From positions 310,001 through 374,000 of the forward strand of contig JAUIBP010000001.1 in NCBI GenBank assembly GCA_030427735.1: a stretch of DNA of 64,000 bases. Direction: 5' to 3'. Position numbers and translations under genes: made by a program. Within the stretch, counting starts at the first letter, position 1. Each line of letters starts with the position of its first letter. The notes beneath the pieces are model-generated. The model saw only the letters and a list, made by a program, of their open reading frames with translations. It searched no databases and was not told the DNA's origin. This DNA is from Bacteroidia bacterium (GTDB lineage: Bacteria > Bacteroidota > Bacteroidia > Flavobacteriales > Flavobacteriaceae). Positions 1-64,000 of this stretch are shown in pieces.

Positions 1-345
1 GGTTTAACGCTTTTTATTCTGTCTTTATTCATTTCGGAACCCGTGCTATCTCAAGCCATTGGTGTTAGCACGCCTAGTTTTCATGCTGGTTTAATCGCTT
101 TCGGATTATTGTATAGTCCTATAAGTGAAATCACTGGACTAATTATGAATATATTTTCCAGAAAGTTTGAATATCAAGCCGATGACTATGCCAAAAACAC
201 CTATAATGCAACTGACTTAATAAGTTCGTTAAAAAAACTATCTAAGCACAGTTTAAGTAATTTAACACCGCACCCAGCGTATGTATTCATGCATTATTCG
301 CACCCGACATTATTTAGTAGAATACAGAATTTAAAACGTCCTTAA
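1..345 (+). CDS. M48-family (Ste24/CAAX prenyl protease-like) peptidase, C-terminal part
   Basis: The reading frame is open from the left edge of the window (last 114 codons), so the 5' end and the HExxH zinc motif lie outside. Visible are a hydrophobic stretch and the motif EYQADDYA, which matches the E-x-x-A-D segment carrying the third zinc ligand in M48 peptidases. The C-terminal pattern HPAYVFMHYSHPTLFSRI fits the Ste24 subfamily, whose C-terminus has H-Y-S-H-P followed by a hydrophobic residue and RI. These are membrane-embedded metallopeptidases; the substrate in bacteria is unknown. The GTG at 43 is internal and is not a real start. The gene converges on the cardiolipin synthase gene, with only 2 bp between the stop codons. 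Confidence 0.85.
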   Translation, partial: GLTLFILSLFISEPVLSQAIGVSTPSFHAGLIAFGLLYSPISEITGLIMNIFSRKFEYQADDYAKNTYNATDLISSLKKLSKHSLSNLTPHPAYVFMHYSHPTLFSRIQNLKRP

Positions 346-347
346 AA

Positions 348-1805
348 TTACAGTAAAGGCGACCAAAGTCTTGCTAGTTTTTCGGTAAGTTCGTGATACC
401 AAGAACGTTGTTTCCAGCGCTCTAAATCAATTTCATCGGCATCTTTTAAATCGTTATAAAAGGCATCCTTTAATTTTTGGTTTACCTCTTTATCATAAAC
501 AATCGCATTAACTTCAAAATTCAAATCGAAACTTCGTAAATCCATATTCGCCGATCCAACAATAGCAATTTCGCTATCTATAGCCATCGTTTTAGCGTGC
601 ACAAAACCTTTCGTGTAGCGATATATAGCTACTCCAGAGCTCATAAGAGCCTCGTAATACGAACTTGCTGCCGCATTTACCAGTTTAGAATCGGATGTAC
701 GCGGCACTAACAATTTTACCTTTACACCACTTAAAGCAGCAATACACAAAGCATCCATTATGCTTTCGTTAGGCACAAAATACGGTGTGGTTATTAATAT
801 TTCGTGTTCTGCCAAACTTATAGCTTGCAATAACGAATATAAAATCGTTGGTGTTTTAGAATCTGGGCCACTGGCGGCTATTTGTACTGCTATATTGCTG
901 TTGGTTTGAAAAGATTCTAATTCTGGAAAAAAATGTTCTGAAGGCTCTATATTACATTGTGCACAGAAGTTCCAATCGCATAAGAACATATATTGCAAAT
1001 ACCAAACCGCCGGCCCATGGATTTTTAAATGTGTATCGCGCCAATACGAAAAAGGTTCGGTATCGATAGTGTTAATGTATTTATCGCATACATTTATCCC
1101 TCCAACAAACCCGATACGGCCATCGATAACTATAATTTTACGGTGGTTGCGATAATTGATTCTGTTGGCTAAATATATCAGCTTAATTTTATAGAACGGA
1201 TAGGCTTCTATTCCTGCTGCTCGCAAACGCTTTACCAAACTTTTTCGGATAGAACTGCTGCCGTAATCGTCGTACATAAATTTTACGGTTACACCTTCTT
1301 TTGCTTTTTGTATTAAAAGTGCTTCAATTTTTCGGCCTACAACATCGTCGGTAAAAATATAATATTCTAAATGTATATGATGTTTAGCTTCTGCGATAGC
1401 TTTGTAAACTTCGGGGAATTTAGATTCACCATTAATTAATAAATCAACTTCATTTTTATTGGTTAATGGGCTCGAAATTTCTTCAAACAACAAGCGTACC
1501 AACTTTTTATTCGATTCTAAAAGTTCGCCTTTATTTTTTATAATTTGTTTGGCATACTGTTGCAATTGAATGGCCAATTGCCGCTCGAACTTAATATCAT
1601 TAAAAAGTTTTTTACTGTAGAGCTTTGTATTTCTGTAGTTTGTTCCAAAGAAAAAATAAATAATAATACCTAAAACAGGTACAAATATTACTAGTAATAA
1701 ATACGACAGTGTTTTGGTTATATGGTTAGTATCGTAAATAACCCTTAAACACACCAATGCCACTATTGCGATATAAAAAATTTGCCAAAGCGAAGCCCAA
1801 TCCAT
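348..1805 (-). CDS. cls: Cardiolipin synthase (phospholipase D superfamily)
   Basis: A 485-residue protein of the usual size for bacterial cardiolipin synthases. Two transmembrane helices occupy about residues 5-55. They are followed by two PLD catalytic motifs of the HxKxxxxD type: NHRKIIVIDGRIGFVGG in the first half and VHAKTMAIDSEIAIVGSANMD in the second. The enzyme joins two phosphatidylglycerol molecules (or PG and another phospholipid) to make cardiolipin at the inner membrane. The start lies 4 bp downstream of the stop of the glycosyltransferase gene, so the two are probably co-transcribed with the haem-binding protein gene further upstream. Confidence 0.93.
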   Translation of the reverse strand: MDWASLWQIFYIAIVALVCLRVIYDTNHITKTLSYLLLVIFVPVLGIIIYFFFGTNYRNTKLYSKKLFNDIKFERQLAIQLQQYAKQIIKNKGELLESNKKLVRLLFEEISSPLTNKNEVDLLINGESKFPEVYKAIAEAKHHIHLEYYIFTDDVVGRKIEALLIQKAKEGVTVKFMYDDYGSSSIRKSLVKRLRAAGIEAYPFYKIKLIYLANRINYRNHRKIIVIDGRIGFVGGINVCDKYINTIDTEPFSYWRDTHLKIHGPAVWYLQYMFLCDWNFCAQCNIEPSEHFFPELESFQTNSNIAVQIAASGPDSKTPTILYSLLQAISLAEHEILITTPYFVPNESIMDALCIAALSGVKVKLLVPRTSDSKLVNAAASSYYEALMSSGVAIYRYTKGFVHAKTMAIDSEIAIVGSANMDLRSFDLNFEVNAIVYDKEVNQKLKDAFYNDLKDADEIDLERWKQRSWYHELTEKLARLWSPLL

Positions 1806-1809
1806 ACGT

Positions 1810-3054
1810 TTAAATACTAAGGTGTTTATTTTTTTCTTCTATCCATCGTGCCATAAACTTAGTACTTTGCATACTATGGTGTTGCAACATGGCTCCTGTA
1901 AAGTTACTAAAACGATGCGTTTTTAAATTACATTTTACATCTTTTAAACGCGTTAAAAATTGATGTTGAAAATGCTCCTTATAAAATCTTGTGTTGTACA
2001 CTATAACGCCTTGCTGTTGTGCAGTTTGCCACAGAGTTTTATTAGTATACAAAGCCACAGCCGCACTTACAAACTGCTCAAGATCATCTTCAATAATACC
2101 ATTAGGATTTAAATCTCCAAACATGCCTTCGGCGGCGATAGTAGACATGGCGCAAGGCGTGCCGTTTTTCATGGCATCGACTAATTTACCTTTTAAACCC
2201 GCGCCAAAAACCAAGGGGGCTATACAGATTTTGGCTGTTTGCATTACGTCGTTAACATGGTCTGCAAAACCTTTAATTAAAAATCCGTCTTTAGGTTGGT
2301 GCAATTGATTGACTTTTTGCGAAGCGTACGCCCCATAAACATGCAACTCGGCTTTAGGCAACGCTTTACGAATTGAGGGCCAAATGCTATGCTTTAAATA
2401 TAATACTGTCTGATAATTAGGCTCGTGTAAAAAATTACCAATAGTTACAAAGTGTTGTCGATCATCAAAACCCGGAAGCTTATTTACAGCTGTTTCAGAC
2501 AGTTTTTCTAACATAAAAGGCAAATACAACAATAGGTTTTCTGGCACTTTAAAATCTTGTTTTAAAACGGCCATTTCGGCTTCCGAAATGATAAGGCTAA
2601 TATCGCATCTGTAAATGCTGGCAATTTCGCGTTTAGCAATATCGCTAAACAAAAATGCGTTCGAAAAAGCTTCACCTTTTTTATAAGCTTCTTGCCTGCC
2701 CTTACGTAAACAATGCAAATCTTCGGTATCTAAAACTCTTAAAGCTTGCGGACAATGTTCCACCACACGCCAACCAAACTGTTCTTCGGTCATAAACCTA
2801 TCGAACACAACCACATCTGGCTGTAAGTCGTTTATAAAATCATCGAAACTAGAATCGTTTAAAACTATTTCCTTTTCGGCAACACCTAAATCTGTTAATT
2901 GAACCGCATTTGTATTTTTACCACTTGTACTGGCAAAAGTAATATTGAAATTGGCAGTTTTAAAGGCAGTAATAAGCTGCATCATGCGGCTTCCCGCTGC
3001 AGACGATTTTGGCTCGGGCCAAACAAAGCCAATAATTAAAACGTTTTGCATCAT
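1810..3054 (-). CDS. Glycosyltransferase, GT4-like (GT-B fold)
   Basis: A 414-residue cytoplasmic protein. The N-terminus (MMQNVLIIGFVWPEPKSSAAGSR) has the first beta strand and the early S/G-rich loop of GT-B enzymes. The C-terminal half has the nucleotide-sugar-binding pattern G-A-G-L-K-G-K-L-V-D-A-M-K-N-G-T-P and a following IAAEGM, typical of glycosyltransferase group 1 proteins. Acceptor and sugar are unknown. Two consecutive ATG codons (3054 and 3051) directly follow the TAA of the upstream haem-binding gene with no gap, which indicates translational coupling. There is no surrounding polysaccharide cluster. Confidence 0.75.
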   Translation of the reverse strand: MMQNVLIIGFVWPEPKSSAAGSRMMQLITAFKTANFNITFASTSGKNTNAVQLTDLGVAEKEIVLNDSSFDDFINDLQPDVVVFDRFMTEEQFGWRVVEHCPQALRVLDTEDLHCLRKGRQEAYKKGEAFSNAFLFSDIAKREIASIYRCDISLIISEAEMAVLKQDFKVPENLLLYLPFMLEKLSETAVNKLPGFDDRQHFVTIGNFLHEPNYQTVLYLKHSIWPSIRKALPKAELHVYGAYASQKVNQLHQPKDGFLIKGFADHVNDVMQTAKICIAPLVFGAGLKGKLVDAMKNGTPCAMSTIAAEGMFGDLNPNGIIEDDLEQFVSAAVALYTNKTLWQTAQQQGVIVYNTRFYKEHFQHQFLTRLKDVKCNLKTHRFSNFTGAMLQHHSMQSTKFMARWIEEKNKHLSI

Positions 3055-3528
3055 TTATTCTGGCTTTGCCATTAAACTGTATTTTATACGTAAATTTTGC
3101 GCCCACTCTTTAACAGATTCTATTTCGGCTTCCGATAATTTGGCTTCGGCATGTGCCCAGGTATACGACTCTAATGGCATGCTTTTATCTTCAACTACTT
3201 CTATTAACTCTTCAATTTTATGATCTTTTTTCTTAACCGAATAGCTATTCCATTTAGAGAGATTTAAGTGCTTTTTACCATTATCAATATGCTCGGCCAT
3301 CCAAAAATTAACAGGCGTTATCTGGCTATACCACGGATATTCTGTGTTATCGCTATGGCAATCGTAACAACTCGTTTTTAGAATAGCCTGCACCTGTTCT
3401 GGCGGATTAGTATCTTCTAAAAATTCATTTATGGTAATACTGTTGCCTGTATTTTTTTCTGGTCTAAAAAATTGGGCAATAATAAAAACTATCAGCACCA
3501 ACCAAAGGGCTTTCTTAATCAATTTCAT
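3055..3528 (-). CDS. Haem-binding domain protein (single CxxCH), membrane-anchored
   Basis: Read from the ATG at 3528 the protein has 157 residues: one N-terminal membrane segment (residues 6-20), then a periplasmic domain with a single CYDCH c-type haem motif (C54, C57, H58), and YPWYSQITPVNFWMAEHI downstream. This is the pattern of the Haem_bd family common in Bacteroidota. The frame extends further upstream to 3579, but the inner ATG starts a normal membrane signal and is preceded by AAAAG, so I chose it. Function is unknown; such proteins may act in periplasmic electron transfer. It is the first gene of a probable three-gene operon with the glycosyltransferase and cls. Confidence 0.8.
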   Translation of the reverse strand: MKLIKKALWLVLIVFIIAQFFRPEKNTGNSITINEFLEDTNPPEQVQAILKTSCYDCHSDNTEYPWYSQITPVNFWMAEHIDNGKKHLNLSKWNSYSVKKKDHKIEELIEVVEDKSMPLESYTWAHAEAKLSEAEIESVKEWAQNLRIKYSLMAKPE

Positions 3529-3564
3529 TTTGTTACTTTTAAGTATTAAAAATAGAAAAATAAA

Positions 3565-4131
3565 GTGACTACCGAGCAATTGTATATCGAATTAAAAAAC
3601 GTAGACCACTCTAGAGAGAAACGGTTGCAATATGCGCTTTTAATTTTAAATGAACCTGAATTAACCAGCAATTTACTGGATATTTTATTTATGGTAGATG
3701 ATAAGCTATCGTGCAAGGCCGCTTGGGTTTTAGAATATACGTGTGGCAAAAACTTACAATTGTTAATCCCTTATTTAAATCGGTTTACAGAGCACATAAC
3801 CCGTATACATCTGGATCCCGCAGTTAGGCCAGTTGCTAAAATCTGCGAATATTTAGCATTGGCATATACCGATAAAACCGACACATGCTTAAAAAATGCT
3901 TTAACACAAACACATAAAGACCGTATTATAGAAACCTGTTTTGATTATTTAATAAACGACGAAAAAGTTGCTCCTAAAGCCTATAGCATGAATACCCTGT
4001 TTTTATTGGGTAAAGAAACCGATTGGGTGTACTCAGAATTACGCAATATTTTAGAGCGCGATTTCGAAAAAGAAAGTGCCGCCTTTAAAGCCCGTGCCAG
4101 ACACATTTTAAAAAAATTGAAAAAGGTATAA
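3565..4131 (+). CDS. Conserved hypothetical protein (all-helical, HEAT-like)
   Basis: A 188-residue frame that starts with GTG (no in-frame ATG fits better), only 36 bp from the divergent haem-binding gene. The sequence is Leu- and Ala-rich, predicted helical, and has repeated helix pairs reminiscent of HEAT repeats (for example CKAAWVLEYTCGKNLQLLIPYLNRF). It ends in a Lys-rich tail, ILKKLKKV. No catalytic motif is visible. It sits directly upstream of purB, which has its own promoter. The coding quality and synteny-like position support a real gene; I assign no function. Confidence 0.7.
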   Translation: MTTEQLYIELKNVDHSREKRLQYALLILNEPELTSNLLDILFMVDDKLSCKAAWVLEYTCGKNLQLLIPYLNRFTEHITRIHLDPAVRPVAKICEYLALAYTDKTDTCLKNALTQTHKDRIIETCFDYLINDEKVAPKAYSMNTLFLLGKETDWVYSELRNILERDFEKESAAFKARARHILKKLKKV

Positions 4132-4206
4132 TGCTACTTTTAAAATTTTGTTTCAGATTACCTATAATTCTTAAACTTCTAGCAGTCTTCTTCGGTCTAA
4201 AACCTT

Positions 4207-4214
4207 TATCTTTG
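4207..4214 (+). promoter_or_regulatory. Putative -7 promoter element for purB
   Basis: The bases TATCTTTG match the Bacteroidetes sigma -7 consensus TAnnTTTG exactly and lie 23 bp upstream of the purB ATG. The upstream TTG-type -33 element is not clear. Confidence 0.6.
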
Positions 4215-4236
4215 CGTTTTTAAAACAACACTACAC

Positions 4237-5580
4237 ATGTCATTAACACCCCTTAATGCGATATCGCCTATAGATGGTCGCTACGGAAGTAAAACCAAAG
4301 CTTTATCGGCTTATTTTTCGGAAGAAGCTCTAATTAAATACAGAATACAAGTAGAAATTGAATACTTTATAGCCCTTTGCGAGGTACCTTTAGAGCAACT
4401 AAAAGATTTTGATAAAAGTAACTTTGAAGCCTTAAGAGCTATATACAAAACGTTTTCGACCGAAGATGCCGAAGCTATTAAAGACATAGAAAAAGTTACC
4501 AACCACGATGTTAAAGCGGTTGAGTATTTTATTAAGGAAAAATTCGACGCTTTAAATATTTCAAAATATAAAGAATTTATCCATTTTGGTTTAACGTCTC
4601 AAGACATTAACAATACCGCTATACCATTAAGCATTAAAGAAGCTCTTAACGAGGTATATTTACCAGAATTTAATGCGGTTTTAGAAAAACTTAAAGACTT
4701 AGCTGTAGAGTGGTCCGACGTGTCTATGCTGGCAAGAACTCATGGTCAGCCAGCCTCCCCAACCCGATTGGGTAAAGAAATAGAGGTATTTGTAGTACGT
4801 TTACACCAGCAGTTAAACACATTGGAAGAGATTCCGCATGCTGCAAAATTTGGTGGCGCGACAGGTAATTTTAATGCTCATAATTTAGCTTTTAATCATA
4901 TCGATTGGAAAGTGTTTGGCCGTACATTTGTTCAAGATGTTTTAGGTTTACACCACTCCTTCCCTACAACCCAAATAGAACATTACGACCACATGGCGGC
5001 TTTGTTCGACAACTTAAAGCGAATTAATACCATATTAATAGATTTAGATCGCGATATTTGGACTTATGTGTCTATGGATTATTTTAAACAAAAAATTAAA
5101 GCTGGAGAAGTTGGAAGCTCGGCCATGCCACATAAAGTAAACCCTATCGATTTTGAAAACAGCGAAGGTAATTTAGGAATTGCTAACGCCATTTTCGAGC
5201 ATTTATCTGCTAAACTCCCTATTTCCAGATTACAACGCGATTTAACAGACAGTACGGTTTTAAGAAACGTTGGTGTACCATTTGGCCATACCGTTATCGG
5301 ATTTCAATCGACTTTAAAAGGACTTAATAAATTATTATTGAACAAAGAAAAGTTTGAACAAGATTTAGAAAACAACTGGGCCGTTGTTGCCGAAGCTATT
5401 CAAACCATTTTAAGACGCGAAGGTTACCCTAACCCATACGAAGCTTTAAAAGGTTTAACTCGTACCAACGAAAAAATTAACCAATTGTCTATTTCGAATT
5501 TTATTGATACTTTAGAGGTGTCGGACAGCATTAAAACAGAACTGAAAGCCATTACACCAGCCAATTACACTGGTATTTAA
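4237..5580 (+). CDS. purB: Adenylosuccinate lyase
   Basis: A 447-residue cytoplasmic enzyme of de novo purine synthesis. It cleaves SAICAR to AICAR and adenylosuccinate to AMP, releasing fumarate each time. The fumarase/aspartase-superfamily signature is at about residues 294-304 (SSAMPHKVNPI, containing the mobile catalytic serine), and the substrate-binding elements ARTHGQPASPT and GLTSQDINNT are also present. The N-terminus (LTPLNAISPIDGRYGSKT) is typical of the E. coli PurB type. It is followed 11 bp later by a small membrane-protein gene, so the two may share a transcript. Confidence 0.96.
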   Translation: MSLTPLNAISPIDGRYGSKTKALSAYFSEEALIKYRIQVEIEYFIALCEVPLEQLKDFDKSNFEALRAIYKTFSTEDAEAIKDIEKVTNHDVKAVEYFIKEKFDALNISKYKEFIHFGLTSQDINNTAIPLSIKEALNEVYLPEFNAVLEKLKDLAVEWSDVSMLARTHGQPASPTRLGKEIEVFVVRLHQQLNTLEEIPHAAKFGGATGNFNAHNLAFNHIDWKVFGRTFVQDVLGLHHSFPTTQIEHYDHMAALFDNLKRINTILIDLDRDIWTYVSMDYFKQKIKAGEVGSSAMPHKVNPIDFENSEGNLGIANAIFEHLSAKLPISRLQRDLTDSTVLRNVGVPFGHTVIGFQSTLKGLNKLLLNKEKFEQDLENNWAVVAEAIQTILRREGYPNPYEALKGLTRTNEKINQLSISNFIDTLEVSDSIKTELKAITPANYTGI

Positions 5581-5591
5581 AACATAAAAAC

Positions 5592-5807
5592 ATGATTTCG
5601 GACAAAACATCCTTTTATTTAACAGTAGTTGTTTCATTTGGATTTACAATCTCAGGACTACTTAAAATACTAGATAATTTTGTTGTTGTAACCTTGTTAA
5701 TGCTAGGCTTTATAATTATAGTAGCCAATTTATTTACACACGATAAAATACATCACGAAGACTACGAAAAACCTACACCAGAAATGGAAGATTTTGATGT
5801 CTTTTAA
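5592..5807 (+). CDS. Small two-helix membrane protein, unknown function
   Basis: A 71-residue protein with two predicted membrane helices (about residues 7-27 and 30-48) and a charged cytoplasmic or periplasmic tail ending PTPEMEDFDVF. No family was recognised. It begins 11 bp after purB and is followed by a bidirectional terminator, so it closes the purB transcript. Confidence 0.6.
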   Translation: MISDKTSFYLTVVVSFGFTISGLLKILDNFVVVTLLMLGFIIIVANLFTHDKIHHEDYEKPTPEMEDFDVF

Positions 5808-5823
5808 AATAGTATAATCATAT

Positions 5824-5860
5824 AAAAAATCCGCTAGAAAATATATTTAGCGGATTTTTT
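5824..5860. terminator. Bidirectional rho-independent terminator
   Basis: The hairpin AAATCCGCTA / TAGCGGATTT with an 11-base loop is flanked by an A-run on the left and a T-run on the right. It lies between the convergent purB-side transcript and rmuC and would serve both. Confidence 0.85.
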
Positions 5861-5866
5861 TATGAC

Positions 5867-7255
5867 CTATTCTTCTTCATTTATTGCGCGTTTCAAGATA
5901 GGTTCTGGCAAACTTTTTTTGGCTTTAGCGCCCATTACTTTTAATTTTTCTACGCTCTTAATTAAATTCCCTCGCCCTTCAACCAATTTATTCATGGCCA
6001 AACCGTAATCTTTTTTAGCATCGTCTAATTTTTTGCCTACACCGGTAAGATCTTTTAACAACCCTTCAAATTTATCGTATAAAGCACCCGCCTGTGTTGC
6101 AATTTCCAAAGCATTACGTTGTTGCTTTTCGTTTTTCCACATGGTATCTATAGTCCGTAAGGTTGCCAATAAAGTAGCAGGAGTAACAATCACTATATCT
6201 TTTTCGAAAGCGCGATTATACAACGAATTGTCTTCATTTATAGCCACTGCAAACGCAGGTTCTATAGGTATAAAAAGCAAGACAAAATCTGGAGATTCCA
6301 TCTGATATAAATCCTGATAATTCTTTGCCGACAATTCATCTACATGACGGCGAATGGAATGAATATGAGCCTTTAAAAAGTGCGCACGTTCAGCTTCTTC
6401 TGCGTTTACAAAACGTTCGTAATCTACTAAAGACACCTTAGAATCTATAATCATACGTTTATTATCGGGCAAATACAAAACAACATCAGGAAGCACGCGA
6501 GATCCATCTTCGCGCGTAAAATGTTGCTGTATAACATACTCTCTGTTTTTCTCCAATCCCGACTTTTCTAAAACACGCTCTAAAACCAACTCGCCCCAAT
6601 TCCCTTGCATTTTAGTATCGCCTTTTAAAGCACGGGTTAAATTAGTGGCTTCTTTAGTCATTTGCACATTTAAATCTTTTAAGCCCAACAATTGCTCCTT
6701 TAAAGCCGAATGCATGCTAATACTTTCTTTTTGCGAATCTTCAACCCGCTTTTCGAAACCTTGAATTTTCTCGTGTAAAGGCGATAAAATATGCTTTAAA
6801 TTTTCTTTATTTTGAAGTGTAAATTTCTCCGATTTCTCTTCTAAAATCCGATTCGCCAACAACTCAAAATCTTTTCGCAACTGCTCCTGTTGCTGTACAA
6901 ATGTTTTATCGCGTTGTATATTTTGGTCTTGTAAATTTTGATACTCAGTAGATTTTTTAGCGAAGGCATCACTTAAAAATTCTTTTTCGCGTCTGATAGA
7001 ATCACGATCGGCTTCAATTTTTAAGATCTGCTTTTGAAGGCCTTCTAATTGCTGATTAAACATGGTATTTTGTTTTTCATTTTCAGCATTAGTGTAGGTT
7101 TTAAATGTGTTGTACTGCTGTGTTAATTGCAGGTTGCGCTCTTCTAATCGGCTTAGTGTGGCTTTACTTTTTAATTTTGAAAACACAACACCCAAAACAA
7201 GACCGATTCCTGCTGAAGACACAATACTTAGTATTAAAATAATGGTTTCGTTCAT
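5867..7255 (-). CDS. rmuC: DNA recombination protein RmuC
   Basis: A 462-residue protein. One N-terminal membrane helix (about residues 5-25) is followed by a long coiled coil (about 30-170) and then the RmuC nuclease-like domain, with the conserved blocks KGDTKMQGNWGELVLERVLEKSGL, PDVVLYLPDNKRMIIDSKVSL and VTPATLLATLRTID. The family is related to restriction-endonuclease-fold proteins and limits inversions at short inverted repeats in E. coli. The length is normal. It stands alone between a terminator and the B12 transporter operon. Confidence 0.93.
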   Translation of the reverse strand: MNETIILILSIVSSAGIGLVLGVVFSKLKSKATLSRLEERNLQLTQQYNTFKTYTNAENEKQNTMFNQQLEGLQKQILKIEADRDSIRREKEFLSDAFAKKSTEYQNLQDQNIQRDKTFVQQQEQLRKDFELLANRILEEKSEKFTLQNKENLKHILSPLHEKIQGFEKRVEDSQKESISMHSALKEQLLGLKDLNVQMTKEATNLTRALKGDTKMQGNWGELVLERVLEKSGLEKNREYVIQQHFTREDGSRVLPDVVLYLPDNKRMIIDSKVSLVDYERFVNAEEAERAHFLKAHIHSIRRHVDELSAKNYQDLYQMESPDFVLLFIPIEPAFAVAINEDNSLYNRAFEKDIVIVTPATLLATLRTIDTMWKNEKQQRNALEIATQAGALYDKFEGLLKDLTGVGKKLDDAKKDYGLAMNKLVEGRGNLIKSVEKLKVMGAKAKKSLPEPILKRAINEEE

Positions 7256-7313
7256 GATTTTATAATGACAATGAGTAAAAATTTACGGTAATTATGGCTA
7301 CAAAAGGTACGTT

Positions 7314-8108
7314 TTATTTTTTAACTCTAAACGTTCCCGTAACCGCATCGAACTGAATTAAATCGTCTGGAAATAACTGACCAAAAACATTTTGAGAAAT
7401 TAAATTGCAGGGTGTATCCATTACTACTTGTCCTGGAGTCATTACAATCATTTTATCGCATAACTGAATGGCCAAATCTATTTCGTGCGATGAAAACAAA
7501 ATGGTTTTCCCTGTTTCCTTTGTAAGTTTTTGTAATAATTTTAAAATATACGCTTTATGATACATGTCGAGATGCGTTGTAGGCTCATCTAAAATAATAA
7601 GATCCGTATCTTGAGCCAGCGCCCTAGAAATCATTACTTTTTGCAACTGACCATCGCTAAGTTCGAAGCATTTTTTATGCTTTAAGGCTTCAATATGTGT
7701 TAAACGCAACGCTTCGTTTACACGCTTAATATCGTTTTTAGACAGCGTTCCAATCCAGTTCGTGTAAGGATGCCTTCCAAGGGCAACCAATTCTAAAACC
7801 GACAAATTTTTTGAGGCCAGTTTTTCTGTAAAAACCAAGCTTAAAACCTGTGCCAGCTCTAACGGATTATATTTTTTAAGATCCTTATTCCGAATTAAAA
7901 CGTTTCCGTCCAAAGGCTCTTGAGTGCGCGTAAGCGTCCGTAATAACGTAGATTTCCCAATACCGTTCGCACCTACCAACCCTATTAATTCTCCTGTATT
8001 TAAGGCTATATTTACATGAGAAGCAATAGGTGCTACTTCGTGTTTAGAACGATACCCAATTGAAAGATTTTCGGTTTTTAAAACAATATGTTTGGTAGTC
8101 TCTGCCAT
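7314..8108 (-). CDS. ABC transporter ATP-binding protein, B12/siderophore type (BtuD/FecE-like)
   Basis: A 264-residue ATPase with Walker A GANGIGKST (46-54), signature LSDGQ (150-154) and Walker B LIILDEPT (170-177) with the catalytic Glu, followed by a D-loop and the H-loop SSHE. It pairs with the FecCD-type permease encoded 1 bp upstream and the binding lipoprotein before that. Because this operon diverges from a cobalamin-riboswitch-controlled BtuB-like receptor, cobalamin is the most likely substrate, so the role is that of BtuD. A siderophore substrate cannot be excluded from this sequence alone. Confidence 0.88.
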   Translation of the reverse strand: MAETTKHIVLKTENLSIGYRSKHEVAPIASHVNIALNTGELIGLVGANGIGKSTLLRTLTRTQEPLDGNVLIRNKDLKKYNPLELAQVLSLVFTEKLASKNLSVLELVALGRHPYTNWIGTLSKNDIKRVNEALRLTHIEALKHKKCFELSDGQLQKVMISRALAQDTDLIILDEPTTHLDMYHKAYILKLLQKLTKETGKTILFSSHEIDLAIQLCDKMIVMTPGQVVMDTPCNLISQNVFGQLFPDDLIQFDAVTGTFRVKK

Positions 8109-8109
8109 A

Positions 8110-9138
8110 TTAAAATACCATATTTCTTTTACGCACTAAAAGCCAAATAACTATAGGAGCTCCCACTAAAGATGTTATGGCATTTATAGGCAAGGTATAA
8201 TCACTGTTAGGAATCTGCGCAATGGTATCGCAAATAAGCATGATTATGGCACCAAAAATAATAACCGCTGGTAACAAAACTCTGTGGTTAGACGTATTAA
8301 ACACCAAACGTGTAACATGAGGAATAGCCAGACCTACAAATGCAATTGGTCCAGCAAAAGCTGTAATAGAACCCGCTAAAATACTAGTTGCCAAAATGAT
8401 AACTAAGCGACTTCTTTTTATACGCAAGCCAAGACTTTTTGCATAATTTTCACCTAAAAGTAACGTGTTTAATGTTTTAACAGAACTCAAACTCATAAAT
8501 AAACCTATAGTGTACAAAACTGCTAGAATAAGAACTTCCTGCCACGATAGATTGCCTAAACTCCCAAAGCCCCAAAATATATACCGCTGTAATTGTTGAG
8601 CAGAACTAAAATATGAAAGCACACCAACTATTGCACCTGTTATGCTAGCAAACATTAAACCAATTATTAAAATAGCCATGGTGTCTCTTACTCTAGACGA
8701 TACTATTAATACGGCAAGCAACACTAAAAAACTACCTAAACTAGCGGCTATTACAACACTCCATTTAGACGTTAAATATCCAGCAAAAACACCACCCAAT
8801 ATACCTGAGCCTAGAATTATTAAAGCGACTCCTAAACTCGCCCCCGAGCTTATACCCAACACAAAAGGCCCTGCTAAAGGATTCCGAAATAAGGTTTGCA
8901 TTAACAAGCCCGAAACACCTAAACCCGAACCTACCAAAATAGCAGTAATGGCTTTAGGCAAGCGGTAATTTAAAACAATATATTGCCAAGATGCGTTTGT
9001 AGATTGCCCCAAGAGACTATCTAAAACATCGCTTACAGGAATTGCCACCGAACCTAAACTGATGTTCATTAACACACAACAAAACATGAGTACGCATAAA
9101 ATAGCGAAAGCAGTATAATATGTTTTTGAATTTGGCAA
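8110..9138 (-). CDS. FecCD-family permease, probable cobalamin transporter (BtuC-like)
   Basis: A 342-residue inner-membrane protein with about ten hydrophobic helices. Family landmarks are the N-terminal LNYRLPKAITAILVGSGLGVSGLLMQTLFRNPLAGPFVLGISSGA region and the C-terminal GPIAFVGLAIPHVTRL segment that couples to the ATPase. It forms the channel of the importer with the neighbouring ATPase and receives substrate from the lipoprotein encoded directly upstream; the start codon immediately follows that gene's stop. Confidence 0.9.
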   Translation of the reverse strand: MPNSKTYYTAFAILCVLMFCCVLMNISLGSVAIPVSDVLDSLLGQSTNASWQYIVLNYRLPKAITAILVGSGLGVSGLLMQTLFRNPLAGPFVLGISSGASLGVALIILGSGILGGVFAGYLTSKWSVVIAASLGSFLVLLAVLIVSSRVRDTMAILIIGLMFASITGAIVGVLSYFSSAQQLQRYIFWGFGSLGNLSWQEVLILAVLYTIGLFMSLSSVKTLNTLLLGENYAKSLGLRIKRSRLVIILATSILAGSITAFAGPIAFVGLAIPHVTRLVFNTSNHRVLLPAVIIFGAIIMLICDTIAQIPNSDYTLPINAITSLVGAPIVIWLLVRKRNMVF

Positions 9139-10305
9139 TTACTTTAATGGTTTAAAAAAGAAAGGTTGATACTCTGGCAGCAATTCTGGGTGACTAATTT
9201 TTATTAAATCTTTTAATACTAAATCGGGTCTACTTAATCCCAATTCGTAATACAGTACACCCCCTGTTGCTCCTTGCGTATTGGCAATGGTAAATATGTG
9301 CTTTTGTTTAAAAGCCTCGAACTTCGCATAGTGAGCATTAGCGGCTTTTAAATCGGAATAACTCCCGAAGTATGATGGATTCAACCAAATATCTGCATTT
9401 TGAGCTTTGGTAAATACCGATTCGAAATTAAGGGCCAAACTACCTGCTCCTGTACTGTTTTTCCAAAGATAATTAACATTTGCATCGCTTAACAACTCCG
9501 CTTCCGAACTTGTACCAGAAGGCAAATACCAAACATCTTTATGCATGGCTCCGCTTAACACAGTAGGTTGTTCTGTAACGGTAGCTGCAATAGCTTTCGC
9601 ATTTAGATAATTCGTTTCAATAGTATTAAAAACCGTATCGGCTTCGGCTTCTTTTCCAAACAAAGCACCAAACAACTTTATCCATTCGGCCTTCGCTAAA
9701 GGCGACTCCTCTATCCAATCGCCATTATAAATTACAGGAATATTAGCTTTACTAACTGTTTCTAAAGTACGATTGTTACCATCAATACCAAAAGCGACAA
9801 CTACATTGGGGTTAAGCGACAATAGCACCTCGGTATTTATACCTTCATTTTTTCCCAATTCTTTTACAAACCCCGAATCTATACGCGCTCTTATAAGTTC
9901 TGATGACACATAATCTGTGCCCGGAAAACCAATAAGTTTATCCGATGCTTCCAACAAATCTAAAGCAGGTAAATGTGTAGTAGATGTTACAACGATATTA
10001 GTTACAGGAACCGTTATAATGCCGTTAAACTCTGTTTGTTTTACATTTACTTTTACCGGGCTATTTTTGTCTACCAAAGCAAATTTAAAACTCTGATCAG
10101 ATTCGGGCCAAGGACTAAATATTTCTAAAACTTTATACCCTGTATAATTGGTTACACTAAAGCCTTTAGCATACTTTAAGGGTGTTGCAGCAACTGCTTT
10201 ATGGGTTTCAGGTATTGTAGATTTCGATTGTTTTTTACAACCAAATAAAACAAGAGCACACGCTATAAACAGATACTTCAATGTAGAAATTTTGATTCCG
10301 AACAT
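9139..10305 (-). CDS. ABC transporter substrate-binding lipoprotein, probable B12-binding (BtuF-like)
   Basis: A 388-residue protein with a lipoprotein signal ending LVLFGC (Cys at about 22). It has a periplasmic-binding fold of the FecB/BtuF class: TSTTHLPALDLLEASDKLIGFPGTDYV, then LSLNPNVVVAFGIDGN, a linking helix and a second lobe. The residues after the Cys are K-K-Q, not an acidic surface-export signal, which fits a periplasmic face. It is the first gene of the btuFCD-like operon and diverges from the riboswitch and TonB receptor at 10.5 kb. Confidence 0.87.
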   Translation of the reverse strand: MFGIKISTLKYLFIACALVLFGCKKQSKSTIPETHKAVAATPLKYAKGFSVTNYTGYKVLEIFSPWPESDQSFKFALVDKNSPVKVNVKQTEFNGIITVPVTNIVVTSTTHLPALDLLEASDKLIGFPGTDYVSSELIRARIDSGFVKELGKNEGINTEVLLSLNPNVVVAFGIDGNNRTLETVSKANIPVIYNGDWIEESPLAKAEWIKLFGALFGKEAEADTVFNTIETNYLNAKAIAATVTEQPTVLSGAMHKDVWYLPSGTSSEAELLSDANVNYLWKNSTGAGSLALNFESVFTKAQNADIWLNPSYFGSYSDLKAANAHYAKFEAFKQKHIFTIANTQGATGGVLYYELGLSRPDLVLKDLIKISHPELLPEYQPFFFKPLK

Positions 10306-10528
10306 CCTTATTTATTTTATTATTCAATACTGATTTTCAATATATAAACATCAACTACAACAACAATTTGTAGCCTTTGTTTTACTAAAAACTGCTTCAA
10401 ATGTAAGCATATAAATAACAGTCAAATTAAAAAGATTTCATTTTTTTTGGTTTTCAGTTGTCTCAACTACGTTCTTAATCTTAAAAAATAAAAATTGAAA
10501 TTTGTAATTTGGTTTTAGCAAAAAGACT

Positions 10529-10536
10529 TAGTTTTG
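10529..10536 (+). promoter_or_regulatory. Putative -7 promoter element for the riboswitch transcript
   Basis: TAGTTTTG matches TAnnTTTG. It lies 7 bp before the start of the recognisable riboswitch, where the transcription start would be expected in Bacteroidetes. Confidence 0.6.
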
Positions 10537-10542
10537 CACAGC

Positions 10543-10722
10543 ATTTTGGTTCCTATCCCAATGGATGGATTAAAAGGGAATTGAGTGAAAATCTCAAGCT
10601 GTTCCCGCAACTGTAATCTTAGTTCTGCTTTGCAGAATGCTTGTTATTATACTTCTAAAACACCACTGATTTTTTATAATTGGGAAGGTAAATAGCAAGA
10701 CGAGAGTCAGGAGACCTGCCTA
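10543..10722 (+). ncRNA. Cobalamin (AdoCbl) riboswitch
   Basis: The region starts with a TTTTGGTTCC element, contains the AAGGGAAT...CCCGCAACTGTAATC core with the usual variable hairpin (TTCTGCTTTGCAGAA), and ends with the B12 box GAGTCAGGAGACCTGCC at about 10704-10720. Order and spacing fit the cobalamin riboswitch class. It sits about 50 bp upstream of the TonB receptor start, so it should switch off receptor and lipoprotein synthesis when B12 is plentiful. No second copy is visible upstream of the divergent ABC transporter genes. Confidence 0.93.
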
Positions 10723-10769
10723 ATGTAAATATCAAAATATTTGACTTTCGGGTAAAAGGTCTATAGCGT

Positions 10770-12605
10770 ATGAGAACAAACATTTTTATATTTTTCTTAA
10801 TTGTAATAGGCAAGCATTGTTCGGCTCAAGAACAAGCACAGTCTACTATTGAAACCCTTAACGAGGTTTTAATTACCGCCGATACACAATTACAAACCTT
10901 TAGCGACTCGCAATCTGTTTTGGTTTTATCGGACAGTATAATAGCTATTAATGCACCGTCTTTAACGTCTCTATTAAATTACAACTCGCCAATTTATTTT
11001 AAAGAAAATGGTTTAGGCATGGTTTCGTCGCCTTCGTTTCGCGGAACTACAGCCCAACAAACTGCAGTGGTTTGGAACGGCATAAACATAAACTCCCAAC
11101 TGAATGGACAAACCGACTTTAACACGGTAAACACCACTAATTTTAATAACATTACCATTAAAAGTGGTGGCGGCAGCGTTATTTATGGCAGCGGAGCTAT
11201 TGGCGGCAGTATTCATCTTAACAATAATTTTGATTACACAGAAGGATTTCAAAACACACTTCAATCGCGTTACGGTAGCTTCAATACTTTACAATTGCTT
11301 TATAAAAGCAATGTTTCAGTAAAAAACCTGAGCGCCAATATACAAGTCACCAGAAACAGTTCGGATAACGATTATGATTATATAGATTCTGATAATTTTA
11401 ATAGAAACGGACAATTTTACAACACGAGCCTTAGCGCGAACATCAGCTACAAATTAAACAGAAAAAACATTTTAAAGTTTTACAGTTATGCCTTCGATGG
11501 CGATCGTCATTTCTCATTGATTTTCCCTTCGGAAACAGCCACCAAATATCACGATTTCAATACTAGAAATCTTATAGAATGGGATGGCTTTTACTCTAAA
11601 TTCGTTTCTAAACTGAAGTTAGCCTACCTTACCGAAGATTACAAATATTACGATAACTTAAACACCAACGCTTATAGTTTTGGAAAAGTAAATACTCTGG
11701 TTGCAAAATACGATCTAACCTACACCCCTACAGATAACATTACTTTAAACTCGATTATAGACGGCACCCAAAACAAAGGAACGGGATCGAGTATTGATAA
11801 AGAAACCCGGCAAATTGCTAGCTTCAACCTACTTTTTAAACACGCATTGCATAAAAAGTTCACTTACGAGCTAGGCTTTCGTCAAGAAATCACCAACAAC
11901 TATAACAGTCCGTTTTTATATAGCTTCGGGTTTCAATATCAAGTAGCAACACCGTATACTGTAACGCTAAACGGTTCTAAAAACTTCAGAATACCAACAT
12001 TTAACGATTTGTATTGGGAAGGTAGTGGCAACCCCAATTTAAAACCCGAAACGGCTTACCAGATAGAAATTGGCAATCACTTAAACATCAAAAATTTCGC
12101 TATTACAGCAACAGTCTTTTACAACGACATTAAAGATATGATTAGATGGCTACCAAACGGAGCACTTTGGCAGCCCGTTAATACAGATCATGTAAAAACT
12201 TACGGACTAGAAAGTAGTTTACAATATGTAAAAGCCTTAAAACACCATCAATTTACTGTTAACAGTACTTACGCTTATACCATTTCTAAAAACCAAGAAT
12301 TAGATACGCAACTCATTTATGTTCCAAAACATAAAGCTACCGCCAGTCTGGGATATGCTTTTAAAAACATATCGGCCTATTACCAGTGGTTATTTGTAAG
12401 CGATGTTTATACAACTACCGATAATTCGCAACAATATGTATTGGACGGTTATCAAGTATCTAATTTAGGACTGAATTACACTTTTAACGACAATTTTACC
12501 CTAGGCGGAACAATTAATAATCTTTTTAACGAAAATTATCAAAGTGTCTCTAACCGATACATGCCAGGACAAAATTACGCAATGCATATAACTATAACTT
12601 TTTAA
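10770..12605 (+). CDS. btuB: TonB-dependent outer-membrane receptor, BtuB-like (cobalamin)
   Basis: A 611-residue outer-membrane beta-barrel receptor. The signal peptide ends near HCSAQ; a TonB-box-like ETLNEVLIT follows, then a plug domain with VVWNGININSQLNGQTDFNTV and GGGSVIYGSGAIGGSIHL. The 22-strand barrel ends in ...GQNYAMHITITF with the C-terminal Phe expected of BAM substrates. About 610 residues is the size of BtuB-type receptors, smaller than SusC proteins. Control by a cobalamin riboswitch and the divergent BtuFCD-like genes point to vitamin B12 as the substrate. Confidence 0.9.
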   Translation: MRTNIFIFFLIVIGKHCSAQEQAQSTIETLNEVLITADTQLQTFSDSQSVLVLSDSIIAINAPSLTSLLNYNSPIYFKENGLGMVSSPSFRGTTAQQTAVVWNGININSQLNGQTDFNTVNTTNFNNITIKSGGGSVIYGSGAIGGSIHLNNNFDYTEGFQNTLQSRYGSFNTLQLLYKSNVSVKNLSANIQVTRNSSDNDYDYIDSDNFNRNGQFYNTSLSANISYKLNRKNILKFYSYAFDGDRHFSLIFPSETATKYHDFNTRNLIEWDGFYSKFVSKLKLAYLTEDYKYYDNLNTNAYSFGKVNTLVAKYDLTYTPTDNITLNSIIDGTQNKGTGSSIDKETRQIASFNLLFKHALHKKFTYELGFRQEITNNYNSPFLYSFGFQYQVATPYTVTLNGSKNFRIPTFNDLYWEGSGNPNLKPETAYQIEIGNHLNIKNFAITATVFYNDIKDMIRWLPNGALWQPVNTDHVKTYGLESSLQYVKALKHHQFTVNSTYAYTISKNQELDTQLIYVPKHKATASLGYAFKNISAYYQWLFVSDVYTTTDNSQQYVLDGYQVSNLGLNYTFNDNFTLGGTINNLFNENYQSVSNRYMPGQNYAMHITITF

Positions 12606-12615
12606 ATATTTAATT

Positions 12616-13686
12616 ATGAAACAAATAAACAAACTTGTATTACTTGCACTAGCAAGCACCGCTATTATAACCTCTTGTAGTAGCGACGACGACAATAACG
12701 GCACACCAGACGTACCTAAAGGCACCTACGATAACGGCTATTTTATATTAAACGAAGGTAATAGCAACCCTGCTACTGCCAGTATTGCTTTTGTAGACCA
12801 AGAAGGTGTATTGTCTCAAGATATTTTCAGAACAGAAAATCCGGATGCTCCAGAAACAGGAAGTTATTTACAAAGCATGTTTTTTAGCGATACCCATGCG
12901 TTTATAATCTCTGGACAAGCCAATCAAGTTACTGTTGTAGATCGTTACACATTCGAATACATTACAACTATTGATAGTGACCTTGCATCGCCAAGATATG
13001 GTGCTGTTGCTAACGGAAAAGCATACGTTACCAACTCTAACGGTTGGGAAGCAGGAGGAGCAGACGACTTTGTAACTGTAATTAACTTAACAGATTATTC
13101 GACCTCGACATTTCCTATGGAAAATGCCGAAGGTGTTACAGAAGAAGATGGTTTCGTATATTTCTCTAACGGATATTACGGTTCTGGACATAGCATTACC
13201 GCTTTAAATAGTAATAACAACGAAACAGAAGTTATTGATTTAGGAGAAGGAAACTCTCCAAACTCTCTAGAGGAAGAAGACGGTTATTTATATGTTTTAA
13301 CACAGAATTTCGAAGACACTTCAAAAATCTTTAAAATAGATTTATCATCAAACAGCATTAGCATGCAAATTACATTACCAGAAGACTTATCGGCTGCTAA
13401 GCAATTAAATGTAGAAGATGATGTTATTTATTTTACCAATAATACTTCGGTTTTTAAAGTAAACACCTCTGGAGATGAAGATTCTTTTGATAAAGTTTTA
13501 GAGTACACCTCTAATTCGGAGTGGGGCGCCATGTATGGTTTTGCCGTAGAAGACGATAAGATTTATATTGCAGATGGTGGCGATTTTGCTTCAAACGCGC
13601 CAACTTACGAATATAATTTATCTGGTACGCAACTAACAAGTTATTCGGCTGGAATTGGCCCTAACAGTTTCTATTTTAACGATTAA
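12616..13686 (+). CDS. Surface beta-propeller lipoprotein, BtuG-like (DUF5074/YncE type)
   Basis: A 356-residue lipoprotein with the signal MKQINKLVLLALASTAIITSC. The Cys is followed by S-S-D-D-D, the acidic export signature that sends Flavobacteriia lipoproteins to the outside of the cell. The mature part begins GTYDNGYFILNEGNSN and holds repeated blades such as TVVDRYTFEYITTID, NGKAYVTNSN and DDVIYFTNN, consistent with a seven-bladed propeller. In Bacteroides thetaiotaomicron, BtuG is a propeller lipoprotein that caps BtuB and binds B12 very tightly; the position 10 bp after the BtuB-like gene, under one riboswitch, suggests the same job here. Function is inferred from context and fold pattern. 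Confidence 0.78.
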   Translation: MKQINKLVLLALASTAIITSCSSDDDNNGTPDVPKGTYDNGYFILNEGNSNPATASIAFVDQEGVLSQDIFRTENPDAPETGSYLQSMFFSDTHAFIISGQANQVTVVDRYTFEYITTIDSDLASPRYGAVANGKAYVTNSNGWEAGGADDFVTVINLTDYSTSTFPMENAEGVTEEDGFVYFSNGYYGSGHSITALNSNNNETEVIDLGEGNSPNSLEEEDGYLYVLTQNFEDTSKIFKIDLSSNSISMQITLPEDLSAAKQLNVEDDVIYFTNNTSVFKVNTSGDEDSFDKVLEYTSNSEWGAMYGFAVEDDKIYIADGGDFASNAPTYEYNLSGTQLTSYSAGIGPNSFYFND

Positions 13687-13704
13687 TTAAACATCTTTAA
13701 ACTA

Positions 13705-13743
13705 AAAAAGCTGATCAAAATAATTATTTTGATCAGCTTTTTT
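13705..13743. terminator. Bidirectional rho-independent terminator
   Basis: AAAAAGCTGATCAAAAT pairs with ATTTTGATCAGCTTTTT, a near-perfect long stem with A- and T-runs on either side. It lies between the B12 operon and the convergent glyA gene. Confidence 0.9.
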
Positions 13744-13769
13744 TTTATCTAATATAAAACCTTTTGTTC

Positions 13770-15044
13770 TTAAGCAACAAATAGTGGTCGTTCAGCCATA
13801 AGTGCATTTACTTTAGTGGCAACACCTTCTAAAACGGCTTCGTCTTCAAGATTTGTAATTACTTCATCTACCAAATCCACAATAGTTTGCATATCTGCTT
13901 CTTTTAAACCTCTAGTTGTAATAGCGGCAGCACCAATACGAATACCAGAAGTTACAAATGGCGATTTATCGTCAAACGGCACCATGTTTTTATTTACTGT
14001 AATATCTGCTTTTACTAAGGCCTCTTCTGCCTGTTTCCCAGACACCTCTTTATTTCTTAAATCAATAAGCATCATGTGGTTGTCTGTACCACCAGAAATA
14101 ATATTGTATCCTTTAGCTACAAAAGCCGCCGCCATAGCTGCCGCGTTTTTCTTTACTTGCAGCATGTAATTTAAATACTCATCGGTTAAAGCTTCACCAA
14201 ATGCAATCGCTTTAGCAGCTATAATATGCTCTAAAGGCCCACCTTGGTTTCCTGGAAAAACAGATGAATCGAATAAAGAAGACATTTTTCTTAAGCTACC
14301 ATTTTTTAATTTCAATCCAAACGGATTGTCAAAATCCTCGCCCATCATAATCATTCCGCCTCTTGGTCCTCTTAAAGTTTTATGGGTCGTAGTAGTTACT
14401 ACGTGACAATGCGGAATCGGATCGTTTAAAATACCCTTAGCAATTAAACCTGCTGGGTGCGAAATATCAGCCATTAAAATCGCATTTACACTGTCTGCGA
14501 TTTCACGGAAACGTTTAAAATCTATATCTCTTGAGTAAGCAGAAGCTCCAGCTATGATTAGTCTAGGTTGTTCTTTTGTAGCGATCTCTTGTATTTTATC
14601 GTAGTTTAATACGCCCGTTTCCTGCTCTACCCCGTAAAATACTGGGTTGTATAATTTACCAGAGAAATTTACTGGCGACCCGTGGGTTAAATGTCCACCA
14701 TGAGATAAATCGAAACCTAAAATTTTATCGCCTGGTTTTAAACAAGCTGCAAAAACTGCTGTATTGGCTTGACTTCCCGAGTGCGGTTGTACGTTTACAT
14801 AAGCAGCTCCAAAAAGTGCTTTAGCACGATCAATTGCAATTTGCTCTACCTCATCAACCACTTCACAGCCACCGTAATAGCGCTTACCAGGATACCCTTC
14901 GGCATATTTGTTTGTTAATACAGAACCAGCAGCTTCCATCACTTGGTCGCTTACAAAGTTTTCCGAAGCAATAAGTTCTAAACCATGTAATTGGCGTTGT
15001 TTTTCGGCTTCAATTAATTCAAAAATTTGTTCGTCGCGTTGCAT
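13770..15044 (-). CDS. glyA: Serine hydroxymethyltransferase
   Basis: Read from the ATG at 15044 the protein has 424 residues, the normal size. It interconverts serine plus tetrahydrofolate with glycine plus methylene-tetrahydrofolate, using PLP. The PLP lysine is K222 in [27 protein letters not shown] and [17 protein letters not shown] are also canonical. The frame extends 31 codons upstream, but that stretch is hydrophobic and AT-rich and lacks family similarity, while [18 protein letters not shown] is the usual N-terminus. It is divergent from fahA. Confidence 0.96.
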
Positions 15045-15110
15045 AATTGTAATTATCGTTAAAAATTCCTCAAAAATAATAAATAGATTAGTTAAATACA
15101 TCAAAAAACA

Positions 15111-15118
15111 TATATTTG
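15111..15118 (+). promoter_or_regulatory. Putative -7 promoter element for fahA
   Basis: TATATTTG matches TAnnTTTG exactly, 37 bp upstream of the fahA start, in the gap between the divergent glyA and fahA genes. Confidence 0.55.
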
Positions 15119-15155
15119 AATAGAATTTATTAAACAATTAATTAACAAAAACGTT

Positions 15156-16445
15156 ATGCAGATATCCGCTAACAATCCCGATAGAAAAACCTGGCTCCAC
15201 GTCGATAAAAACTCCGATTTCCCTATACAAAACATCCCTTTTGGTGTCTTTTTAACCAGAGACGATATTATTACCATAGGAACGCGTATTGGAGATACTG
15301 CTATAGACCTTGGCGCTTTGCATCAGTTGGGATATTTTGACGACATTCCTTTAACCGATGATATTTTTCTTCAAGACACTTTGAACGACTTTATTGCTGA
15401 TGGAAGAAAAACCTGGCGTGCCGTTAGAAATAAAATTGCAGATATTTTTGATGATGAAAACGATTCATTAAAAAATAATAAACAACATAAAGAAATAGTC
15501 TTGTTTCGTTTAGATGAAATTGAAATGCAATTGCCTGTTGAAATTGGCGATTACACCGATTTTTATTCGAGCATAGAACACGCTACCAATGTAGGGACTA
15601 TGTTTAGAGACCCAGACAATGCCTTAATGCCAAACTGGTTACACATTCCGGTGGGGTATCATGGTAGAAGCTCCTCTATAATTCCGTCTGGAATTCCAAT
15701 ACACAGACCGCAAGGCCAAACGTTACCAGAAGGCGCCACAGAACCTGTTTTTGGGCCTTCTAAATTAGTTGATTTTGAACTTGAAATGGCTTTTATTACT
15801 ACCGATGCCAACGATTTAGGAGAACCTATTCCTGTTGATGAAGCCGAAGAATATATTTTTGGATTGGTATTATTTAACGATTGGAGTGCACGAGACATCC
15901 AAAAATGGGAATACGTACCACTAGGGCCATTCCTTGCTAAAAGTTTCGCTTCTTCGATGTCGCCTTGGATTGTTACCTTAGATGCTTTAGAACCTTACCG
16001 AGTGCAAGGGCCAAAACCCATAAAAAAGCAAATGTCTTACTTACAAAGCAAGGGCAAAAAAAGTTTCGATATCAATTTAGAAGTCGCTATACAGCCTAAA
16101 AAAGCTAAAGAAACTATTGTATCGCGTTCTAATTTTAAATACATGTACTGGAACATGTCGCAACAATTAGCGCACCATACTATTAATGGTTGTCCGGTTA
16201 ATTCAGGTGATTTAATGGGTAGCGGTACCATATCTGGACCAACGCCAGATTCGTATGGGTCGATGCTGGAATTAACCTGGAAAGGTACAAAACCATTGCA
16301 AATGAAAGACGGTAGCGAACGTAAATTCATAAACGATTACGACACCGTTATCATGCGTGGGTATTGCGAAAACGATGGTACACGCATTGGGTTTGGCGAG
16401 GTAAAAACACAACTTCTTCCTGTATTTAATCCTAAAAAAAAGTAA
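15156..16445 (+). CDS. fahA: Fumarylacetoacetase
   Basis: A 429-residue enzyme that hydrolyses fumarylacetoacetate to fumarate and acetoacetate, the last step of tyrosine breakdown. Two-domain FAH signatures are visible: the N-terminal SNFPIQNIPFGVF-like start (here NSDFPIQNIPFGVF), DFYSSIEHATNVGTMFRD, LPVGYHGRSSSI-like LHIPVGYHGRSSSI, and the metal-binding E-x-E in DFELEMAFI plus FNDWSARDIQKWEYVPLGPF. The other tyrosine-degradation genes are not in this window. A weak palindrome (TTTCGAGAA / TTCTCGAAA at 16450-16468) follows the stop. Confidence 0.94.
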   Translation: MQISANNPDRKTWLHVDKNSDFPIQNIPFGVFLTRDDIITIGTRIGDTAIDLGALHQLGYFDDIPLTDDIFLQDTLNDFIADGRKTWRAVRNKIADIFDDENDSLKNNKQHKEIVLFRLDEIEMQLPVEIGDYTDFYSSIEHATNVGTMFRDPDNALMPNWLHIPVGYHGRSSSIIPSGIPIHRPQGQTLPEGATEPVFGPSKLVDFELEMAFITTDANDLGEPIPVDEAEEYIFGLVLFNDWSARDIQKWEYVPLGPFLAKSFASSMSPWIVTLDALEPYRVQGPKPIKKQMSYLQSKGKKSFDINLEVAIQPKKAKETIVSRSNFKYMYWNMSQQLAHHTINGCPVNSGDLMGSGTISGPTPDSYGSMLELTWKGTKPLQMKDGSERKFINDYDTVIMRGYCENDGTRIGFGEVKTQLLPVFNPKKK

Positions 16446-16504
16446 TAGTTTTCGAGAAATTCTCGAAACCAATCTCATGGTAACAACCAACTGATACCCC
16501 CGCC

Positions 16505-16642
16505 AAAAGAGGCGGTGTAAAAGTTGAATTTTCGTCAATCTGAATTTATTTCAGATGCTCATTATAATTGATTTTCTATATAATGAGATTCTGTGTCAAG
16601 CACAGAATGACGCAATGTTGAACTTTTTACACAGCCTCTTTT
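16505..16642. repeat. Small inverted-repeat (MITE/REP-like) element, copy 1
   Basis: The left end AAAAGAGGCGGTGTAAAAG and the inverted right end CTTTTTACACAGCCTCTTTT form imperfect terminal inverted repeats of about 30 bp. Inside are TCGTCAATCTGAATTTATT and a nested hairpin GATTCTGTGTC...AGCACAGAATGACG. A second copy with the same internal blocks is at 24347-24516. There is no coding capacity. It fills the gap between fahA and ytxJ, ending 5 bp from the ytxJ stop. Confidence 0.8.
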
Positions 16643-16646
16643 GCAC

Positions 16647-17027
16647 TTAAAAACTAGCCAGGTCTAACCTATTAATATCGCTATGCGAAGCATGAGCTAC
16701 CGTAACACCATCTTTAATAATCAACAATTGCGGCGATTCGTGATGCACTTTAAAGACAGCCGCTACAGTATTCGATATATCCCGATATTGCAATAAATCC
16801 AGAAAATACAAATCTACATTGGTATCTAAATCGTAAGCCTTCTCAAAACCGCGCAGCACCATACTACTAATACCGCAACGGGTGGAATGTTTAAAAATAA
16901 CCTGTGCCTTATTGTACGAATCCGATTTAATTTGCTGTAACTGTTCGGTTTCCACTAAAGGAATCCACGGCAATGCTTTTTCATTTTTTAACGTATTGTT
17001 AGTAAACAACTTATCAAAAATTCCCAT
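16647..17027 (-). CDS. ytxJ: YtxJ-family monothiol bacilliredoxin-like protein
   Basis: Read from the ATG at 17027 (MGIFDKLF) the protein has 126 residues with a thioredoxin-like fold. The conserved block is FKHSTRCGISSMVLRGFE, in which the single Cys sits where thioredoxins have CxxC, and the later cis-Pro region is ESPQLLIIKDG. This matches the YtxJ/DUF2847 proteins tied to the bacillithiol redox system, which occurs in Flavobacteriia. An upstream in-frame ATG at 17057 would add ten residues with no family match. It is a single gene, divergent from clpB. Confidence 0.87.
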   Translation of the reverse strand: MGIFDKLFTNNTLKNEKALPWIPLVETEQLQQIKSDSYNKAQVIFKHSTRCGISSMVLRGFEKAYDLDTNVDLYFLDLLQYRDISNTVAAVFKVHHESPQLLIIKDGVTVAHASHSDINRLDLASF

Positions 17028-17157
17028 AATATTTATTAATTTTAAGAACCTACTCAAAAAGACGAAATGTCATGTTTTTAATCACCAAAAACTGCCAAAT
17101 TGTCTTTTAAATTGAATTGGTAAGATAATTGACTATCCATTGAAAAACACTTAAACA

Positions 17158-19764
17158 ATGAACTTTAACAATTATACAATAAAATCTCAAGAAGCCATAC
17201 AACGCGCCCAACAAATTGCGCAAGAATATGGTCAACAAAGCATAGAAAACGAACACGTATTTAAAGCAATTACCGAAGTTGATGAAAACGTGCTGCCTTT
17301 TCTATTAAAAAAGCTGAATGTTAACAATAACATTCTAGAGCAAGCCTTAACCAAACAAATAGAAAGTTTTCCTAAAGTTTCTGGTGGCGAAATCATGGCA
17401 TCCAGAACCTTAGGATCAACTTTAAACGACGCATCCAGCATTGCTAAAAAAATGAACGATGAGTATGTTTCAATCGAACACCTAATCATTGCCATTTTTA
17501 AATCGAACAGCAAAATAGCACAGATGCTAAAAGACCAAGGCGTTACCGAAAAAGCTTTAACAGCTGCGATTGAAGAATTGCGCAAAGGCGATCGCGTAAC
17601 CTCTCAAAGTCAGGAAGAAACTTACAATGCGCTAAACAAATACGCTAAAAATTTAAATGAATTAGCGCAAACAGGAAAATTAGATCCCGTAATTGGTCGC
17701 GACGAAGAAATAAGACGTATTCTACAAATTTTATCGCGCCGCACCAAAAACAACCCTATTTTAGTAGGTGAACCCGGTACCGGTAAAACCGCCATTGCCG
17801 AAGGTTTAGCCCACCGTATTGTAGACGGCGACGTGCCCGAAAATTTAAAAGACAAGCAAATTTATGCTTTAGATATGGGGGCTCTTATTGCAGGCGCTAA
17901 ATATAAAGGGGAATTTGAAGAGCGTTTAAAATCGGTAATTAAAGAAGTAACGACTAGCGAAGGTGATATTGTATTATTTATAGACGAAATCCACACACTT
18001 GTGGGCGCTGGTGGCGGTCAAGGCGCTATGGATGCGGCCAATATCTTAAAACCTGCATTAGCTCGCGGCGAACTCAGATCTATTGGTGCAACCACATTGG
18101 ATGAATATCAAAAATATTTTGAAAAAGACAAAGCTTTAGAACGTCGTTTTCAAAAAGTAATGGTAGACGAACCCGATACCGAAAGTGCCATTTCCATCCT
18201 GCGCGGTATTAAAGAAAAGTACGAAACACACCATAAAGTTCGCATAAAAGACGAAGCGATTATTGGTGCTGTAGAACTATCGGAACGTTATATTACCAAC
18301 CGATTTTTACCAGACAAGGCGATAGATTTAATGGATGAAGCGGCCTCTAAACTTCGTATGGAAATCAATTCGAAACCAGAAGAATTGGATGTTTTAGACC
18401 GAAAAATCATGCAGTTGGAAATCGAAATTGAAGCCATAAAACGCGAAAAAGACGATGTAAAATTAAAAAGCTTACAAGCCGATTTAGCTAATTTGAAAGA
18501 AGAGCGCAACGACATCAACGCCAAATGGAAGAGCGAAAAAGAAGTTGTAGACAACATACAAACCGCTAAACTGGATATCGAAAACTTTAAATTAGAAGCC
18601 GAACGCGCCGAACGCGAAGGCGATTACGGTAAAGTTGCCGAAATCCGTTACGGAAAAATTAAAGATGCTCAAGAGCGTTTGGATAGCTTACAAAAAGAAT
18701 TGCAGGAAAATCAAACTGGCCATTCGTTAATTAAAGAGGAAGTAACCTACGACGATATTGCCGAGGTGGTTGCTAAATGGACAGGGATTCCGGTTACCAA
18801 AATGCTTCAAAGCGAGCGCGACAAATTATTGCATCTGGAAGACGAACTACACAAACGTGTGGTTGGTCAAGAAGAAGCTATCGCCGCCGTAAGTGATGCG
18901 GTAAGACGTAGCCGTGCAGGCCTTCAAAATCCAGAAAAACCAATCGGAACCTTCCTGTTTTTAGGAACAACCGGTGTTGGTAAAACCGAGCTTGCTAAAG
19001 CTTTGGCAGAGTATCTTTTTGATGATGAAAACGCCATGACTAGAATTGATATGAGCGAATATCAAGAACGTCACGCTGTAAGCCGCTTGGTTGGTGCACC
19101 TCCAGGATATGTGGGTTACGATGAAGGCGGGCAATTAACCGAAGCTGTTCGAAGAAAACCATATTCAGTGGTGCTTTTAGATGAAATTGAAAAAGCACAT
19201 CCAGATACGTTCAACATCTTATTGCAAGTTTTGGACGAAGGTCGCTTAACCGACAATAAAGGACGTGTAGCCGATTTTAAAAATACGATAATTATTATGA
19301 CCTCTAACATGGGAAGTCAAATAATACAAGAACGTTTCGAGGCTACAAAAGATATTGACAGTGCCATTGAAACCGCTAAATTAGATGTATTGGCTCTATT
19401 AAAACAATCGGTAAGGCCTGAATTTTTAAACCGTATAGACGATACAATTATGTTTACGCCTTTAAGTAAAGATAACATTACAGATATTGTAGAATTACAA
19501 TTAAAAAGCGTCTCTAAAATGATTGCCCAACAAGGCATTACTTTTGATGCTACACCTGAAGCCGTTCAGTATTTAGCAGACAAGGGGTACAATCCAGAAT
19601 ACGGCGCAAGACCTGTTAAACGTGTTATCCAAAAAGAAGTGCTTAATGAACTGAGTAAAGAAATACTCTCCGGAAAAGTTACAACAGATAGCATTATACT
19701 GTTAGACGCCTTTGATGATCGTTTAGTATTTAGAAATCAAGATCATTTGGTTCCCGAAGAATAA
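17158..19764 (+). CDS. clpB: ATP-dependent chaperone ClpB
   Basis: A full-length 868-residue protein-disaggregating AAA+ ATPase. Domain order: Clp_N double repeat (1-150), first AAA+ domain with Walker A GEPGTGKT (about 204-211), the long coiled-coil middle domain typical of ClpB (about 400-525, rich in [18 protein letters not shown]-like heptads), second AAA+ domain with Walker A GTTGVGKT (about 603-610), and a C-terminal D2-small domain. It works with DnaK to rescue aggregated proteins after heat stress. No heat-shock promoter motif could be identified with confidence. Confidence 0.97.
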
Positions 19765-20075
19765 TTAAAAAAAGAATTATAAAAAACAGTTAAAACCAGT
19801 GCTAGTGTATATTTACATTACCACTGGTTTTATTGGTTTACACACTTTTTATCAACAATAAAAATCAATTTACACAAAGACACAACACATCAGTTTAACA
19901 CTTAAACTTTACCAATGTATTATAATGCTTACTTTTAGTGATAATTCTTTGTTGTCGCTATACTGACCGCGATTCAACATCTCATGTTGTTTATAAATCT
20001 CTACGTTATGATGAGAACCTGAAACAAGTTCTGGGTAACGAGCAATTTTATGATTTATAACCGATATTTATTAAA
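19765..20075. other. Intergenic region with a possible clpB terminator hairpin
   Basis: The only structure seen in this 311-bp gap is AAAACCAGTG (19792-19801) pairing with CACTGGTTTT (19822-19831). The tail after it is TATTGG, so it is a poor terminator for clpB in the + direction. I saw no reading frame or RNA gene in the remainder. Confidence 0.45.
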
Positions 20076-20462
20076 TTAAACTTGTTTACACTTAAAACAA
20101 ATGCCTACCGATAAAAATTGCATGTCGTGCACTTCATAATTTTCGAGCTCTGGGACTTCTAGCTTAACAGGTAAACACTCGACTTGATTACAAATTTTAC
20201 ATTGAAAATGTAAGTGGTTATGCAGCGAATGACTTTGCAAACAGCTAGATGTACATAAGGCATAATGCGCCTTCCCTGCTGTATCTGTTACAAAATGAAC
20301 TTTTCCAGCAGCCACAAACCGATCTAACATGCGGTAAATTGTAGTTTTATTTACAGAAACGTCTATAGTATTAATTATATCATCTGCAGTTAAAGTCTTT
20401 TTAGATCTTTGCAACAATTCTAAAACCGCTTCTTGCGCTTTGGTATTTCTTACAACAGCCAT
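20076..20462 (-). CDS. Fur-family metalloregulator (Zur/Fur type)
   Basis: Read from the ATG at 20462 the protein has 128 residues. An N-terminal winged helix (about 5-75, DDIINTIDVSVNKTTIYRMLDRF) is followed by a dimer/metal domain with the pair CKICNQVEC and a second cysteine pair CFKC near the C-terminus, plus the His-rich SHSLHNHLHFQC. The alternative ATG at 20495 sits at or before the expected transcription start, because a TActTTTG element is at 20497-20504, so I chose the inner start. It is divergent from a metal-type TonB receptor operon and is therefore a candidate zinc or iron sensor for it. Confidence 0.88.
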   Translation of the reverse strand: MAVVRNTKAQEAVLELLQRSKKTLTADDIINTIDVSVNKTTIYRMLDRFVAAGKVHFVTDTAGKAHYALCTSSCLQSHSLHNHLHFQCKICNQVECLPVKLEVPELENYEVHDMQFLSVGICFKCKQV

Positions 20463-20496
20463 TTTATTCTCTAAACCTATTACAATTCTATACATG

Positions 20497-20504
20497 CAAA
20501 AGTA
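20497..20504 (-). promoter_or_regulatory. Putative -7 element of the Fur-family gene
   Basis: On the minus strand the bases read TACTTTTG, matching TAnnTTTG. Its position argues that translation starts at 20462, not at 20495. Confidence 0.5.
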
Positions 20505-20572
20505 ATAAAACTATTTGGCTTAAAATTACAGCAATTCTGCATATCCGATTTAACAAAAAAAACAAACACAAC

Positions 20573-20603
20573 TTTGTTGCATTTAAAAAATACTTTATAT
20601 TTG
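20573..20603 (+). promoter_or_regulatory. Promoter of the metal-uptake operon (TTTG-N19-TATATTTG)
   Basis: TTTG at 20573-20576 and TATATTTG at 20596-20603 are separated by 19 bp, the classic Bacteroidetes promoter layout. Two short inverted repeats overlap it: CAAC-TTT-GTTG across the -33 box and AAACA-TCTTT-TGTTT at 20616-20630 near the start of transcription. Either could be an operator for the divergent Fur-family regulator; this is inference. Confidence 0.6.
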
Positions 20604-20638
20604 TCGGCTTAATACAAACATCTTTTGTTTAAACACGA

Positions 20639-20962
20639 TTGAATACTCCATTAAAACATAGCATAAACTTAGCATTATTAATCTTGCTTTTTGTATCAAA
20701 CATAGCAGGACTGCATGCTTTAACTCATGTTTTTGAGGATGGTCATGATGAAAACGATAATAATTTAATTGAATGTGTTATATGCGATCTAGCTTTAACA
20801 CAACAATCTACACCAAGTCTTAAACCTAATTTCGACGACCTAGAGATTAAGACTTCTATTGCAAATTATTCAGAAAAGAATCCTATTTCTTTCTACCAAA
20901 CCATGCGCCTTAACACTCAAATAAAGGACGTTCATTTTGGCAGACCCCCGCCGCATTGTTAA
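20639..20962 (+). CDS. Small exported His/Cys-containing protein, unknown function
   Basis: A 107-residue frame with a TTG start (an unusual choice, but no ATG is available in the frame before the conserved part). The N-terminal hydrophobic segment (LALLILLFVSNIAGLHA) is followed by THVFEDGHDEND, then ECVICDLA and a C-terminal FGRPPPHC. His and CxxC clusters just before a metal-type TonB receptor suggest metal handling in the periplasm. I do not recognise a named family with certainty. Confidence 0.6.
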   Translation: MNTPLKHSINLALLILLFVSNIAGLHALTHVFEDGHDENDNNLIECVICDLALTQQSTPSLKPNFDDLEIKTSIANYSEKNPISFYQTMRLNTQIKDVHFGRPPPHC

Positions 20963-21144
20963 TACCTCTGCTACAATTTTTGCAAGTGCAGCTTTTTAAA
21001 CATCGAACTGGTGGCATTATATCATTGGTTTTGGCTATGCGTTAAACCAATTTGTATTCTACAAACACGGTTTAAGGCAAAAAGAGCTTCACAATTAAAC
21101 AGTTCCGGTAAAATAATTACCCCTAACACGCGTATTCATAATTT

Positions 21145-23508
21145 ATGAGACACCTATTTTTGGTGGTTTTCTCACTTTTAGTATATCCAACGATTTACGC
21201 CCAATCTACCGTTTGTGTAACGGGAACGGTTGTAAACGAACAAAATACTAAAGGTATAGAGAATGTAACCATTTTAATAAACGGCAGATACACAACTACC
21301 GACATCTATGGTCAGTTTGAATTACATGTTGAAAAAGCGAAACATTATAACTTGCAAGCATCGCATGTCAGTTATATTTCCAAGCAACGTGTTCTAAATA
21401 ATTCAGATGTAACTAATGTTGTAATAGCTTTAAAAGAAGCAATCAATTCACTGGCAGAAGTAAACATTAATGGCAAATCTGAGCAAAGAAAACTGAAAGA
21501 ATCCCCTTTGGTGAGCCAATCTGTATCGAAAACATTTTTAGAAACTAATCGCGAGAACAGTTTAATGCAAACCTTAAAAAAAATACCTGGCGTAAGCACT
21601 ATAAATATTGGTTCTGGACAATCTAAACCTGTTATTAGAGGCCTAGGTTTTAACCGAGTTGTAGTCGTGCAAAACGGCATTAAACATGAAGCCCAACAGT
21701 GGGGTGGCGATCATGGTCTTGAGATAGACCAATATGGTATAGAAAACATTAAAATAGTAAAAGGTCCAGCCTCTTTACTTTATGGTTCCGATGCCATTGC
21801 GGGCGTGGTAGACATTCAGCCGGCAAACGTTCCTAAACGAAATTCTTTTAGCGGAGAAGTTAACCTTCTAGGCGAAACCAATAACGATTTATTTGGTGTT
21901 TCTGCAGGCATAGCATCTAGAAAAAACCATTGGTTTTACCGTGGCAGATTAACCTACAGAGACTACGCCGATTATAAAGTGCCAACAGATAGAATTAGTT
22001 ACGACAATTATATCTTCGAGCTTTACGATAATAATTTAAGAAATACGGCTGGGCAGGAAGCCAATGCTAGTTTTAGTTTAGGGTATAAGTCTAATGGCAT
22101 TACTTCTGAAACGTTTATAAGTAATGTGAATGGTAAAAACGGATTTTTCGCCAATGCACATGGTTTAGAGGTTCGTACTTCCGATATAGATTACGACGCA
22201 TCTAGTCGCGATATCGATTTACCGTACCATACTGTAAATCATTTTAAACTCACTAATAATACGTCTATTAACACCCAAAACCATGATGTGTTTATTGAGT
22301 TAGGATATCAAAACAATTATAGAGAAGAACATTCTGAGCCTGTTCCGCATGGTTATATGCCTAAACCAGATAATTCTAAAGAACGTGAGTTTAACAAAAA
22401 CACGTATGCCCTTAATATTAAAGATGCAATGTCTTTAATATCCAATCATGATATTGTTGCTGGTTTAAACCTAGAATATCAAGATAATAATATTGGGGGC
22501 TGGGGGTTTCTTATCCCAGAATACAACAGGTTTACGGTAGGCGGATTTGCTTACGACCAGATAGCGATTACCGACAATTTTAACCTTCAGGCTGGCTTAC
22601 GTTACGACTGGGGGCTTATTAACACAAAATCGTACTACGATTGGTATCCTTCAACCATTAACAATCCGGACGGATCTACCTCTTATGTATACTTACAACG
22701 TGCCCAAGACAAAACACTAAATTTTGGAAGTTTTAGCGGTTCGGTTGGTCTTAGCTACATAGCTAATAACACGACCTACAAATTCAATGTAGGTAAAAGT
22801 TTCAGGATGCCTTTAGCAAACGAGTTAGCTTCCGATGGCGTTAACTACCATATGTATAGGTACGAGCGAGGAAACTTAAATTTAGACCCAGAATCGTCCT
22901 ATCAAGCCGATTTTGAAATTAATCACGACGCAGAAAAGTTCAGTTTTGGCGTTAGTCCTTTTATTAATTTTTTCGATAATTACATTTACTTAAACCCCAC
23001 CTCCAATTATTACGAAACCTTACAAATTTACGAATACACACAAGCAGAAGTTTTTCGTTTTGGTGGCGAAATTAAAGCCAGTACCACGCTGTTTAAAAAA
23101 TTAAACTTAGCAGCTTCGGCAGAATATGTATATGCCAGACAAACCAGTGGCCCTAAAAAGGGATTTACTCTACCTTTTTCTCCGCCTTTATCTGGGGTAG
23201 TCTCTGCAAATTACACATTCAACTCGTTTTCTTGGTTTGAAAACCCCGAAGTTATGTTGGATTTTATTGTTACTGCTGCACAAAATGAAATTGTGCCACC
23301 AGAAGAAATCACAGCTGGCTATCAAGTTTTAAACGTTTCGTTTCTTTCAAAATTAAAACTATCTAACCGTTTAAAACCATTAGCCCTGCGTATAAAATTA
23401 AACAACGTATTTAATACCAAGTATTATAACCATACTAGCTTTTACCGTTTAATAGATGTGCCAGAACCCGGCCGAAACCTATCGCTATCGTTAACAATAC
23501 CTTTTTAA
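21145..23508 (+). CDS. TonB-dependent receptor with carboxypeptidase-regulatory N-domain, probable metal uptake (ZnuD-like)
   Basis: A 787-residue outer-membrane receptor. A signal peptide (to about residue 20) precedes a CarboxypepD_reg-like beta domain (TGTVVNEQNTKGIENVTILING), a plug with PVIRGLGFNRVVVVQNGIKHEAQQWGGDHGLEID and LLYGSDAIAGVVDI, and a barrel ending LSLTIPF. His- and acid-containing loops (HSEPVPHGYMP) are visible. The size and plug pattern fit ligand-gated metal receptors such as ZnuD better than SusC. With the divergent Fur-family gene and three His-rich lipoproteins downstream, zinc is my best guess for the substrate. Confidence 0.85.
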   Translation: MRHLFLVVFSLLVYPTIYAQSTVCVTGTVVNEQNTKGIENVTILINGRYTTTDIYGQFELHVEKAKHYNLQASHVSYISKQRVLNNSDVTNVVIALKEAINSLAEVNINGKSEQRKLKESPLVSQSVSKTFLETNRENSLMQTLKKIPGVSTINIGSGQSKPVIRGLGFNRVVVVQNGIKHEAQQWGGDHGLEIDQYGIENIKIVKGPASLLYGSDAIAGVVDIQPANVPKRNSFSGEVNLLGETNNDLFGVSAGIASRKNHWFYRGRLTYRDYADYKVPTDRISYDNYIFELYDNNLRNTAGQEANASFSLGYKSNGITSETFISNVNGKNGFFANAHGLEVRTSDIDYDASSRDIDLPYHTVNHFKLTNNTSINTQNHDVFIELGYQNNYREEHSEPVPHGYMPKPDNSKEREFNKNTYALNIKDAMSLISNHDIVAGLNLEYQDNNIGGWGFLIPEYNRFTVGGFAYDQIAITDNFNLQAGLRYDWGLINTKSYYDWYPSTINNPDGSTSYVYLQRAQDKTLNFGSFSGSVGLSYIANNTTYKFNVGKSFRMPLANELASDGVNYHMYRYERGNLNLDPESSYQADFEINHDAEKFSFGVSPFINFFDNYIYLNPTSNYYETLQIYEYTQAEVFRFGGEIKASTTLFKKLNLAASAEYVYARQTSGPKKGFTLPFSPPLSGVVSANYTFNSFSWFENPEVMLDFIVTAAQNEIVPPEEITAGYQVLNVSFLSKLKLSNRLKPLALRIKLNNVFNTKYYNHTSFYRLIDVPEPGRNLSLSLTIPF

Positions 23509-23547
23509 TTTATAATAATCAATACTTAATAATCAAAATCAAAAATC

Positions 23548-24339
23548 ATGAAATTAAACATTATGAAATCAAATTTAAAATTCTTAGCACTAATAGCTTC
23601 TATTGGATTTTTTCTAAATTCTTGTAGTAGCGACGACGACAACTCAACTTTCGACGCACCCGTAATTTCCAATTTTGAATACGGCGAAGGTAGCGAACAC
23701 TCTACAGAACAGGTTGGCTATAAAGGCTCGGACCTACACGTAGAAGCCGAAATTTTTGCTGAAGCTACGGTTAGCAGTATCACTTTAGAAATCCATTCCC
23801 ATGACGTAACACCTGCAGAAGGTGAAGTCGCTTGGGATTTTGAACACGTGTATACAGACAGTAAGTATTTAGTGATGAACCCAACGTTTCACGAACATAT
23901 AGACATCCCTAGCAATATTCCTGCTGGAGAATATCATATAGAACTTATTGTAACCGACGAGAATGGAAACAGTACTGAAGTAGATGGACACCTTGAAATT
24001 TTGTCTCCTATCACACTTAGCGAAATCTCTATAGACGAAACAGTTGTAAGGGGAAGCGATATGCATGCAGAATTCATGATTCATGCTGTATATGGCATTC
24101 ATAATATTACTGTAGATATTCATGCTCACGATTTAACAATAGGTGAAGGTGAAGAAGAATGGGACTTTGAAGCAGTTTATGAAGAAGGTTTTCACGGAAA
24201 AACCGAGGCGGAATTTCACAAACATATCGATGTTCCTGCAACAGCACCAGCCGGAGAATATCATGCAACTTTTACCGTTGAAGATGAAGAAGGCAACACC
24301 TTTGAATACGAAACACATATAGACGTAACAAAGGCTTAA
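23548..24339 (+). CDS. DUF4625-type surface lipoprotein with two His-rich repeats
   Basis: A 263-residue protein. The lipoprotein signal ends FLNSC, followed by S-S-D-D-D, the surface-export signature. Two tandem copies of one domain follow (about 35-150 and 150-263). Each contains an H-x-H-D motif (IHSHDVTP, IHAHDLTI), a W-D-F-E-x-V-Y strand, an F-H-x-H-I-D-(I/V)-P strand and AGEYH. The repeated histidines look like metal ligands. It lies 40 bp after the TonB receptor gene, so it may hand metal to that receptor. The domain name is a recognition from memory; metal binding is inferred. Confidence 0.75.
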   Translation: MKLNIMKSNLKFLALIASIGFFLNSCSSDDDNSTFDAPVISNFEYGEGSEHSTEQVGYKGSDLHVEAEIFAEATVSSITLEIHSHDVTPAEGEVAWDFEHVYTDSKYLVMNPTFHEHIDIPSNIPAGEYHIELIVTDENGNSTEVDGHLEILSPITLSEISIDETVVRGSDMHAEFMIHAVYGIHNITVDIHAHDLTIGEGEEEWDFEAVYEEGFHGKTEAEFHKHIDVPATAPAGEYHATFTVEDEEGNTFEYETHIDVTKA

Positions 24340-24346
24340 TAAACAA

Positions 24347-24516
24347 TGAGACTGTCTAAAAAGTTACTTTTTCGTCAATCTGAATTTATTTAACTTCGTT
24401 GAATCTTCGATTTCAGATTCTCATAATTATTAAATTTCAATATGATGAGATTCTGTGTCACCTGCCTGCCAGGAGCACAGAATGACGTACAGTTAAACTT
24501 TTTAGACAGCCTCTTT
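24347..24516. repeat. Small inverted-repeat (MITE/REP-like) element, copy 2
   Basis: The ends GAGACTGTCTAAAAAGTT and AACTTTTTAGACAGCCTCTTT are inverted repeats of each other. The interior shares TTTTCGTCAATCTGAATTTATT and the GATTCTGTGTC...GCACAGAATGACG hairpin with the copy at 16505-16642. This copy has two extra internal segments (after 24390 and at about 24460-24475). It separates two lipoprotein genes of one apparent operon. Confidence 0.8.
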
Positions 24517-24532
24517 CTAAAATTATTGCATT

Positions 24533-25012
24533 ATGAAACTGATTAAAAACACACTTTATTTTCTATGTATTGCACTAAGTATAATTTCGTGCTCTACAGA
24601 CGATGAAACCGAAAAAGACTTAGAAAAACCTACTATTACCATTAATTACGATGGCGGTTTCCCGCAAGCTTGCGAACAGTTAAAAAAAGGACAGACATAT
24701 GTCTTTAAGGCTAGGGTAACCGATAATTTAGCTTTAGCATCTTACAGCCTAGATTTACACCATAATTTCGATCACCATACGCATGACGACCAAAATGTAC
24801 CTTGCGAATTAGGCCCTAAAAAAGAAGCCGTAAATCAATTTATTTATATGGAAAACTTTAGTATTGATGGTGACTTACAAACGTATGAAATAGCTGTACA
24901 AGTTACGATTCCTAATGATGTAGATACAGGGGATTACCATTGCGCCTATTCTGTAACCGATGTTACAGGTTGGCAATCCAGAACTTCAATAGATATCAAA
25001 ATTATTGAATAA
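24533..25012 (+). CDS. DUF4625-type lipoprotein, single domain
   Basis: A 159-residue lipoprotein (signal ending SIISC, then S-T-D-D-E-T, an acidic surface-type stretch). The single domain contains LDLHHNFDHHTHDD, a cluster of six His and several Asp, plus two further Cys (QACEQL, VPCELG), and ends with a DVTGWQSR strand. It appears to be a diverged member of the same family as its neighbours. The His cluster supports metal binding, but there is no direct evidence. It is co-directional with the TonB receptor and follows the inverted-repeat element. Confidence 0.7.
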   Translation: MKLIKNTLYFLCIALSIISCSTDDETEKDLEKPTITINYDGGFPQACEQLKKGQTYVFKARVTDNLALASYSLDLHHNFDHHTHDDQNVPCELGPKKEAVNQFIYMENFSIDGDLQTYEIAVQVTIPNDVDTGDYHCAYSVTDVTGWQSRTSIDIKIIE

Positions 25013-25034
25013 AACACCCCAAATTAAAAAAGTA

Positions 25035-25982
25035 ATGAACTCAAAAATTAAAAACCTATTATTAAGCATACCCGTATTATGCTTTGTATTTACCTCTTGT
25101 AGTAAAAATGATGATATTACCGAAGAACCAAAACCAGAGCCTACAATTTCTAATATAGAGGTCGGCCTACATAATAACGAAATTGGAGTTGTTGGCGAAG
25201 ATTTCCACTTTAATGCAGAAGTTTTAGCGGGAGACTTATTAGATAATGTTACCATAAATTTAGTACAAAAAAGCGAAGAAACCTATACGGAAGAATGGAC
25301 TTTTGAGATTGTGTTTACCGAAAGAATCACAGGTTTAAAAAACGCGACACTTCATAGACATTTTGATATCCCTGCCGAAGCCCCCAAAGGAACGTATGAT
25401 TTTGTTATTACCGTAAAAGACCAAAACGGAACAAGTATAGAAGAAATTAGAAATATTAACTTAATCGATGCCTCCGATTACCCTGAAGTAAATCCACATG
25501 TAAGTGTGTTTGGCATAGACAAAATAGATGTAGATGGAAAATCAGGTTTTAATAACTTTTACAATAATGACGCCTTTAAAAACCCCGATGCAGCCTTTTT
25601 TAACAAAGATGAATCCATCTGGTCTGCATTACAAATAGGCAGTATTAAAGGCGATGGTATTATGTATGGTTTATTAATTAAAAAGAGCCACAACCATAAA
25701 CCGGAAAACATCGAACAAATCGATTTTTCTAAAGCTATTGTTACAGAAGTTGTTGAGCACACTGGCGAAGAAGAAGTTTTTACACTAAAAAATAATCGAG
25801 ATACCGGACACTGGAATTACGGTCTTGCTCTTAAAATAGGTGCTCTAGAAGACAATAATCTTCTTGAAACAAATGCTATAAACTGGGAAAATGGCACGTA
25901 TTACTATGGTGTTGTATATACCAATATTACATACAACAGAAGCATTTTTAAGTATATAGAATTTGAAATAAAAGGGTTTTAA
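25035..25982 (+). CDS. DUF4625-type lipoprotein with long C-terminal domain
   Basis: Read from the ATG at 25035 the protein has 315 residues; the upstream GTG-type start at 25005 overlaps the previous gene and lacks a signal peptide. The signal ends VFTSC, followed by S-K-N-D-D. The first domain (about 30-145) keeps the W-T-F-E and LHRHFDIP strands of the family but has lost the H-x-H-D motif. The second half (about 150-315) is unlike the neighbours and contains KKSHNHKPENIEQ. No function can be named. It is the last gene of the probable metal-uptake operon. Confidence 0.72.
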   Translation: MNSKIKNLLLSIPVLCFVFTSCSKNDDITEEPKPEPTISNIEVGLHNNEIGVVGEDFHFNAEVLAGDLLDNVTINLVQKSEETYTEEWTFEIVFTERITGLKNATLHRHFDIPAEAPKGTYDFVITVKDQNGTSIEEIRNINLIDASDYPEVNPHVSVFGIDKIDVDGKSGFNNFYNNDAFKNPDAAFFNKDESIWSALQIGSIKGDGIMYGLLIKKSHNHKPENIEQIDFSKAIVTEVVEHTGEEEVFTLKNNRDTGHWNYGLALKIGALEDNNLLETNAINWENGTYYYGVVYTNITYNRSIFKYIEFEIKGF

Positions 25983-26007
25983 AAAAACAGGGATTAGTTC
26001 TCTAAGC

Positions 26008-26047
26008 AAAAAAAGAATCGATGGTCGCGACCATCGATTCTTTTTTT
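26008..26047. terminator. Strong bidirectional terminator (perfect 40-bp palindrome)
   Basis: The two 20-base arms, running from 26008 to 26027 and from 26028 to 26047, are exact reverse complements; the core is GAATCGATGGTCG / CGACCATCGATTC, flanked by A7 and T7. It ends the DUF4625 operon and the small minus-strand gene beyond it. Confidence 0.92.
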
Positions 26048-26104
26048 GTTAAATAGTACCTGCCTACAAACAGGTTTTAAATTATTTACACCTATAAAAT
26101 GTGT

Positions 26105-26290
26105 TCAATATTTCGTTAATCCATCCAAAAGGGTTGAACCTTGTTTTTGAAAATGCGAAACCGCACTTTCTCCATGAGCTCCAAGCATGTAATTGGTAGT
26201 TAATACTTTTCCTAAACTATTTTTTTCAAAAGATTTTAACTGTTGTATTCTCTCGCTTTGCGATTCCTGATGAAACTGATTATTTTCCAT
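26105..26290 (-). CDS. Small hypothetical protein
   Basis: A 61-residue soluble frame: a Gln/Ser/Glu-rich N-terminus (NNQFHQESQSERIQQLKSFEKNSLGKVL) followed by TNYMLGAHGESAVSHFQKQGSTLLDGL. It has no signal or membrane segment. It is isolated, faces the strong palindromic terminator, and has ordinary amino-acid composition; this supports but does not prove that it is real. Confidence 0.45.
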   Translation of the reverse strand: MENNQFHQESQSERIQQLKSFEKNSLGKVLTTNYMLGAHGESAVSHFQKQGSTLLDGLTKY

Positions 26291-26445
26291 AGCAATTTTA
26301 ATTTAGTATAAAATTAAATATTTACAGGCACGAAATTACACCAAATCCTTTAATTATTAACTCGAACAAACAGAACTAACACTTTAATAATACAGCACTT
26401 AAAAAGTAATATTAACATAACTATAAACTCTATATTTAATTACAA

Positions 26446-26646
26446 ATGAGTTTAAATTTATATGGATTTATAATTGAAGAAAATGAAACTTTTCTCAATT
26501 TACAGTTGGCACTCCCTATAAATTATTATCCTAAAAACTTGATGAGACACAAAGCAAATTCGGTATATTCAAAATCTGAATCCACGGCACGAAACAAACA
26601 ATTACAACAAGATAAACTACAGCACACAAAACTTAAAATAAATTAA
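26446..26646 (+). CDS. Small hypothetical protein, doubtful
   Basis: A 66-residue frame with an ATG start. The composition is skewed to Asn, Lys and Gln, and no motif is visible. It is followed by a terminator hairpin at 26720-26766, which is the main reason to keep it. It could be chance in AT-rich DNA. Confidence 0.25.
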   Translation: MSLNLYGFIIEENETFLNLQLALPINYYPKNLMRHKANSVYSKSESTARNKQLQQDKLQHTKLKIN

Positions 26647-26719
26647 AATTTTGTTAAAAAACACCGTCTTAAATACTACACGAAACAAAGTGACGTTTTA
26701 ATATTAAGGTTGGTTAGTT

Positions 26720-26766
26720 AAAAAGCAACGCGAGTCGATTTTCTTCAGATGAGCGTTGCTTTTTTG
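26720..26766. terminator. Rho-independent terminator hairpin
   Basis: AAAAAGCAACGC pairs with GCGTTGCTTTTT around a 21-base loop, with T-rich sequence to the right and an A-run to the left. It lies just downstream of the methyltransferase gene (minus strand) and of the small frame at 26446 (plus strand), so it could serve both. Confidence 0.75.
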
Positions 26767-26792
26767 TTTTGGTTATTATTGTAGTTTTAAAA

Positions 26793-27452
26793 CTAAAACA
26801 TAACATACAATGTGGTAACAATTTTCCCTTGGTTCCCTTCTAGCGAGATAGATAATAAGTCTTTACAGGCTTTAACCTTGGTAAGAAACGGCGCAGCCAA
26901 AATAGCTACGCCACTATGCTTTTTTAACCGAATACCCTGCCCCGAAATAATATCGATATTAGGCACAAAATCTGCTTCGGGTATATGCTCGGTAAGTAAT
27001 ACATATTTGTATTTTTTTAGTTTTATTAGCACATTTTCGATTTCAGCGTTCGATAAATGCTGTAGCACTTGCCTTACAATTGCGCAATCTGCTTTTGGCA
27101 ACTCATCTTTCGATATATCTAAATGCTTAAACTCCAGTTTTTCGTTTTTAAACAACGTCATGTTACGGCCAATCAAATCTGGAACAATATCTACAGCCAC
27201 ATATTTTCTGGTAAAAGGCAACAATTGTTTGCCAACATTAAAATCTCCACATCCCAAATCGCACACCGAAAGCAATGGCTTAAAACCCGATAAAAAATTG
27301 GATACAGCTTGAATATAAGGCGCTACCAGATTTATATTATGAGAACCATCTCCCGAATAGAATTCGGTGGGATTGCCGCCCCAAAGGTTCCGCTCGTAAA
27401 CTTGAGACATAGCAGCCTGGGTTGGCCACGGCTGTTTTATTTTTTTAGACAT
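26793..27452 (-). CDS. SAM-dependent methyltransferase, class I
   Basis: A 219-residue protein with SAM-binding motif I SVCDLGCGDFNVGKQL, a following acidic strand end VAVDIVPDL (motif II) and ADCAIVRQVLQHLSN (post-motif region). The N-terminal QVYERNLWGGNPTEFYSGDGSHN is typical of a group of small uncharacterised methyltransferases. Substrate unknown. It is 37 bp downstream of the large plug-domain protein gene and could be co-transcribed with it. Confidence 0.8.
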   Translation of the reverse strand: MSKKIKQPWPTQAAMSQVYERNLWGGNPTEFYSGDGSHNINLVAPYIQAVSNFLSGFKPLLSVCDLGCGDFNVGKQLLPFTRKYVAVDIVPDLIGRNMTLFKNEKLEFKHLDISKDELPKADCAIVRQVLQHLSNAEIENVLIKLKKYKYVLLTEHIPEADFVPNIDIISGQGIRLKKHSGVAILAAPFLTKVKACKDLLSISLEGNQGKIVTTLYVMF

Positions 27453-27489
27453 TACAACAAATTTCAGCGCTTATACAAACATAATTAAA

Positions 27490-29943
27490 TTACAGTCCTT
27501 CAACTGTATTTATGGTTTGTAATTTATAAACAAAGCCCCCTTCGTGGTTTATCCCATTTACTATTAACTGTATGTTTTTATGTTGCCCTTTGTATACCTT
27601 TAACTGTACTTTACGGTTTGGTTTAATACTTACATTTGGTTTCCAATCTAAAGCTTCGTAATACATTCTAGATTGCAAATCATTAAATTGCATGGCTCGA
27701 GCCACAAACGTATCGCTAGCTGCTTCAAACCCAAAATCGACCACACTCTCTTTAACAATTGGTGGGGTAATACTATCGGCGTTCCCCCCTCTTTTTGTTG
27801 TAATTTCTAATACACCATTACTCCCTCTAAAACCATAGCCAGCACCATTGGGATTTATTTTTATATCTTCAATCATATTCATACGCATTTTATACAATAC
27901 ATCATTATCTACGACAACACCGTCAAACACAATTAAAGCATTTGAATTACCTAATAATGTATTTGAACGCGATCTTCTAAAAAACACTCTAACCAAATCA
28001 ACACCTTCTACCGTTTCAATTGGAACATCGCTAGCAACTACACTAGGCTGCTTATGCAAAAAGTCTATTATAGTCATATTCAACTCATCCAAAGCATCTA
28101 TTTCTAATTCTTCTGCAAAACCTCCGCTCAAACTAGGCATTCTTACCCGTACATCTTTTTTCTCTTCCTTTTCTTTTGCTTTCCCGTATAAATTCACGGC
28201 TTCTAATTGCTCGACATCTTGCAAAGTTATTACAGAAGCCATATCGTAGGTATTGGACTGTTCTGATTTTTCCGATTTCACCTCTTCATACTTTCTAGGC
28301 GTATAATCTAATACCTGATCGGACTTATACCCCAAATACGGTTTATACACATAAAACACGGCTTTCTGCGGCTCTCCCTTCTCGTTAATTAAAGCCAAAC
28401 TGTATTTAGAATCCTTTTGCATGATTAAATTAGAAAACTCAAATGTTTTATCCGATTTCATATCGACCACCTCTAAAATCGCGTTTTCACTAGAAGAAAA
28501 CATAATTTTATACGTTTCGTTTTCGTTTAGCGTTGCATTTACCGCTCCTGAAATGTTAATCCCCGATTCCGACTGAAAAACGGGAGGGGTTGACTTATAC
28601 GGATTAATCGTTGTTTTTCTGGAAAATAATTGCGCGACAAGATCCAGTGCTTCTGAGTTTAGTGTATTGCTTTGAAGCCCCGGTGGTTGATTTTCAAGAT
28701 AAGGCTGAAGCAGAAACGCATCATCTATCTGGCTTGGATAAGGATTTAAACGGCTACCTACAGGAAGTACAGACACGCTAACATTGGTTAGCGATAAACT
28801 TTTAGGTAAACTTAAAGACACCTGTACACTATCATCTTCAATGGTTTGCTGTGCTATTTTCAAATCGATACTAGGAGTTGTTTGCGCATAAAAATGACGC
28901 TCTGCAATCGGGCGGTTTTTACTATCGAAAATACTTAAGGTATTAACTCCATTAAAACAGGAATCGGCGCTTAATGGCAACACGTATTTTGTATACTGTT
29001 TTTTAATGGCCACGGGAACTACATAACGTACGCCATGGTTTCTGTGCACTACAGCATAAAGGGTTTTACCATGGTATTGCACTGCCAAATCTTTAGATAA
29101 CAGAACGGTAAAATCTGTATCGTTTTTTTGCTTTATTTCATTTTTCTGAATTACGATTCCAGAAGCATTCGCTCGTGGCAAATCAATTTCCAGCACCGTA
29201 TTATCGTAAGCCACTTCGGCTTTATAAGTATGCCCTGGTTGATACACTAAACTTACCGCCCCTAAACCCAAACTATTACTTGTAGCCCTGGCAATGCCCT
29301 GCCCCGAAGTATTATCGATTACAGTTAGGGTTGACGCCTCTGGAACCACCCCATTATCGAATTTAAAAGTAAAATTCAATGTATTTTTCACCCCGTCCAA
29401 GACTGTACCGCTCTCTGGATAAAACACCAATTTTGGCTCGGTTTCATTGCTTTCTAATTGGGGTTCTGGCTGCTTCATTTCGGTATCGGAAGTTAAATTA
29501 ACAATCTGTATTTCATCAACATAGGGCTTATTAAAATTGTTGTTCCATTGTGTATTTACACTTAAAAAATAAGTTCCAGATTCCAACGCTTCCGATAGCG
29601 AAAAATCGCCATAGGCAACACCTTCCTTACTAAAAAACAAACCTTCCTGTACCAGATTCTTATCGGCGTCGTACAATGCCACATGCAAATTATTGGTTTC
29701 TGGCAAGGGTTTATTACTAAAATCGCTTACCACATAAGCCTGCCACCAAAGCTTTTCGCCCGAAAAATAAAGAGACTTATTGGTGTGTAAGAAAAATTTT
29801 TCTGTCGTGTAGTTATTAAAATAGTGCTCATTCTCGTAATTAGAATTGCGATCCGCCTTGATTTCTTGAGAAATCCCTTGATACGAGAGAAGCATAACCA
29901 CGGCCACGATCCCTCTTACTGAAAGTTCCTTTTTTATATGCAT
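27490..29943 (-). CDS. Large exported protein with MG2-like N-terminus and TonB-plug domain
   Basis: Read from the ATG at 29943 (MHIKKELSV) the protein has 817 residues; the upstream part of the frame does not extend the signal peptide sensibly. The signal ends SYQGISQ. Next comes an alpha-2-macroglobulin MG2-like segment (KFFLHTNKSLYFSGEKLWWQAYVV and ALYDADKNLVQEG), several beta domains, and near the C-terminus a TonB-plug-like domain (VFDGVVVDNDVLYKMRMNMIEDIKINPNGAGYGFRGSNGVLEITTKRGG). There is no following beta-barrel, so it is not a receptor. Such proteins are frequent in Flavobacteriia; their role is unknown, perhaps envelope or surface-protein export. Confidence 0.72.
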   Translation of the reverse strand: MHIKKELSVRGIVAVVMLLSYQGISQEIKADRNSNYENEHYFNNYTTEKFFLHTNKSLYFSGEKLWWQAYVVSDFSNKPLPETNNLHVALYDADKNLVQEGLFFSKEGVAYGDFSLSEALESGTYFLSVNTQWNNNFNKPYVDEIQIVNLTSDTEMKQPEPQLESNETEPKLVFYPESGTVLDGVKNTLNFTFKFDNGVVPEASTLTVIDNTSGQGIARATSNSLGLGAVSLVYQPGHTYKAEVAYDNTVLEIDLPRANASGIVIQKNEIKQKNDTDFTVLLSKDLAVQYHGKTLYAVVHRNHGVRYVVPVAIKKQYTKYVLPLSADSCFNGVNTLSIFDSKNRPIAERHFYAQTTPSIDLKIAQQTIEDDSVQVSLSLPKSLSLTNVSVSVLPVGSRLNPYPSQIDDAFLLQPYLENQPPGLQSNTLNSEALDLVAQLFSRKTTINPYKSTPPVFQSESGINISGAVNATLNENETYKIMFSSSENAILEVVDMKSDKTFEFSNLIMQKDSKYSLALINEKGEPQKAVFYVYKPYLGYKSDQVLDYTPRKYEEVKSEKSEQSNTYDMASVITLQDVEQLEAVNLYGKAKEKEEKKDVRVRMPSLSGGFAEELEIDALDELNMTIIDFLHKQPSVVASDVPIETVEGVDLVRVFFRRSRSNTLLGNSNALIVFDGVVVDNDVLYKMRMNMIEDIKINPNGAGYGFRGSNGVLEITTKRGGNADSITPPIVKESVVDFGFEAASDTFVARAMQFNDLQSRMYYEALDWKPNVSIKPNRKVQLKVYKGQHKNIQLIVNGINHEGGFVYKLQTINTVEGL

Positions 29944-30051
29944 AAACCCTAAGTTAATAAAAAATCGTATATCTCTGACATCCAATCGAGTAATTATGTA
30001 AAAAAAACACTACATTTAAAATAAGATTTCCTAAACTTAGATTAGCCTGTC

Positions 30052-30465
30052 ATGATAAAAATTACCGTAAAAACCACTATCAATACGAGTATTGAAAAAG
30101 CTTGGGAATTTTGGGCCAAACCAGAACATATTATACATTGGAATTTTGCAAGTTCAGACTGGTGTTGCCCCAAAGCCGACAATAATTTAAAAGCAGGAGG
30201 GCATTTTAATTGGAGAATGGAATCTAAAGACGGCACGATGGGATTCGATTTTGAAGGCACATACAATACTATAGTACCCCACAAACACATTTTATACACC
30301 CTACAAGATAACAGACAAGTCGCTATTACCTTTACAACACAGAACGACCACACCGTTACCATAAGCGAAACCTTCGATCCAGAAACCATCAATTCAGCAG
30401 AATTACAGCAGGCAGGATGGCTGGCCATACTAAATCAATTTAAAACATACGCCGAGTCGCATTAA
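30052..30465 (+). CDS. AHSA1/SRPBCC-domain protein
   Basis: A 137-residue single-domain protein. TTINTSIEKAWEFWAKPEHIIHWNFA at the N-terminus and the C-terminal helix with AGWLAILNQFKTYAE are the typical ends of the AHSA1 (activator of Hsp90-like) START fold that binds hydrophobic ligands. The ligand is unknown. It is a single gene between divergent and downstream neighbours. Confidence 0.88.
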   Translation: MIKITVKTTINTSIEKAWEFWAKPEHIIHWNFASSDWCCPKADNNLKAGGHFNWRMESKDGTMGFDFEGTYNTIVPHKHILYTLQDNRQVAITFTTQNDHTVTISETFDPETINSAELQQAGWLAILNQFKTYAESH

Positions 30466-30511
30466 AACCATAACACAGCTCCTTCACTTCTAATTTTAGC
30501 CAGCAAATGCT

Positions 30512-30519
30512 TACCTTTG
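30512..30519 (+). promoter_or_regulatory. Putative -7 promoter element for the GH43 gene
   Basis: TACCTTTG matches TAnnTTTG and lies 78 bp upstream of the GH43 start codon. Confidence 0.45.
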
Positions 30520-30596
30520 TGGCCTAAATGGCTAAATACCATAACAGCCATAACCTTACTCTATTTTAAAAAACAAACCCTTATTATTAAGTTTTC

Positions 30597-32210
30597 ATGT
30601 TTAAATTACATTCGCTTAAACTCACTTGCATCATAGTATTAACGTGCTTTAGTCTTTTTAGTCAAAATGCACCAGAAACCTTCAATAACCCCATACTACC
30701 AGGCTACCATCCAGACCCTTCCATTTGTCGGGTAGGAGACGATTATTATTTGGTAAATTCCACTTTTGTGTGGTTTCCTGGTCTGCCTATTTATCATAGT
30801 AAAGACTTAGTGAATTGGGAACTTATTGGCCATGCCATAGACCGTCCCGACCAAATGAATTTTGACGGATTACCAGACATGTTAGGCCTGTTTGCGCCAA
30901 CCATAAGATATCACGAGGGTTTATTTTATATTATCAATACCTGCGTGGGCTGCGGCATGAATTTTTATATCACCGCTACCAATCCTGCAGGCCCATGGTC
31001 CGACCCCAATTGGCTTCCCGAAGCCGACGGAATTGACCCTTCCCTAATGTGGGACGACGACGGAAAATGCTACTATACCGGAGTTGTAGGCACCGAAAAG
31101 CCCGAGTGGGAAGACCAAGGGGTTATTTACAATCAGGAACTGGATTTACAGCAAAAAAAATTGGTAGGCGAACGCCATAACGCCACTTTTGGTCATGCCA
31201 ACAATGCTTCTTATTCGGAAGGGCCGCATTTGTATAACATTAATGGCAAATATCTTTTAATGATTTCGGAAGGCGGTACAGGCATTTACCACGCCCTCAC
31301 CGTACATCACAGCGATTCTGTATTTGGCCCATACACCACAGACTATATTAACCCCGTACTTACACACCGGCATTTAGGGCAAGACTATCCTGTACACGCC
31401 ATTGGCCATGGCGACTTGGTACAGACCCAAAATGGAGACTGGTGGGCAGTAATGCTAGGCAAACGCCGACTTGATGGCTTGACCACACTTGCCAGAGAAA
31501 CCTTTTTGGCCAAAGTAGATTTTGACGGACAAACTCCTGTGTTTAATAAAGGTGAAGGCAAAGTACTCATGACGCAAACGCGCCCAAACCTACCGTGGAC
31601 GCCTTTTAAAAAGCAACCTGCTAAAGATGAATTTGAAGGCGATAAATTAAATAAAAAATGGTACACCATTCGCACACCTAAAGACTCATTTTATACTGTT
31701 AACAAGGAAGCGCTTCACCTAAATTTACGAGCGGAAATTATGGACAGCCTTGTTAATTCTTCGCTATTGGTACAACGCATCGAACACCATAAGTTTGAAG
31801 CCAGTACAAAAATGTCTTTTAAGACTTCTAAAGACAACGAACAGGCAGGACTAACCGTATACCGTACCAACGAAAACCACTTCAACCTGTTAAAAGACAA
31901 AAATTCGTTGGTATTAATAAAAGCCTTCAAGGGAGAGCAAACCGAAATAGCCCGTATTCCTTATAAAGACAAAGAGGTCTATTTTCATGTAGAAGGCAAC
32001 GATTTAGACATTCAGTTTAGTTATGGCGAAAGTATGGACACTTTAAAACCTATTGGAGACAAACAACACCTAATTGTAATTGCAGACCTTCAAGGCAACG
32101 CCATGTTCAACGGCCCAGGTATAGGCCTTTACGCCACCAGCAACGGCAAAACCTCTAAAAATAAAGCAGTATACGACTGGTTTTATTACGAAGGAAAACC
32201 ACTGAATTAA
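30597..32210 (+). CDS. Glycoside hydrolase family 43 enzyme (beta-xylosidase/arabinofuranosidase type)
   Basis: A 537-residue exported enzyme (signal peptide ending SLFSQ). The five-bladed propeller domain has the three family acids: the base Asp in PGYHPDPSIC, the pKa-tuning Asp in GIDPSLMWDDDGKCYY, and the acid Glu in SEGPHLY. The C-terminal part (about 340-537) is a beta-sandwich found in the XynB-like subfamilies. It should remove xylose or arabinose from xylans or related chains. There is no SusCD pair next to it, so it stands alone and is not part of a local utilisation locus. Confidence 0.9.
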   Translation: MFKLHSLKLTCIIVLTCFSLFSQNAPETFNNPILPGYHPDPSICRVGDDYYLVNSTFVWFPGLPIYHSKDLVNWELIGHAIDRPDQMNFDGLPDMLGLFAPTIRYHEGLFYIINTCVGCGMNFYITATNPAGPWSDPNWLPEADGIDPSLMWDDDGKCYYTGVVGTEKPEWEDQGVIYNQELDLQQKKLVGERHNATFGHANNASYSEGPHLYNINGKYLLMISEGGTGIYHALTVHHSDSVFGPYTTDYINPVLTHRHLGQDYPVHAIGHGDLVQTQNGDWWAVMLGKRRLDGLTTLARETFLAKVDFDGQTPVFNKGEGKVLMTQTRPNLPWTPFKKQPAKDEFEGDKLNKKWYTIRTPKDSFYTVNKEALHLNLRAEIMDSLVNSSLLVQRIEHHKFEASTKMSFKTSKDNEQAGLTVYRTNENHFNLLKDKNSLVLIKAFKGEQTEIARIPYKDKEVYFHVEGNDLDIQFSYGESMDTLKPIGDKQHLIVIADLQGNAMFNGPGIGLYATSNGKTSKNKAVYDWFYYEGKPLN

Positions 32211-32219
32211 CATCACATT

Positions 32220-32249
32220 ATCAACCTATGCCTTGCGGTATAGGTTGAT
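32220..32249. terminator. Hairpin between convergent genes
   Basis: ATCAACCTAT pairs perfectly with ATAGGTTGAT around a GCCTTGCGGT loop, directly after the GH43 stop. The following sequence is not strongly T-rich, so termination strength is uncertain. Confidence 0.6.
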
Positions 32250-32252
32250 GTA

Positions 32253-32594
32253 TTAGATTTCTTCTATTACAGATTCACCTTTAGAAAAATCTCCAGAAGT
32301 CCACTCCCATGCTTCATGCAGTCGAATTTTACCATTAGCTAAAACTTCTGGTTTGGAAAAGCAAACACCCGTCATTAATACACCTTTGTCATTTACTTGA
32401 TGATAGCACATATCTATATTTCCATAATCATCAACTAAGCCTAAAAGATGCCCCCTTTTAATTTTACCACCGCTATAATCTGCCGTTACAATATTTTCGT
32501 TTTGTTTATACTCGAAAATAGTGTCTTCTGAAGTTTCGCCGTTTTCGGAATTTAGTACAGGTTTAAATTTCCTGTTATTGTAATTTATTTTCAA
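32253..32594 (-). CDS. Conserved hypothetical protein (113 aa)
   Basis: A soluble 113-residue protein with a beta-rich pattern: NGETSEDTIFEYKQNENIVTADYSGGKIKRGHLLGLVDDYGNIDMCYHQVN. Similar small proteins occur widely in Bacteroidota and have sometimes been labelled N-acetylglutamate synthase in databases; nothing in the sequence supports that enzyme activity. No signal peptide. Function unknown. Confidence 0.65.
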   Translation of the reverse strand: MKINYNNRKFKPVLNSENGETSEDTIFEYKQNENIVTADYSGGKIKRGHLLGLVDDYGNIDMCYHQVNDKGVLMTGVCFSKPEVLANGKIRLHEAWEWTSGDFSKGESVIEEI

Positions 32595-32627
32595 AACTAT
32601 TTAATCTAGGATATTTACAACAATCTA

Positions 32628-32765
32628 TTATTTTTTAAGACTTAAAGCCGCACCAATGGCAATACCTAAACCTAACCACAATCCAAGATTACCCGTTGCG
32701 ACACCTACAGCAGTGCCAATAGCCACTCCTAGCCCAATTCCTATACCTATTTTTTTGTTTTTCAT
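32628..32765 (-). CDS. Glycine-zipper small membrane protein (45 aa)
   Basis: The ATG at 32765 opens a 45-residue frame beginning MKNKKIGIGIGLGVAIG and ending ALSLKK. The whole centre is one long Gly/Ala/Val-rich hydrophobic stretch with GxxxG-like spacing (GVAIGTAVGVATG, GLGIAIGAA), flanked by Lys on both sides, as in small glycine-zipper membrane proteins. It lies 33 bp upstream of the 113-residue hypothetical gene on the same strand. Unknown function; possibly stress-related. Confidence 0.6.
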   Translation of the reverse strand: MKNKKIGIGIGLGVAIGTAVGVATGNLGLWLGLGIAIGAALSLKK

Positions 32766-33190
32766 AGTTCTTTTTAGATTACGACTTCATTGATTTGAAA
32801 GATTATTTGTATACCGATTGCTGTAAAAATACTCTTTTTAAATGAACCACTATAGACTGGAAGTCCATCGGCTTGAAAACAGACTGAAAGTCCAATTATT
32901 TGTATTTGTTTTAGCCACAAATCCACGAATATTTCTATAGAAACTATGTCAAATTTTCGTGTATTCGTGGCGCAAAAATATTTATAGAAACTGAAAGTCT
33001 TGCACTAAAAGTGCATAGTTTCAACAAACGACTGAGACCAATGAACCTACAGGCTCGAATTTATGATGTGAGTTTACATGAAATAAAATTAAATACCAAA
33101 AACTACCACATTCTGTACGTATTCTGTATTAATCCAAAAATGCTTTCCCCTGTTATCGCTTCTATTTAGTATCTGTATTGAATCCCCTAT
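32766..33190. other. Intergenic region with a REP-like palindrome
   Basis: No coding frame was seen. At 32914-32971 GCCACAAATCCACGAATATTT and AAATTTTCGTGTATTCGTGGC face each other as an imperfect inverted repeat, resembling the dispersed GCCACGAAT-type repeats of many Bacteroidota. The stretch at 33000-33060 (CTTGCACTAAAAGTGCATAG) holds a second small hairpin. Confidence 0.5.
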
Positions 33191-34240
33191 TTAGTTGTTC
33201 CGATGGGTTTGGCTCTTCTTTTTAAGAATCTTAAAGATTCTCTTATTAATAATTTCCGACAAATTCCAATAGAGTAGCTTAGGGTCGGTGGTACTGTAAA
33301 AGGAGACTACAACCGTATCTATTTCCTCATAATAGTGAGCAAAACTTTGGTAACCTGGCACCCAACCCGAATGCTCATATTTATAGATGGAATCATAAAT
33401 TTCCGTTTCCCCGGGGTTAAATAGAGAACCATCATTCAAAGTTCTTAAAAACACCCCTACATCTGCTGCAGTAGCGAGCATACCGTAATCATTCCCTTTT
33501 AAATCATGTGGGTAACCTACATGGTATCCGCTCATGACATCAGTTGAATCTACCTGTTTTAGAGAACCAAAGGTCCTGTTTAGGTTTAAAGGTTCTAAAA
33601 TCTCTTTTTTTACAAACTCAAAGTTATCATAACCCAAAACGTCATCCATAATCTTATTGATCAACAAGTAATTCGTATTGCAATACTCATACTTTTTACC
33701 TGGTTTAAAGTTTGCTGGTTTCCCTTCAATCAATGCTAAACTTTCTTCAAAAGTGGTTGTTGGATGTGCCCAAAAGTCTGGCGTATCCGTAAAATTAGGA
33801 ATACCACTGCGGTGTTGAATCATCAATCGTAGCGTGATGGTTTCGGCATGTTCTATGGCACCAACAAGCTCTGGCAGGTATTCTGCCAATGTTTTATCTA
33901 AAGACAACCGACCTTGAGCTACCAATTTCGTCACTGCAACAGCGTCATATAATTTACTGATGCTGGCAATTTTAAACAAAGCATCCGGATCAGTTGGCAC
34001 TTGTTGATCTCTGTTCTTAAAACCTCCTGTATAGGTGACAGGCTGCTTTCCTGCTTCGTCAACATAGACGATCATACCTTCAAATCCATGATTAATAGAC
34101 TGACTTATTTGCTCGTCGATGGTTTTAGGCAACGGAAGGATCCACGCTTTTACTAAAATCCATGGCACAAAAAATAAAGAGGCTAAAGAACCCACGATTA
34201 ATAATACTCTTAACATATTTCTGATGTTGTTGTTTGACAT
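33191..34240 (-). CDS. Membrane-anchored serine hydrolase (class C beta-lactamase/PBP4-like fold)
   Basis: A 349-residue protein with an N-terminal membrane anchor (about 10-30) and an extracytoplasmic serine-hydrolase domain. The nucleophile is S93 in SISK (SxxK), the second motif is in YEYCNTNY (Y-x-N), and HSGWVPG provides the third motif (H-S-G in place of K-T-G). This pattern fits the large esterase/D-aminopeptidase-like group rather than true resistance beta-lactamases. The substrate is unknown. It is the last of four co-directional genes that diverge from the AraC/TPR regulator at 37.2 kb. Confidence 0.88.
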   Translation of the reverse strand: MSNNNIRNMLRVLLIVGSLASLFFVPWILVKAWILPLPKTIDEQISQSINHGFEGMIVYVDEAGKQPVTYTGGFKNRDQQVPTDPDALFKIASISKLYDAVAVTKLVAQGRLSLDKTLAEYLPELVGAIEHAETITLRLMIQHRSGIPNFTDTPDFWAHPTTTFEESLALIEGKPANFKPGKKYEYCNTNYLLINKIMDDVLGYDNFEFVKKEILEPLNLNRTFGSLKQVDSTDVMSGYHVGYPHDLKGNDYGMLATAADVGVFLRTLNDGSLFNPGETEIYDSIYKYEHSGWVPGYQSFAHYYEEIDTVVVSFYSTTDPKLLYWNLSEIINKRIFKILKKKSQTHRNN

Positions 34241-34413
34241 GTTTTGGGTTGTATTTAGAACGACCTGTTACGTTGATTGATTGTTAATGTATTTGGACTT
34301 ACCTGCCGGTTGTCCATATGGGGTTGACAAACCTTAGCTCTTTGCCTGGAATTGAAATCTGGCGATAAGCATCACTGTTTAAAAAAGCACAATGAAAGTT
34401 ACACCTTTCTAAC

Positions 34414-35175
34414 TTATTCTAACCACAGATCAATTTCTTTAATCACCTCTTCGCCCGTATCCCCTAAATAACCATACGCTTCCACAATCCAATCGAATTG
34501 GTAGGATGCCAAATTAATAACATTCCTAAAGGCTGGTAGCGACGTATAGGCATCAATGGCTTTATAATAATCTGCCATAGGGGTTGCCAACTTCTTGAGC
34601 GAATCTTGAGGAATCAATGCATAAGCCAAAAACAAGGTTCTATCATGTTGTGTAGAAAGGTAGTTTTCCTGACTATTTAAATACTCATTATAGCTTTTTT
34701 CATTCTGTGCAATTTCACCAACCAAGCGATGATATCGTGTCAACAAAGAATCTAATCTCGTGTTGTTGATCTTACCATAATGATTTGAGTTTTTAAGAGC
34801 CTCATAACCATCTGAATTAGAGATAAAATAATAGTCAAAAAATGCCGTAGAGCTACCTAGAATCAGAAAAACATGCTCCTTTTCCTTGTGATTTAAAATC
34901 GCTGTTCTCGCTTTTTTACATAGGTTACCAACCGAAGACCTAAACCCCTCTAAAGAATCGAGAACAATTCTATCTTCTTGGGTATGTGATTTAATTTTAA
35001 CCAAATATTCTCTCAATTCTTCATTTTCTTTCTTCGATCGTGCAAAACCATTTATTTGTACTGCAATTAAAATACCTAGTACCACTAAAAATATTTCGCC
35101 AGCGGCATATTGTAAATAGCTTTTAAATCTTTTATCTCTTAATTGCTCCCTCCTTTTAGCTCTAAATATTTTCAT
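34414..35175 (-). CDS. DUF6090-like membrane protein
   Basis: A 253-residue protein. A basic N-terminus (MKIFRAKRREQLRDKRFKSYLQY) is followed by one membrane helix (AAGEIFLVVLGILIAVQI, about 25-42) and a helical soluble part (EELREYLVKIKSHTQEDRIVLDSLEGF). This is the layout of the DUF6090 proteins that occur in many copies in Flavobacteriia. Function unknown. Confidence 0.75.
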   Translation of the reverse strand: MKIFRAKRREQLRDKRFKSYLQYAAGEIFLVVLGILIAVQINGFARSKKENEELREYLVKIKSHTQEDRIVLDSLEGFRSSVGNLCKKARTAILNHKEKEHVFLILGSSTAFFDYYFISNSDGYEALKNSNHYGKINNTRLDSLLTRYHRLVGEIAQNEKSYNEYLNSQENYLSTQHDRTLFLAYALIPQDSLKKLATPMADYYKAIDAYTSLPAFRNVINLASYQFDWIVEAYGYLGDTGEEVIKEIDLWLE

Positions 35176-35206
35176 AGTTGATTGATTTGATTGTTCTTAA
35201 AAAAAG

Positions 35207-36307
35207 TCAGTCTGCATGAACCACAATATGCTCTTCAGAATTCCTTTCTAACTTGGCTGGTTTTAACTTTAATCCGAATAACGGACGCAACCAAAAAACT
35301 CTTCGAATAATAAATTCATAGATCAAATAACACCCTGCAAAGGTTACCACGGTTATTAACACAAAAGAAAGGATAGCGGGGAAATGAAATGGCAAGATAA
35401 ATTTAGCTGCCAGATACATCACAATCATATGAATGATATACACGGGGTAGGCCGCTGTACTTAAATACGACAACAACTTACTTGGTTTATTTAAATATTG
35501 ATGGCAGAATCCGAAGATGCTAAAAATCCAGCTATTCATTTCAATGACCGTTATGTATGGTAATCCTTCAGCTGCAGGCATCTGACTCCTTATTGTGTAC
35601 AATATAACGGCCAATACAAGGTAGGCCCATTTCCATTGCGCAATGGTTTTCCAAAATACGTTACCAGAATTCATAAATAAGAATCCCAGCAAAAAGGCAA
35701 TGAATCCCAACACAAAACCATGTAAGGTTTCTGCATACATTGAGAATGGATTGGGCTGCAACCACAATGCTTCAGCAACAAAAAGAAGGTTTACAGACAA
35801 TAAACCGAATGGGTTTTTAATCAGCTTATTGAAAACTGCCGCGAATCTTGACACCTTGTTGTTTTTCACAACATAAAACACAGGCAGACAAATAAGCACA
35901 TACACAAATATGTTTCCTAAAAACCATAGGTGTCCCATGTGGGGATAATAACTTAACCCTATGTTGTAATAATCCTGAAAAACAAACATGTGCAGTGGCG
36001 TAATGGCCACAAACCCGAATAGAAAGGGCACTAATATTCTCCTTGCTCGCTCTTTTAGTAATGCCAAACTGGTTCTCTTTCGCATTGCAAAATACACGCC
36101 CATTCCTGACACATAAAATAGAATGGGAATACGCCAAACGTTCAACATGGTCATGGGTTGCCATAATGCTGTTAACAATTCATCACTTCTAATAAAAGCA
36201 ATAAACATGGCCCAAGGTTGAAATATGATAGCTATATGATAGATTAATAATAAGGCGATAGCAATGACTCTTAACCAATCTATGTCGTGACGTCTTTCGG
36301 TTTTCAT
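35207..36307 (-). CDS. Acyltransferase 3 family membrane protein
   Basis: A 366-residue integral membrane protein with about ten helices. The N-terminus RRHDIDWLRVIAIALLLIYHIAI carries the characteristic Arg and His of the family (acyl transfer from the cytoplasm to an extracytoplasmic acceptor), and YFAMRKRTSLALLKERARRILVPFLFG is the typical second-helix region. The acceptor could be a sugar, lipid or peptide. It starts 94 bp after the ankyrin gene's stop and is 31 bp before the DUF6090 gene. Confidence 0.88.
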   Translation of the reverse strand: MKTERRHDIDWLRVIAIALLLIYHIAIIFQPWAMFIAFIRSDELLTALWQPMTMLNVWRIPILFYVSGMGVYFAMRKRTSLALLKERARRILVPFLFGFVAITPLHMFVFQDYYNIGLSYYPHMGHLWFLGNIFVYVLICLPVFYVVKNNKVSRFAAVFNKLIKNPFGLLSVNLLFVAEALWLQPNPFSMYAETLHGFVLGFIAFLLGFLFMNSGNVFWKTIAQWKWAYLVLAVILYTIRSQMPAAEGLPYITVIEMNSWIFSIFGFCHQYLNKPSKLLSYLSTAAYPVYIIHMIVMYLAAKFILPFHFPAILSFVLITVVTFAGCYLIYEFIIRRVFWLRPLFGLKLKPAKLERNSEEHIVVHAD

Positions 36308-36416
36308 AATCTAGAATTTTGGTTGAAATATTTATAGTGTTTCTTTTGCACAAAGAGAATATCTTATGCCCTAATTCTTTTATTGATGATTTTTCAAGAA
36401 TGTATAGACATCCTAT

Positions 36417-37004
36417 TTATTGAAGCATCATTGCTACCACCGGTCTTGCTTTTTCAACTTCAGCAAGATCTAAGGTGAATCCCATTGGTTTTAATTGCAT
36501 GATAAGCATTTCATAAACAGGTTTCATTTGTGCAAAATCTGCTAAAACCGTTTCTCTTGGTGTTGCCCCAAAATTGTTTTTTAAGGATTTGTCTGCACCT
36601 GCTTCCAATAGTGTTTTCACTATTTCTACTCTTCCAAAAAATGCTGCGGTATGTAGCGCAGTCGACCCATCGTTGTTTTGAATGGATAGATCTGCTCCTG
36701 CCTTGACTAAAACTTCAACCATTTTAGGTCTGTTAAAAGTAACTGCCGTTATTAAAGGAGAAGAACCACTCATGGCTTCAATTTTATTGATGTCTTCTTT
36801 GGCGTTAGCATGCTGTTTTAACACTTCTAGGTTATTCGTAATGATCGCCTCATGAATGTCTTGATTTGGTTTAACCACTTCAGATACTTCTAGGTTTGCG
36901 TGGTTTGATGTTGATTCTTTTTGTTTGGCACAGGACATGATTGTAAGCGCCGCTGTAATAAATAATGCAATTAATTTTGACTGAATTTTGATTGAATTTC
37001 TCAT
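36417..37004 (-). CDS. Ankyrin-repeat lipoprotein
   Basis: A 195-residue lipoprotein (signal ending LTIMSC). Three to four ankyrin repeats occupy about residues 50-165, the clearest being GSSPLITAVTFNRPKMVEVLVKAGADLSIQNNDGSTALHTAAFFGRVEIVKTLLEAGAD. Residues after the Cys are A-K-Q-K-E, so a periplasmic location is likely. Ankyrin repeats bind proteins; the partner is unknown. First gene of the minus-strand cluster, 228 bp from the divergent regulator. Confidence 0.85.
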   Translation of the reverse strand: MRNSIKIQSKLIALFITAALTIMSCAKQKESTSNHANLEVSEVVKPNQDIHEAIITNNLEVLKQHANAKEDINKIEAMSGSSPLITAVTFNRPKMVEVLVKAGADLSIQNNDGSTALHTAAFFGRVEIVKTLLEAGADKSLKNNFGATPRETVLADFAQMKPVYEMLIMQLKPMGFTLDLAEVEKARPVVAMMLQ

Positions 37005-37232
37005 GGTTTTAAATTTTGAATGTTATGATTTCGTTTTGATGATACAAAGATGGCAACAAGGGCGATGCAGACGTAAACACTTATGAATCAAACTCTATGA
37101 CGTTTTAAGCAGGTCTATAAATTATGACGCATCACTATAACTTATGACGCAAAATCTGCTGAAAGCCAAAAAATAACCCAATTTAAAGGCTATCGTTTAT
37201 TTTTAATTATATTCGTTGGATAGATTCAAAAA

Positions 37233-39296
37233 ATGACACCAAATAACCCGAACAATTCTTTTTTATCTGAAGCTAAATCTTTGGTTTTAGATCAGATTTC
37301 CAATGAACAATTTGGGGTTTCAGAATTAGCAGAAGCGATGCATATGAGTCGATCTAATCTGCTCAGAAAAATTAAAAAGCTTACCGGTTTGTCAGCGAGT
37401 CAGTACATTCGGGAAATTCGATTGCAAAAAGCAGCCGAATTACTTTTAGAAACCGACATGACCGCTTCTGAAATTTCTTTTGAAGTCGGTTTTAGCAACA
37501 CTTCTTATTTCACCAAATGTTATCGGGAATACTTTGGTTATCCTCCGGGAGAAACAAAAAAACAGGCGACTGCCGCCAGTGAAACCAAGGTAATTCCTGA
37601 AGTACCTATTGAATCCAGTAACAAGCTTAGAATTTATTTTGCTCTAGCTATAGCCTTACTAATTATAGTTATTGCGTTTTTTAGAAATGATTTATTTTCA
37701 AAACCTCCTGAAATTGAATTAGAAAAATCAGTGGCTTTTCTTCCTTTTAAAAACTTAAGCCAAGACCCAAATAATCTCTATTTCATTAATGGCATTATGG
37801 AAGCTTCGTTAACTAATCTTCAAAAAATTGAAGATTTAAGAGTTATTAGTAGAACTTCTACCGAAAAATATAGAAACCAGTCTGCAACTGTAGCCCAAAT
37901 TGGCAAAGAATTGAACGTTAGTTATTTGGTTGAGGGCAGTGGTCAGAAAATTGACAATTCAGTATTGCTTAATATTCAGCTTATAGATGTGGCAAATGAC
38001 CAACCTATTTGGTCTGAGCAATATCAATTTGAACTCAAAGATGTATTTACGCTACAAAATACAGTAGCAAAAAAAATTGCCTTATCAATTCAGGCAAATA
38101 TTACCCCCGCAGAATTAGAAATCATTGATAAAAAACCGACGAACAATGTAGTTGCCTATGATTATTATTTAAAAGGATTAGAGGCGCAACAACAAAAAAC
38201 TGGTGAAAGTTTAGTACAGGCTGTTGATTACTTTGAAAAGGCAATTGAGGAAGATAACACCTATGCCGATGCCTATGCCCAAATTGCTATTTCATATTTT
38301 TTTCTTGAAATGAATAAACCAGAAAAGGAGTTTTTAGGTAGGCTTAATGAATGTGCAGACAAGGCTTTACTCTATGATTCTACATCTGAGCTATCATTAA
38401 TTGCTAAAGCAGTTTATTATATTGGTATTCGAGAGTTTCGTTTAGCTATACCTCATTTAGAAAAGGCCCTGGAGTATAATCCGAATGCCTCTATAGCTGT
38501 TTTAATTTTATCAGACCTATATGCTCGTGCCGTACCAAATACGTCTAAATATCTTTCCTATGCCTTAAAAGGAATGCAATTAGAAGTCAATGCAAACGAT
38601 TCTATAGCACAAAGCTATGTTTATCTTCATTTAAGTAATTCTTTGGTGCAAACAGGTTTTGCCAAAGAAGCGGTTCAATATATTAATCGTTCATTAGAAT
38701 TTAACCCTAAAAACGAACATGCACCTTATCTAAAAGCGTTCATTGAATACGCCAATGATAAAAATATGGATAAGTTGATTTCTAGCTTAGAAACTGAATG
38801 GCAAAAAGACACCACTCGTTTAGACCTCACTCAAGAGTTAGGTAAGCTCTATTACTTTCAAGAGAATTATGACCAATCCTATTTTTATTATAGTCGATAC
38901 AAAGAATTACAACTTAATCAAATTGATTTGTATCCTCAAGAAAATTTGAAGATTGGAATGGTATTCAACCACATGGGAGATTCAAAAAAAGCGGCGTCAT
39001 ATTTTGAAGCCTATGACACTTATTGTAAAACTGATACATCTATTTATCAACCTGCAAGTTTGGCTATGCAACTCATTTATCAAGGAAAATATGATGAAGC
39101 TATTGTTAAATTAAAGAGGTTTAGCCAAGAATCTAACTTTCAATATTGGATGGTCTTGTTTTTAGAAGAAGATCCGTTACTGAAAAAACTGAAATCACAT
39201 CCTGAGTATGAGGCTACTATTTCTAAGATAAAACAACAGTTTTGGAACCAGCACCATGAGTTGAGAATTACATTAGAAAAAAACAATTTGATCTAA
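37233..39296 (+). CDS. Hybrid regulator: AraC-type HTH, membrane helix, TolB-like domain and TPRs
   Basis: A 687-residue protein. An AraC DNA-binding domain comes first (about 10-115, LAEAMHMSRSNLLRKIKKLTGLSASQYIREIRLQKAAELLL ... SNTSYFTKCYREYFGYPPGE). A single membrane helix follows (about 133-153), then a TolB-like adenylate-cyclase-associated domain (SVAFLPFKNLSQDP ... ISRTSTEKYRNQS ... GSGQKIDNSVLLNIQLIDVANDQPIWSEQYQ), then TPR repeats (about 300-600). The DNA-binding domain is cytoplasmic and the rest periplasmic. It probably senses a periplasmic signal and controls the divergent ankyrin/acyltransferase/DUF6090/hydrolase genes; this is inferred from position. Confidence 0.88.
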   Translation: MTPNNPNNSFLSEAKSLVLDQISNEQFGVSELAEAMHMSRSNLLRKIKKLTGLSASQYIREIRLQKAAELLLETDMTASEISFEVGFSNTSYFTKCYREYFGYPPGETKKQATAASETKVIPEVPIESSNKLRIYFALAIALLIIVIAFFRNDLFSKPPEIELEKSVAFLPFKNLSQDPNNLYFINGIMEASLTNLQKIEDLRVISRTSTEKYRNQSATVAQIGKELNVSYLVEGSGQKIDNSVLLNIQLIDVANDQPIWSEQYQFELKDVFTLQNTVAKKIALSIQANITPAELEIIDKKPTNNVVAYDYYLKGLEAQQQKTGESLVQAVDYFEKAIEEDNTYADAYAQIAISYFFLEMNKPEKEFLGRLNECADKALLYDSTSELSLIAKAVYYIGIREFRLAIPHLEKALEYNPNASIAVLILSDLYARAVPNTSKYLSYALKGMQLEVNANDSIAQSYVYLHLSNSLVQTGFAKEAVQYINRSLEFNPKNEHAPYLKAFIEYANDKNMDKLISSLETEWQKDTTRLDLTQELGKLYYFQENYDQSYFYYSRYKELQLNQIDLYPQENLKIGMVFNHMGDSKKAASYFEAYDTYCKTDTSIYQPASLAMQLIYQGKYDEAIVKLKRFSQESNFQYWMVLFLEEDPLLKKLKSHPEYEATISKIKQQFWNQHHELRITLEKNNLI

Positions 39297-39934
39297 TTAG
39301 AGACTGCATAATTTTTATTGGACAAACTTTTGGTACAGTTACAAATTATCAAAACAGATTACCAAAAAACCAAAACACTGGAACTTTAGAGTTATTTTGA
39401 AAAACCGATTTTTAGACTGCTTATTTTTAGAAACTTAAGCGCGTAACATACTTTTATCTATGAACACAGAAGGGTGTTGCAAAAAACTAAAAATGATATC
39501 GTAAGCTATCAAAATTGAAGAATCCATTCAGAAAGTTGGTTTAAAAAATTAGAGACAAACCTCTTTCTTAACATTGCATATTCTTCCCTACTACCTGATA
39601 TTGCCTCTTGTATGTAATGATTTGCATTATCAAAGATTTTAAAACCATATTTTGTTCCCGATTTAAGAAGCGCATTTTACATTCTGTCTTTATTCTATTT
39701 TCATGGATAACTTTTATAATTTTAACTCTATTATCAGTTAGGTTTTCTACCCACTTATCTCCCCTTAACAGCTTACAAAAAAAAATCAAAATAAGCACTA
39801 TCAATCTAATAAACTGATATTTGGATACAACAAGCAGAGATATAGATACATTAAACAGTAACTAAACATAGACCTTTGCTTCATAAAATTTTAATTAATA
39901 ATTCTGAAAAGACCATTCAGCCCATAATACCCTT
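39297..39934. other. Non-coding junction region
   Basis: This 638-bp stretch separates the regulator from the broken acetylesterase gene. Two short overlapping frames on opposite strands (39568-39804 and 39608-39817) have no signal, motif or sensible start context. The DNA is AT-rich with many stops. I see no repeat, RNA gene or transposase remnant; it may be a deletion scar linked to the truncated gene next to it. Confidence 0.4.
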
Positions 39935-40432
39935 TTAAATAACAGAACTATTTTTTATGATTAATAGCAAGTTATTAGCTGGTTCTTGTAATGCTAACTT
40001 TGCTAAATCGCTACCATGTTGAGGCGGTAAAAATTCATGATAAGGCACCATAGCATATTCCATGTTTGACTGCCCCGAAGCCAGCCAAACTTCTCCTATT
40101 AAAATATTATCGTATTTTATAGTTTTCGTCTCGCCTGTAATAACTAACGTTTGCGGCTCTTGGGTTGCTAACATGGGGTGAAGCAACAATTGCCAATTTC
40201 CATTTTTGTCTGCACGGCCTTTTATGGTTTGTTTCCCAAACGTAATTTTTATTCGTTCATTAGGACTTGCCGTTCCCCAAATAGGTACTGCTTTTTGTTG
40301 TTGTAGCACCATATTTGAAGAAATAACAGAAGCTGTTGAAAGTTGAGCTTTCACTGATTCAGCTCCCAACAATAATACAACACATATAATTACTCGTAAA
40401 ATGCCCTTGAATTTGAAATAGCCTATCATCAT
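39935..40432 (-). pseudogene. Sialate O-acetylesterase, 3'-truncated
   Basis: 165 residues remain of a family that is normally about 450-650 residues long. The signal peptide, the N-terminal beta domain (SNMVLQQQKAVPIWGTASPNERIKITF) and the start of the SGNH-hydrolase domain with the catalytic-serine block GEVWLASGQSNMEY are intact. The protein then runs to EPANNLL and breaks into LIIKNSSVI and a stop. The later G, N and D/H catalytic blocks are missing, so it cannot be active. Its ATG overlaps the stop of the GH2 gene by one base, the remains of a two-gene carbohydrate operon. Confidence 0.85.
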
Positions 40433-42828
40433 TATTGAGTTTTCAAGGTTACTTTATCCGATTTTAATCCATTAACACTAGCCTTTAAAGTTACTTTACC
40501 AGCTTCTTGGTTCGCTCTGAGAATAGCCAATGCAAAGCCATTGTGTAACTTTCGTTTGTTGGTATTAAACAATTCGTTACTGTAATGGTCACCATTATCT
40601 ACCGCTAACAACGTTGCAGCTCCCGATACTTCAAAAGTAACTTCGCCTGTTACATTAGGCACTTTTCTTCCTTTTTTATCTACGGCATACACTTTTACAT
40701 ATTGCAAATCCATGCTATTGGCTTGCCACGCTCCATAATCTTCAATCTCAAATTGTAATGCAACTGCTTTTCCTGTGGTTTCTAGGCTATGGCGAGTTAT
40801 TTCTTTTCCATTTGTACGTGCAATGGCTACAATTTCTCCTGCTTGGTAAGGCACAGCTTTCCAAGTAATAATATTTCTATTTGCTTTATCTGACGGATTT
40901 TTTTGTACTCCAATAGATTCACCGTTAACCAACAATTCTACTTCTTCTGCATTGGTGTACGTAAAAACATTGTAGTTTTTTCCTGCCTCTCTATTCCAAT
41001 GTGATGAGGTTACTTTTTTACCAACGGCTATATCATTCCATATTTCTTGCTCTCCTTCACCTTCTTCTAAAACCGCTATTTGCACCACTGGTTGTTCTGA
41101 AAAAGCACTTTTAATTAAATAGGCTTCTGGCAACGGATTTAAGGTATGATCGAAAAACGAATAATTCCATCCTTTTTTTGGCCATCCGTTAGATTCTCCC
41201 CAATATTCAATACTTCCCCAGTAAGCGAGCCCTACCATTTTTTCGTAATTCATATCGTAATAAGGCACCAACAATTGATTTGAAGTCGCTTCACTTTGAT
41301 ACACAATCATATCTGGTTCGTGATTTAAGTATTGCTCGTAATTATGACTTTGATAATTAAAACTGGTAATTTCTGTTACCGAAGCTAATTCGGGAGGTAC
41401 TATATTTTCTTCGTCATCAAAACCTTTATCGCGTCGTTTTAATGCATTTGCTCTTGAAGGATACAAACCAACAGTAGATTTTCGGGTTGGATCGTAACGT
41501 TTTGCCAGAACATCCAAAATTTTATATGAGGTTACGCCCCAATCGCTTGTAGGATACCCAGCTAAATCTTCTCGCATTTGAAATTCATTTCCAAAACTCC
41601 ATAAAATTACCGAAGGGTGATTTCTATCGCGTTTGATCCATTCAGTCATGTGATGGTACCATGAATCCGTCCATGGTTTACGACCAATCCAATAATCTTT
41701 ATTACTCCACTTATCGTACAATTCATCTACAATTAAAAATCCTTTTTCATCGGCTAAATCGTAAAATGCTTCGGAATACGGATTGTGAGCTGCACGAATG
41801 TGATTGAATCCAAATTGTTTTAACACATCAAACTGGCGAGCCATTGAAGTTTCAAAAGCAGCGGCTCCCACAGCTCCTAAATCGTGATGTAAATTGGTCC
41901 CTTTTAAAAACAGTTTCTTGCCATTTAATTTAAATCCAAAGTCTGGAGAAAATTCTAAAGTTCTAATTCCAAAACGATCGCTTACCTTATCTAACACCTT
42001 TCCGTCTAAAATTAAACTTACTTCGGCCGTATATAAATTTGGAGTTTCGCAAGACCATAATTGTGGGTTATTCACCTTTATTTCTGGCAATTGATTTTCT
42101 TGTGTATGCTTACGTGTCTTTTTAAAAGCTAACATTTCTGAACTCCCTACTTTTTCTCCTTGAGGATTAAAAATATCTGCTTTAATCATTACATCCTCAT
42201 ATCCATGAAACCCTTGTACCTCAACCTGTACCCCTACTTTCGCATGATTCCCAGTAATTTCAGGAGTAGTTACAAACATACCATGACGAGCGACACTAAT
42301 TTTATTCCGAACCAATAAGTGCACATCTCTATACAATCCTGCTCCCGTGTACCAACGCGATCCAGTAGTATTACAATCGGCTCTAACAGCCACTACATTA
42401 TCACCTTCATAATTTAAAAGTTCTGAGATATTTACCTCAAAACCTAAATAACCATAATCGGCTTCTCCAACTTTTTTTCCGTTTACCCAAACATCCCCAT
42501 GAATGGCAATGCCATCAAAATCCAATAAAACTTGCTTGTTTTTCCAATCTGGATTTGCTTTAAATGTTTTACAATACCATCCCACTGTATTTTGTTTGAA
42601 TGCTCGACTGGCTTTAGCACTTTCATCCCAAGGCATGTTTATTTGCATATCGTGTGGAATGTTTAATTGTTGCCAATTGGTATCATCAAAATCAGAATTT
42701 GAGAACGACTCATTATCGTCTTGAATAAACTTCCAATCGAAATTAAATAAGATATCTTCTCTTGGGTTTTGAGCAAAAATGAACGTATTATACAATACTA
42801 TAACACATAAAATGAATAAATTCCGCAT
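40432..42828 (-). CDS. Glycoside hydrolase family 2 (beta-galactosidase-like)
   Basis: A 798-residue exported enzyme (signal ending FIFAQ). Domain order: GH2 sugar-binding jelly roll (about 25-180), immunoglobulin-like domain, TIM barrel (about 290-600) and C-terminal beta domains with a DUF4982-like region. The acid/base Glu is in ILWSFGNEF (about residue 414) and the nucleophile is probably the Glu in YQSEATS (about residue 512). It hydrolyses beta-galactosides or related sugars; the actual polymer is unknown. It overlaps the truncated acetylesterase gene by one base. Confidence 0.9.
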   Translation of the reverse strand: MRNLFILCVIVLYNTFIFAQNPREDILFNFDWKFIQDDNESFSNSDFDDTNWQQLNIPHDMQINMPWDESAKASRAFKQNTVGWYCKTFKANPDWKNKQVLLDFDGIAIHGDVWVNGKKVGEADYGYLGFEVNISELLNYEGDNVVAVRADCNTTGSRWYTGAGLYRDVHLLVRNKISVARHGMFVTTPEITGNHAKVGVQVEVQGFHGYEDVMIKADIFNPQGEKVGSSEMLAFKKTRKHTQENQLPEIKVNNPQLWSCETPNLYTAEVSLILDGKVLDKVSDRFGIRTLEFSPDFGFKLNGKKLFLKGTNLHHDLGAVGAAAFETSMARQFDVLKQFGFNHIRAAHNPYSEAFYDLADEKGFLIVDELYDKWSNKDYWIGRKPWTDSWYHHMTEWIKRDRNHPSVILWSFGNEFQMREDLAGYPTSDWGVTSYKILDVLAKRYDPTRKSTVGLYPSRANALKRRDKGFDDEENIVPPELASVTEITSFNYQSHNYEQYLNHEPDMIVYQSEATSNQLLVPYYDMNYEKMVGLAYWGSIEYWGESNGWPKKGWNYSFFDHTLNPLPEAYLIKSAFSEQPVVQIAVLEEGEGEQEIWNDIAVGKKVTSSHWNREAGKNYNVFTYTNAEEVELLVNGESIGVQKNPSDKANRNIITWKAVPYQAGEIVAIARTNGKEITRHSLETTGKAVALQFEIEDYGAWQANSMDLQYVKVYAVDKKGRKVPNVTGEVTFEVSGAATLLAVDNGDHYSNELFNTNKRKLHNGFALAILRANQEAGKVTLKASVNGLKSDKVTLKTQ

Positions 42829-42945
42829 GGTAGTTGATTATAGATTCTTGAACTTAACTTAAAATCGGAAAGATAAATTTAGAATTACAAATCAACATCC
42901 TGTTCTGTCCTGAGAATAAATAAGAATATGATTTTCTAAATAAAA

Positions 42946-44058
42946 TCACTTTACATTCAACCAATACCGCGTTCCTTTTAAGGCACCAGTCTTTGTTAAT
43001 ATTCCTTTATCTAACAAATCCTTTAAATCACGGGTTGCTGTAGAAGCGGATGTTTTTGCAATACGGGTATAATTTTCAGCACTCAAACCTCCAATAAACC
43101 CTTGAGGTCCTGCCGCAAATAATCGGTTGACAACTTTGAGCTGACGTTCATTCATCTGGTTGGCATAGCGATCGAAAAACTTAGCTTTTTCAATTATAAA
43201 GTCTATCAATTTCAGAGTGTCCTGCTGTGCCTCTAATATTGTTTCTCCAAAATAAACCAACCAATCTGTAATATCACAGGTTTTGTTATTCTGTTCTAAT
43301 ACATCGTAATACAATTTCTTGTTTGCCTCAATAGTCTTAGATAAAGAAATTAAAGCAGGCTCGCCAACACTTAAAGAGATGGACTTTTCTGCCAAAGCAC
43401 GACCTATACGTCCGTTACCATCTTCAAATGGATGGATACTTACAAAATACAAATGTGCTATCCCTGCTTTTACAAGTGGTAAAACTTCATTGTTATTTGG
43501 ATTGTGAACGGCATTAAACCAGCTTACAAATTGCTCCATTTCTTCTTGCATTTCATTGGAGGGCGGAGCTTCAAAATGCACCGTTGGTTTATCAAGTCTC
43601 CCAGAAACCACCTGCATCGGATCTTCATGGGTACGATAGCGACCTATATCCACTAAATCCCTTCGTCCATTGGTTAACATCTTATGCCAATCGAACAATT
43701 GCTGATGTGTAAGCGCTGTATTGTAATTTTTATAGAGATCAACCATCATTTCTGAAATACCAAATTCGGCTGGAGGCACTTTGCGTTTATCCACACGCAA
43801 TCCCAGATTTCTTTTGATAGATGATTGAATACTGTCGCGATCCAAATACTCCCCTTCGATTTCAGAAGTTTTAAGGGCTTCGCTGGATAAGATCTCAATT
43901 ATAAATTGCTCGCGCTCATCATCACCAACATGTTTAAATGCCCCTAAAACTGTTCCTATATTTTTAGAAAACTGAAATTCTAAGGCTTTTAATCTGTCCT
44001 CTTTATAGGTAAAATTAGGCCATTCTTTCTTCTGCCAATTCCAAATTTTGCGCATCAT
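42946..44058 (-). CDS. Fic-domain protein (AMPylator) with C-terminal winged helix
   Basis: A 370-residue protein. Inhibitory motif TSEIEGE (residues 64-70) in the N-terminal part, Fic core motif HPFEDGNGRIGR (209-220) with the catalytic His, and a C-terminal winged-helix (LSAENYTRIAKTSASTATRDLKDLLDKGILTKTG). Fic proteins transfer AMP from ATP to Ser/Thr/Tyr of target proteins; the internal glutamate blocks this until relieved, so it is a self-inhibited (class II) type. Three copies of a GAGCTATA-type repeat in its promoter suggest autoregulation by the winged helix. It is not accompanied by an obvious antitoxin gene. Confidence 0.92.
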   Translation of the reverse strand: MMRKIWNWQKKEWPNFTYKEDRLKALEFQFSKNIGTVLGAFKHVGDDEREQFIIEILSSEALKTSEIEGEYLDRDSIQSSIKRNLGLRVDKRKVPPAEFGISEMMVDLYKNYNTALTHQQLFDWHKMLTNGRRDLVDIGRYRTHEDPMQVVSGRLDKPTVHFEAPPSNEMQEEMEQFVSWFNAVHNPNNNEVLPLVKAGIAHLYFVSIHPFEDGNGRIGRALAEKSISLSVGEPALISLSKTIEANKKLYYDVLEQNNKTCDITDWLVYFGETILEAQQDTLKLIDFIIEKAKFFDRYANQMNERQLKVVNRLFAAGPQGFIGGLSAENYTRIAKTSASTATRDLKDLLDKGILTKTGALKGTRYWLNVK

Positions 44059-44111
44059 GAGCTATATTTTACAATTTTATAGCTCAAATATAATCATTTT
44101 TTGAGCTATAA
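44056..44111 (-). promoter_or_regulatory. Operator/promoter of the fic gene (TTATAGCTCAAA inverted repeat)
   Basis: TTATAGCTCAAA (44077-44088) and TTTGAGCTATAA (44100-44111) are perfect 12-bp inverted repeats 11 bp apart. A third copy, TGAGCTATA, overlaps the start codon at 44057-44065. On the minus strand TATATTTG (a -7 element) overlaps the inner arm, so a protein bound to the palindrome would block the promoter. Confidence 0.75.
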
Positions 44112-44151
44112 GAAGTTGCTAATTGGCTCAAAAAAACTTTAATGTGAAATT

Positions 44152-44583
44152 TTATCTCACATACAAATACACAACCTGCCCTGTTTCCATATCATAAAAC
44201 GGTTTTCTGCCATCAGCTAAGGCTTTCATATTTTTCACCAAATGATATCTTCCTGTAATCTTAGATGCTAAAACATCTAAATCTCCTTTTGTGGCATGCT
44301 TTTGTTTTTCTGGGGTAAAGACGGCCTTTAAACCATCTACAGCAGCTGTTCCCAATGCTGAATTTATCACACCAGGAGCACTTACAGCTTCCACCTTTTG
44401 CTTAGGCTGGGGCATCATATCGGGCACCTTGACATCTTCTCGAACTGGTACAATACTCGGCTTTATTTTTCTGGAATGATAGGCTTTTGAACGGCAGGTA
44501 TTACTGCAATATTTTTGTGCACGACGGCGTTTTGGCTTAAATTGTTCAAAGCAATACTTACAGGTGTAAAATTCGTTTTCCAT
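44152..44583 (-). CDS. Zinc-ribbon hypothetical protein
   Basis: A 143-residue protein with an N-terminal four-Cys zinc-binding unit: CKYCFEQF followed by KYCSNTCRSKAYHSRK. A proline-rich linker (VPREDVKVPDMMPQPKQKV) and a small C-terminal domain ending FYDMETGQVVYLYVR follow. It is preceded by a perfect 8-bp inverted repeat (TTGGTTAC-TTTT-GTAACCAA, 44651-44670). It lies in the same orientation as the recombinase remnants and is probably cargo of the same element. Function unknown; nucleic-acid binding is plausible. Confidence 0.6.
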   Translation of the reverse strand: MENEFYTCKYCFEQFKPKRRRAQKYCSNTCRSKAYHSRKIKPSIVPVREDVKVPDMMPQPKQKVEAVSAPGVINSALGTAAVDGLKAVFTPEKQKHATKGDLDVLASKITGRYHLVKNMKALADGRKPFYDMETGQVVYLYVR

Positions 44584-44699
44584 AAATTAAACGTAAAATT
44601 AACGCACGTTTGACGTTTATTTTTGATTTTTCGAGAATTCACTATTCTTCTTGGTTACTTTTGTAACCAATTTCACATTCTGCTCTCTCCTATTCTTGT

Positions 44700-45368
44700 T
44701 TAGAGTGTAACATGAAATACTGTTTCCAATAACAAAGCATCCACCTCTTCATCCGAGATCAATTCTTGCTTCTTTTTAACAGGTTGTTTTGCTTTCGGCA
44801 CTGGTAAAGTTTTGGTTTCCTTCTTCTGAAAGTCTGGTAAACTTACAGGTACAGTAACCTTAGTATGGATCTTGTTCCTCCAATCGTCCATCCAGCTATT
44901 GCCTTCTGGTTGTCCATATTTTTGAACCATCAACTCATGATGTTTTACAAAACACTGGCGTTGCAACGCAAATAACGAAACTATTGATTCTTCTGGAGCG
45001 ACAAAGCACGTGTGAATATTCTCGTGCATCCATTGTGCGATAAAAGTAAAACTATCGAGATGTTCCCAGTATTTCTTAAACAGGTGATCGAATTGTGCTG
45101 CACTTAGTGTTTCTTTTGCATCCAACAGCATAAACATGGTTTCATCAAAAATGAGTCCCTTTTCTGCAAAATGAAATTTTTGAAATTTTGAAACGTCTGC
45201 TGTAGTCTTCTGCTCTTTATCCAAAAACACAACAGTATCTAAAAGCTCTTTAGGAACAGTATCCTTATAAATGGTATCCTGTACCAGCTCCCAACGGGAA
45301 GTAGGGATGTAAAAAATATATACCCTGGTCAGGTTACACCTTATGGTTTCAAAAATGCTATTGGTCAT
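44700..45368 (-). CDS. Hypothetical protein of the integrative element
   Basis: A 222-residue soluble protein with no recognised family. Its first codon overlaps the 3' end of the recombinase frame by 11 bp, so it belongs to the same transcript. The middle part (LFKKYWEHLDSFTFIAQWMHENIHTCFVAPEESIVSLFALQRQCFVKHHELM) is helical; the end is Lys-rich (KAKQPVKKKQELISDEEVDALL). A similar set of gene order (integrase, acidic helical protein, zinc-ribbon protein) would suggest mobile-element accessory functions, but I cannot name one. Confidence 0.55.
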   Translation of the reverse strand: MTNSIFETIRCNLTRVYIFYIPTSRWELVQDTIYKDTVPKELLDTVVFLDKEQKTTADVSKFQKFHFAEKGLIFDETMFMLLDAKETLSAAQFDHLFKKYWEHLDSFTFIAQWMHENIHTCFVAPEESIVSLFALQRQCFVKHHELMVQKYGQPEGNSWMDDWRNKIHTKVTVPVSLPDFQKKETKTLPVPKAKQPVKKKQELISDEEVDALLLETVFHVTL

Positions 45369-46833
45369 TAGCCGTTTGTAATAAGTGTGAATAATCTTTT
45401 GGTAAAGCTACATCTATATCTCTTAAATACTTCTCTAAAGCATCCATAGTGGTATGTCCTGTAATTTCCATAAGGGCACTCTTGGCTGCAAAAGGCGTTG
45501 AGTTCTTTACCATAGCCCGATATAGTTGGGTGATAAAGGTATGTCGGAAACTATATAAGCCATAATTCCCATCCAGTCCAAAATGGTCTTTAACACCTTT
45601 AAACCGTTTTGAAAAATGATCTCTGCGGTTAGTTTCCGAGGCTTCCCACTCACCTCCTAGCTTTTCTGGTGTAAATAGAAGGTTATCGGGTTCCATTCCT
45701 GATAAGTCAGGAAGATCATTCAGTAAAATCTCTGGTATTAATTTCGTTTTAAACACCTTATTCTTGGCTTCGAATTCCAGCGTTTTACTTTTCAGGTTAA
45801 TATCTTTTACCCGTAAACGGTTCACCTCAACTGGTCTTAAAAAGTTATAGGACACAAATTTGATATACAAAAGCAATATCGGATCGTTTTCTTCTAGATA
45901 TTTGAAAATTTCTTCCTGCTTTTCCTTGGTATAGGTTTTATTCCGATTCGGCTTCGTTTTAAGCACCGCTATTTTCTTCATCGGATTCACCGTCATAATA
46001 TCATTATCTTCTAAGAGCTGCATGATACTACTCAAGTTTAAACGATTGTTATTTCGGCTTCTTGAACTCGTGGATAGCAAAATGGCATTTAAAAACTCCT
46101 GCGCCACTTTTTTATTCACCTGATTGATGCCTTTTATATGTGGATGATGCTCCTCCAACCAGTTCACAAAATGTGTTATGGAATAGGTATAACCTTGAAG
46201 TGTGCTTGCTTTTACCATATTCCCTTTCAGTTTTAAACCATATTCCAGAGCTTCCTGTACAGGCATCCCTGTATCTTCTTCCAGTGTTTATTCCGGTTCC
46301 TGACTTTCTTCTGGTTTGGATTCGACAGATACAACGGTTTCCTGATTTTCAATTTTAGCTGGTACAACTGTTTCATCCTCCATCTCCACCATCTCCAGTA
46401 CAGGTCCCACCTTTTCAACTACGGGTTCTGGTTTAGTTTCCGCTTCTGGTTGCCGTTCTATAACAGCCTTTACTTTTGGAACTTCTGATTCCTGTTTTTT
46501 GGCCAGTCTGGACTGATATAATTCTGTATTATCTTCAAAGGGATTAAATCCTGCTTTTAATAATTTAACAAGTCGGCTGCGGTATTTGGATAAGACCGTC
46601 ATGCGATCTTCCTTGGTTTTATAGTAATTGACTTTACCATAAATATTTTTCATGCGCTCCAGTTTACCCGTTTTTGGGTTTCGGTAAGAGAAATAAACGT
46701 ACCAGCGTTTGCTTAAATCTCCCTTGGCATTGTAAATTTTTGGGGTGGAAAATTGGGGTTTTTTAATCAAATCGTGTTCTAAATCGTGTTCATTTTGAAG
46801 ATCAAATGTAAGTAATTCATTTAATATGGACAT
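45358..46833 (-). pseudogene. Tyrosine recombinase (integrase), interrupted by one in-frame stop
   Basis: Two frames on the minus strand, 46833-46288 (181 codons) and 46266-45358 (302 codons), are in the same reading frame and are separated only by TAA at 46290-46288 plus seven codons. Together they make one integrase of about 490 residues. The first part has the arm-binding domain (WYVYFSYRNPKTGKLERMKNIYGKVNYYKTKEDR); the second has the core-binding domain (TLQGYTYSITHFVNWLEEHHP) and the catalytic domain with LRPVEVNRL (Arg), FRHTF (Arg), GHTTMDALEKYL (His, Tyr). The HxxR histidine is Tyr here, as in some relatives. Either it is inactive or it is made as two pieces. Confidence 0.85.
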
Positions 46834-46863
46834 AAAAAAACGGTTTAGCGCGAACTAAACCGT
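46834..46863 (-). terminator. Terminator of the former tRNA transcript
   Basis: On the minus strand ACGGTTTAG pairs with CTAAACCGT around TTCGCG and is followed by T7, a classic rho-independent terminator. It lies between the tRNA fragment and the recombinase ATG (46833). Confidence 0.8.
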
Positions 46864-46887
46864 TTAACATTAGAACTTTAAGTCTTG

Positions 46888-46929
46888 TAGCGAGACCGAG
46901 ATTTGAACTCGGGACCTCTGGGTTATGAA
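46888..46929 (-). other. 3' half of tRNA-Met (CAT), attachment-site core
   Basis: On the minus strand the sequence runs from the anticodon loop TTCATAA through CCCAG, a variable loop, the T-arm CCGAG-TTCAAAT-CTCGG and the acceptor end TCTCGCTA. The 5' half (D-arm and anticodon-stem 5' strand) is absent: bases beyond 46929 do not pair with the CCCAG strand. This is what remains of a tRNA gene after an element uses its 3' part as a core site. It cannot give a functional tRNA. Confidence 0.8.
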
Positions 46930-46986
46930 TTCCTCGAAAATGAATTTTGAAACGCATTTACTGGGGTTCACAGCCTATACTTTTTT

Positions 46987-47010
46987 AAAACCGTATGCAA
47001 AACCGTATGC
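46987..47010. repeat. Two tandem 12-bp direct repeats, candidate integrase arm sites
   Basis: AAAACCGTATGC occurs twice back to back, 58 bp from the tRNA-derived core. Short direct repeats at this distance from the core are typical arm-type binding sites for tyrosine recombinases. Confidence 0.65.
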
Positions 47011-47128
47011 AGTTTTAACTTCTTAGATTAACAAATTTTGATGATGCAATTTAGGAAAGATCTAATAGATTCAAAAATAATTAATCAATAATATAAAATA
47101 AAAAAAGTAAACCTAATTTACTTCACCA

Positions 47129-47839
47129 TCAAATATAAACTGAGTCTATTACAATTAAAAAGATTCCCAATAGACTATATAAGGTGTAAATTTCATTAAA
47201 CCAAACTAACCCAATTAACATTGTAAATATTACTTCGGCATATTTTAAAGGTGCCACTTCATTTGTTTCAGCCGCTTGGAAAGCCTTTGTCATATACAAT
47301 TGAGCGGCGTAACCAAAAACACCCAAACTAGCGAAAATTAACCAATCAATTCCCTTTGGAGGAATCCAAAAATATAGGGTAGCTAGGCCGGCAAAAATTG
47401 AAGATCCAATAGCATATATCAAGCCCAGAAAATCTGATCCTCTGTCAATACCTTTAAGAATCAAAACTCCTATAAAAGCAATTAAAAAGAATAGCCATTG
47501 TCTAGGTTTCATCTTTTCTTTTAGCCACAGAACAGCAAAAAATGTAGCAAAAATAGGAGCTATATAACGTATAGATACAGCTGTCCTCATAGGTAATAAT
47601 TTTACAGAAGCAATAAATAGGGCCATTGAAATTAACCCAACCAAACTTCTCAAAACCAAAAGCCCTTTTTTATTACCTACAAAGGGAATCTGTTTTTTTA
47701 ACTAAAAAAGGAATAGTAAAAAATAAAGATCCTAAGGACCTAAAAAATACTATTTGATACACATTAAATCCTGAAAGGTATTTAAAGCTGAAAATGCAAG
47801 AGTACTTATCAGCATATACTGAATGGCTTTTATATGCAT
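47129..47839 (-). pseudogene. EamA/DMT-family transporter, frameshifted
   Basis: The gene would start at the ATG at 47839 (MHIKAIQYMLISTLAFSA). The frame is lost near 47800-47790: a second frame continues FKYLSGFNVYQIVFFRSLGSLFFTIPFLVKK. It shifts again in the A-run at about 47694-47700, after which the third frame reads QIPFVGNKKGLLVLRSLVGL and continues to the stop at 47129 (ten-helix transporter, second EamA repeat intact). So there are two lesions, one probably a small deletion of a few codons. Not functional. It adjoins the alginate locus, but drug/metabolite transporters of this family have varied substrates, so no link is claimed. Confidence 0.85.
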
Positions 47840-47983
47840 CCGTATTACCAATTATTAATGACCTTTATCTAAAAAGTTTGTTAGGAAAAGGAATACTTAT
47901 GGTTATATCAATTTAATTGAATCCTTGAATATAGAATAACGGAAAATATAGTCAATTCCATTAATGTAATCCAAATAGCACTT

Positions 47984-48649
47984 TTAACGAAATAATTTTA
48001 TACTTTCAAGTACTCCCTTAGTTAAATTTTCAATTTCTTCGTAGTTAAAATTTCCATTAGGATTTTTCACCATAAGCTTAGATCCCATTCCCACACATGT
48101 CACGCCAGCTTCAAACCACATTTTAAGATTTTCAATATCTGGAGACACCCCTCCAGTTGGCATAATAGAGGTCCATGGCTGTGGTCCTTTAATCCCCTTA
48201 ACAAATTGGGAACCATAAATATCTCCAGGAAACAGTTTAACAATCTCACATCCCAATTCTTCTGCTCTAGCAATTTCCGTCAAAGTACCACAGCCGGGAG
48301 ACCATAAAACTTTTCTCCGATTACATACAACTGCAATATCCTCCCGTAATACTGGCGTAACAATAAAATTTGCTCCCAGCTGTAAGTATAAAGATGCTGC
48401 TGCGGCATCGGTTACCGATCCTACACCTAAAATCATTCCAGGAAGTTCAGCTATAGAATATTTTATTAATTGCTCAAATACTTCATGAGCGAAATCTCCT
48501 CGACTCGTGAATTCAACTACACGAGCACCTCCATCGTAACATGCTTTTAATAATCTTTTACTGATTTCAACATCCTTATTATAAAACAAAGGAACTAAAC
48601 CTGTTTGTCTCATAACTTGAGCTACTTCTATTCTTGTAAATTGTGCCAT
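47984..48649 (-). CDS. eda: 2-dehydro-3-deoxy-phosphogluconate (KDPG) aldolase
   Basis: A 221-residue class I aldolase that splits KDPG into pyruvate and glyceraldehyde-3-phosphate. The Schiff-base lysine is K138 in CEIVKLFPGD, and E46 (ARVVEFTSRGD) is the catalytic acid/base. PTGGVSPDIENLKMWFEAGVTCVGMGSKL is the phosphate-binding end. It is the last step of alginate monomer breakdown and the last gene of the locus, 4 bp after kdgK. Confidence 0.94.
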   Translation of the reverse strand: MAQFTRIEVAQVMRQTGLVPLFYNKDVEISKRLLKACYDGGARVVEFTSRGDFAHEVFEQLIKYSIAELPGMILGVGSVTDAAAASLYLQLGANFIVTPVLREDIAVVCNRRKVLWSPGCGTLTEIARAEELGCEIVKLFPGDIYGSQFVKGIKGPQPWTSIMPTGGVSPDIENLKMWFEAGVTCVGMGSKLMVKNPNGNFNYEEIENLTKGVLESIKLFR

Positions 48650-48653
48650 ATAT

Positions 48654-49676
48654 TTATCTAGATACTTTAGCAGAAAGATCTCCGCTTAAAAATTGTTCTA
48701 CGTCGTTTAAGGTAATTAAGTTATAATCGCCAAATATGGTGTGTTTTAAACAGCAACAGGCAACAGCAGTATCTATAACTTTTTGGTGATCGTTTGCCGA
48801 TTGTATTAAACCATAAATCAATCCGCCCATAAAAGCATCGCCACTGCCCACACGGTCTACAACTGGTGTAACGTCTTTTACTTGTCCGCGATACAAGGTC
48901 TCTCCATCATACAAAATACCGCCTATACGTTGGTGCGATGCACCTACAGAGTAGCGTAAGGTGGTAGCCATATATTTTAAGTTTTTACACGCCGAAAACA
49001 CTTGCTTATACCCCTCTGGCAGGGCCTTGGTAAGCTCGTAATCTGGATTCAGTTTTGGCTTTCCTAACATGAAATTTGCCGTATCTAAATCGCCTAAAAT
49101 TATTGTACTATACTGCAATAATTCTGGCATAACCTCGTGCGGTTGTTTACCATATTGCCATAATTTAGATCGATAATTTAAATCGGTTGAAATAGGAATA
49201 CCTCGCTTATGAGCTGCTTTAACGGCCAATAAACACACTTGGGCAGCACTTTGGGAAATGGCTGGTGTAATACCGCTCCAATGAAACCACTTAGCGTCTT
49301 TAAAAATCTCTTCCCAATCAAAAGTATCATCCGTAATGGTAGCCATAGCGCTATTGGCTCGGTCGTAAACCACTTTACTGCTACGTGTACCAGCACCTGT
49401 TTCTAAAAAATAAATGCCCAATCTATCGCCTTCTACCACCACGTGCTCCGTACCCACTTGCTTTTTATGCATTTCTTGCAATGCGCATGCTCCTATATCG
49501 TTATTTGGAATACGTGTTACAAATGCCGAATCTAAACCAAAATTGGCTAAGGCCACAGCAACGTTAAATTCTCCTCCCCCATAGGTGGCCTGAAAATTAG
49601 ATGCCTGAGAAAACCTTAAAAACCGTTCGGTAGACAAACGCAACATGATCTCACCAAATGTAATTACTTTACTCAT
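48654..49676 (-). CDS. kdgK: 2-dehydro-3-deoxygluconate (KDG) kinase
   Basis: A 340-residue PfkB-family sugar kinase. N-terminal GEIMLRLSTERFLRFSQA and GGGEFNVAVALANFG bind the sugar; the C-terminal anion hole and catalytic Asp are in DRVGSGDAFMGGLIYG. It phosphorylates KDG to KDPG, which eda then cleaves. The pair is a standard Entner-Doudoroff end module of alginate and pectin pathways. Its start follows a 330-bp gap with an inverted-repeat structure, so it may have its own promoter. Confidence 0.93.
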   Translation of the reverse strand: MSKVITFGEIMLRLSTERFLRFSQASNFQATYGGGEFNVAVALANFGLDSAFVTRIPNNDIGACALQEMHKKQVGTEHVVVEGDRLGIYFLETGAGTRSSKVVYDRANSAMATITDDTFDWEEIFKDAKWFHWSGITPAISQSAAQVCLLAVKAAHKRGIPISTDLNYRSKLWQYGKQPHEVMPELLQYSTIILGDLDTANFMLGKPKLNPDYELTKALPEGYKQVFSACKNLKYMATTLRYSVGASHQRIGGILYDGETLYRGQVKDVTPVVDRVGSGDAFMGGLIYGLIQSANDHQKVIDTAVACCCLKHTIFGDYNLITLNDVEQFLSGDLSAKVSR

Positions 49677-50006
49677 ATCATTTTTTTTAAGCCCGACCTT
49701 AGTCTAGCTTTATCATCTTTGTATTTGCCTCCTGTAACTTGTGCCTCTGTATTCGTAAAAATCCAATCAAAAAACTTTAGTATCGTAGGGTGACATTGTT
49801 ATTATTGAATTATTCAAACTAAAAACACTAACTCAATATCGATTTTTTTAACAAACTCACATTACAAACTAAAAACCAAACAATGCACCTTTACAGATAC
49901 TAAAGTCTATTTTTGATTGGCTGGATTACATCCATACTAACAAAGTGAAAAACAAACCAACAGTGTTGGCTCAACAAACTATTTATTGTATATGCGTTAC
50001 CGGTTA
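49677..50006. other. Gap between the SDR and kdgK genes holding an imperfect inverted-repeat element
   Basis: At 49763-49800 CCAATCAAAAAACTTTAGTATC plus a following GTAGGGTGACATTG faces 49879-49920, whose reverse complement reads CCAATCAAAAATAGACTTTAGTATC, then TGTAAAGGTGCATTG. The arms are about 40 bp with small indels, and the centre is about 78 bp. The perfect palindrome CCAACAGTGTTGG is at about 49957-49969. No coding frame is seen. Confidence 0.6.
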
Positions 50007-50771
50007 TTAAATACCTAAACCTTGACCACCAGTTACCTGAATAGTTTCAGCTGTTAAGAACGACGCATCTTTACTTGCTAAAAACGATACTACCGAAGCC
50101 ACTTCTTCTGGTTGTCCTAATTTCCCTAAAAGGATGTTATTTTTCCATGAAGCAAACACCTCTGGTTTAGTCGATTTAATTTGTGCGTGGAAAGGCGTAT
50201 CTATAGTCCCTGGCGAAACGGCGTTTACACGAATACCATATTCTGCCAAATCTTTAGCTAGGGCACGTGTTAAGGCGTGCACCCCTGCTTTAGATGTTCC
50301 GTAAACACCAGCACCTGGCCCTCCTGCATTCCATCCTGCGATAGAGGTATAATTAATAATAGAGGCGTTGTCTCCTTTTTTAAGGAAAGGAATCGCTGCT
50401 CTAGAAGCGAAGAACACAGAATCTAAATTTAAGGCCATTACAAATCTGTAAAACTCGGTAGTCATGTCTTCAAATCTAGAACGACCGCCTAAACCGCCTG
50501 CATTGTTAACCAATACGTCTATTTTCCCGAATTTTTCACCAATTTTAGTAATGTTTGTGTTTACCGCTTCTTCGTTGGTTACATCAAAACCCCAGTACTC
50601 TGCAGTAATACCTTCGGCTGCTAAATCTTCAACACATTTAAGCCCAGCTTCGTCGTCTATACCATTTAAAACTACGGTATATCCATCCTTTCCTAAGCGT
50701 TTGGCTACTTGAAAGCCAATACCACCAGTTGCTCCAGTAACTACAGCTACTTTATCTTTTACTTCACTCAT
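50007..50771 (-). CDS. SDR oxidoreductase, probable DEH reductase of alginate catabolism
   Basis: A 254-residue short-chain dehydrogenase: cofactor motif VTGATGGIGF near the N-terminus, VNNAGGLG, and catalytic Ser and YxxxK in INYTSIAGWNAGGPGAGVYGTSKAG. In alginate loci an enzyme of this family reduces 4-deoxy-L-erythro-5-hexoseulose uronate (DEH) to KDG with NAD(P)H; it sits between the transporter and kdgK, which fits. Cofactor preference cannot be read off with confidence. It is 28 bp downstream of the MFS gene. Confidence 0.85.
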   Translation of the reverse strand: MSEVKDKVAVVTGATGGIGFQVAKRLGKDGYTVVLNGIDDEAGLKCVEDLAAEGITAEYWGFDVTNEEAVNTNITKIGEKFGKIDVLVNNAGGLGGRSRFEDMTTEFYRFVMALNLDSVFFASRAAIPFLKKGDNASIINYTSIAGWNAGGPGAGVYGTSKAGVHALTRALAKDLAEYGIRVNAVSPGTIDTPFHAQIKSTKPEVFASWKNNILLGKLGQPEEVASVVSFLASKDASFLTAETIQVTGGQGLGI

Positions 50772-50798
50772 TGTTCTATAATTTTAATTTATATTGAT

Positions 50799-52085
50799 TT
50801 ATTTTTCTACTAATTGAATGGTTCTAGCGAAATAGTATATCGCTCCAATACCCAGAGGCACAAACAGTGCAATGGCAATAAATATTGGGGTGTAAGACAC
50901 TTCGGCCACGATAGGCACAATAAAGTTCATGATGATTACCGAAAATACACCTACCATGCCGCCTAAACCGGCTAAAGACCCAACGTTTTTACCGTTAAAC
51001 AAATCGCTAGGTAAGGTTTGTATATTACCGATGGCAAATTGAAACCCAAATAACACCACAAAAACTATGGCTACAAAGCGTTCGGCAGTCGTACCAAACA
51101 GCACGGTGGCTATCAAGCCTAAAAACATAATTAAACCACCAATTAATATGGTTATTTTTCGGCCTTTATCTATAGAATTGGTTTTCGCTATAATTTTACC
51201 CGACACGTAACCGCCTGCAATACTACCTATAGCTGCCCCCACATAAGGTACCCAAGTAAACAGCCCTACTTCTTTAACGTTAAAGCCATACACATCGAAC
51301 AGGTAAATTGGCATCCAGCCCACAAACAGCCACCAAATAGGCTCTAAGAAAAAACGCCCAACAACTATGGCCCACGATTCGCGATACGATAATATTTGTT
51401 TTAAGCTTAAACCTTTAGTATCGTCGGTTGCTTCTCTATCGGCTTGGCTTTGCCCTTCTAGAATGTATTTTCTTTCTTCTTCGGAAATCCACGGATGTTT
51501 TTCAGGCCCTGCTTTTTGAAAAATCAACCACGGAATGATCCATAGCAAACCCATAGTACCTATGCATATAAACGTTGTTTTCCATCCATAGGCTACAAAC
51601 AATGCCGATATTAATAATGGTGCTATTACAGAACCTATTGATGCTCCTGCATTAAATAACCCCTGTGCAATGGCGCGTTCTTTTATAGGAAACCACTCGG
51701 CATTGCTCTTAACGGCTCCTGGCCAGTTCCCTGCCTCGGACAAACCTAGTGTGGTTCTAAAAAAGGCTAGGGATACAAACCCTCTAACAGTAGAATGGAA
51801 TATGGTCGATAAGCTCCAAATACCAATACTAAGTACATAACCTATTTTAGTACCAACCTTATCGAAAAGCTTTCCTGAAAACAGTTGCCCCAACGCATAA
51901 GCCACCATAAATATGTTTAAAATATGCCCGTAATCGCGCTTATCTAAACCTAAGGAGTGCGAGATAGAACCCTCTAAATCTTCACTACCCCACATAATAC
52001 TTAAGGCACTTCTGTCGATGTAATTTATGACTGTTGCCAAAAAAATTAAACCTATAATAAACCACCGTAATCCTTTAATTTTCAT
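50799..52085 (-). CDS. MFS transporter, hexuronate (ExuT/ACS) type
   Basis: Read from the ATG at 52085 the protein has 428 residues and twelve membrane helices. The start MKIKGLRWFIIGLIFLATVINYIDRSALSI is the family's usual N-terminus; the 45 extra codons upstream have no family match and no membrane segment. Landmarks are the RxxLGLSEAGNWPGAVK block and the long central loop. It probably brings alginate-derived uronates across the inner membrane. The ATG lies about 165 bp downstream of motifs shared with the susC leader. Confidence 0.88.
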   Translation of the reverse strand: MKIKGLRWFIIGLIFLATVINYIDRSALSIMWGSEDLEGSISHSLGLDKRDYGHILNIFMVAYALGQLFSGKLFDKVGTKIGYVLSIGIWSLSTIFHSTVRGFVSLAFFRTTLGLSEAGNWPGAVKSNAEWFPIKERAIAQGLFNAGASIGSVIAPLLISALFVAYGWKTTFICIGTMGLLWIIPWLIFQKAGPEKHPWISEEERKYILEGQSQADREATDDTKGLSLKQILSYRESWAIVVGRFFLEPIWWLFVGWMPIYLFDVYGFNVKEVGLFTWVPYVGAAIGSIAGGYVSGKIIAKTNSIDKGRKITILIGGLIMFLGLIATVLFGTTAERFVAIVFVVLFGFQFAIGNIQTLPSDLFNGKNVGSLAGLGGMVGVFSVIIMNFIVPIVAEVSYTPIFIAIALFVPLGIGAIYYFARTIQLVEK

Positions 52086-52247
52086 CTTTATAATTCTATT
52101 TTTTAAAGGAAAGTCTAAACCATACACCTCCTGTTCGTATATAAAAACCAAATACTGGATTTTACTACAAGATGTACTTAATTGATAGTAAACATGGTGA
52201 CTTTTTACGCTTTTAAACACTTATTAAAAACGTTGTGAAGACTATAA

Positions 52248-52317
52248 TTTACTTCCCTTCCTTATATGTTATTTTACGTGTTATGAAACTAAAATCGTGC
52301 ACCTTCCAGTTTCATAA
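52248..52317 (-). promoter_or_regulatory. Upstream region of the MFS gene: hairpin and motifs shared with susC
   Basis: The perfect 10-bp inverted repeat TTATGAAACT / AGTTTCATAA (52281-52290 and 52308-52317) encloses CGTGCACCT (52296-52304). Nearer the gene is TTTACTTCCCTTCC (52248-52261). Both CGTGCACCT and TTTACTTCCCTTCC occur again in the susC upstream region. No T-run follows the hairpin, so it is not a good terminator for the regulator gene. Confidence 0.6.
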
Positions 52318-52323
52318 TTGTAT

Positions 52324-53025
52324 TTAAATATTATAGCAATATTGATATAATGCTTTAAAATGTACTTTCATTTTATCTTTTGCCAACTGCGGATCTCCTG
52401 CTTTTATCGCTTCGTAAACCGCCTTGTGCTCATCTATCGCCGATAAGGACAAACTATCGTCGCAAACATGATACTTTTTAAAATTTGTAATTATTTCTGG
52501 CGTAATCTTTAACATGAATGTATTTAATGTACTGTTACCACTAGCATTGGCAATAGCTAGATGAAACAACAAATCTTCCTGTACCGCATCCAAACCTTGT
52601 GACGCTTTTTCTTCGTAAGCATCTAAAGCCGATTTTATATGAATAAGATCTTCTTTTGTACGTCTTAACGCAGCCAATTTTACAATTTTAAGCTCTAACA
52701 GAATACGCGTTTCTACCAACGATTTAAAATCTGGATCTTCCAACCTTAAAATATCAGCAATCATCCCGTTCATGGCAATTACTCCTATATCGGCAACAAA
52801 AGTGCCGCTTTGTGGTATAGACTTTAGCAAGCCGTAAAACTCTAATTTATTAATGGCTTCCCGCACATTACTTCTACTCACCTCAAACTTTTCAGACAAC
52901 ATACGTTCCGATGGCAATTTATCGCCAGGTTCTAAATTTTTTAAATTAATCAACTCACCAATTTTAGCGATGATTTGATTTTGAACCTCTTGATTATCAC
53001 TCTTAATAAGGACTTCTAACTTCAT
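52324..53025 (-). CDS. FadR-subfamily GntR transcription regulator
   Basis: A 233-residue regulator. The winged helix (about 25-80) contains LPSERMLSEKFEVSRSNVREAINKLEFYGLLKSIPQSGTFV; the FCD ligand domain follows (about 88-228) with the metal/ligand residues in DLLFHLAIANASGN, EHKAVYEAI and KVHFKALY. Family members bind sugar acids such as uronates, so it likely senses an alginate monomer (DEH, KDG or KDPG). The palindrome CTGGTTAACCAG lies 24 bp upstream of its ATG and suggests autoregulation. Confidence 0.92.
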   Translation of the reverse strand: MKLEVLIKSDNQEVQNQIIAKIGELINLKNLEPGDKLPSERMLSEKFEVSRSNVREAINKLEFYGLLKSIPQSGTFVADIGVIAMNGMIADILRLEDPDFKSLVETRILLELKIVKLAALRRTKEDLIHIKSALDAYEEKASQGLDAVQEDLLFHLAIANASGNSTLNTFMLKITPEIITNFKKYHVCDDSLSLSAIDEHKAVYEAIKAGDPQLAKDKMKVHFKALYQYCYNI

Positions 53026-53048
53026 GTTTTTGTAATTTATTTAAAAAA

Positions 53049-53060
53049 CTGGTTAACCAG
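53049..53060. promoter_or_regulatory. Candidate operator of the FadR-type regulator
   Basis: CTGGTTAACCAG is a perfect 12-bp palindrome. Three copies of the pattern TGGTTnnCCA occur at 59941-59976, upstream of susC. Confidence 0.7.
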
Positions 53061-53156
53061 CTATAATCTGATAAAAATAAAAAACTTTTGACAAATTACT
53101 TGTGATTAAATTGATTTTTTAAATATCGGTACATACTGTTGCTATTTACTTAAACC

Positions 53157-54074
53157 TTAATGCGTAACTTCTAATTTGTAAAACTTAACTTTTGCATAAG
53201 CACCTTCATCTCGCGATTGAAAATAGTTACCAGCCTTAAAATAATTCTCGAATACGCCCCAACGTTTCATGTGAATGCTATCGTAAACCGCATATTCATT
53301 TTTATTTAAAATCACTACCATTTTCCCATCAGTTACTTTAACTTCTAAAGTAAACTTACCAAAGCCCACATGCTGATTAAAAGTGAAGCCTTTATCGTCA
53401 TCCCAGGCATCTTCATGTAAAATCTCCTCGTTTGTGGCACTTAAATTTTTAAGTTCCTTGGTTTTAACACGTATTTTACCGTCCTGCCAATATATTTTTA
53501 AAATTGGAGGGGCATTATTGTCTTTCTGACCAATTAAATCGCGTTGTTCATTAGTTAATCTGCCGTGAATTTGCATAATAATTACTTTATGGTATTTACC
53601 ATCGGTAGCTTTAGAGACCTCCTCCATGGCAAGTTCGCCTTTCATATACCCGCCTTGCGCAAAAGTCCAGTTGGTATTATTATCACCTGGCACCATTTGC
53701 TCCCTTAATTCCGAACGGGTGTATTTAGTATTGGCTGTTGTCGCTTCACTCGGAAATGCATAAAACACCAATGCTCCGTTTGTAGAGTCGTTATACATGT
53801 AAGGTATTAAGCGTTGATCGGTCGCATAGTTTAAAATTTCTGGCGGCTCTATATTCATGGCCCTCCCCTTAGCGTTTAACTCTGGTGTAGTCACACTCCA
53901 ATGGCTTAAATCGATTTTTGGCAACTTGTATTTTTTCTTCTTCTTTTTTTTCTTTTTTTCGGTTTTAGAAGACTCCATTGCACCACTGGTCTGTGCCTGA
54001 CCAGCAGTTGCAACGGAGAAAAAACACAATATTATTACCCCTAATATGTATTTAGAACATTGCTTCATAAACAA
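53157..54074 (-). CDS. Alginate lyase, PL7 family
   Basis: A 305-residue exported beta-jelly-roll lyase. The three PL7 motifs are present: YTRSELREQ (residues 118-126), the catalytic QIH (168-170) and YFKAGNYFQ (277-285, with catalytic Tyr). QIH instead of QVH is usually linked to acting on guluronate-containing stretches. The signal peptide ends near ATAGQAQ. An odd K9 run (residues 40-48) precedes the catalytic domain. It cuts alginate by beta-elimination at the surface or in the periplasm and is the last gene of the susCD operon, directly abutting the PKD gene. Confidence 0.93.
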   Translation of the reverse strand: MFMKQCSKYILGVIILCFFSVATAGQAQTSGAMESSKTEKKKKKKKKKYKLPKIDLSHWSVTTPELNAKGRAMNIEPPEILNYATDQRLIPYMYNDSTNGALVFYAFPSEATTANTKYTRSELREQMVPGDNNTNWTFAQGGYMKGELAMEEVSKATDGKYHKVIIMQIHGRLTNEQRDLIGQKDNNAPPILKIYWQDGKIRVKTKELKNLSATNEEILHEDAWDDDKGFTFNQHVGFGKFTLEVKVTDGKMVVILNKNEYAVYDSIHMKRWGVFENYFKAGNYFQSRDEGAYAKVKFYKLEVTH

Positions 54075-55034
54075 TTAGTTTACTGGATATACTTTTACGT
54101 TGTCTACATAAGCATCGACATCGGTTACGGCATAAATCCAAATAGAGATTTCGCCTGTAGCGTTAGAAGTAAACACCGATTTTGCTACAACAAAATTTCC
54201 TTTTCCATTAATTTCCGAACCGATAATTTGTGTTAAAGGTCCTTCGTTAGACACCACTACTGCATCTGCACCATCTGTAAAATGTCCAGGAAGAATCTCG
54301 CCTATAATTCGGTTACCACCTGGCGCTATACCATCTTGCTCGTCTGGTGTTTTTATGGCGTATTCGTACTCTAATACATACGGCGTATTTGGAGTAACAG
54401 TAATAGACTGGTAAGCATAACGTGTGCTAGAACTTAAATAAGCACCTGCCGAAGTAGACTGCGTCCATTTTGCGCCAGGCGTTTTTGAGCCATTATCCGA
54501 TCCGTCGTAGTTTAATGGCGAACCATCAGAACTAGAATTAAACGGATTGGTATTACCACCTGTAAACGATTCTGATTTCCAAAAATCTTGTCCATCGTTA
54601 AAATCGCCATTTAAAATATCTGGAATTATAGCTGCTGGCACCTCTGGTTCTACAACTTCGATTTCCATTGAAAAGGTATCGGACTTTCCTAGTTTATCTG
54701 TGGCAGTAAGTGTTACAGTATAAACACCTTCGTCTGGGTATGCATTAAAACCATCTAAACTTGTTGCAGTATTACCATCTCCGAAATCCCAAACATAGTC
54801 TGTAGCACTTGATGATGTGTTCGAAAATTCGTATTCTAAATAGTTAGCGGTTTCGGTAGCAGTAAAACTAGCTGCTGGCGGTGTTTGGTCTTCTTTAGAA
54901 TTGGCTTCTGGTAAATCGTATGAAAAAGCATCAAGCGTAGGATCGCAAGACGATATTACCAAACCAAGCACACCTAACATAGCATACTTTCCTATGCTTG
55001 TTAAAAGTCCTTTACGGTTACTGTTTGTTTTCAT
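54075..55034 (-). CDS. PKD-domain surface lipoprotein (SusE-position glycan binder)
   Basis: A 319-residue lipoprotein (signal ending LGLVISSC at about residue 30). One PKD domain (about 50-128, with YVWDFGDGNTAT) is followed by a beta-sandwich (about 135-319) that resembles carbohydrate-binding modules (ILNGDFNDGQDFW ... DVDAYVDNVKVYPV). Directly after SusD, this is the place of a SusE/F-type surface glycan-binding protein; it probably binds alginate. Binding is inferred from position. Confidence 0.82.
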   Translation of the reverse strand: MKTNSNRKGLLTSIGKYAMLGVLGLVISSCDPTLDAFSYDLPEANSKEDQTPPAASFTATETANYLEYEFSNTSSSATDYVWDFGDGNTATSLDGFNAYPDEGVYTVTLTATDKLGKSDTFSMEIEVVEPEVPAAIIPDILNGDFNDGQDFWKSESFTGGNTNPFNSSSDGSPLNYDGSDNGSKTPGAKWTQSTSAGAYLSSSTRYAYQSITVTPNTPYVLEYEYAIKTPDEQDGIAPGGNRIIGEILPGHFTDGADAVVVSNEGPLTQIIGSEINGKGNFVVAKSVFTSNATGEISIWIYAVTDVDAYVDNVKVYPVN

Positions 55035-55068
55035 GTCTTTATTTGTTTTTAGTTTGTTTAAGGTTGAA

Positions 55069-56538
55069 CTAGTAGCCTGGATTTTGCTTCATTACACCTT
55101 GACTAATATTAATTTCGTTTTGAGGAATTGGTAACAATAAATCTGTAGATGCAAAATTGAAATTATTTGCAGCAGCGAAAGCAGAGAGTACCGATTGCGC
55201 GACATTAAAACGCAATAAATCGAATAGTCTTTGATTTTCGAAAGCAAACTCCACGCGACGCTCTACCAATAAAGCTGCTTTGGTTAATGCGTTTGGACGA
55301 TCGGCTATTGGGTCGAAACCAGCTCTTTCCTTAACTGCCATATACGAATTAATAGCATTGCTATTACCTGTTTCTGAAGCTCCAGCCATAATGGCTTCGG
55401 CATGCATTAACAAGACATCGGCATAGCGTAAAACAATCCAATCGTTACCTGCCAATTGTGGCAACCCGGTAAAGGTTTGTCCGTCGCTTCCACCCGATTC
55501 TCCATCAGGGAAATACTTGGTACATTGGTAGCGTATAGTACCTCCAAAAAGCGTTAATGGGTCTTCTCTATAGGTATGCTCTATTCTATTTCCGCCGTAT
55601 TCATCTACTGCAGCTTTCAAATCTGTTGTTCCGTAATTTACACCACTGGTATGCCCTACTGCATTCATCCATTCGGCAGAAAAAATCTGACTATTATCCT
55701 GAATGCTGCTGTTGTACCCTATAGCAAACATGGTTTCCGAATTATCTTCGGTATAAAACACATCGTAAAAATCAGATTCTAAACTAAACTGCCCGCTATT
55801 GATAATCTCTTCGCATAACACTTGGGCTTGCGTGTAGTTAGGGGTTTCTAAACTTAAATATACTTTAGCTAATAAGCCCTTCGCAGCTGCTACAGAGGCT
55901 CTAGTTCTGTAGGTTTGCGATGGATCTATTCCAGTGATAGCATCTTGAAGGTCTGATACTATTAGGTCGTAAATGCTATTAGTGTCTACTCTGGTAAACT
56001 GTGTTTCGACATCCGACGGAGACACCACGCGATCTATTAATGGCAAATCGCCAAATAGTCTTACTAAATTAAAGTAAGCATGTGCTCTTAAAAATTTAGC
56101 TTCGCCTGCAATAGCGGCTTTTCTATCTTCGTCTTCTACAACATCGATGTGATCTAAAATAACATTGGCTCTGTAAATTACCTGAAAAAAGCTCGTGTAA
56201 TAGTTTAATACAAAGTTATTTGTAGTAAGTGTAGAAAAACTTTCTAACTGGCCAGCATCGGAAGCATCTTCAGAATCTGGAGTTTTTGTACTTGTATTAT
56301 CGCTGCGCATTTCGGTAACATAAAATTCCCATTGCACACCGTGATTGTCGTCTTTTCCACTACTGTTAATGCCTTTAATAGCGGCATAAACGCCTATCAA
56401 TCCCGTTTCTAATTCGTCGGCATTAGTATAATAATTGTCGGTTGTAATAGAAGAACTTGGTGTAGGCTCTAAATAATCGCTACAGGACACCAAAATATTT
56501 CCTATTAAAACAACGGCTATATATTTTAAGTATTTCAT
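55069..56538 (-). CDS. susD: SusD-family surface glycan-binding lipoprotein
   Basis: A 489-residue lipoprotein (signal ending ILVSC, then S-D-Y-L-E-P). The TPR-based SusD fold is shown by LFGDLPLIDRVV, TRASVAAAKGLLAKVYLSLETPNYTQAQVLCEEII and the C-terminal RRVEFAFENQRLFDLLRF ... LLPIPQNEINISQG. It forms a lid on the SusC pore and captures alginate oligosaccharides. It is 32 bp downstream of susC. Confidence 0.95.
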   Translation of the reverse strand: MKYLKYIAVVLIGNILVSCSDYLEPTPSSSITTDNYYTNADELETGLIGVYAAIKGINSSGKDDNHGVQWEFYVTEMRSDNTSTKTPDSEDASDAGQLESFSTLTTNNFVLNYYTSFFQVIYRANVILDHIDVVEDEDRKAAIAGEAKFLRAHAYFNLVRLFGDLPLIDRVVSPSDVETQFTRVDTNSIYDLIVSDLQDAITGIDPSQTYRTRASVAAAKGLLAKVYLSLETPNYTQAQVLCEEIINSGQFSLESDFYDVFYTEDNSETMFAIGYNSSIQDNSQIFSAEWMNAVGHTSGVNYGTTDLKAAVDEYGGNRIEHTYREDPLTLFGGTIRYQCTKYFPDGESGGSDGQTFTGLPQLAGNDWIVLRYADVLLMHAEAIMAGASETGNSNAINSYMAVKERAGFDPIADRPNALTKAALLVERRVEFAFENQRLFDLLRFNVAQSVLSAFAAANNFNFASTDLLLPIPQNEINISQGVMKQNPGY

Positions 56539-56570
56539 AATCTTTTATTGTTAATTCGTTTAAGGCCTTA

Positions 56571-59500
56571 TTAAAAATCTAAATTTAAACCTAGAGATAT
56601 GGTGCTAAAAACAGGTGAACCACCACGTTGATATCCTAATTGAGTAGGGCTTGTTTTATCTAAAGCCTCTGGGTTCCATCCTGAATAATTATCGGCTGTA
56701 AAATACAATAGGTTTTGACCAGTAGCATACACTCTTAAACCCGATAATTTTAATCTGTCTAACACATCGCTCGGGAAATTATATCCTATGTTTACATTTC
56801 GAAGTGCGATATACGAAGCATCTTGTACCATACTATTGGTAAAATACTTATCTACTAAAAACTCGGTATTGGGTGCTGAATCTAAAATAGTTCTGTTATT
56901 GTTGTGACTGTACAAGTAATGGTCTGCAATGTTTCTAACTTCTGCGCCATGAGACCCCTGGAACATGAACGAAATATCTAAGTTTCCTATTCCGAATTCG
57001 TTGGTAAAACTCCATATTAATTCTGGATAAGGATTACCCAATACGGTTTTATCTTCGTCGTCTAAAACACCATCGCCATTCAAATCCTTTACATATACCA
57101 ATCCGGCTTCTGCACCTACGTGTCTCCATGGTCTGTCGCGATCTTCGAATGCTAATTCTTTATCGACAACATATCCGTAGAATAACGATATAGGTTGCCC
57201 CTCTAAGTTAATCCATTCGGCAGGTCTAGATGGATCTAAACTTGTAATTTGTCCGTCGGAATCTGCAAAATCTACTAAAGTGTTTTCATTGGTAGTCGCA
57301 ATAATGGTTGAGTTCCAATAGAATTTCTCTGAGCTTATATTTTTGGTTCTAATTTCGAATTCCCATCCTTCATTTTTCACTTCACCTAAATTAACAAGAG
57401 CGCCAGAAAAACCAGTAGTTACAGATATAGGGTTGTTTAACAATAACTGGTCGCTGGTACGTTGATACCAATCTACCGAACCTGTAATTCTGTTGTTTAA
57501 AATTCCGAAATCGATACCTGGGTTAATCTCGATTAAACGCTCCCATTTTAATTCTGGATTGGCAATGTTTAAAGGAGAAAAACCAGCAGTAATAGTACCA
57601 TCTACCGAATAACTAGAACCTGAAGCCCCCAACAAGGCTAAACTCGGATAATAATCTACTAAAATATTACCTGTACTTAAATTGGAGGTGCTACCGTTAG
57701 CATCAGGATCAACCGCTCCCGTATTTAAACGGTCGTTACCTGTAACCCCATAACTAGCTCGCAATTTAAGATTGTTAACAAAGCTACTTTCTCTTAAAAA
57801 ATTTTCCTTAGCGATATTCCATCCTATAGAAGCCGCCGGGAAATTACCGTATTTATAATCTGAACCGAATATAGAACTTCCGTCACGTCTCATACTCATA
57901 GATAATAAATACTTACTATCGTATGCATAATTAACTCTGGCAACATAAGAAATACCGCGTTTCTCCCATTGAAAGCCATCAAATTCTGAAATTGCTGTCG
58001 CATTGGTAATTTCTTGTACAACATCGTTGGTATAGCCTGTACCTGTAAAACCAGAGAAGAAATAATTTCTACTCTCTACAGAAACACCTGCAGTTACGCC
58101 AAGATCGTGCTTTCCAAACGATTTATCGTAATTAAAAAAGTTATCGAAAATCATGTAACTTTCTTTTTGCGAAATTTCGGTCATATATGCATCTGTAATA
58201 CTTTCGCGAGCTTGGGTTCCCATATAATCGGTACGCTTGGTATCGTTAAACGAACCCGATAATGTGGTTTTAAATCGTAACCCATCTAGAATTTTATACT
58301 GTCCATAAAAATTACCGTATAATTGGAATTTTTTATCGGCCCTGGTACGCTCTACAATTCTAGCGTAAGGGTTTTGGTTATTACTATTACCAATATTGTT
58401 TAAGATATCATCTATTTCGCCATCGCCATCCAAATCGAAAATGGTAAAGTGGTCTTGTCTTGCATAATCGCCAACTTGTAAATGAGAGAATGCCCCATTA
58501 GGATCGACATACTGTAACGAATGCTCGTCGTGATAAATTGGCAACCATGGCTGATGTCTCGCCACGTTGTGTATATTCTCGGAAAAACGTGTTCTGTCGG
58601 TATACGACGGACTTAAGTTGGCACCGATAGTAAATCTGTCGTTAATATCGCTGTCTACTTTTAGTCGTGCGCCATATTTAGTAAAGTTATCTTTTAACAT
58701 TACCCCTTCGTCATCGGAGTAATTTAAACTTACAACATACTTGGTTTTATCGTTACCCCCTCTAAAGGACAAAGAGTGATTGGTAATCATACCGCTTTCA
58801 AAAAATACATCTTGCCAAGAGCGATCTGTACCTATTTGTAATTGCGCAACGGTATATGGCGATAATACTCCATTTTCTGCCATTTGCTTATCTGCCCATT
58901 CTTGGGTGGTAAACCCATAGTCATCGCTTTTACGCGGCGTTTTCATACCCGTGTACATGCTATAGTTTATTCTGGTTTTACCAGCTACACCAGATTTCAT
59001 GGTAATCATTATAATACCATTAGATCCTTTAGACCCATAAATAGAAGATGAAGCGGCATCCTTCAATATTTCAAAAGACTCTACATCGTTCATACTTAAA
59101 GATCCTAAGAACGAAGAATCTACAATAATACCATCTACAACGATTAAAGGTGTAGAATCGCCAGCCATAGAACCAACCCCTCTAATGGTAATAGAAGGTG
59201 CTGCACCAGCCTCGGCATCGGTGGCCTGAATATTAACCCCAGATACTTGCCCTACCAAAGCATCGTCTACCCTTGGTACTGCAATTTGATCTAGTTTTTC
59301 GTTTTCTACTTTAGAAATTGCTCCTGTTAAATGTGATTTTTTCTGAGTTCCGTAACCGACAACAACAACTTCGTCTAGCTTACTTACATCTTCTTGTAAA
59401 ACCACGTTAATAGTTTTGGTTGAAGATACTGTAACTAACTGTGTTACAAAACCAATGTAGGAAAACTGTAAGATTTCCCCACTTTCTACATTAATAGAAT

Positions 59501-59678
59501 AATTACCATCAAAATCTGTAGTTGTACCCCGCGTAGTACCTACCACCAAGACATTAACACCAGGAATTGGTTGTTCGTCTGTACCAGACGTTACAAGTCC
59601 TGTAACGACATCTTGCGCAAACATGGCTGTATTAAGCAACAAGATGACATACAATACTAATTGTTTTTTCAAATTCAT
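56571..59678 (-). CDS. susC: SusC-family TonB-dependent transporter
   Basis: A 1035-residue outer-membrane transporter. Signal peptide, CarboxypepD_reg domain (about 25-100, GLVTSGTDEQPIPGVNVLVVGTTRGTTTDFDGNYSI), TonB box region LDEVVVVGYGTQKKSHLTGAIS, plug domain (GVNIQATDAEAGAAPSITIRGVGSM ... LVVDGIIVDSSFL ... SIYGSKGSNGIIMITMKSG) and a large barrel ending FSTISLGLNLDF. It imports alginate oligosaccharides with SusD. The start codon follows a long leader with conserved motifs. Confidence 0.96.
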   Translation of the reverse strand: MNLKKQLVLYVILLLNTAMFAQDVVTGLVTSGTDEQPIPGVNVLVVGTTRGTTTDFDGNYSINVESGEILQFSYIGFVTQLVTVSSTKTINVVLQEDVSKLDEVVVVGYGTQKKSHLTGAISKVENEKLDQIAVPRVDDALVGQVSGVNIQATDAEAGAAPSITIRGVGSMAGDSTPLIVVDGIIVDSSFLGSLSMNDVESFEILKDAASSSIYGSKGSNGIIMITMKSGVAGKTRINYSMYTGMKTPRKSDDYGFTTQEWADKQMAENGVLSPYTVAQLQIGTDRSWQDVFFESGMITNHSLSFRGGNDKTKYVVSLNYSDDEGVMLKDNFTKYGARLKVDSDINDRFTIGANLSPSYTDRTRFSENIHNVARHQPWLPIYHDEHSLQYVDPNGAFSHLQVGDYARQDHFTIFDLDGDGEIDDILNNIGNSNNQNPYARIVERTRADKKFQLYGNFYGQYKILDGLRFKTTLSGSFNDTKRTDYMGTQARESITDAYMTEISQKESYMIFDNFFNYDKSFGKHDLGVTAGVSVESRNYFFSGFTGTGYTNDVVQEITNATAISEFDGFQWEKRGISYVARVNYAYDSKYLLSMSMRRDGSSIFGSDYKYGNFPAASIGWNIAKENFLRESSFVNNLKLRASYGVTGNDRLNTGAVDPDANGSTSNLSTGNILVDYYPSLALLGASGSSYSVDGTITAGFSPLNIANPELKWERLIEINPGIDFGILNNRITGSVDWYQRTSDQLLLNNPISVTTGFSGALVNLGEVKNEGWEFEIRTKNISSEKFYWNSTIIATTNENTLVDFADSDGQITSLDPSRPAEWINLEGQPISLFYGYVVDKELAFEDRDRPWRHVGAEAGLVYVKDLNGDGVLDDEDKTVLGNPYPELIWSFTNEFGIGNLDISFMFQGSHGAEVRNIADHYLYSHNNNRTILDSAPNTEFLVDKYFTNSMVQDASYIALRNVNIGYNFPSDVLDRLKLSGLRVYATGQNLLYFTADNYSGWNPEALDKTSPTQLGYQRGGSPVFSTISLGLNLDF

Positions 59679-59842
59679 TTGTTTGTTGTTGTTTTAATAA
59701 TAAATAGTTAGCTCTACGATTAGTTTAAAAACAAAAACTTGCATACTTAAAATAACATGAACCTTATAAAAACGCGTTGCTGTATTTAACATGAATTATT
59801 TTTCATATTTTTGCAAAGCATGCATTATTAAAGGCATGTTAT

Positions 59843-59896
59843 TTTACTTCCCTTCCACAAGAAGTATGTATTAAGGATAGGCGTGCACCTATCCTT
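59843..59896 (-). promoter_or_regulatory. susC leader motifs shared with the MFS gene
   Basis: AAGGATAGG / CCTATCCTT form a hairpin around GTGCAC (59873-59896), and TTTACTTCCCTTCC (59843-59856) follows 16 bp closer to the gene. On the + strand the hairpin precedes a T-run, but there is no + strand transcript to end, so a regulatory use is more likely than termination. Confidence 0.6.
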
Positions 59897-59939
59897 TTTT
59901 TATATCTGTTTTTTTCAAAATGAGAACTAATCAAACTTT

Positions 59940-59977
59940 TTGGTTATCCAAATTGGTTTCCCAATCTGGTTTACCAA
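59940..59977. promoter_or_regulatory. Three tandem operator-like palindromes upstream of susC
   Basis: TGGTTATCCA (59941), TGGTTTCCCA (59954) and TGGTTTACCA (59967) start exactly 13 bp apart. Each fits TGGTTnnCCA, the pattern of the perfect palindrome in front of the FadR-type gene. This is a strong candidate binding array for that regulator. Confidence 0.75.
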
Positions 59978-60019
59978 ATATATATTAATATATTGTTAAA
60001 AAAAAATTATTTGATAAAA

Positions 60020-60060
60020 AAATAGTGCTTTTTATTTGAAATTCTTAAAAAGCACTATTT
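60020..60060 (-). terminator. Terminator of the PL6-PL17-kdgF transcript
   Basis: On the minus strand AAATAGTGCTTTTTA pairs perfectly with TAAAAAGCACTATTT, followed by a T-run. It lies 116 bp after the kdgF stop and separates this operon from susC. Confidence 0.88.
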
Positions 60061-60175
60061 GATTTGTAATTATTCGAAAGTTTAGGCTTAATCGCTTACA
60101 ATACAACCATTACTATTACTAGCAATAATGGGTATCTAAAATTATTTAAAAGCTCTACTTTCTTATGTTAGTAAC

Positions 60176-60556
60176 TTATTTAGAATCTTTATCTCCAAAA
60201 TAAGACACACCATTGCCACTTAAAAAATCTTCTCTAACAGGGCTAAATGTATCTATTAACATTCCTTCTTCTAAACAAACAGCGCTGTGTAGTAAATTTG
60301 GTTCTATATAAACGCCATCTCCTGCTTCTACAATTTGCTTAACGCCATCAATTTCAAATTCAAATTTACCCGAAACACAATACGTAGCTTGCGTATGAAA
60401 ATGCTGATGCGGTGATCCTAAAGCACCCTTTTCAAACTTCACTTTTACCATCATAATTTGGTTATCATAACCCAAGAATTTTCTAGATACTCCTCCGCCT
60501 AGTTCTTCCCATTCCAAATCTTTACTAATGATGTATTTTTTACTAAATCGATCCAT
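60176..60556 (-). CDS. kdgF: KdgF-type cupin (unsaturated uronate linearisation)
   Basis: A 126-residue single-domain cupin. Metal ligands are expected in PHQHFHTQATYCVSGKFEFEI and in the later EPNLLHSAV. KdgF proteins convert the cyclic unsaturated monouronates made by alginate and pectin lyases to the open-chain 4-deoxy ketouronate, a step otherwise slow and spontaneous. It is 25 bp after the PL17 gene and ends the operon. Confidence 0.92.
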   Translation of the reverse strand: MDRFSKKYIISKDLEWEELGGGVSRKFLGYDNQIMMVKVKFEKGALGSPHQHFHTQATYCVSGKFEFEIDGVKQIVEAGDGVYIEPNLLHSAVCLEEGMLIDTFSPVREDFLSGNGVSYFGDKDSK

Positions 60557-60581
60557 ATTTTAATGTATTTAATTACTATTG

Positions 60582-62822
60582 TTATTCTTGAATTTGTAAA
60601 TCGCCAACCCCAGTCCAGGTAAACGTTGTATTATTAATTTTCACTGTGTGTTTTTTATTTGAAGAGGCATCCGTATTTGCCATTAAAAAGATAAACTCTT
60701 TTTCACTTTTTAATTGAATTTTAACAGCCGTATATGCCTCTGTATTATACAGTACGCCTACCATTTTAACACTTGTAAAAATATCCTGTGCCAATTCGCT
60801 TACAGTACTGTAACTGCCATGCGGCTCTATAACCGATGCAAAAACCGTTTCTTGTGCCTGCTTTCTGACTATAAAAGTTGGATCTGGACGTAAATTATAT
60901 TCGGGATCGTTAGCTCCTATTCTTGCAAAAAGCAAATCATCGTTCTTGGTAGTTGCTGTTGTTAAGGTGAAAAACGTGTTGCTATTTCGCCAAGTTAATT
61001 GTGCACTACCAGATGTACTGGTGCCCTGCCCTTCTAACCATAAATGCTGATAGCCATGGGCTTTGCCTAAGGGCGATAGAGTTGATGATTTTGTATACTC
61101 AAAATTAGTTGAAATAATTTGTCCCAAATAATAAAATGGCATATCGAATTGATGAGCCGCTTTGGCCTTCACGCGCATAATATCCAGAATGATAGGTTGT
61201 TTTAAAGTCGGCTCGTTTATCATAACCATAGTTCTGTGCAATGCTGTTCCTGAATACGCATTGTTTTCTTTAGCGCTAGCTATTTGAATATCTGGATTAC
61301 TAGTGTCGAACACATACATATCTGAATGATACTGACTACCAATACTATAATCGCCATTAAAATGAGAGATCTCGTCTTGAACTACCGTATTATGAGCTAT
61401 GGTTTGCTTGGCCCAAGTTTTATTTTCCTTTAAGTATCCGCCTCCATTTTTTTGTTCAATATTTACAAAACGCGCCAAGCCGTAATCCTGAATAATTTCG
61501 TTACCGCCCTGAAAAAGTGAAAACGATAATTTATCGTAATGCCCGTGACTTAAACCTTGGGCAGCGTTTTTCATAACTAAAGTTAAAGGAGTTCCTTTAT
61601 TAGACCTCAAAATAGCGATGGCACCTTGATCTCCGTTAGCCCCATCGGTTAGCAATAACGAAGTTTTAACAAATGGTTTTGCTTTTCCTAATGCAACATC
61701 GGTAGCCACAGCTAAACCTGTTTGGTCTAATTGCACACGACCTTGCGATTGGGCAACAGATAGTAAACTTGGGTTACGGTTTCCATAATAATATGCAATA
61801 TTTACCGCCGACACTAAGGATCCCGAAAAAATGGACATCCCTTTTTGTGCATCGTTAAGTGCAAAAAACTCTCCGTCGGCATCGGTTAAATTCAATAAAG
61901 CCTCTACACCTTTTAATAACACACTGTCTTTATATTGAAAAGGAGCTATTTCTGGTTTTACATTTTGTAGTGCTTCTGCAAAAATCATAAACGGATACAT
62001 GGCATAACGCTGGTAGTAAGGCCCTTCGGTATAATACCCATCTGGCGAAAACGGCTCTTCTAAATTGGCTAAAAATCCTGCCTTTTGGCCTTCAATAAAA
62101 ATATCGCCTCCATCGTTATCTTTCGCTCCTTTTTCTAATTGTGCATTCGGAATACCATATAGTGCTCTGCTAATTAACGCGTCGTCCTGCATTACTAAGC
62201 CAATCATTCCCACAGCAACATTACCCCAAGTACTATGATTGTGAATGCGATTAAAAAACTGTGGCGTTTCGATTGATAAAAAATCGGCCATAGGTCTAAA
62301 CACATTTGTCTCTAAATACCGAACCTCTTTTTTTGTTAAAAACGGGTAGATACAATCGTAAGCCTGACTGGTATATACCAACCAGTTTGCATCGTTTAAG
62401 CATTGCCAAAATAATTTACCTCGCGAATACGAACGCTCTTCTGGGTGCCTTGGCAAGTTAGGATACATTTTAGCATAGGCCATTAACATATCGCGTACAT
62501 ATATAGCATAAGTGTTATCGTTTAAAATTTGAAACAACACTCCTGCTTTTTGCATGGTAAGATAATTCAGTTTATGGCGCTCGTGGGTATACCCGCCAGC
62601 CATATCTTTAGGTATAGGTACCTGTATGCCCTCTGCTATTTGTGCATCTACAAACTTTTTTGCTTCGCTTAACGATGCATCAAACAACGGCACGTTTCCT
62701 AATGCTTTTTTAATATCCTGAACCCCTTGCTGTGTTAAAATTAAGTTAGGATGCTCTTGAGACATAACTTGCACCGCCAAAAAGAAACTACAAAAGCATA
62801 TGATGTTTTTTAAATAAACCAT
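60582..62822 (-). CDS. Oligoalginate lyase, PL17 family
   Basis: A 746-residue exported enzyme. An (alpha/alpha)6 toroid (about 25-370) is followed by a heparinase II/III-like beta-sandwich (about 380-746). Catalytic-site residues known for PL17 are visible: Asn195-His196 in RIHNHSTWGN, Tyr263/264 in SPDGYYTEGPYY and His in SHGHYDKLSF (425-434). It degrades oligomers from the non-reducing end to monomers. It has a signal peptide (MVYLKNIICFCSFFLAVQVMSQ), so it probably acts in the periplasm. It is 6 bp downstream of the PL6 gene. Confidence 0.93.
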   Translation of the reverse strand: MVYLKNIICFCSFFLAVQVMSQEHPNLILTQQGVQDIKKALGNVPLFDASLSEAKKFVDAQIAEGIQVPIPKDMAGGYTHERHKLNYLTMQKAGVLFQILNDNTYAIYVRDMLMAYAKMYPNLPRHPEERSYSRGKLFWQCLNDANWLVYTSQAYDCIYPFLTKKEVRYLETNVFRPMADFLSIETPQFFNRIHNHSTWGNVAVGMIGLVMQDDALISRALYGIPNAQLEKGAKDNDGGDIFIEGQKAGFLANLEEPFSPDGYYTEGPYYQRYAMYPFMIFAEALQNVKPEIAPFQYKDSVLLKGVEALLNLTDADGEFFALNDAQKGMSIFSGSLVSAVNIAYYYGNRNPSLLSVAQSQGRVQLDQTGLAVATDVALGKAKPFVKTSLLLTDGANGDQGAIAILRSNKGTPLTLVMKNAAQGLSHGHYDKLSFSLFQGGNEIIQDYGLARFVNIEQKNGGGYLKENKTWAKQTIAHNTVVQDEISHFNGDYSIGSQYHSDMYVFDTSNPDIQIASAKENNAYSGTALHRTMVMINEPTLKQPIILDIMRVKAKAAHQFDMPFYYLGQIISTNFEYTKSSTLSPLGKAHGYQHLWLEGQGTSTSGSAQLTWRNSNTFFTLTTATTKNDDLLFARIGANDPEYNLRPDPTFIVRKQAQETVFASVIEPHGSYSTVSELAQDIFTSVKMVGVLYNTEAYTAVKIQLKSEKEFIFLMANTDASSNKKHTVKINNTTFTWTGVGDLQIQE

Positions 62823-62828
62823 GAGTTG

Positions 62829-64000
62829 TTAATTGTGTAATACACCTAAATCTTTTCCATCTGTTGCTTTTCCCTTTAACGGAGACGCTTTTGGTAATTT
62901 AAACGCATCGGTATTTACAAATTCAGGATTTACATTTAAATTATCCTTTACCGTATATTTTTGGTCGCCTGTAACCCGCATGTCGTCTGCTTGATAAAAG
63001 TTATTACGAACAACGTTAACAATAGGCTCGCCTACTACCAAATGCATATCTATGGCTTTTGTATGATCGAAAATGTTGTTTGTAATGTCTATTTCTTGAG
63101 CACCGTATAAAGAAACAGCAGCGTTATAAGCATTTCGTTTTCCAAAACCGATATTATGAAACACATTATGCTCCATTTCTAAAAATGGTCCAAAAGTACT
63201 TTCGTCTTTACCTCCACGGTGTAACCTAAGCACCGCACCTTCAACATCAGAAAAACTGTTGTTTTTTAAGATCACGTATTCGGCATTGTAAATACCAATA
63301 TTATCGGTCTCTTTATCTAAAGCCATAATATGGCCAGAAATATTTTTAAAGGATGAATTTGTAACACTAATAGTATCGGCAAATGTATTTTTATACACTT
63401 TTAATACATCGTAAGAATGATTAACATCTAAGTTTATAACCTCGCAATTATTTATAAATAACTTATAATTGTTATTCATAGAATATTTACTCGTAGCAAT
63501 TAAAGCATTCCCCGAATAATCTGGTGCTTTTTTACCGTCGAATTGAATGCCCTCTAAACGTAAACTACCTCCGTTTTTAATTTCGAACAACGATTTCTTT
63601 TCAAATAATACTTCTGGTTTTTTATCGGATTTCGATACAAACGATATGGGCTTATCTAAAGCAATCGTTTTCGTTTCTACATAAGGCTGATCTGTTGTTG
63701 TTAACTCGATGACGTCACCAGCTTCAGCTTGTTTTACAGCATCAAATAAAGTATTCATTCCAGCTTTGACTTGAATGGTTTTACCTGAATTTAAAAGCAC
63801 ATCGGTATCGGCTTTCGAATACCACGATGCACCTGTATTATCTTTAGTCGCTATATCGTCGGCAATAGTAACCTTTTGTTGTAATGTTTCTGAAACTGGA
63901 ATTAAGTACCCTCTGTCGTCTTCCTCTAAAGTAAAATCTACAGGATTGAATCCTGATGTAATACCCGTAACGATATTAGGACTTATACTATTATTTTTAA
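62829..64000 (-). CDS. PL6-type alginate lyase (chondroitinase B-like), C-terminal part
   Basis: The frame is open to the right window edge (390 codons visible), so the start and the N-terminal domain are missing; the GTG at 63800 is internal. The visible part is a right-handed parallel beta-helix (IELTTTDQPYVETKTIALDKPISFVSKSDKKPEVLFEKKSLFEIKNGGSLRLEGIQFDGKK and onwards). It fits the second beta-helix domain of two-domain PL6 lyases such as AlyGC, whose catalytic residues are in the first domain, so activity cannot be judged here. First gene visible of the PL6-PL17-kdgF operon. Confidence 0.8.
   Translation of the reverse strand, partial: KNNSISPNIVTGITSGFNPVDFTLEEDDRGYLIPVSETLQQKVTIADDIATKDNTGASWYSKADTDVLLNSGKTIQVKAGMNTLFDAVKQAEAGDVIELTTTDQPYVETKTIALDKPISFVSKSDKKPEVLFEKKSLFEIKNGGSLRLEGIQFDGKKAPDYSGNALIATSKYSMNNNYKLFINNCEVINLDVNHSYDVLKVYKNTFADTISVTNSSFKNISGHIMALDKETDNIGIYNAEYVILKNNSFSDVEGAVLRLHRGGKDESTFGPFLEMEHNVFHNIGFGKRNAYNAAVSLYGAQEIDITNNIFDHTKAIDMHLVVGEPIVNVVRNNFYQADDMRVTGDQKYTVKDNLNVNPEFVNTDAFKLPKASPLKGKATDGKDLGVLHN

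Follow-up and report, generated by a model that had tools for sequence, protein, structure and literature searches.

AusR-type operator arrays and a candidate antisense RNA at the susC gene of a flavobacterial alginate locus

We consider it probable that the triple palindrome upstream of susC in a flavobacterial alginate locus is an AusR-type promoter-operator and that an adjoining antisense RNA pairs with the susC leader in cis and with a site between gntR and an MFS transporter gene in trans, a proposal that rests on sequence comparison. It goes beyond an earlier note on the same DNA in placing the array on the susC promoter, in finding the 13-bp step family-wide and in adding the adjoining antisense RNA candidate. 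Coordinates refer to the window, i.e., the whole stretch of 64,000 nucleotides that was analyzed.

Results

Palindromes in the window and the source genome

Three palindromes, TGGTTATCCA, TGGTTTCCCA and TGGTTTACCA, start on the plus strand at 59941, 59954 and 59967, exactly where the earlier note had located them. Read in the direction of susC, which encodes a SusC/RagA TonB-linked receptor (56571-59678, minus strand), they are AusR-type operator 1 (TGGTAAACCA, 59967-59976), operator 2 (TGGGAAACCA, 59954-59963) and operator 3 (TGGATAACCA, 59941-59950), all on the minus strand and 263-298 bp from the susC ATG. A single perfect palindrome, CTGGTTAACCAG, had been reported at 53049-53060 upstream of gntR and was borne out (minus strand); the gap to the ATG (53025, minus strand) measures 23 bases, orthologues have an equivalent site, and autoregulation of gntR may be expected from it. 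The same note had seen no such site before the MFS transporter gene (50799-52085, minus strand, start codon at 52085 picked by eye) or kdgK, and this absence holds in the window even when one mismatch is allowed. With perfect palindromes scored on both strands, TGGTTNNCCA occurs 8 times in the window compared with 1.96 expected, a count that none of 100 shuffles reached.

In the source genome (3.64 Mb) the tandem pattern TGGTTNNCCA-N3-TGGTTNNCCA is present eight times, while the pattern read backwards is absent. These eight tandem pairs make up six arrays, each of which precedes an alginate gene or a gene for a secreted protein. Array 1 (59941-59976) lies before susC1; another stands 20 bp before the gene continuing the last open frame of the window (PF16318), which we take to be PL6; a triple array is found ~280 bp before the second susC; one array lies 12 bp before a lyase gene, presumably PL7-like; and the remaining two, at other places in the genome, each precede a secreted-protein gene by 40-50 bp, one of these genes being presumably PL6-like. 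At these last two places, a small secreted protein (L013, 9034-10048) and a large, apparently PL6-like one (L014, 9411-12076) each have a double operator upstream, to which a -7 box is fused. They may be two distant members of the regulon, and the small protein is a candidate new alginate-related protein. The second susC belongs to a region just outside the window (L011, 10099-15575, G000:C4) with a further susC/susD pair, a GntR/FCD-like paralogue and, near by, the PL7-like lyase gene with its double site. The source genome thus has two such regulators, which are 68% alike; no operator was found in the 171 bp preceding the second one. As a separate observation, the window contains a cobalamin riboswitch at 10530-10737 on the plus strand (RF00174, 97.9 bits).

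The regulator and its operators across the family

The gene upstream of which the single palindrome lies encodes a GntR/FCD regulator of the AusR type (52324-53025, minus strand; PF00392, 1.1e-18; PF07729, 6.8e-25) and is part of an alginate polysaccharide utilization locus (PUL) together with susCD and alginate lyase genes. Among the 397 genomes drawn from the family, tandem pairs were present in 104 and the backward control in a single one, and the regulator was detected at E<=1e-50 in 103. Arrays occurred in 103/103 genomes with the regulator and in 1/294 without it (Fisher 4.5e-96, uncorrected for kinship, such that P values are overstated because related genomes are not independent). In a phylum-wide draw the pair was found in 10/257 genomes, nine of 27 inside the family and one of 230 outside (G544), the latter at chance level because the backward control there yields two genomes.

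The exceptional genome, G154, carries a tandem pair (L015, G154:C1:406020-406042) while lacking the regulator at E<=1e-50, and no closed, ATG-started open frame of at least 100 amino acids is listed in the surrounding 3 kb. An array standing by itself in this way would suggest that something else binds the arrays than the GntR protein encoded near by. We regard this as very improbable in view of the co-occurrence just described, and the AusR precedent likewise speaks against it, as does the agreement of the TGGT/ACCA halves with the FadR-subfamily consensus TKGT/ACMA given in the passages of PMC4494728.

For closer comparison, 80 loci around the regulator gene were used, the best 80 of 98, which comprise 1.53 Mb and 491 relaxed sites. 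A site is present within 60 bp of the gntR ATG in 54 of these orthologous loci, in 52 of them as a single copy. A scan of related loci had been suggested in the earlier note, and it revealed that the palindromes upstream of both susC and gntR are kept across orthologues. Its claim that the regulator controls itself and susC through the palindromes is therefore supported, if unproven, by the co-occurrence, by the sites at gntR and also by the published AusR model. Altogether, it is supported that an AusR-type GntR/FCD repressor of alginate use has its operators in the triple array and the single palindrome, and judging from their sequence these operators are of the kind already described for AusR in a related marine bacterium.

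Neighbouring sites keep a strict register. Site pairs less than 60 bp apart in the 80 loci were spaced by 13 bp in 148 cases, by 26 bp in 47 and by 39 bp in four, and no pair within 60 bp fell outside the 13-bp register; a control with reversed halves gave one pair, at 30 bp. The exact 13-bp period first noted in the window is thus confirmed and, with 148 neighbouring pairs, holds family-wide. By simple arithmetic at 10.5 bp per turn, each step rotates the next site by ~86 degrees. We infer that such a rigid step favours dimers packed side by side over competing binding, the other possibility raised in the earlier note.

The number of sites differs between target genes. We counted 168 intergenic clusters out of 342 in all; clusters inside genes, without a nearby gene start or with a best score below 11 were excluded, which favours strong single sites. 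The 69 susC clusters comprised 37 triple, 24 double, three quadruple and five single ones. At gntR, 54 of 61 clusters were single, at a median of 22 bp before the ATG, and 27 of the 35 clusters at lyase and other genes were double. In three Polaribacter loci (L058, L098 and L099) the MFS gene itself is preceded, at 18-30 bp, by a double AusR-type site. The variant TGGTTAACCA was found in 49/65 single sites as opposed to 40/254 array members, a difference of which only part can be real because weak members were kept in arrays while weak single sites were filtered out. Weaker array members would fit neighbours helping each other.

Fusion of the array with the susC promoter

TAnnTTTG is the Bacteroidetes -7 box according to the passages of PMC9723704 and PMC7366714, and the former places it at -12 to -5. 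Such a box, TATATTTG, is present at 59975-59982 (minus strand) and is fused to operator 1, with which it has the letters TG in common. Upstream of it, a T-run (59998-60006, minus strand) occupies the place of the conserved TT of the -33 element in the family logo. The fusion is a general property of arrays: TAnnTTTG exactly 6 bp before the first operator, with TG in common, was detected in 90/103 arrays compared with 2/65 single sites. Sorted by gene, it occurred in 59/69 susC clusters, 24/38 others and 9/61 gntR clusters, the last including all seven gntR arrays. At susC, 36/37 triples, 3/3 quadruples and 20/24 doubles had the fused box, and none of the five singles did. The reversed -7 motif did not occur at the fusion place in any of the 168 clusters. 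The family logo reads TATATTTGG with TT ~22 bp before TA, and all six arrays of the source genome read TATATTTGG or TAAGTTTGG by eye. At single gntR sites no -7 box was evident in the logo or in the counts. A susC promoter downstream of the array was considered and rejected: no good sigma box was seen there by eye, and the box overlaps the array itself.

Fusion of operator 1 to the -7 box places the array on the susC start. Transcription is expected to begin near 59970, inside the array, which results in a susC leader of ~290 nt up to the ATG at 59678. We infer that susC is repressed by blocking of the polymerase.

A candidate antisense RNA opposite the susC leader

Between the array and susC, the plus strand carries a candidate antisense -7 box, TATTTTTG (59806-59813), followed by a candidate RNA of ~84 nt opposite the susC leader (59818-59901; match of covariance model R1 at 59841-59903). 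Two hairpins are predicted in it. P2 (59845-59866, TACTTC...GAAGTA) has a C-rich loop, which together with the 5' arm is complementary to a purine box at 52249-52261. P1 with the loop CGTGCA (59882-59887) and a subsequent run of seven T (59895-59901) spans 59873-59901 and would be the terminator of the candidate RNA. Between this terminator-like end and the array there are 39 bp. A -33 element cannot be seen at the antisense promoter, which counts against an RNA on this strand.

A regular expression found the conserved block in 38 of 64 leaders, the window included, in a sample that had been selected as susC leaders. A covariance model built from 37 of these 38 rows (L096 omitted) added L069, L105 and L111 and missed L096. 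Two splits of the loci are therefore used below: the first, by regular expression, has 38 RNA-plus loci versus 24, with L069 and L111 still on the minus side, and the second, by the model, has 39 RNA-plus named loci (window excluded), 24 RNA-minus and seven unclassified ones. Opposite to susC, the consensus reads TTACTTCCCTCCAAAGAAGTAA, then AAAAGGATAGGCGTGCACCTGTCCTTTTTTT. In the two hairpins 97.2% of cells are paired, and 16 cells with double changes were counted compared with 3.7 after shuffling (0/500). The letters of the loops are conserved as well as those of the stems.

The RNA was assigned to the strand opposite to susC because four features agree: the consensus fold of the antisense strand is more stable (-17.45 versus -10.5 for the sense strand, strands aligned separately), wobble cells number 35 on the antisense and five on the sense strand, the median T-run is seven versus four, and TAnnTTTG occurs 27-45 nt upstream of the first hairpin in 28/38 leaders, with six scattered matches for the reversed motif. 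Single-sequence fold energy gives the assignment no backing: it is equal between the strands (-19.67 antisense, -19.99 sense, antisense lower in 22/37), and it was rejected as a strand test since it does not discriminate. The predicted RNA measures 79-101 nt in the 28 leaders with a -7 box. The array follows on its 3' side, ~9-84 bp past the end, in 29 of 30 fetched loci and is on the 5' side in none; in the remaining one, L141, the sequence stops too early to judge.

The distribution of the element follows that of the regulator. At E<=1e-5 the model matched 82 places in 79 genomes, i.e., in 79/103 genomes with the regulator and in 0/294 others. At E<=0.01, 135/397 genomes had a match, some of them without regulator (best such match seen 4.3e-5, G117). 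The 24 regulator genomes lacking the RNA at E<=1e-5 include both other genomes of the same genus, and in the source genome itself the element is absent, by eye, from the leader of susC2. Leaving aside 16 minus-strand loci, which are outside the count, the RNA lies opposite the susC leader in 14/14 judged loci of further genomes. One exception is G102, where the leader that carries it precedes gntR and not susC. In the distant genomes G094 and G296 weak matches (6.7e-6 and 2.5e-6) are located between gntR and a susC, again opposite the susC leader; neither loop motif was found in these two. The leader element has no match at gathering score in Rfam 15, the lowest E-value in 59600-60180 being 0.32, and no published flavobacterial alginate antisense RNA was recognised among the matches listed from open-licence PMC papers. 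It looks as though the susC leader holds a conserved candidate antisense RNA gene that is apparently undescribed.

The element could also be a bidirectional terminator or a leftover structure devoid of any regulatory role, next to a plain set of AusR operators. The operators alone do account fully for the palindromes as first noted, the leader hairpin with its A- and T-runs resembles a terminator, and antisense transcription is described in PMC9723704 and PMC7366714, as far as their passages go, as often pervasive and possibly functionless. We nevertheless judge this explanation unlikely. That the loop letters are kept along with the stems counts against a plain terminator, and so do the loop and box found again, co-varying and tracking the presence of the RNA, between gntR and the MFS gene.

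A second site between gntR and the MFS transporter gene

Just past the gntR stop codon, a hairpin is predicted at 52280-52317 (minus strand). Its loop, UGCACG (52296-52301), is the proposed target of a kissing-loop interaction with the loop CGUGCA of the candidate RNA. Further towards the MFS gene follows the purine box GGAAGGGAAGTAA (52249-52261, minus strand), and here the complementary patch would be CUUCCCUCC/GGAGGGAAG. This 13-mer has exactly two copies in the genome, one in the susC leader and one in the gntR-MFS gap. With one mismatch, five genome matches stand against four for the backward control.

Similarity to the RNA core is concentrated in the MFS upstream regions. A stretch of at least 11 nt in common with the RNA core was present in 15/38 MFS upstream regions, as against 1% of shuffles. 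Elsewhere, such a stretch was found in none of the 27-38 upstream regions available for gntR, SusD, SDR, PL7 and KdpgA each, and in 1/28 for KdgK and 1/15 for PKD. When RNA and MFS regions were paired across loci, 24% of the pairs reached it. TGCAC occurs in the MFS upstream regions of 31/38 loci with the RNA and 0/24 without it. Under the model split, loop and box together were found in 30/39 RNA-plus, 0/24 RNA-minus and 0/7 unclassified loci, a count in which L050 was scored from a wrong MFS start; with the corrected start, L050 shows the hairpin. This test is a loose one, and applied before other genes of RNA-plus loci it gave SusD 0/32, KdgK 0/30, gntR 1/39, SDR 5/39, KdpgA 5/29 and PL7 6/31. 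In G102, the RNA of which lies in a different leader, loop and box are nonetheless present behind the gntR stop codon.

The stems of the gntR-stop hairpin are very variable. Across 34 segments chosen for T[GA]CAC, 98 double-change cells were counted compared with 31 after shuffling, and the covariation score was 0.611 versus 0.230; the identity of the loops in this set is by construction, as T[GA]CAC was the criterion of selection. Of 33 predicted folds, 29 leave the loop unpaired. Loops also agree within loci: the loop hexamer of the MFS hairpin equals that of the susC leader of its own locus in 30/33 cases, compared with a permuted mean of 20.3 (0/20000). Matched variants are TGCACA (L054, L089, L090 and L107) and TACACG (L061). 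L056 breaks the match, and L096 and L115, which differ or are gapped, have no clean match. Duplexes of RNA and MFS upstream region are predicted to average -35.8 kcal/mol, compared with -21.7 to -28.8 for four other upstream regions, -20.8 for shuffled sequences and -31.7 for the MFS regions of other loci. They cover the box in 35/37 and the loop in 34/37 cases, in antiparallel order.

Loop and box are, however, common to both sense leaders and stand there in identical order. The UGCACG-loop hairpin and the GGAGGG box of the susC and MFS leaders could thus form a sense-strand element that is read by a common third factor, for example an RNA-binding protein, a riboswitch-like ligand or another RNA. 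The MFS hairpin is indeed stabler on the sense strand in 25/33 cases, a comparison that leans to sense because the hairpins were partly picked for (sense-strand) fold energy, and single-sequence energies of the susC element show no antisense preference. Weighing against such an element are the wobble cells (35 antisense versus five), the longer antisense T-run and the antisense -7 box in 28/38 leaders. Moreover, base pairing accounts directly for co-changes within a locus, for example TACACG in the two leaders of L061, while a third factor would have to change too. We therefore see a sense-strand element as a doubtful alternative, albeit a somewhat less unlikely one than the terminator. As for pairing by an antisense RNA, we give about even chances to its fullest form: an undescribed flavobacterial sRNA that has susC as its cis target and gntR-MFS as its trans target, pairs through the kissing loop CGUGCA/UGCACG and the purine patch, and is titrated by the susC leader, such that both steps of uptake are switched jointly.

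It was also considered that genomes lacking the RNA compensate by an AusR site before the MFS gene. This is not established, as such sites were seen in 1/24 RNA-minus, 2/7 unclassified and 0/39 RNA-plus loci. L099, the only one of the three loci with a double site before MFS that can be judged, has a susC leader without the antisense RNA.

Discussion

A model for the regulation of alginate uptake would read as follows. Without alginate, dimers of the AusR-type repressor would lie side by side on the array, one per palindrome, and block the polymerase at susC, while the single palindrome before gntR would provide autoregulation. Through the six arrays, common control would extend to two susC genes, to lyase-like genes and to one secreted protein. 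Under the same conditions the antisense promoter, which is free of operators, would produce an RNA of ~80-100 nt that pairs in cis with leaky susC leader transcripts and in trans, via its hairpin loop and the purine box, with the gntR-MFS transcript. Pairing would hold down expression of MFS or gntR; stabilisation is the alternative direction. Upon induction, an alginate breakdown product would release the repressor dimers from the array, the fully complementary susC leader mRNA would soak up the RNA and the gntR-MFS transcript would be freed. Uptake across the outer and the inner membrane could thus be switched together, even though hardly any of the loci examined has an AusR site before the MFS gene.

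It can be seen from the operators how an entire alginate regulon is able to come under a single repressor in one of the major groups of marine algae degraders. Their rigid 13-bp register also opens the cooperative geometry to direct tests. If the antisense RNA is real, antisense control of PULs extends from gut Bacteroides to marine Flavobacteriaceae, and a base-pairing link would connect an outer-membrane importer with the transcript for the regulator and an inner-membrane importer. The natural co-variation of the loops already suggests which loop changes would be informative.

The operators of AusR in Zobellia galactanivorans were reportedly described by Dudek et al. in 2020, and we take AusR to have an FCD domain; the PMC passages name only the GntR family. 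There, AusR is described as a GntR repressor of alginate genes that acts via single, double or triple operator copies (PMC7874173), is prevented by oligosaccharide effectors from occupying its targets (PMC8286568) and is duplicated in some Zobellia (PMC8073546). By these descriptions the system analyzed here, with a GntR-family regulator within an alginate PUL and promoters that have one, two or three operator copies, can be set beside AusR, and its regulator is likened to AusR, the binding of which is prevented by alginate breakdown products.

The array also resembles the operator of NanR in Escherichia coli, a GntR-type repressor of which, in the passages of PMC8012715, three dimers bind side by side to (GGTATA)3, longer spacers weaken binding and cooperativity requires an N-terminal extension of 32 residues. 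Both are GntR-type repressors with a three-repeat operator, but the NanR repeats read GGTATA whereas the regulator here faces palindromes at 13 bp. A NanR-like N-terminal extension is unsupported; the GntR domain match starts at residue 16, and no position among residues 2-18 is conserved in 90% of 82 sequences.

Two groups of Bacteroides RNAs invite comparison with the candidate RNA. B. thetaiotaomicron has 14 paralogous FopS sRNAs, the 5' seed of which is single-stranded; according to PMC11697453 they repress PULs by base pairing close to where the first mRNA of the PUL, typically that of susC, begins. Unlike FopS, the candidate RNA occurs almost always as one copy, with 82 places in 79 genomes, and would pair through its loops. 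Cis-antisense RNAs of the DonS type were reportedly described by Cao et al. in 2016. In Bacteroides PULs these RNAs, according to the passages of PMC7366714, are 78-128 nt long, divergent to susC homologues and negative for them. A predicted RNA of 79-101 nt opposite the susC leader is alike by description, with no homology implied. It differs from DonS in belonging to another bacterial group and in having a second conserved complementary site in the gntR-MFS gap, which suggests a target in trans. We propose that the candidate is a DonS-like antisense RNA with a trans target; if expressed, an RNA with such a co-varying second site would be a new form of antisense control of PULs.
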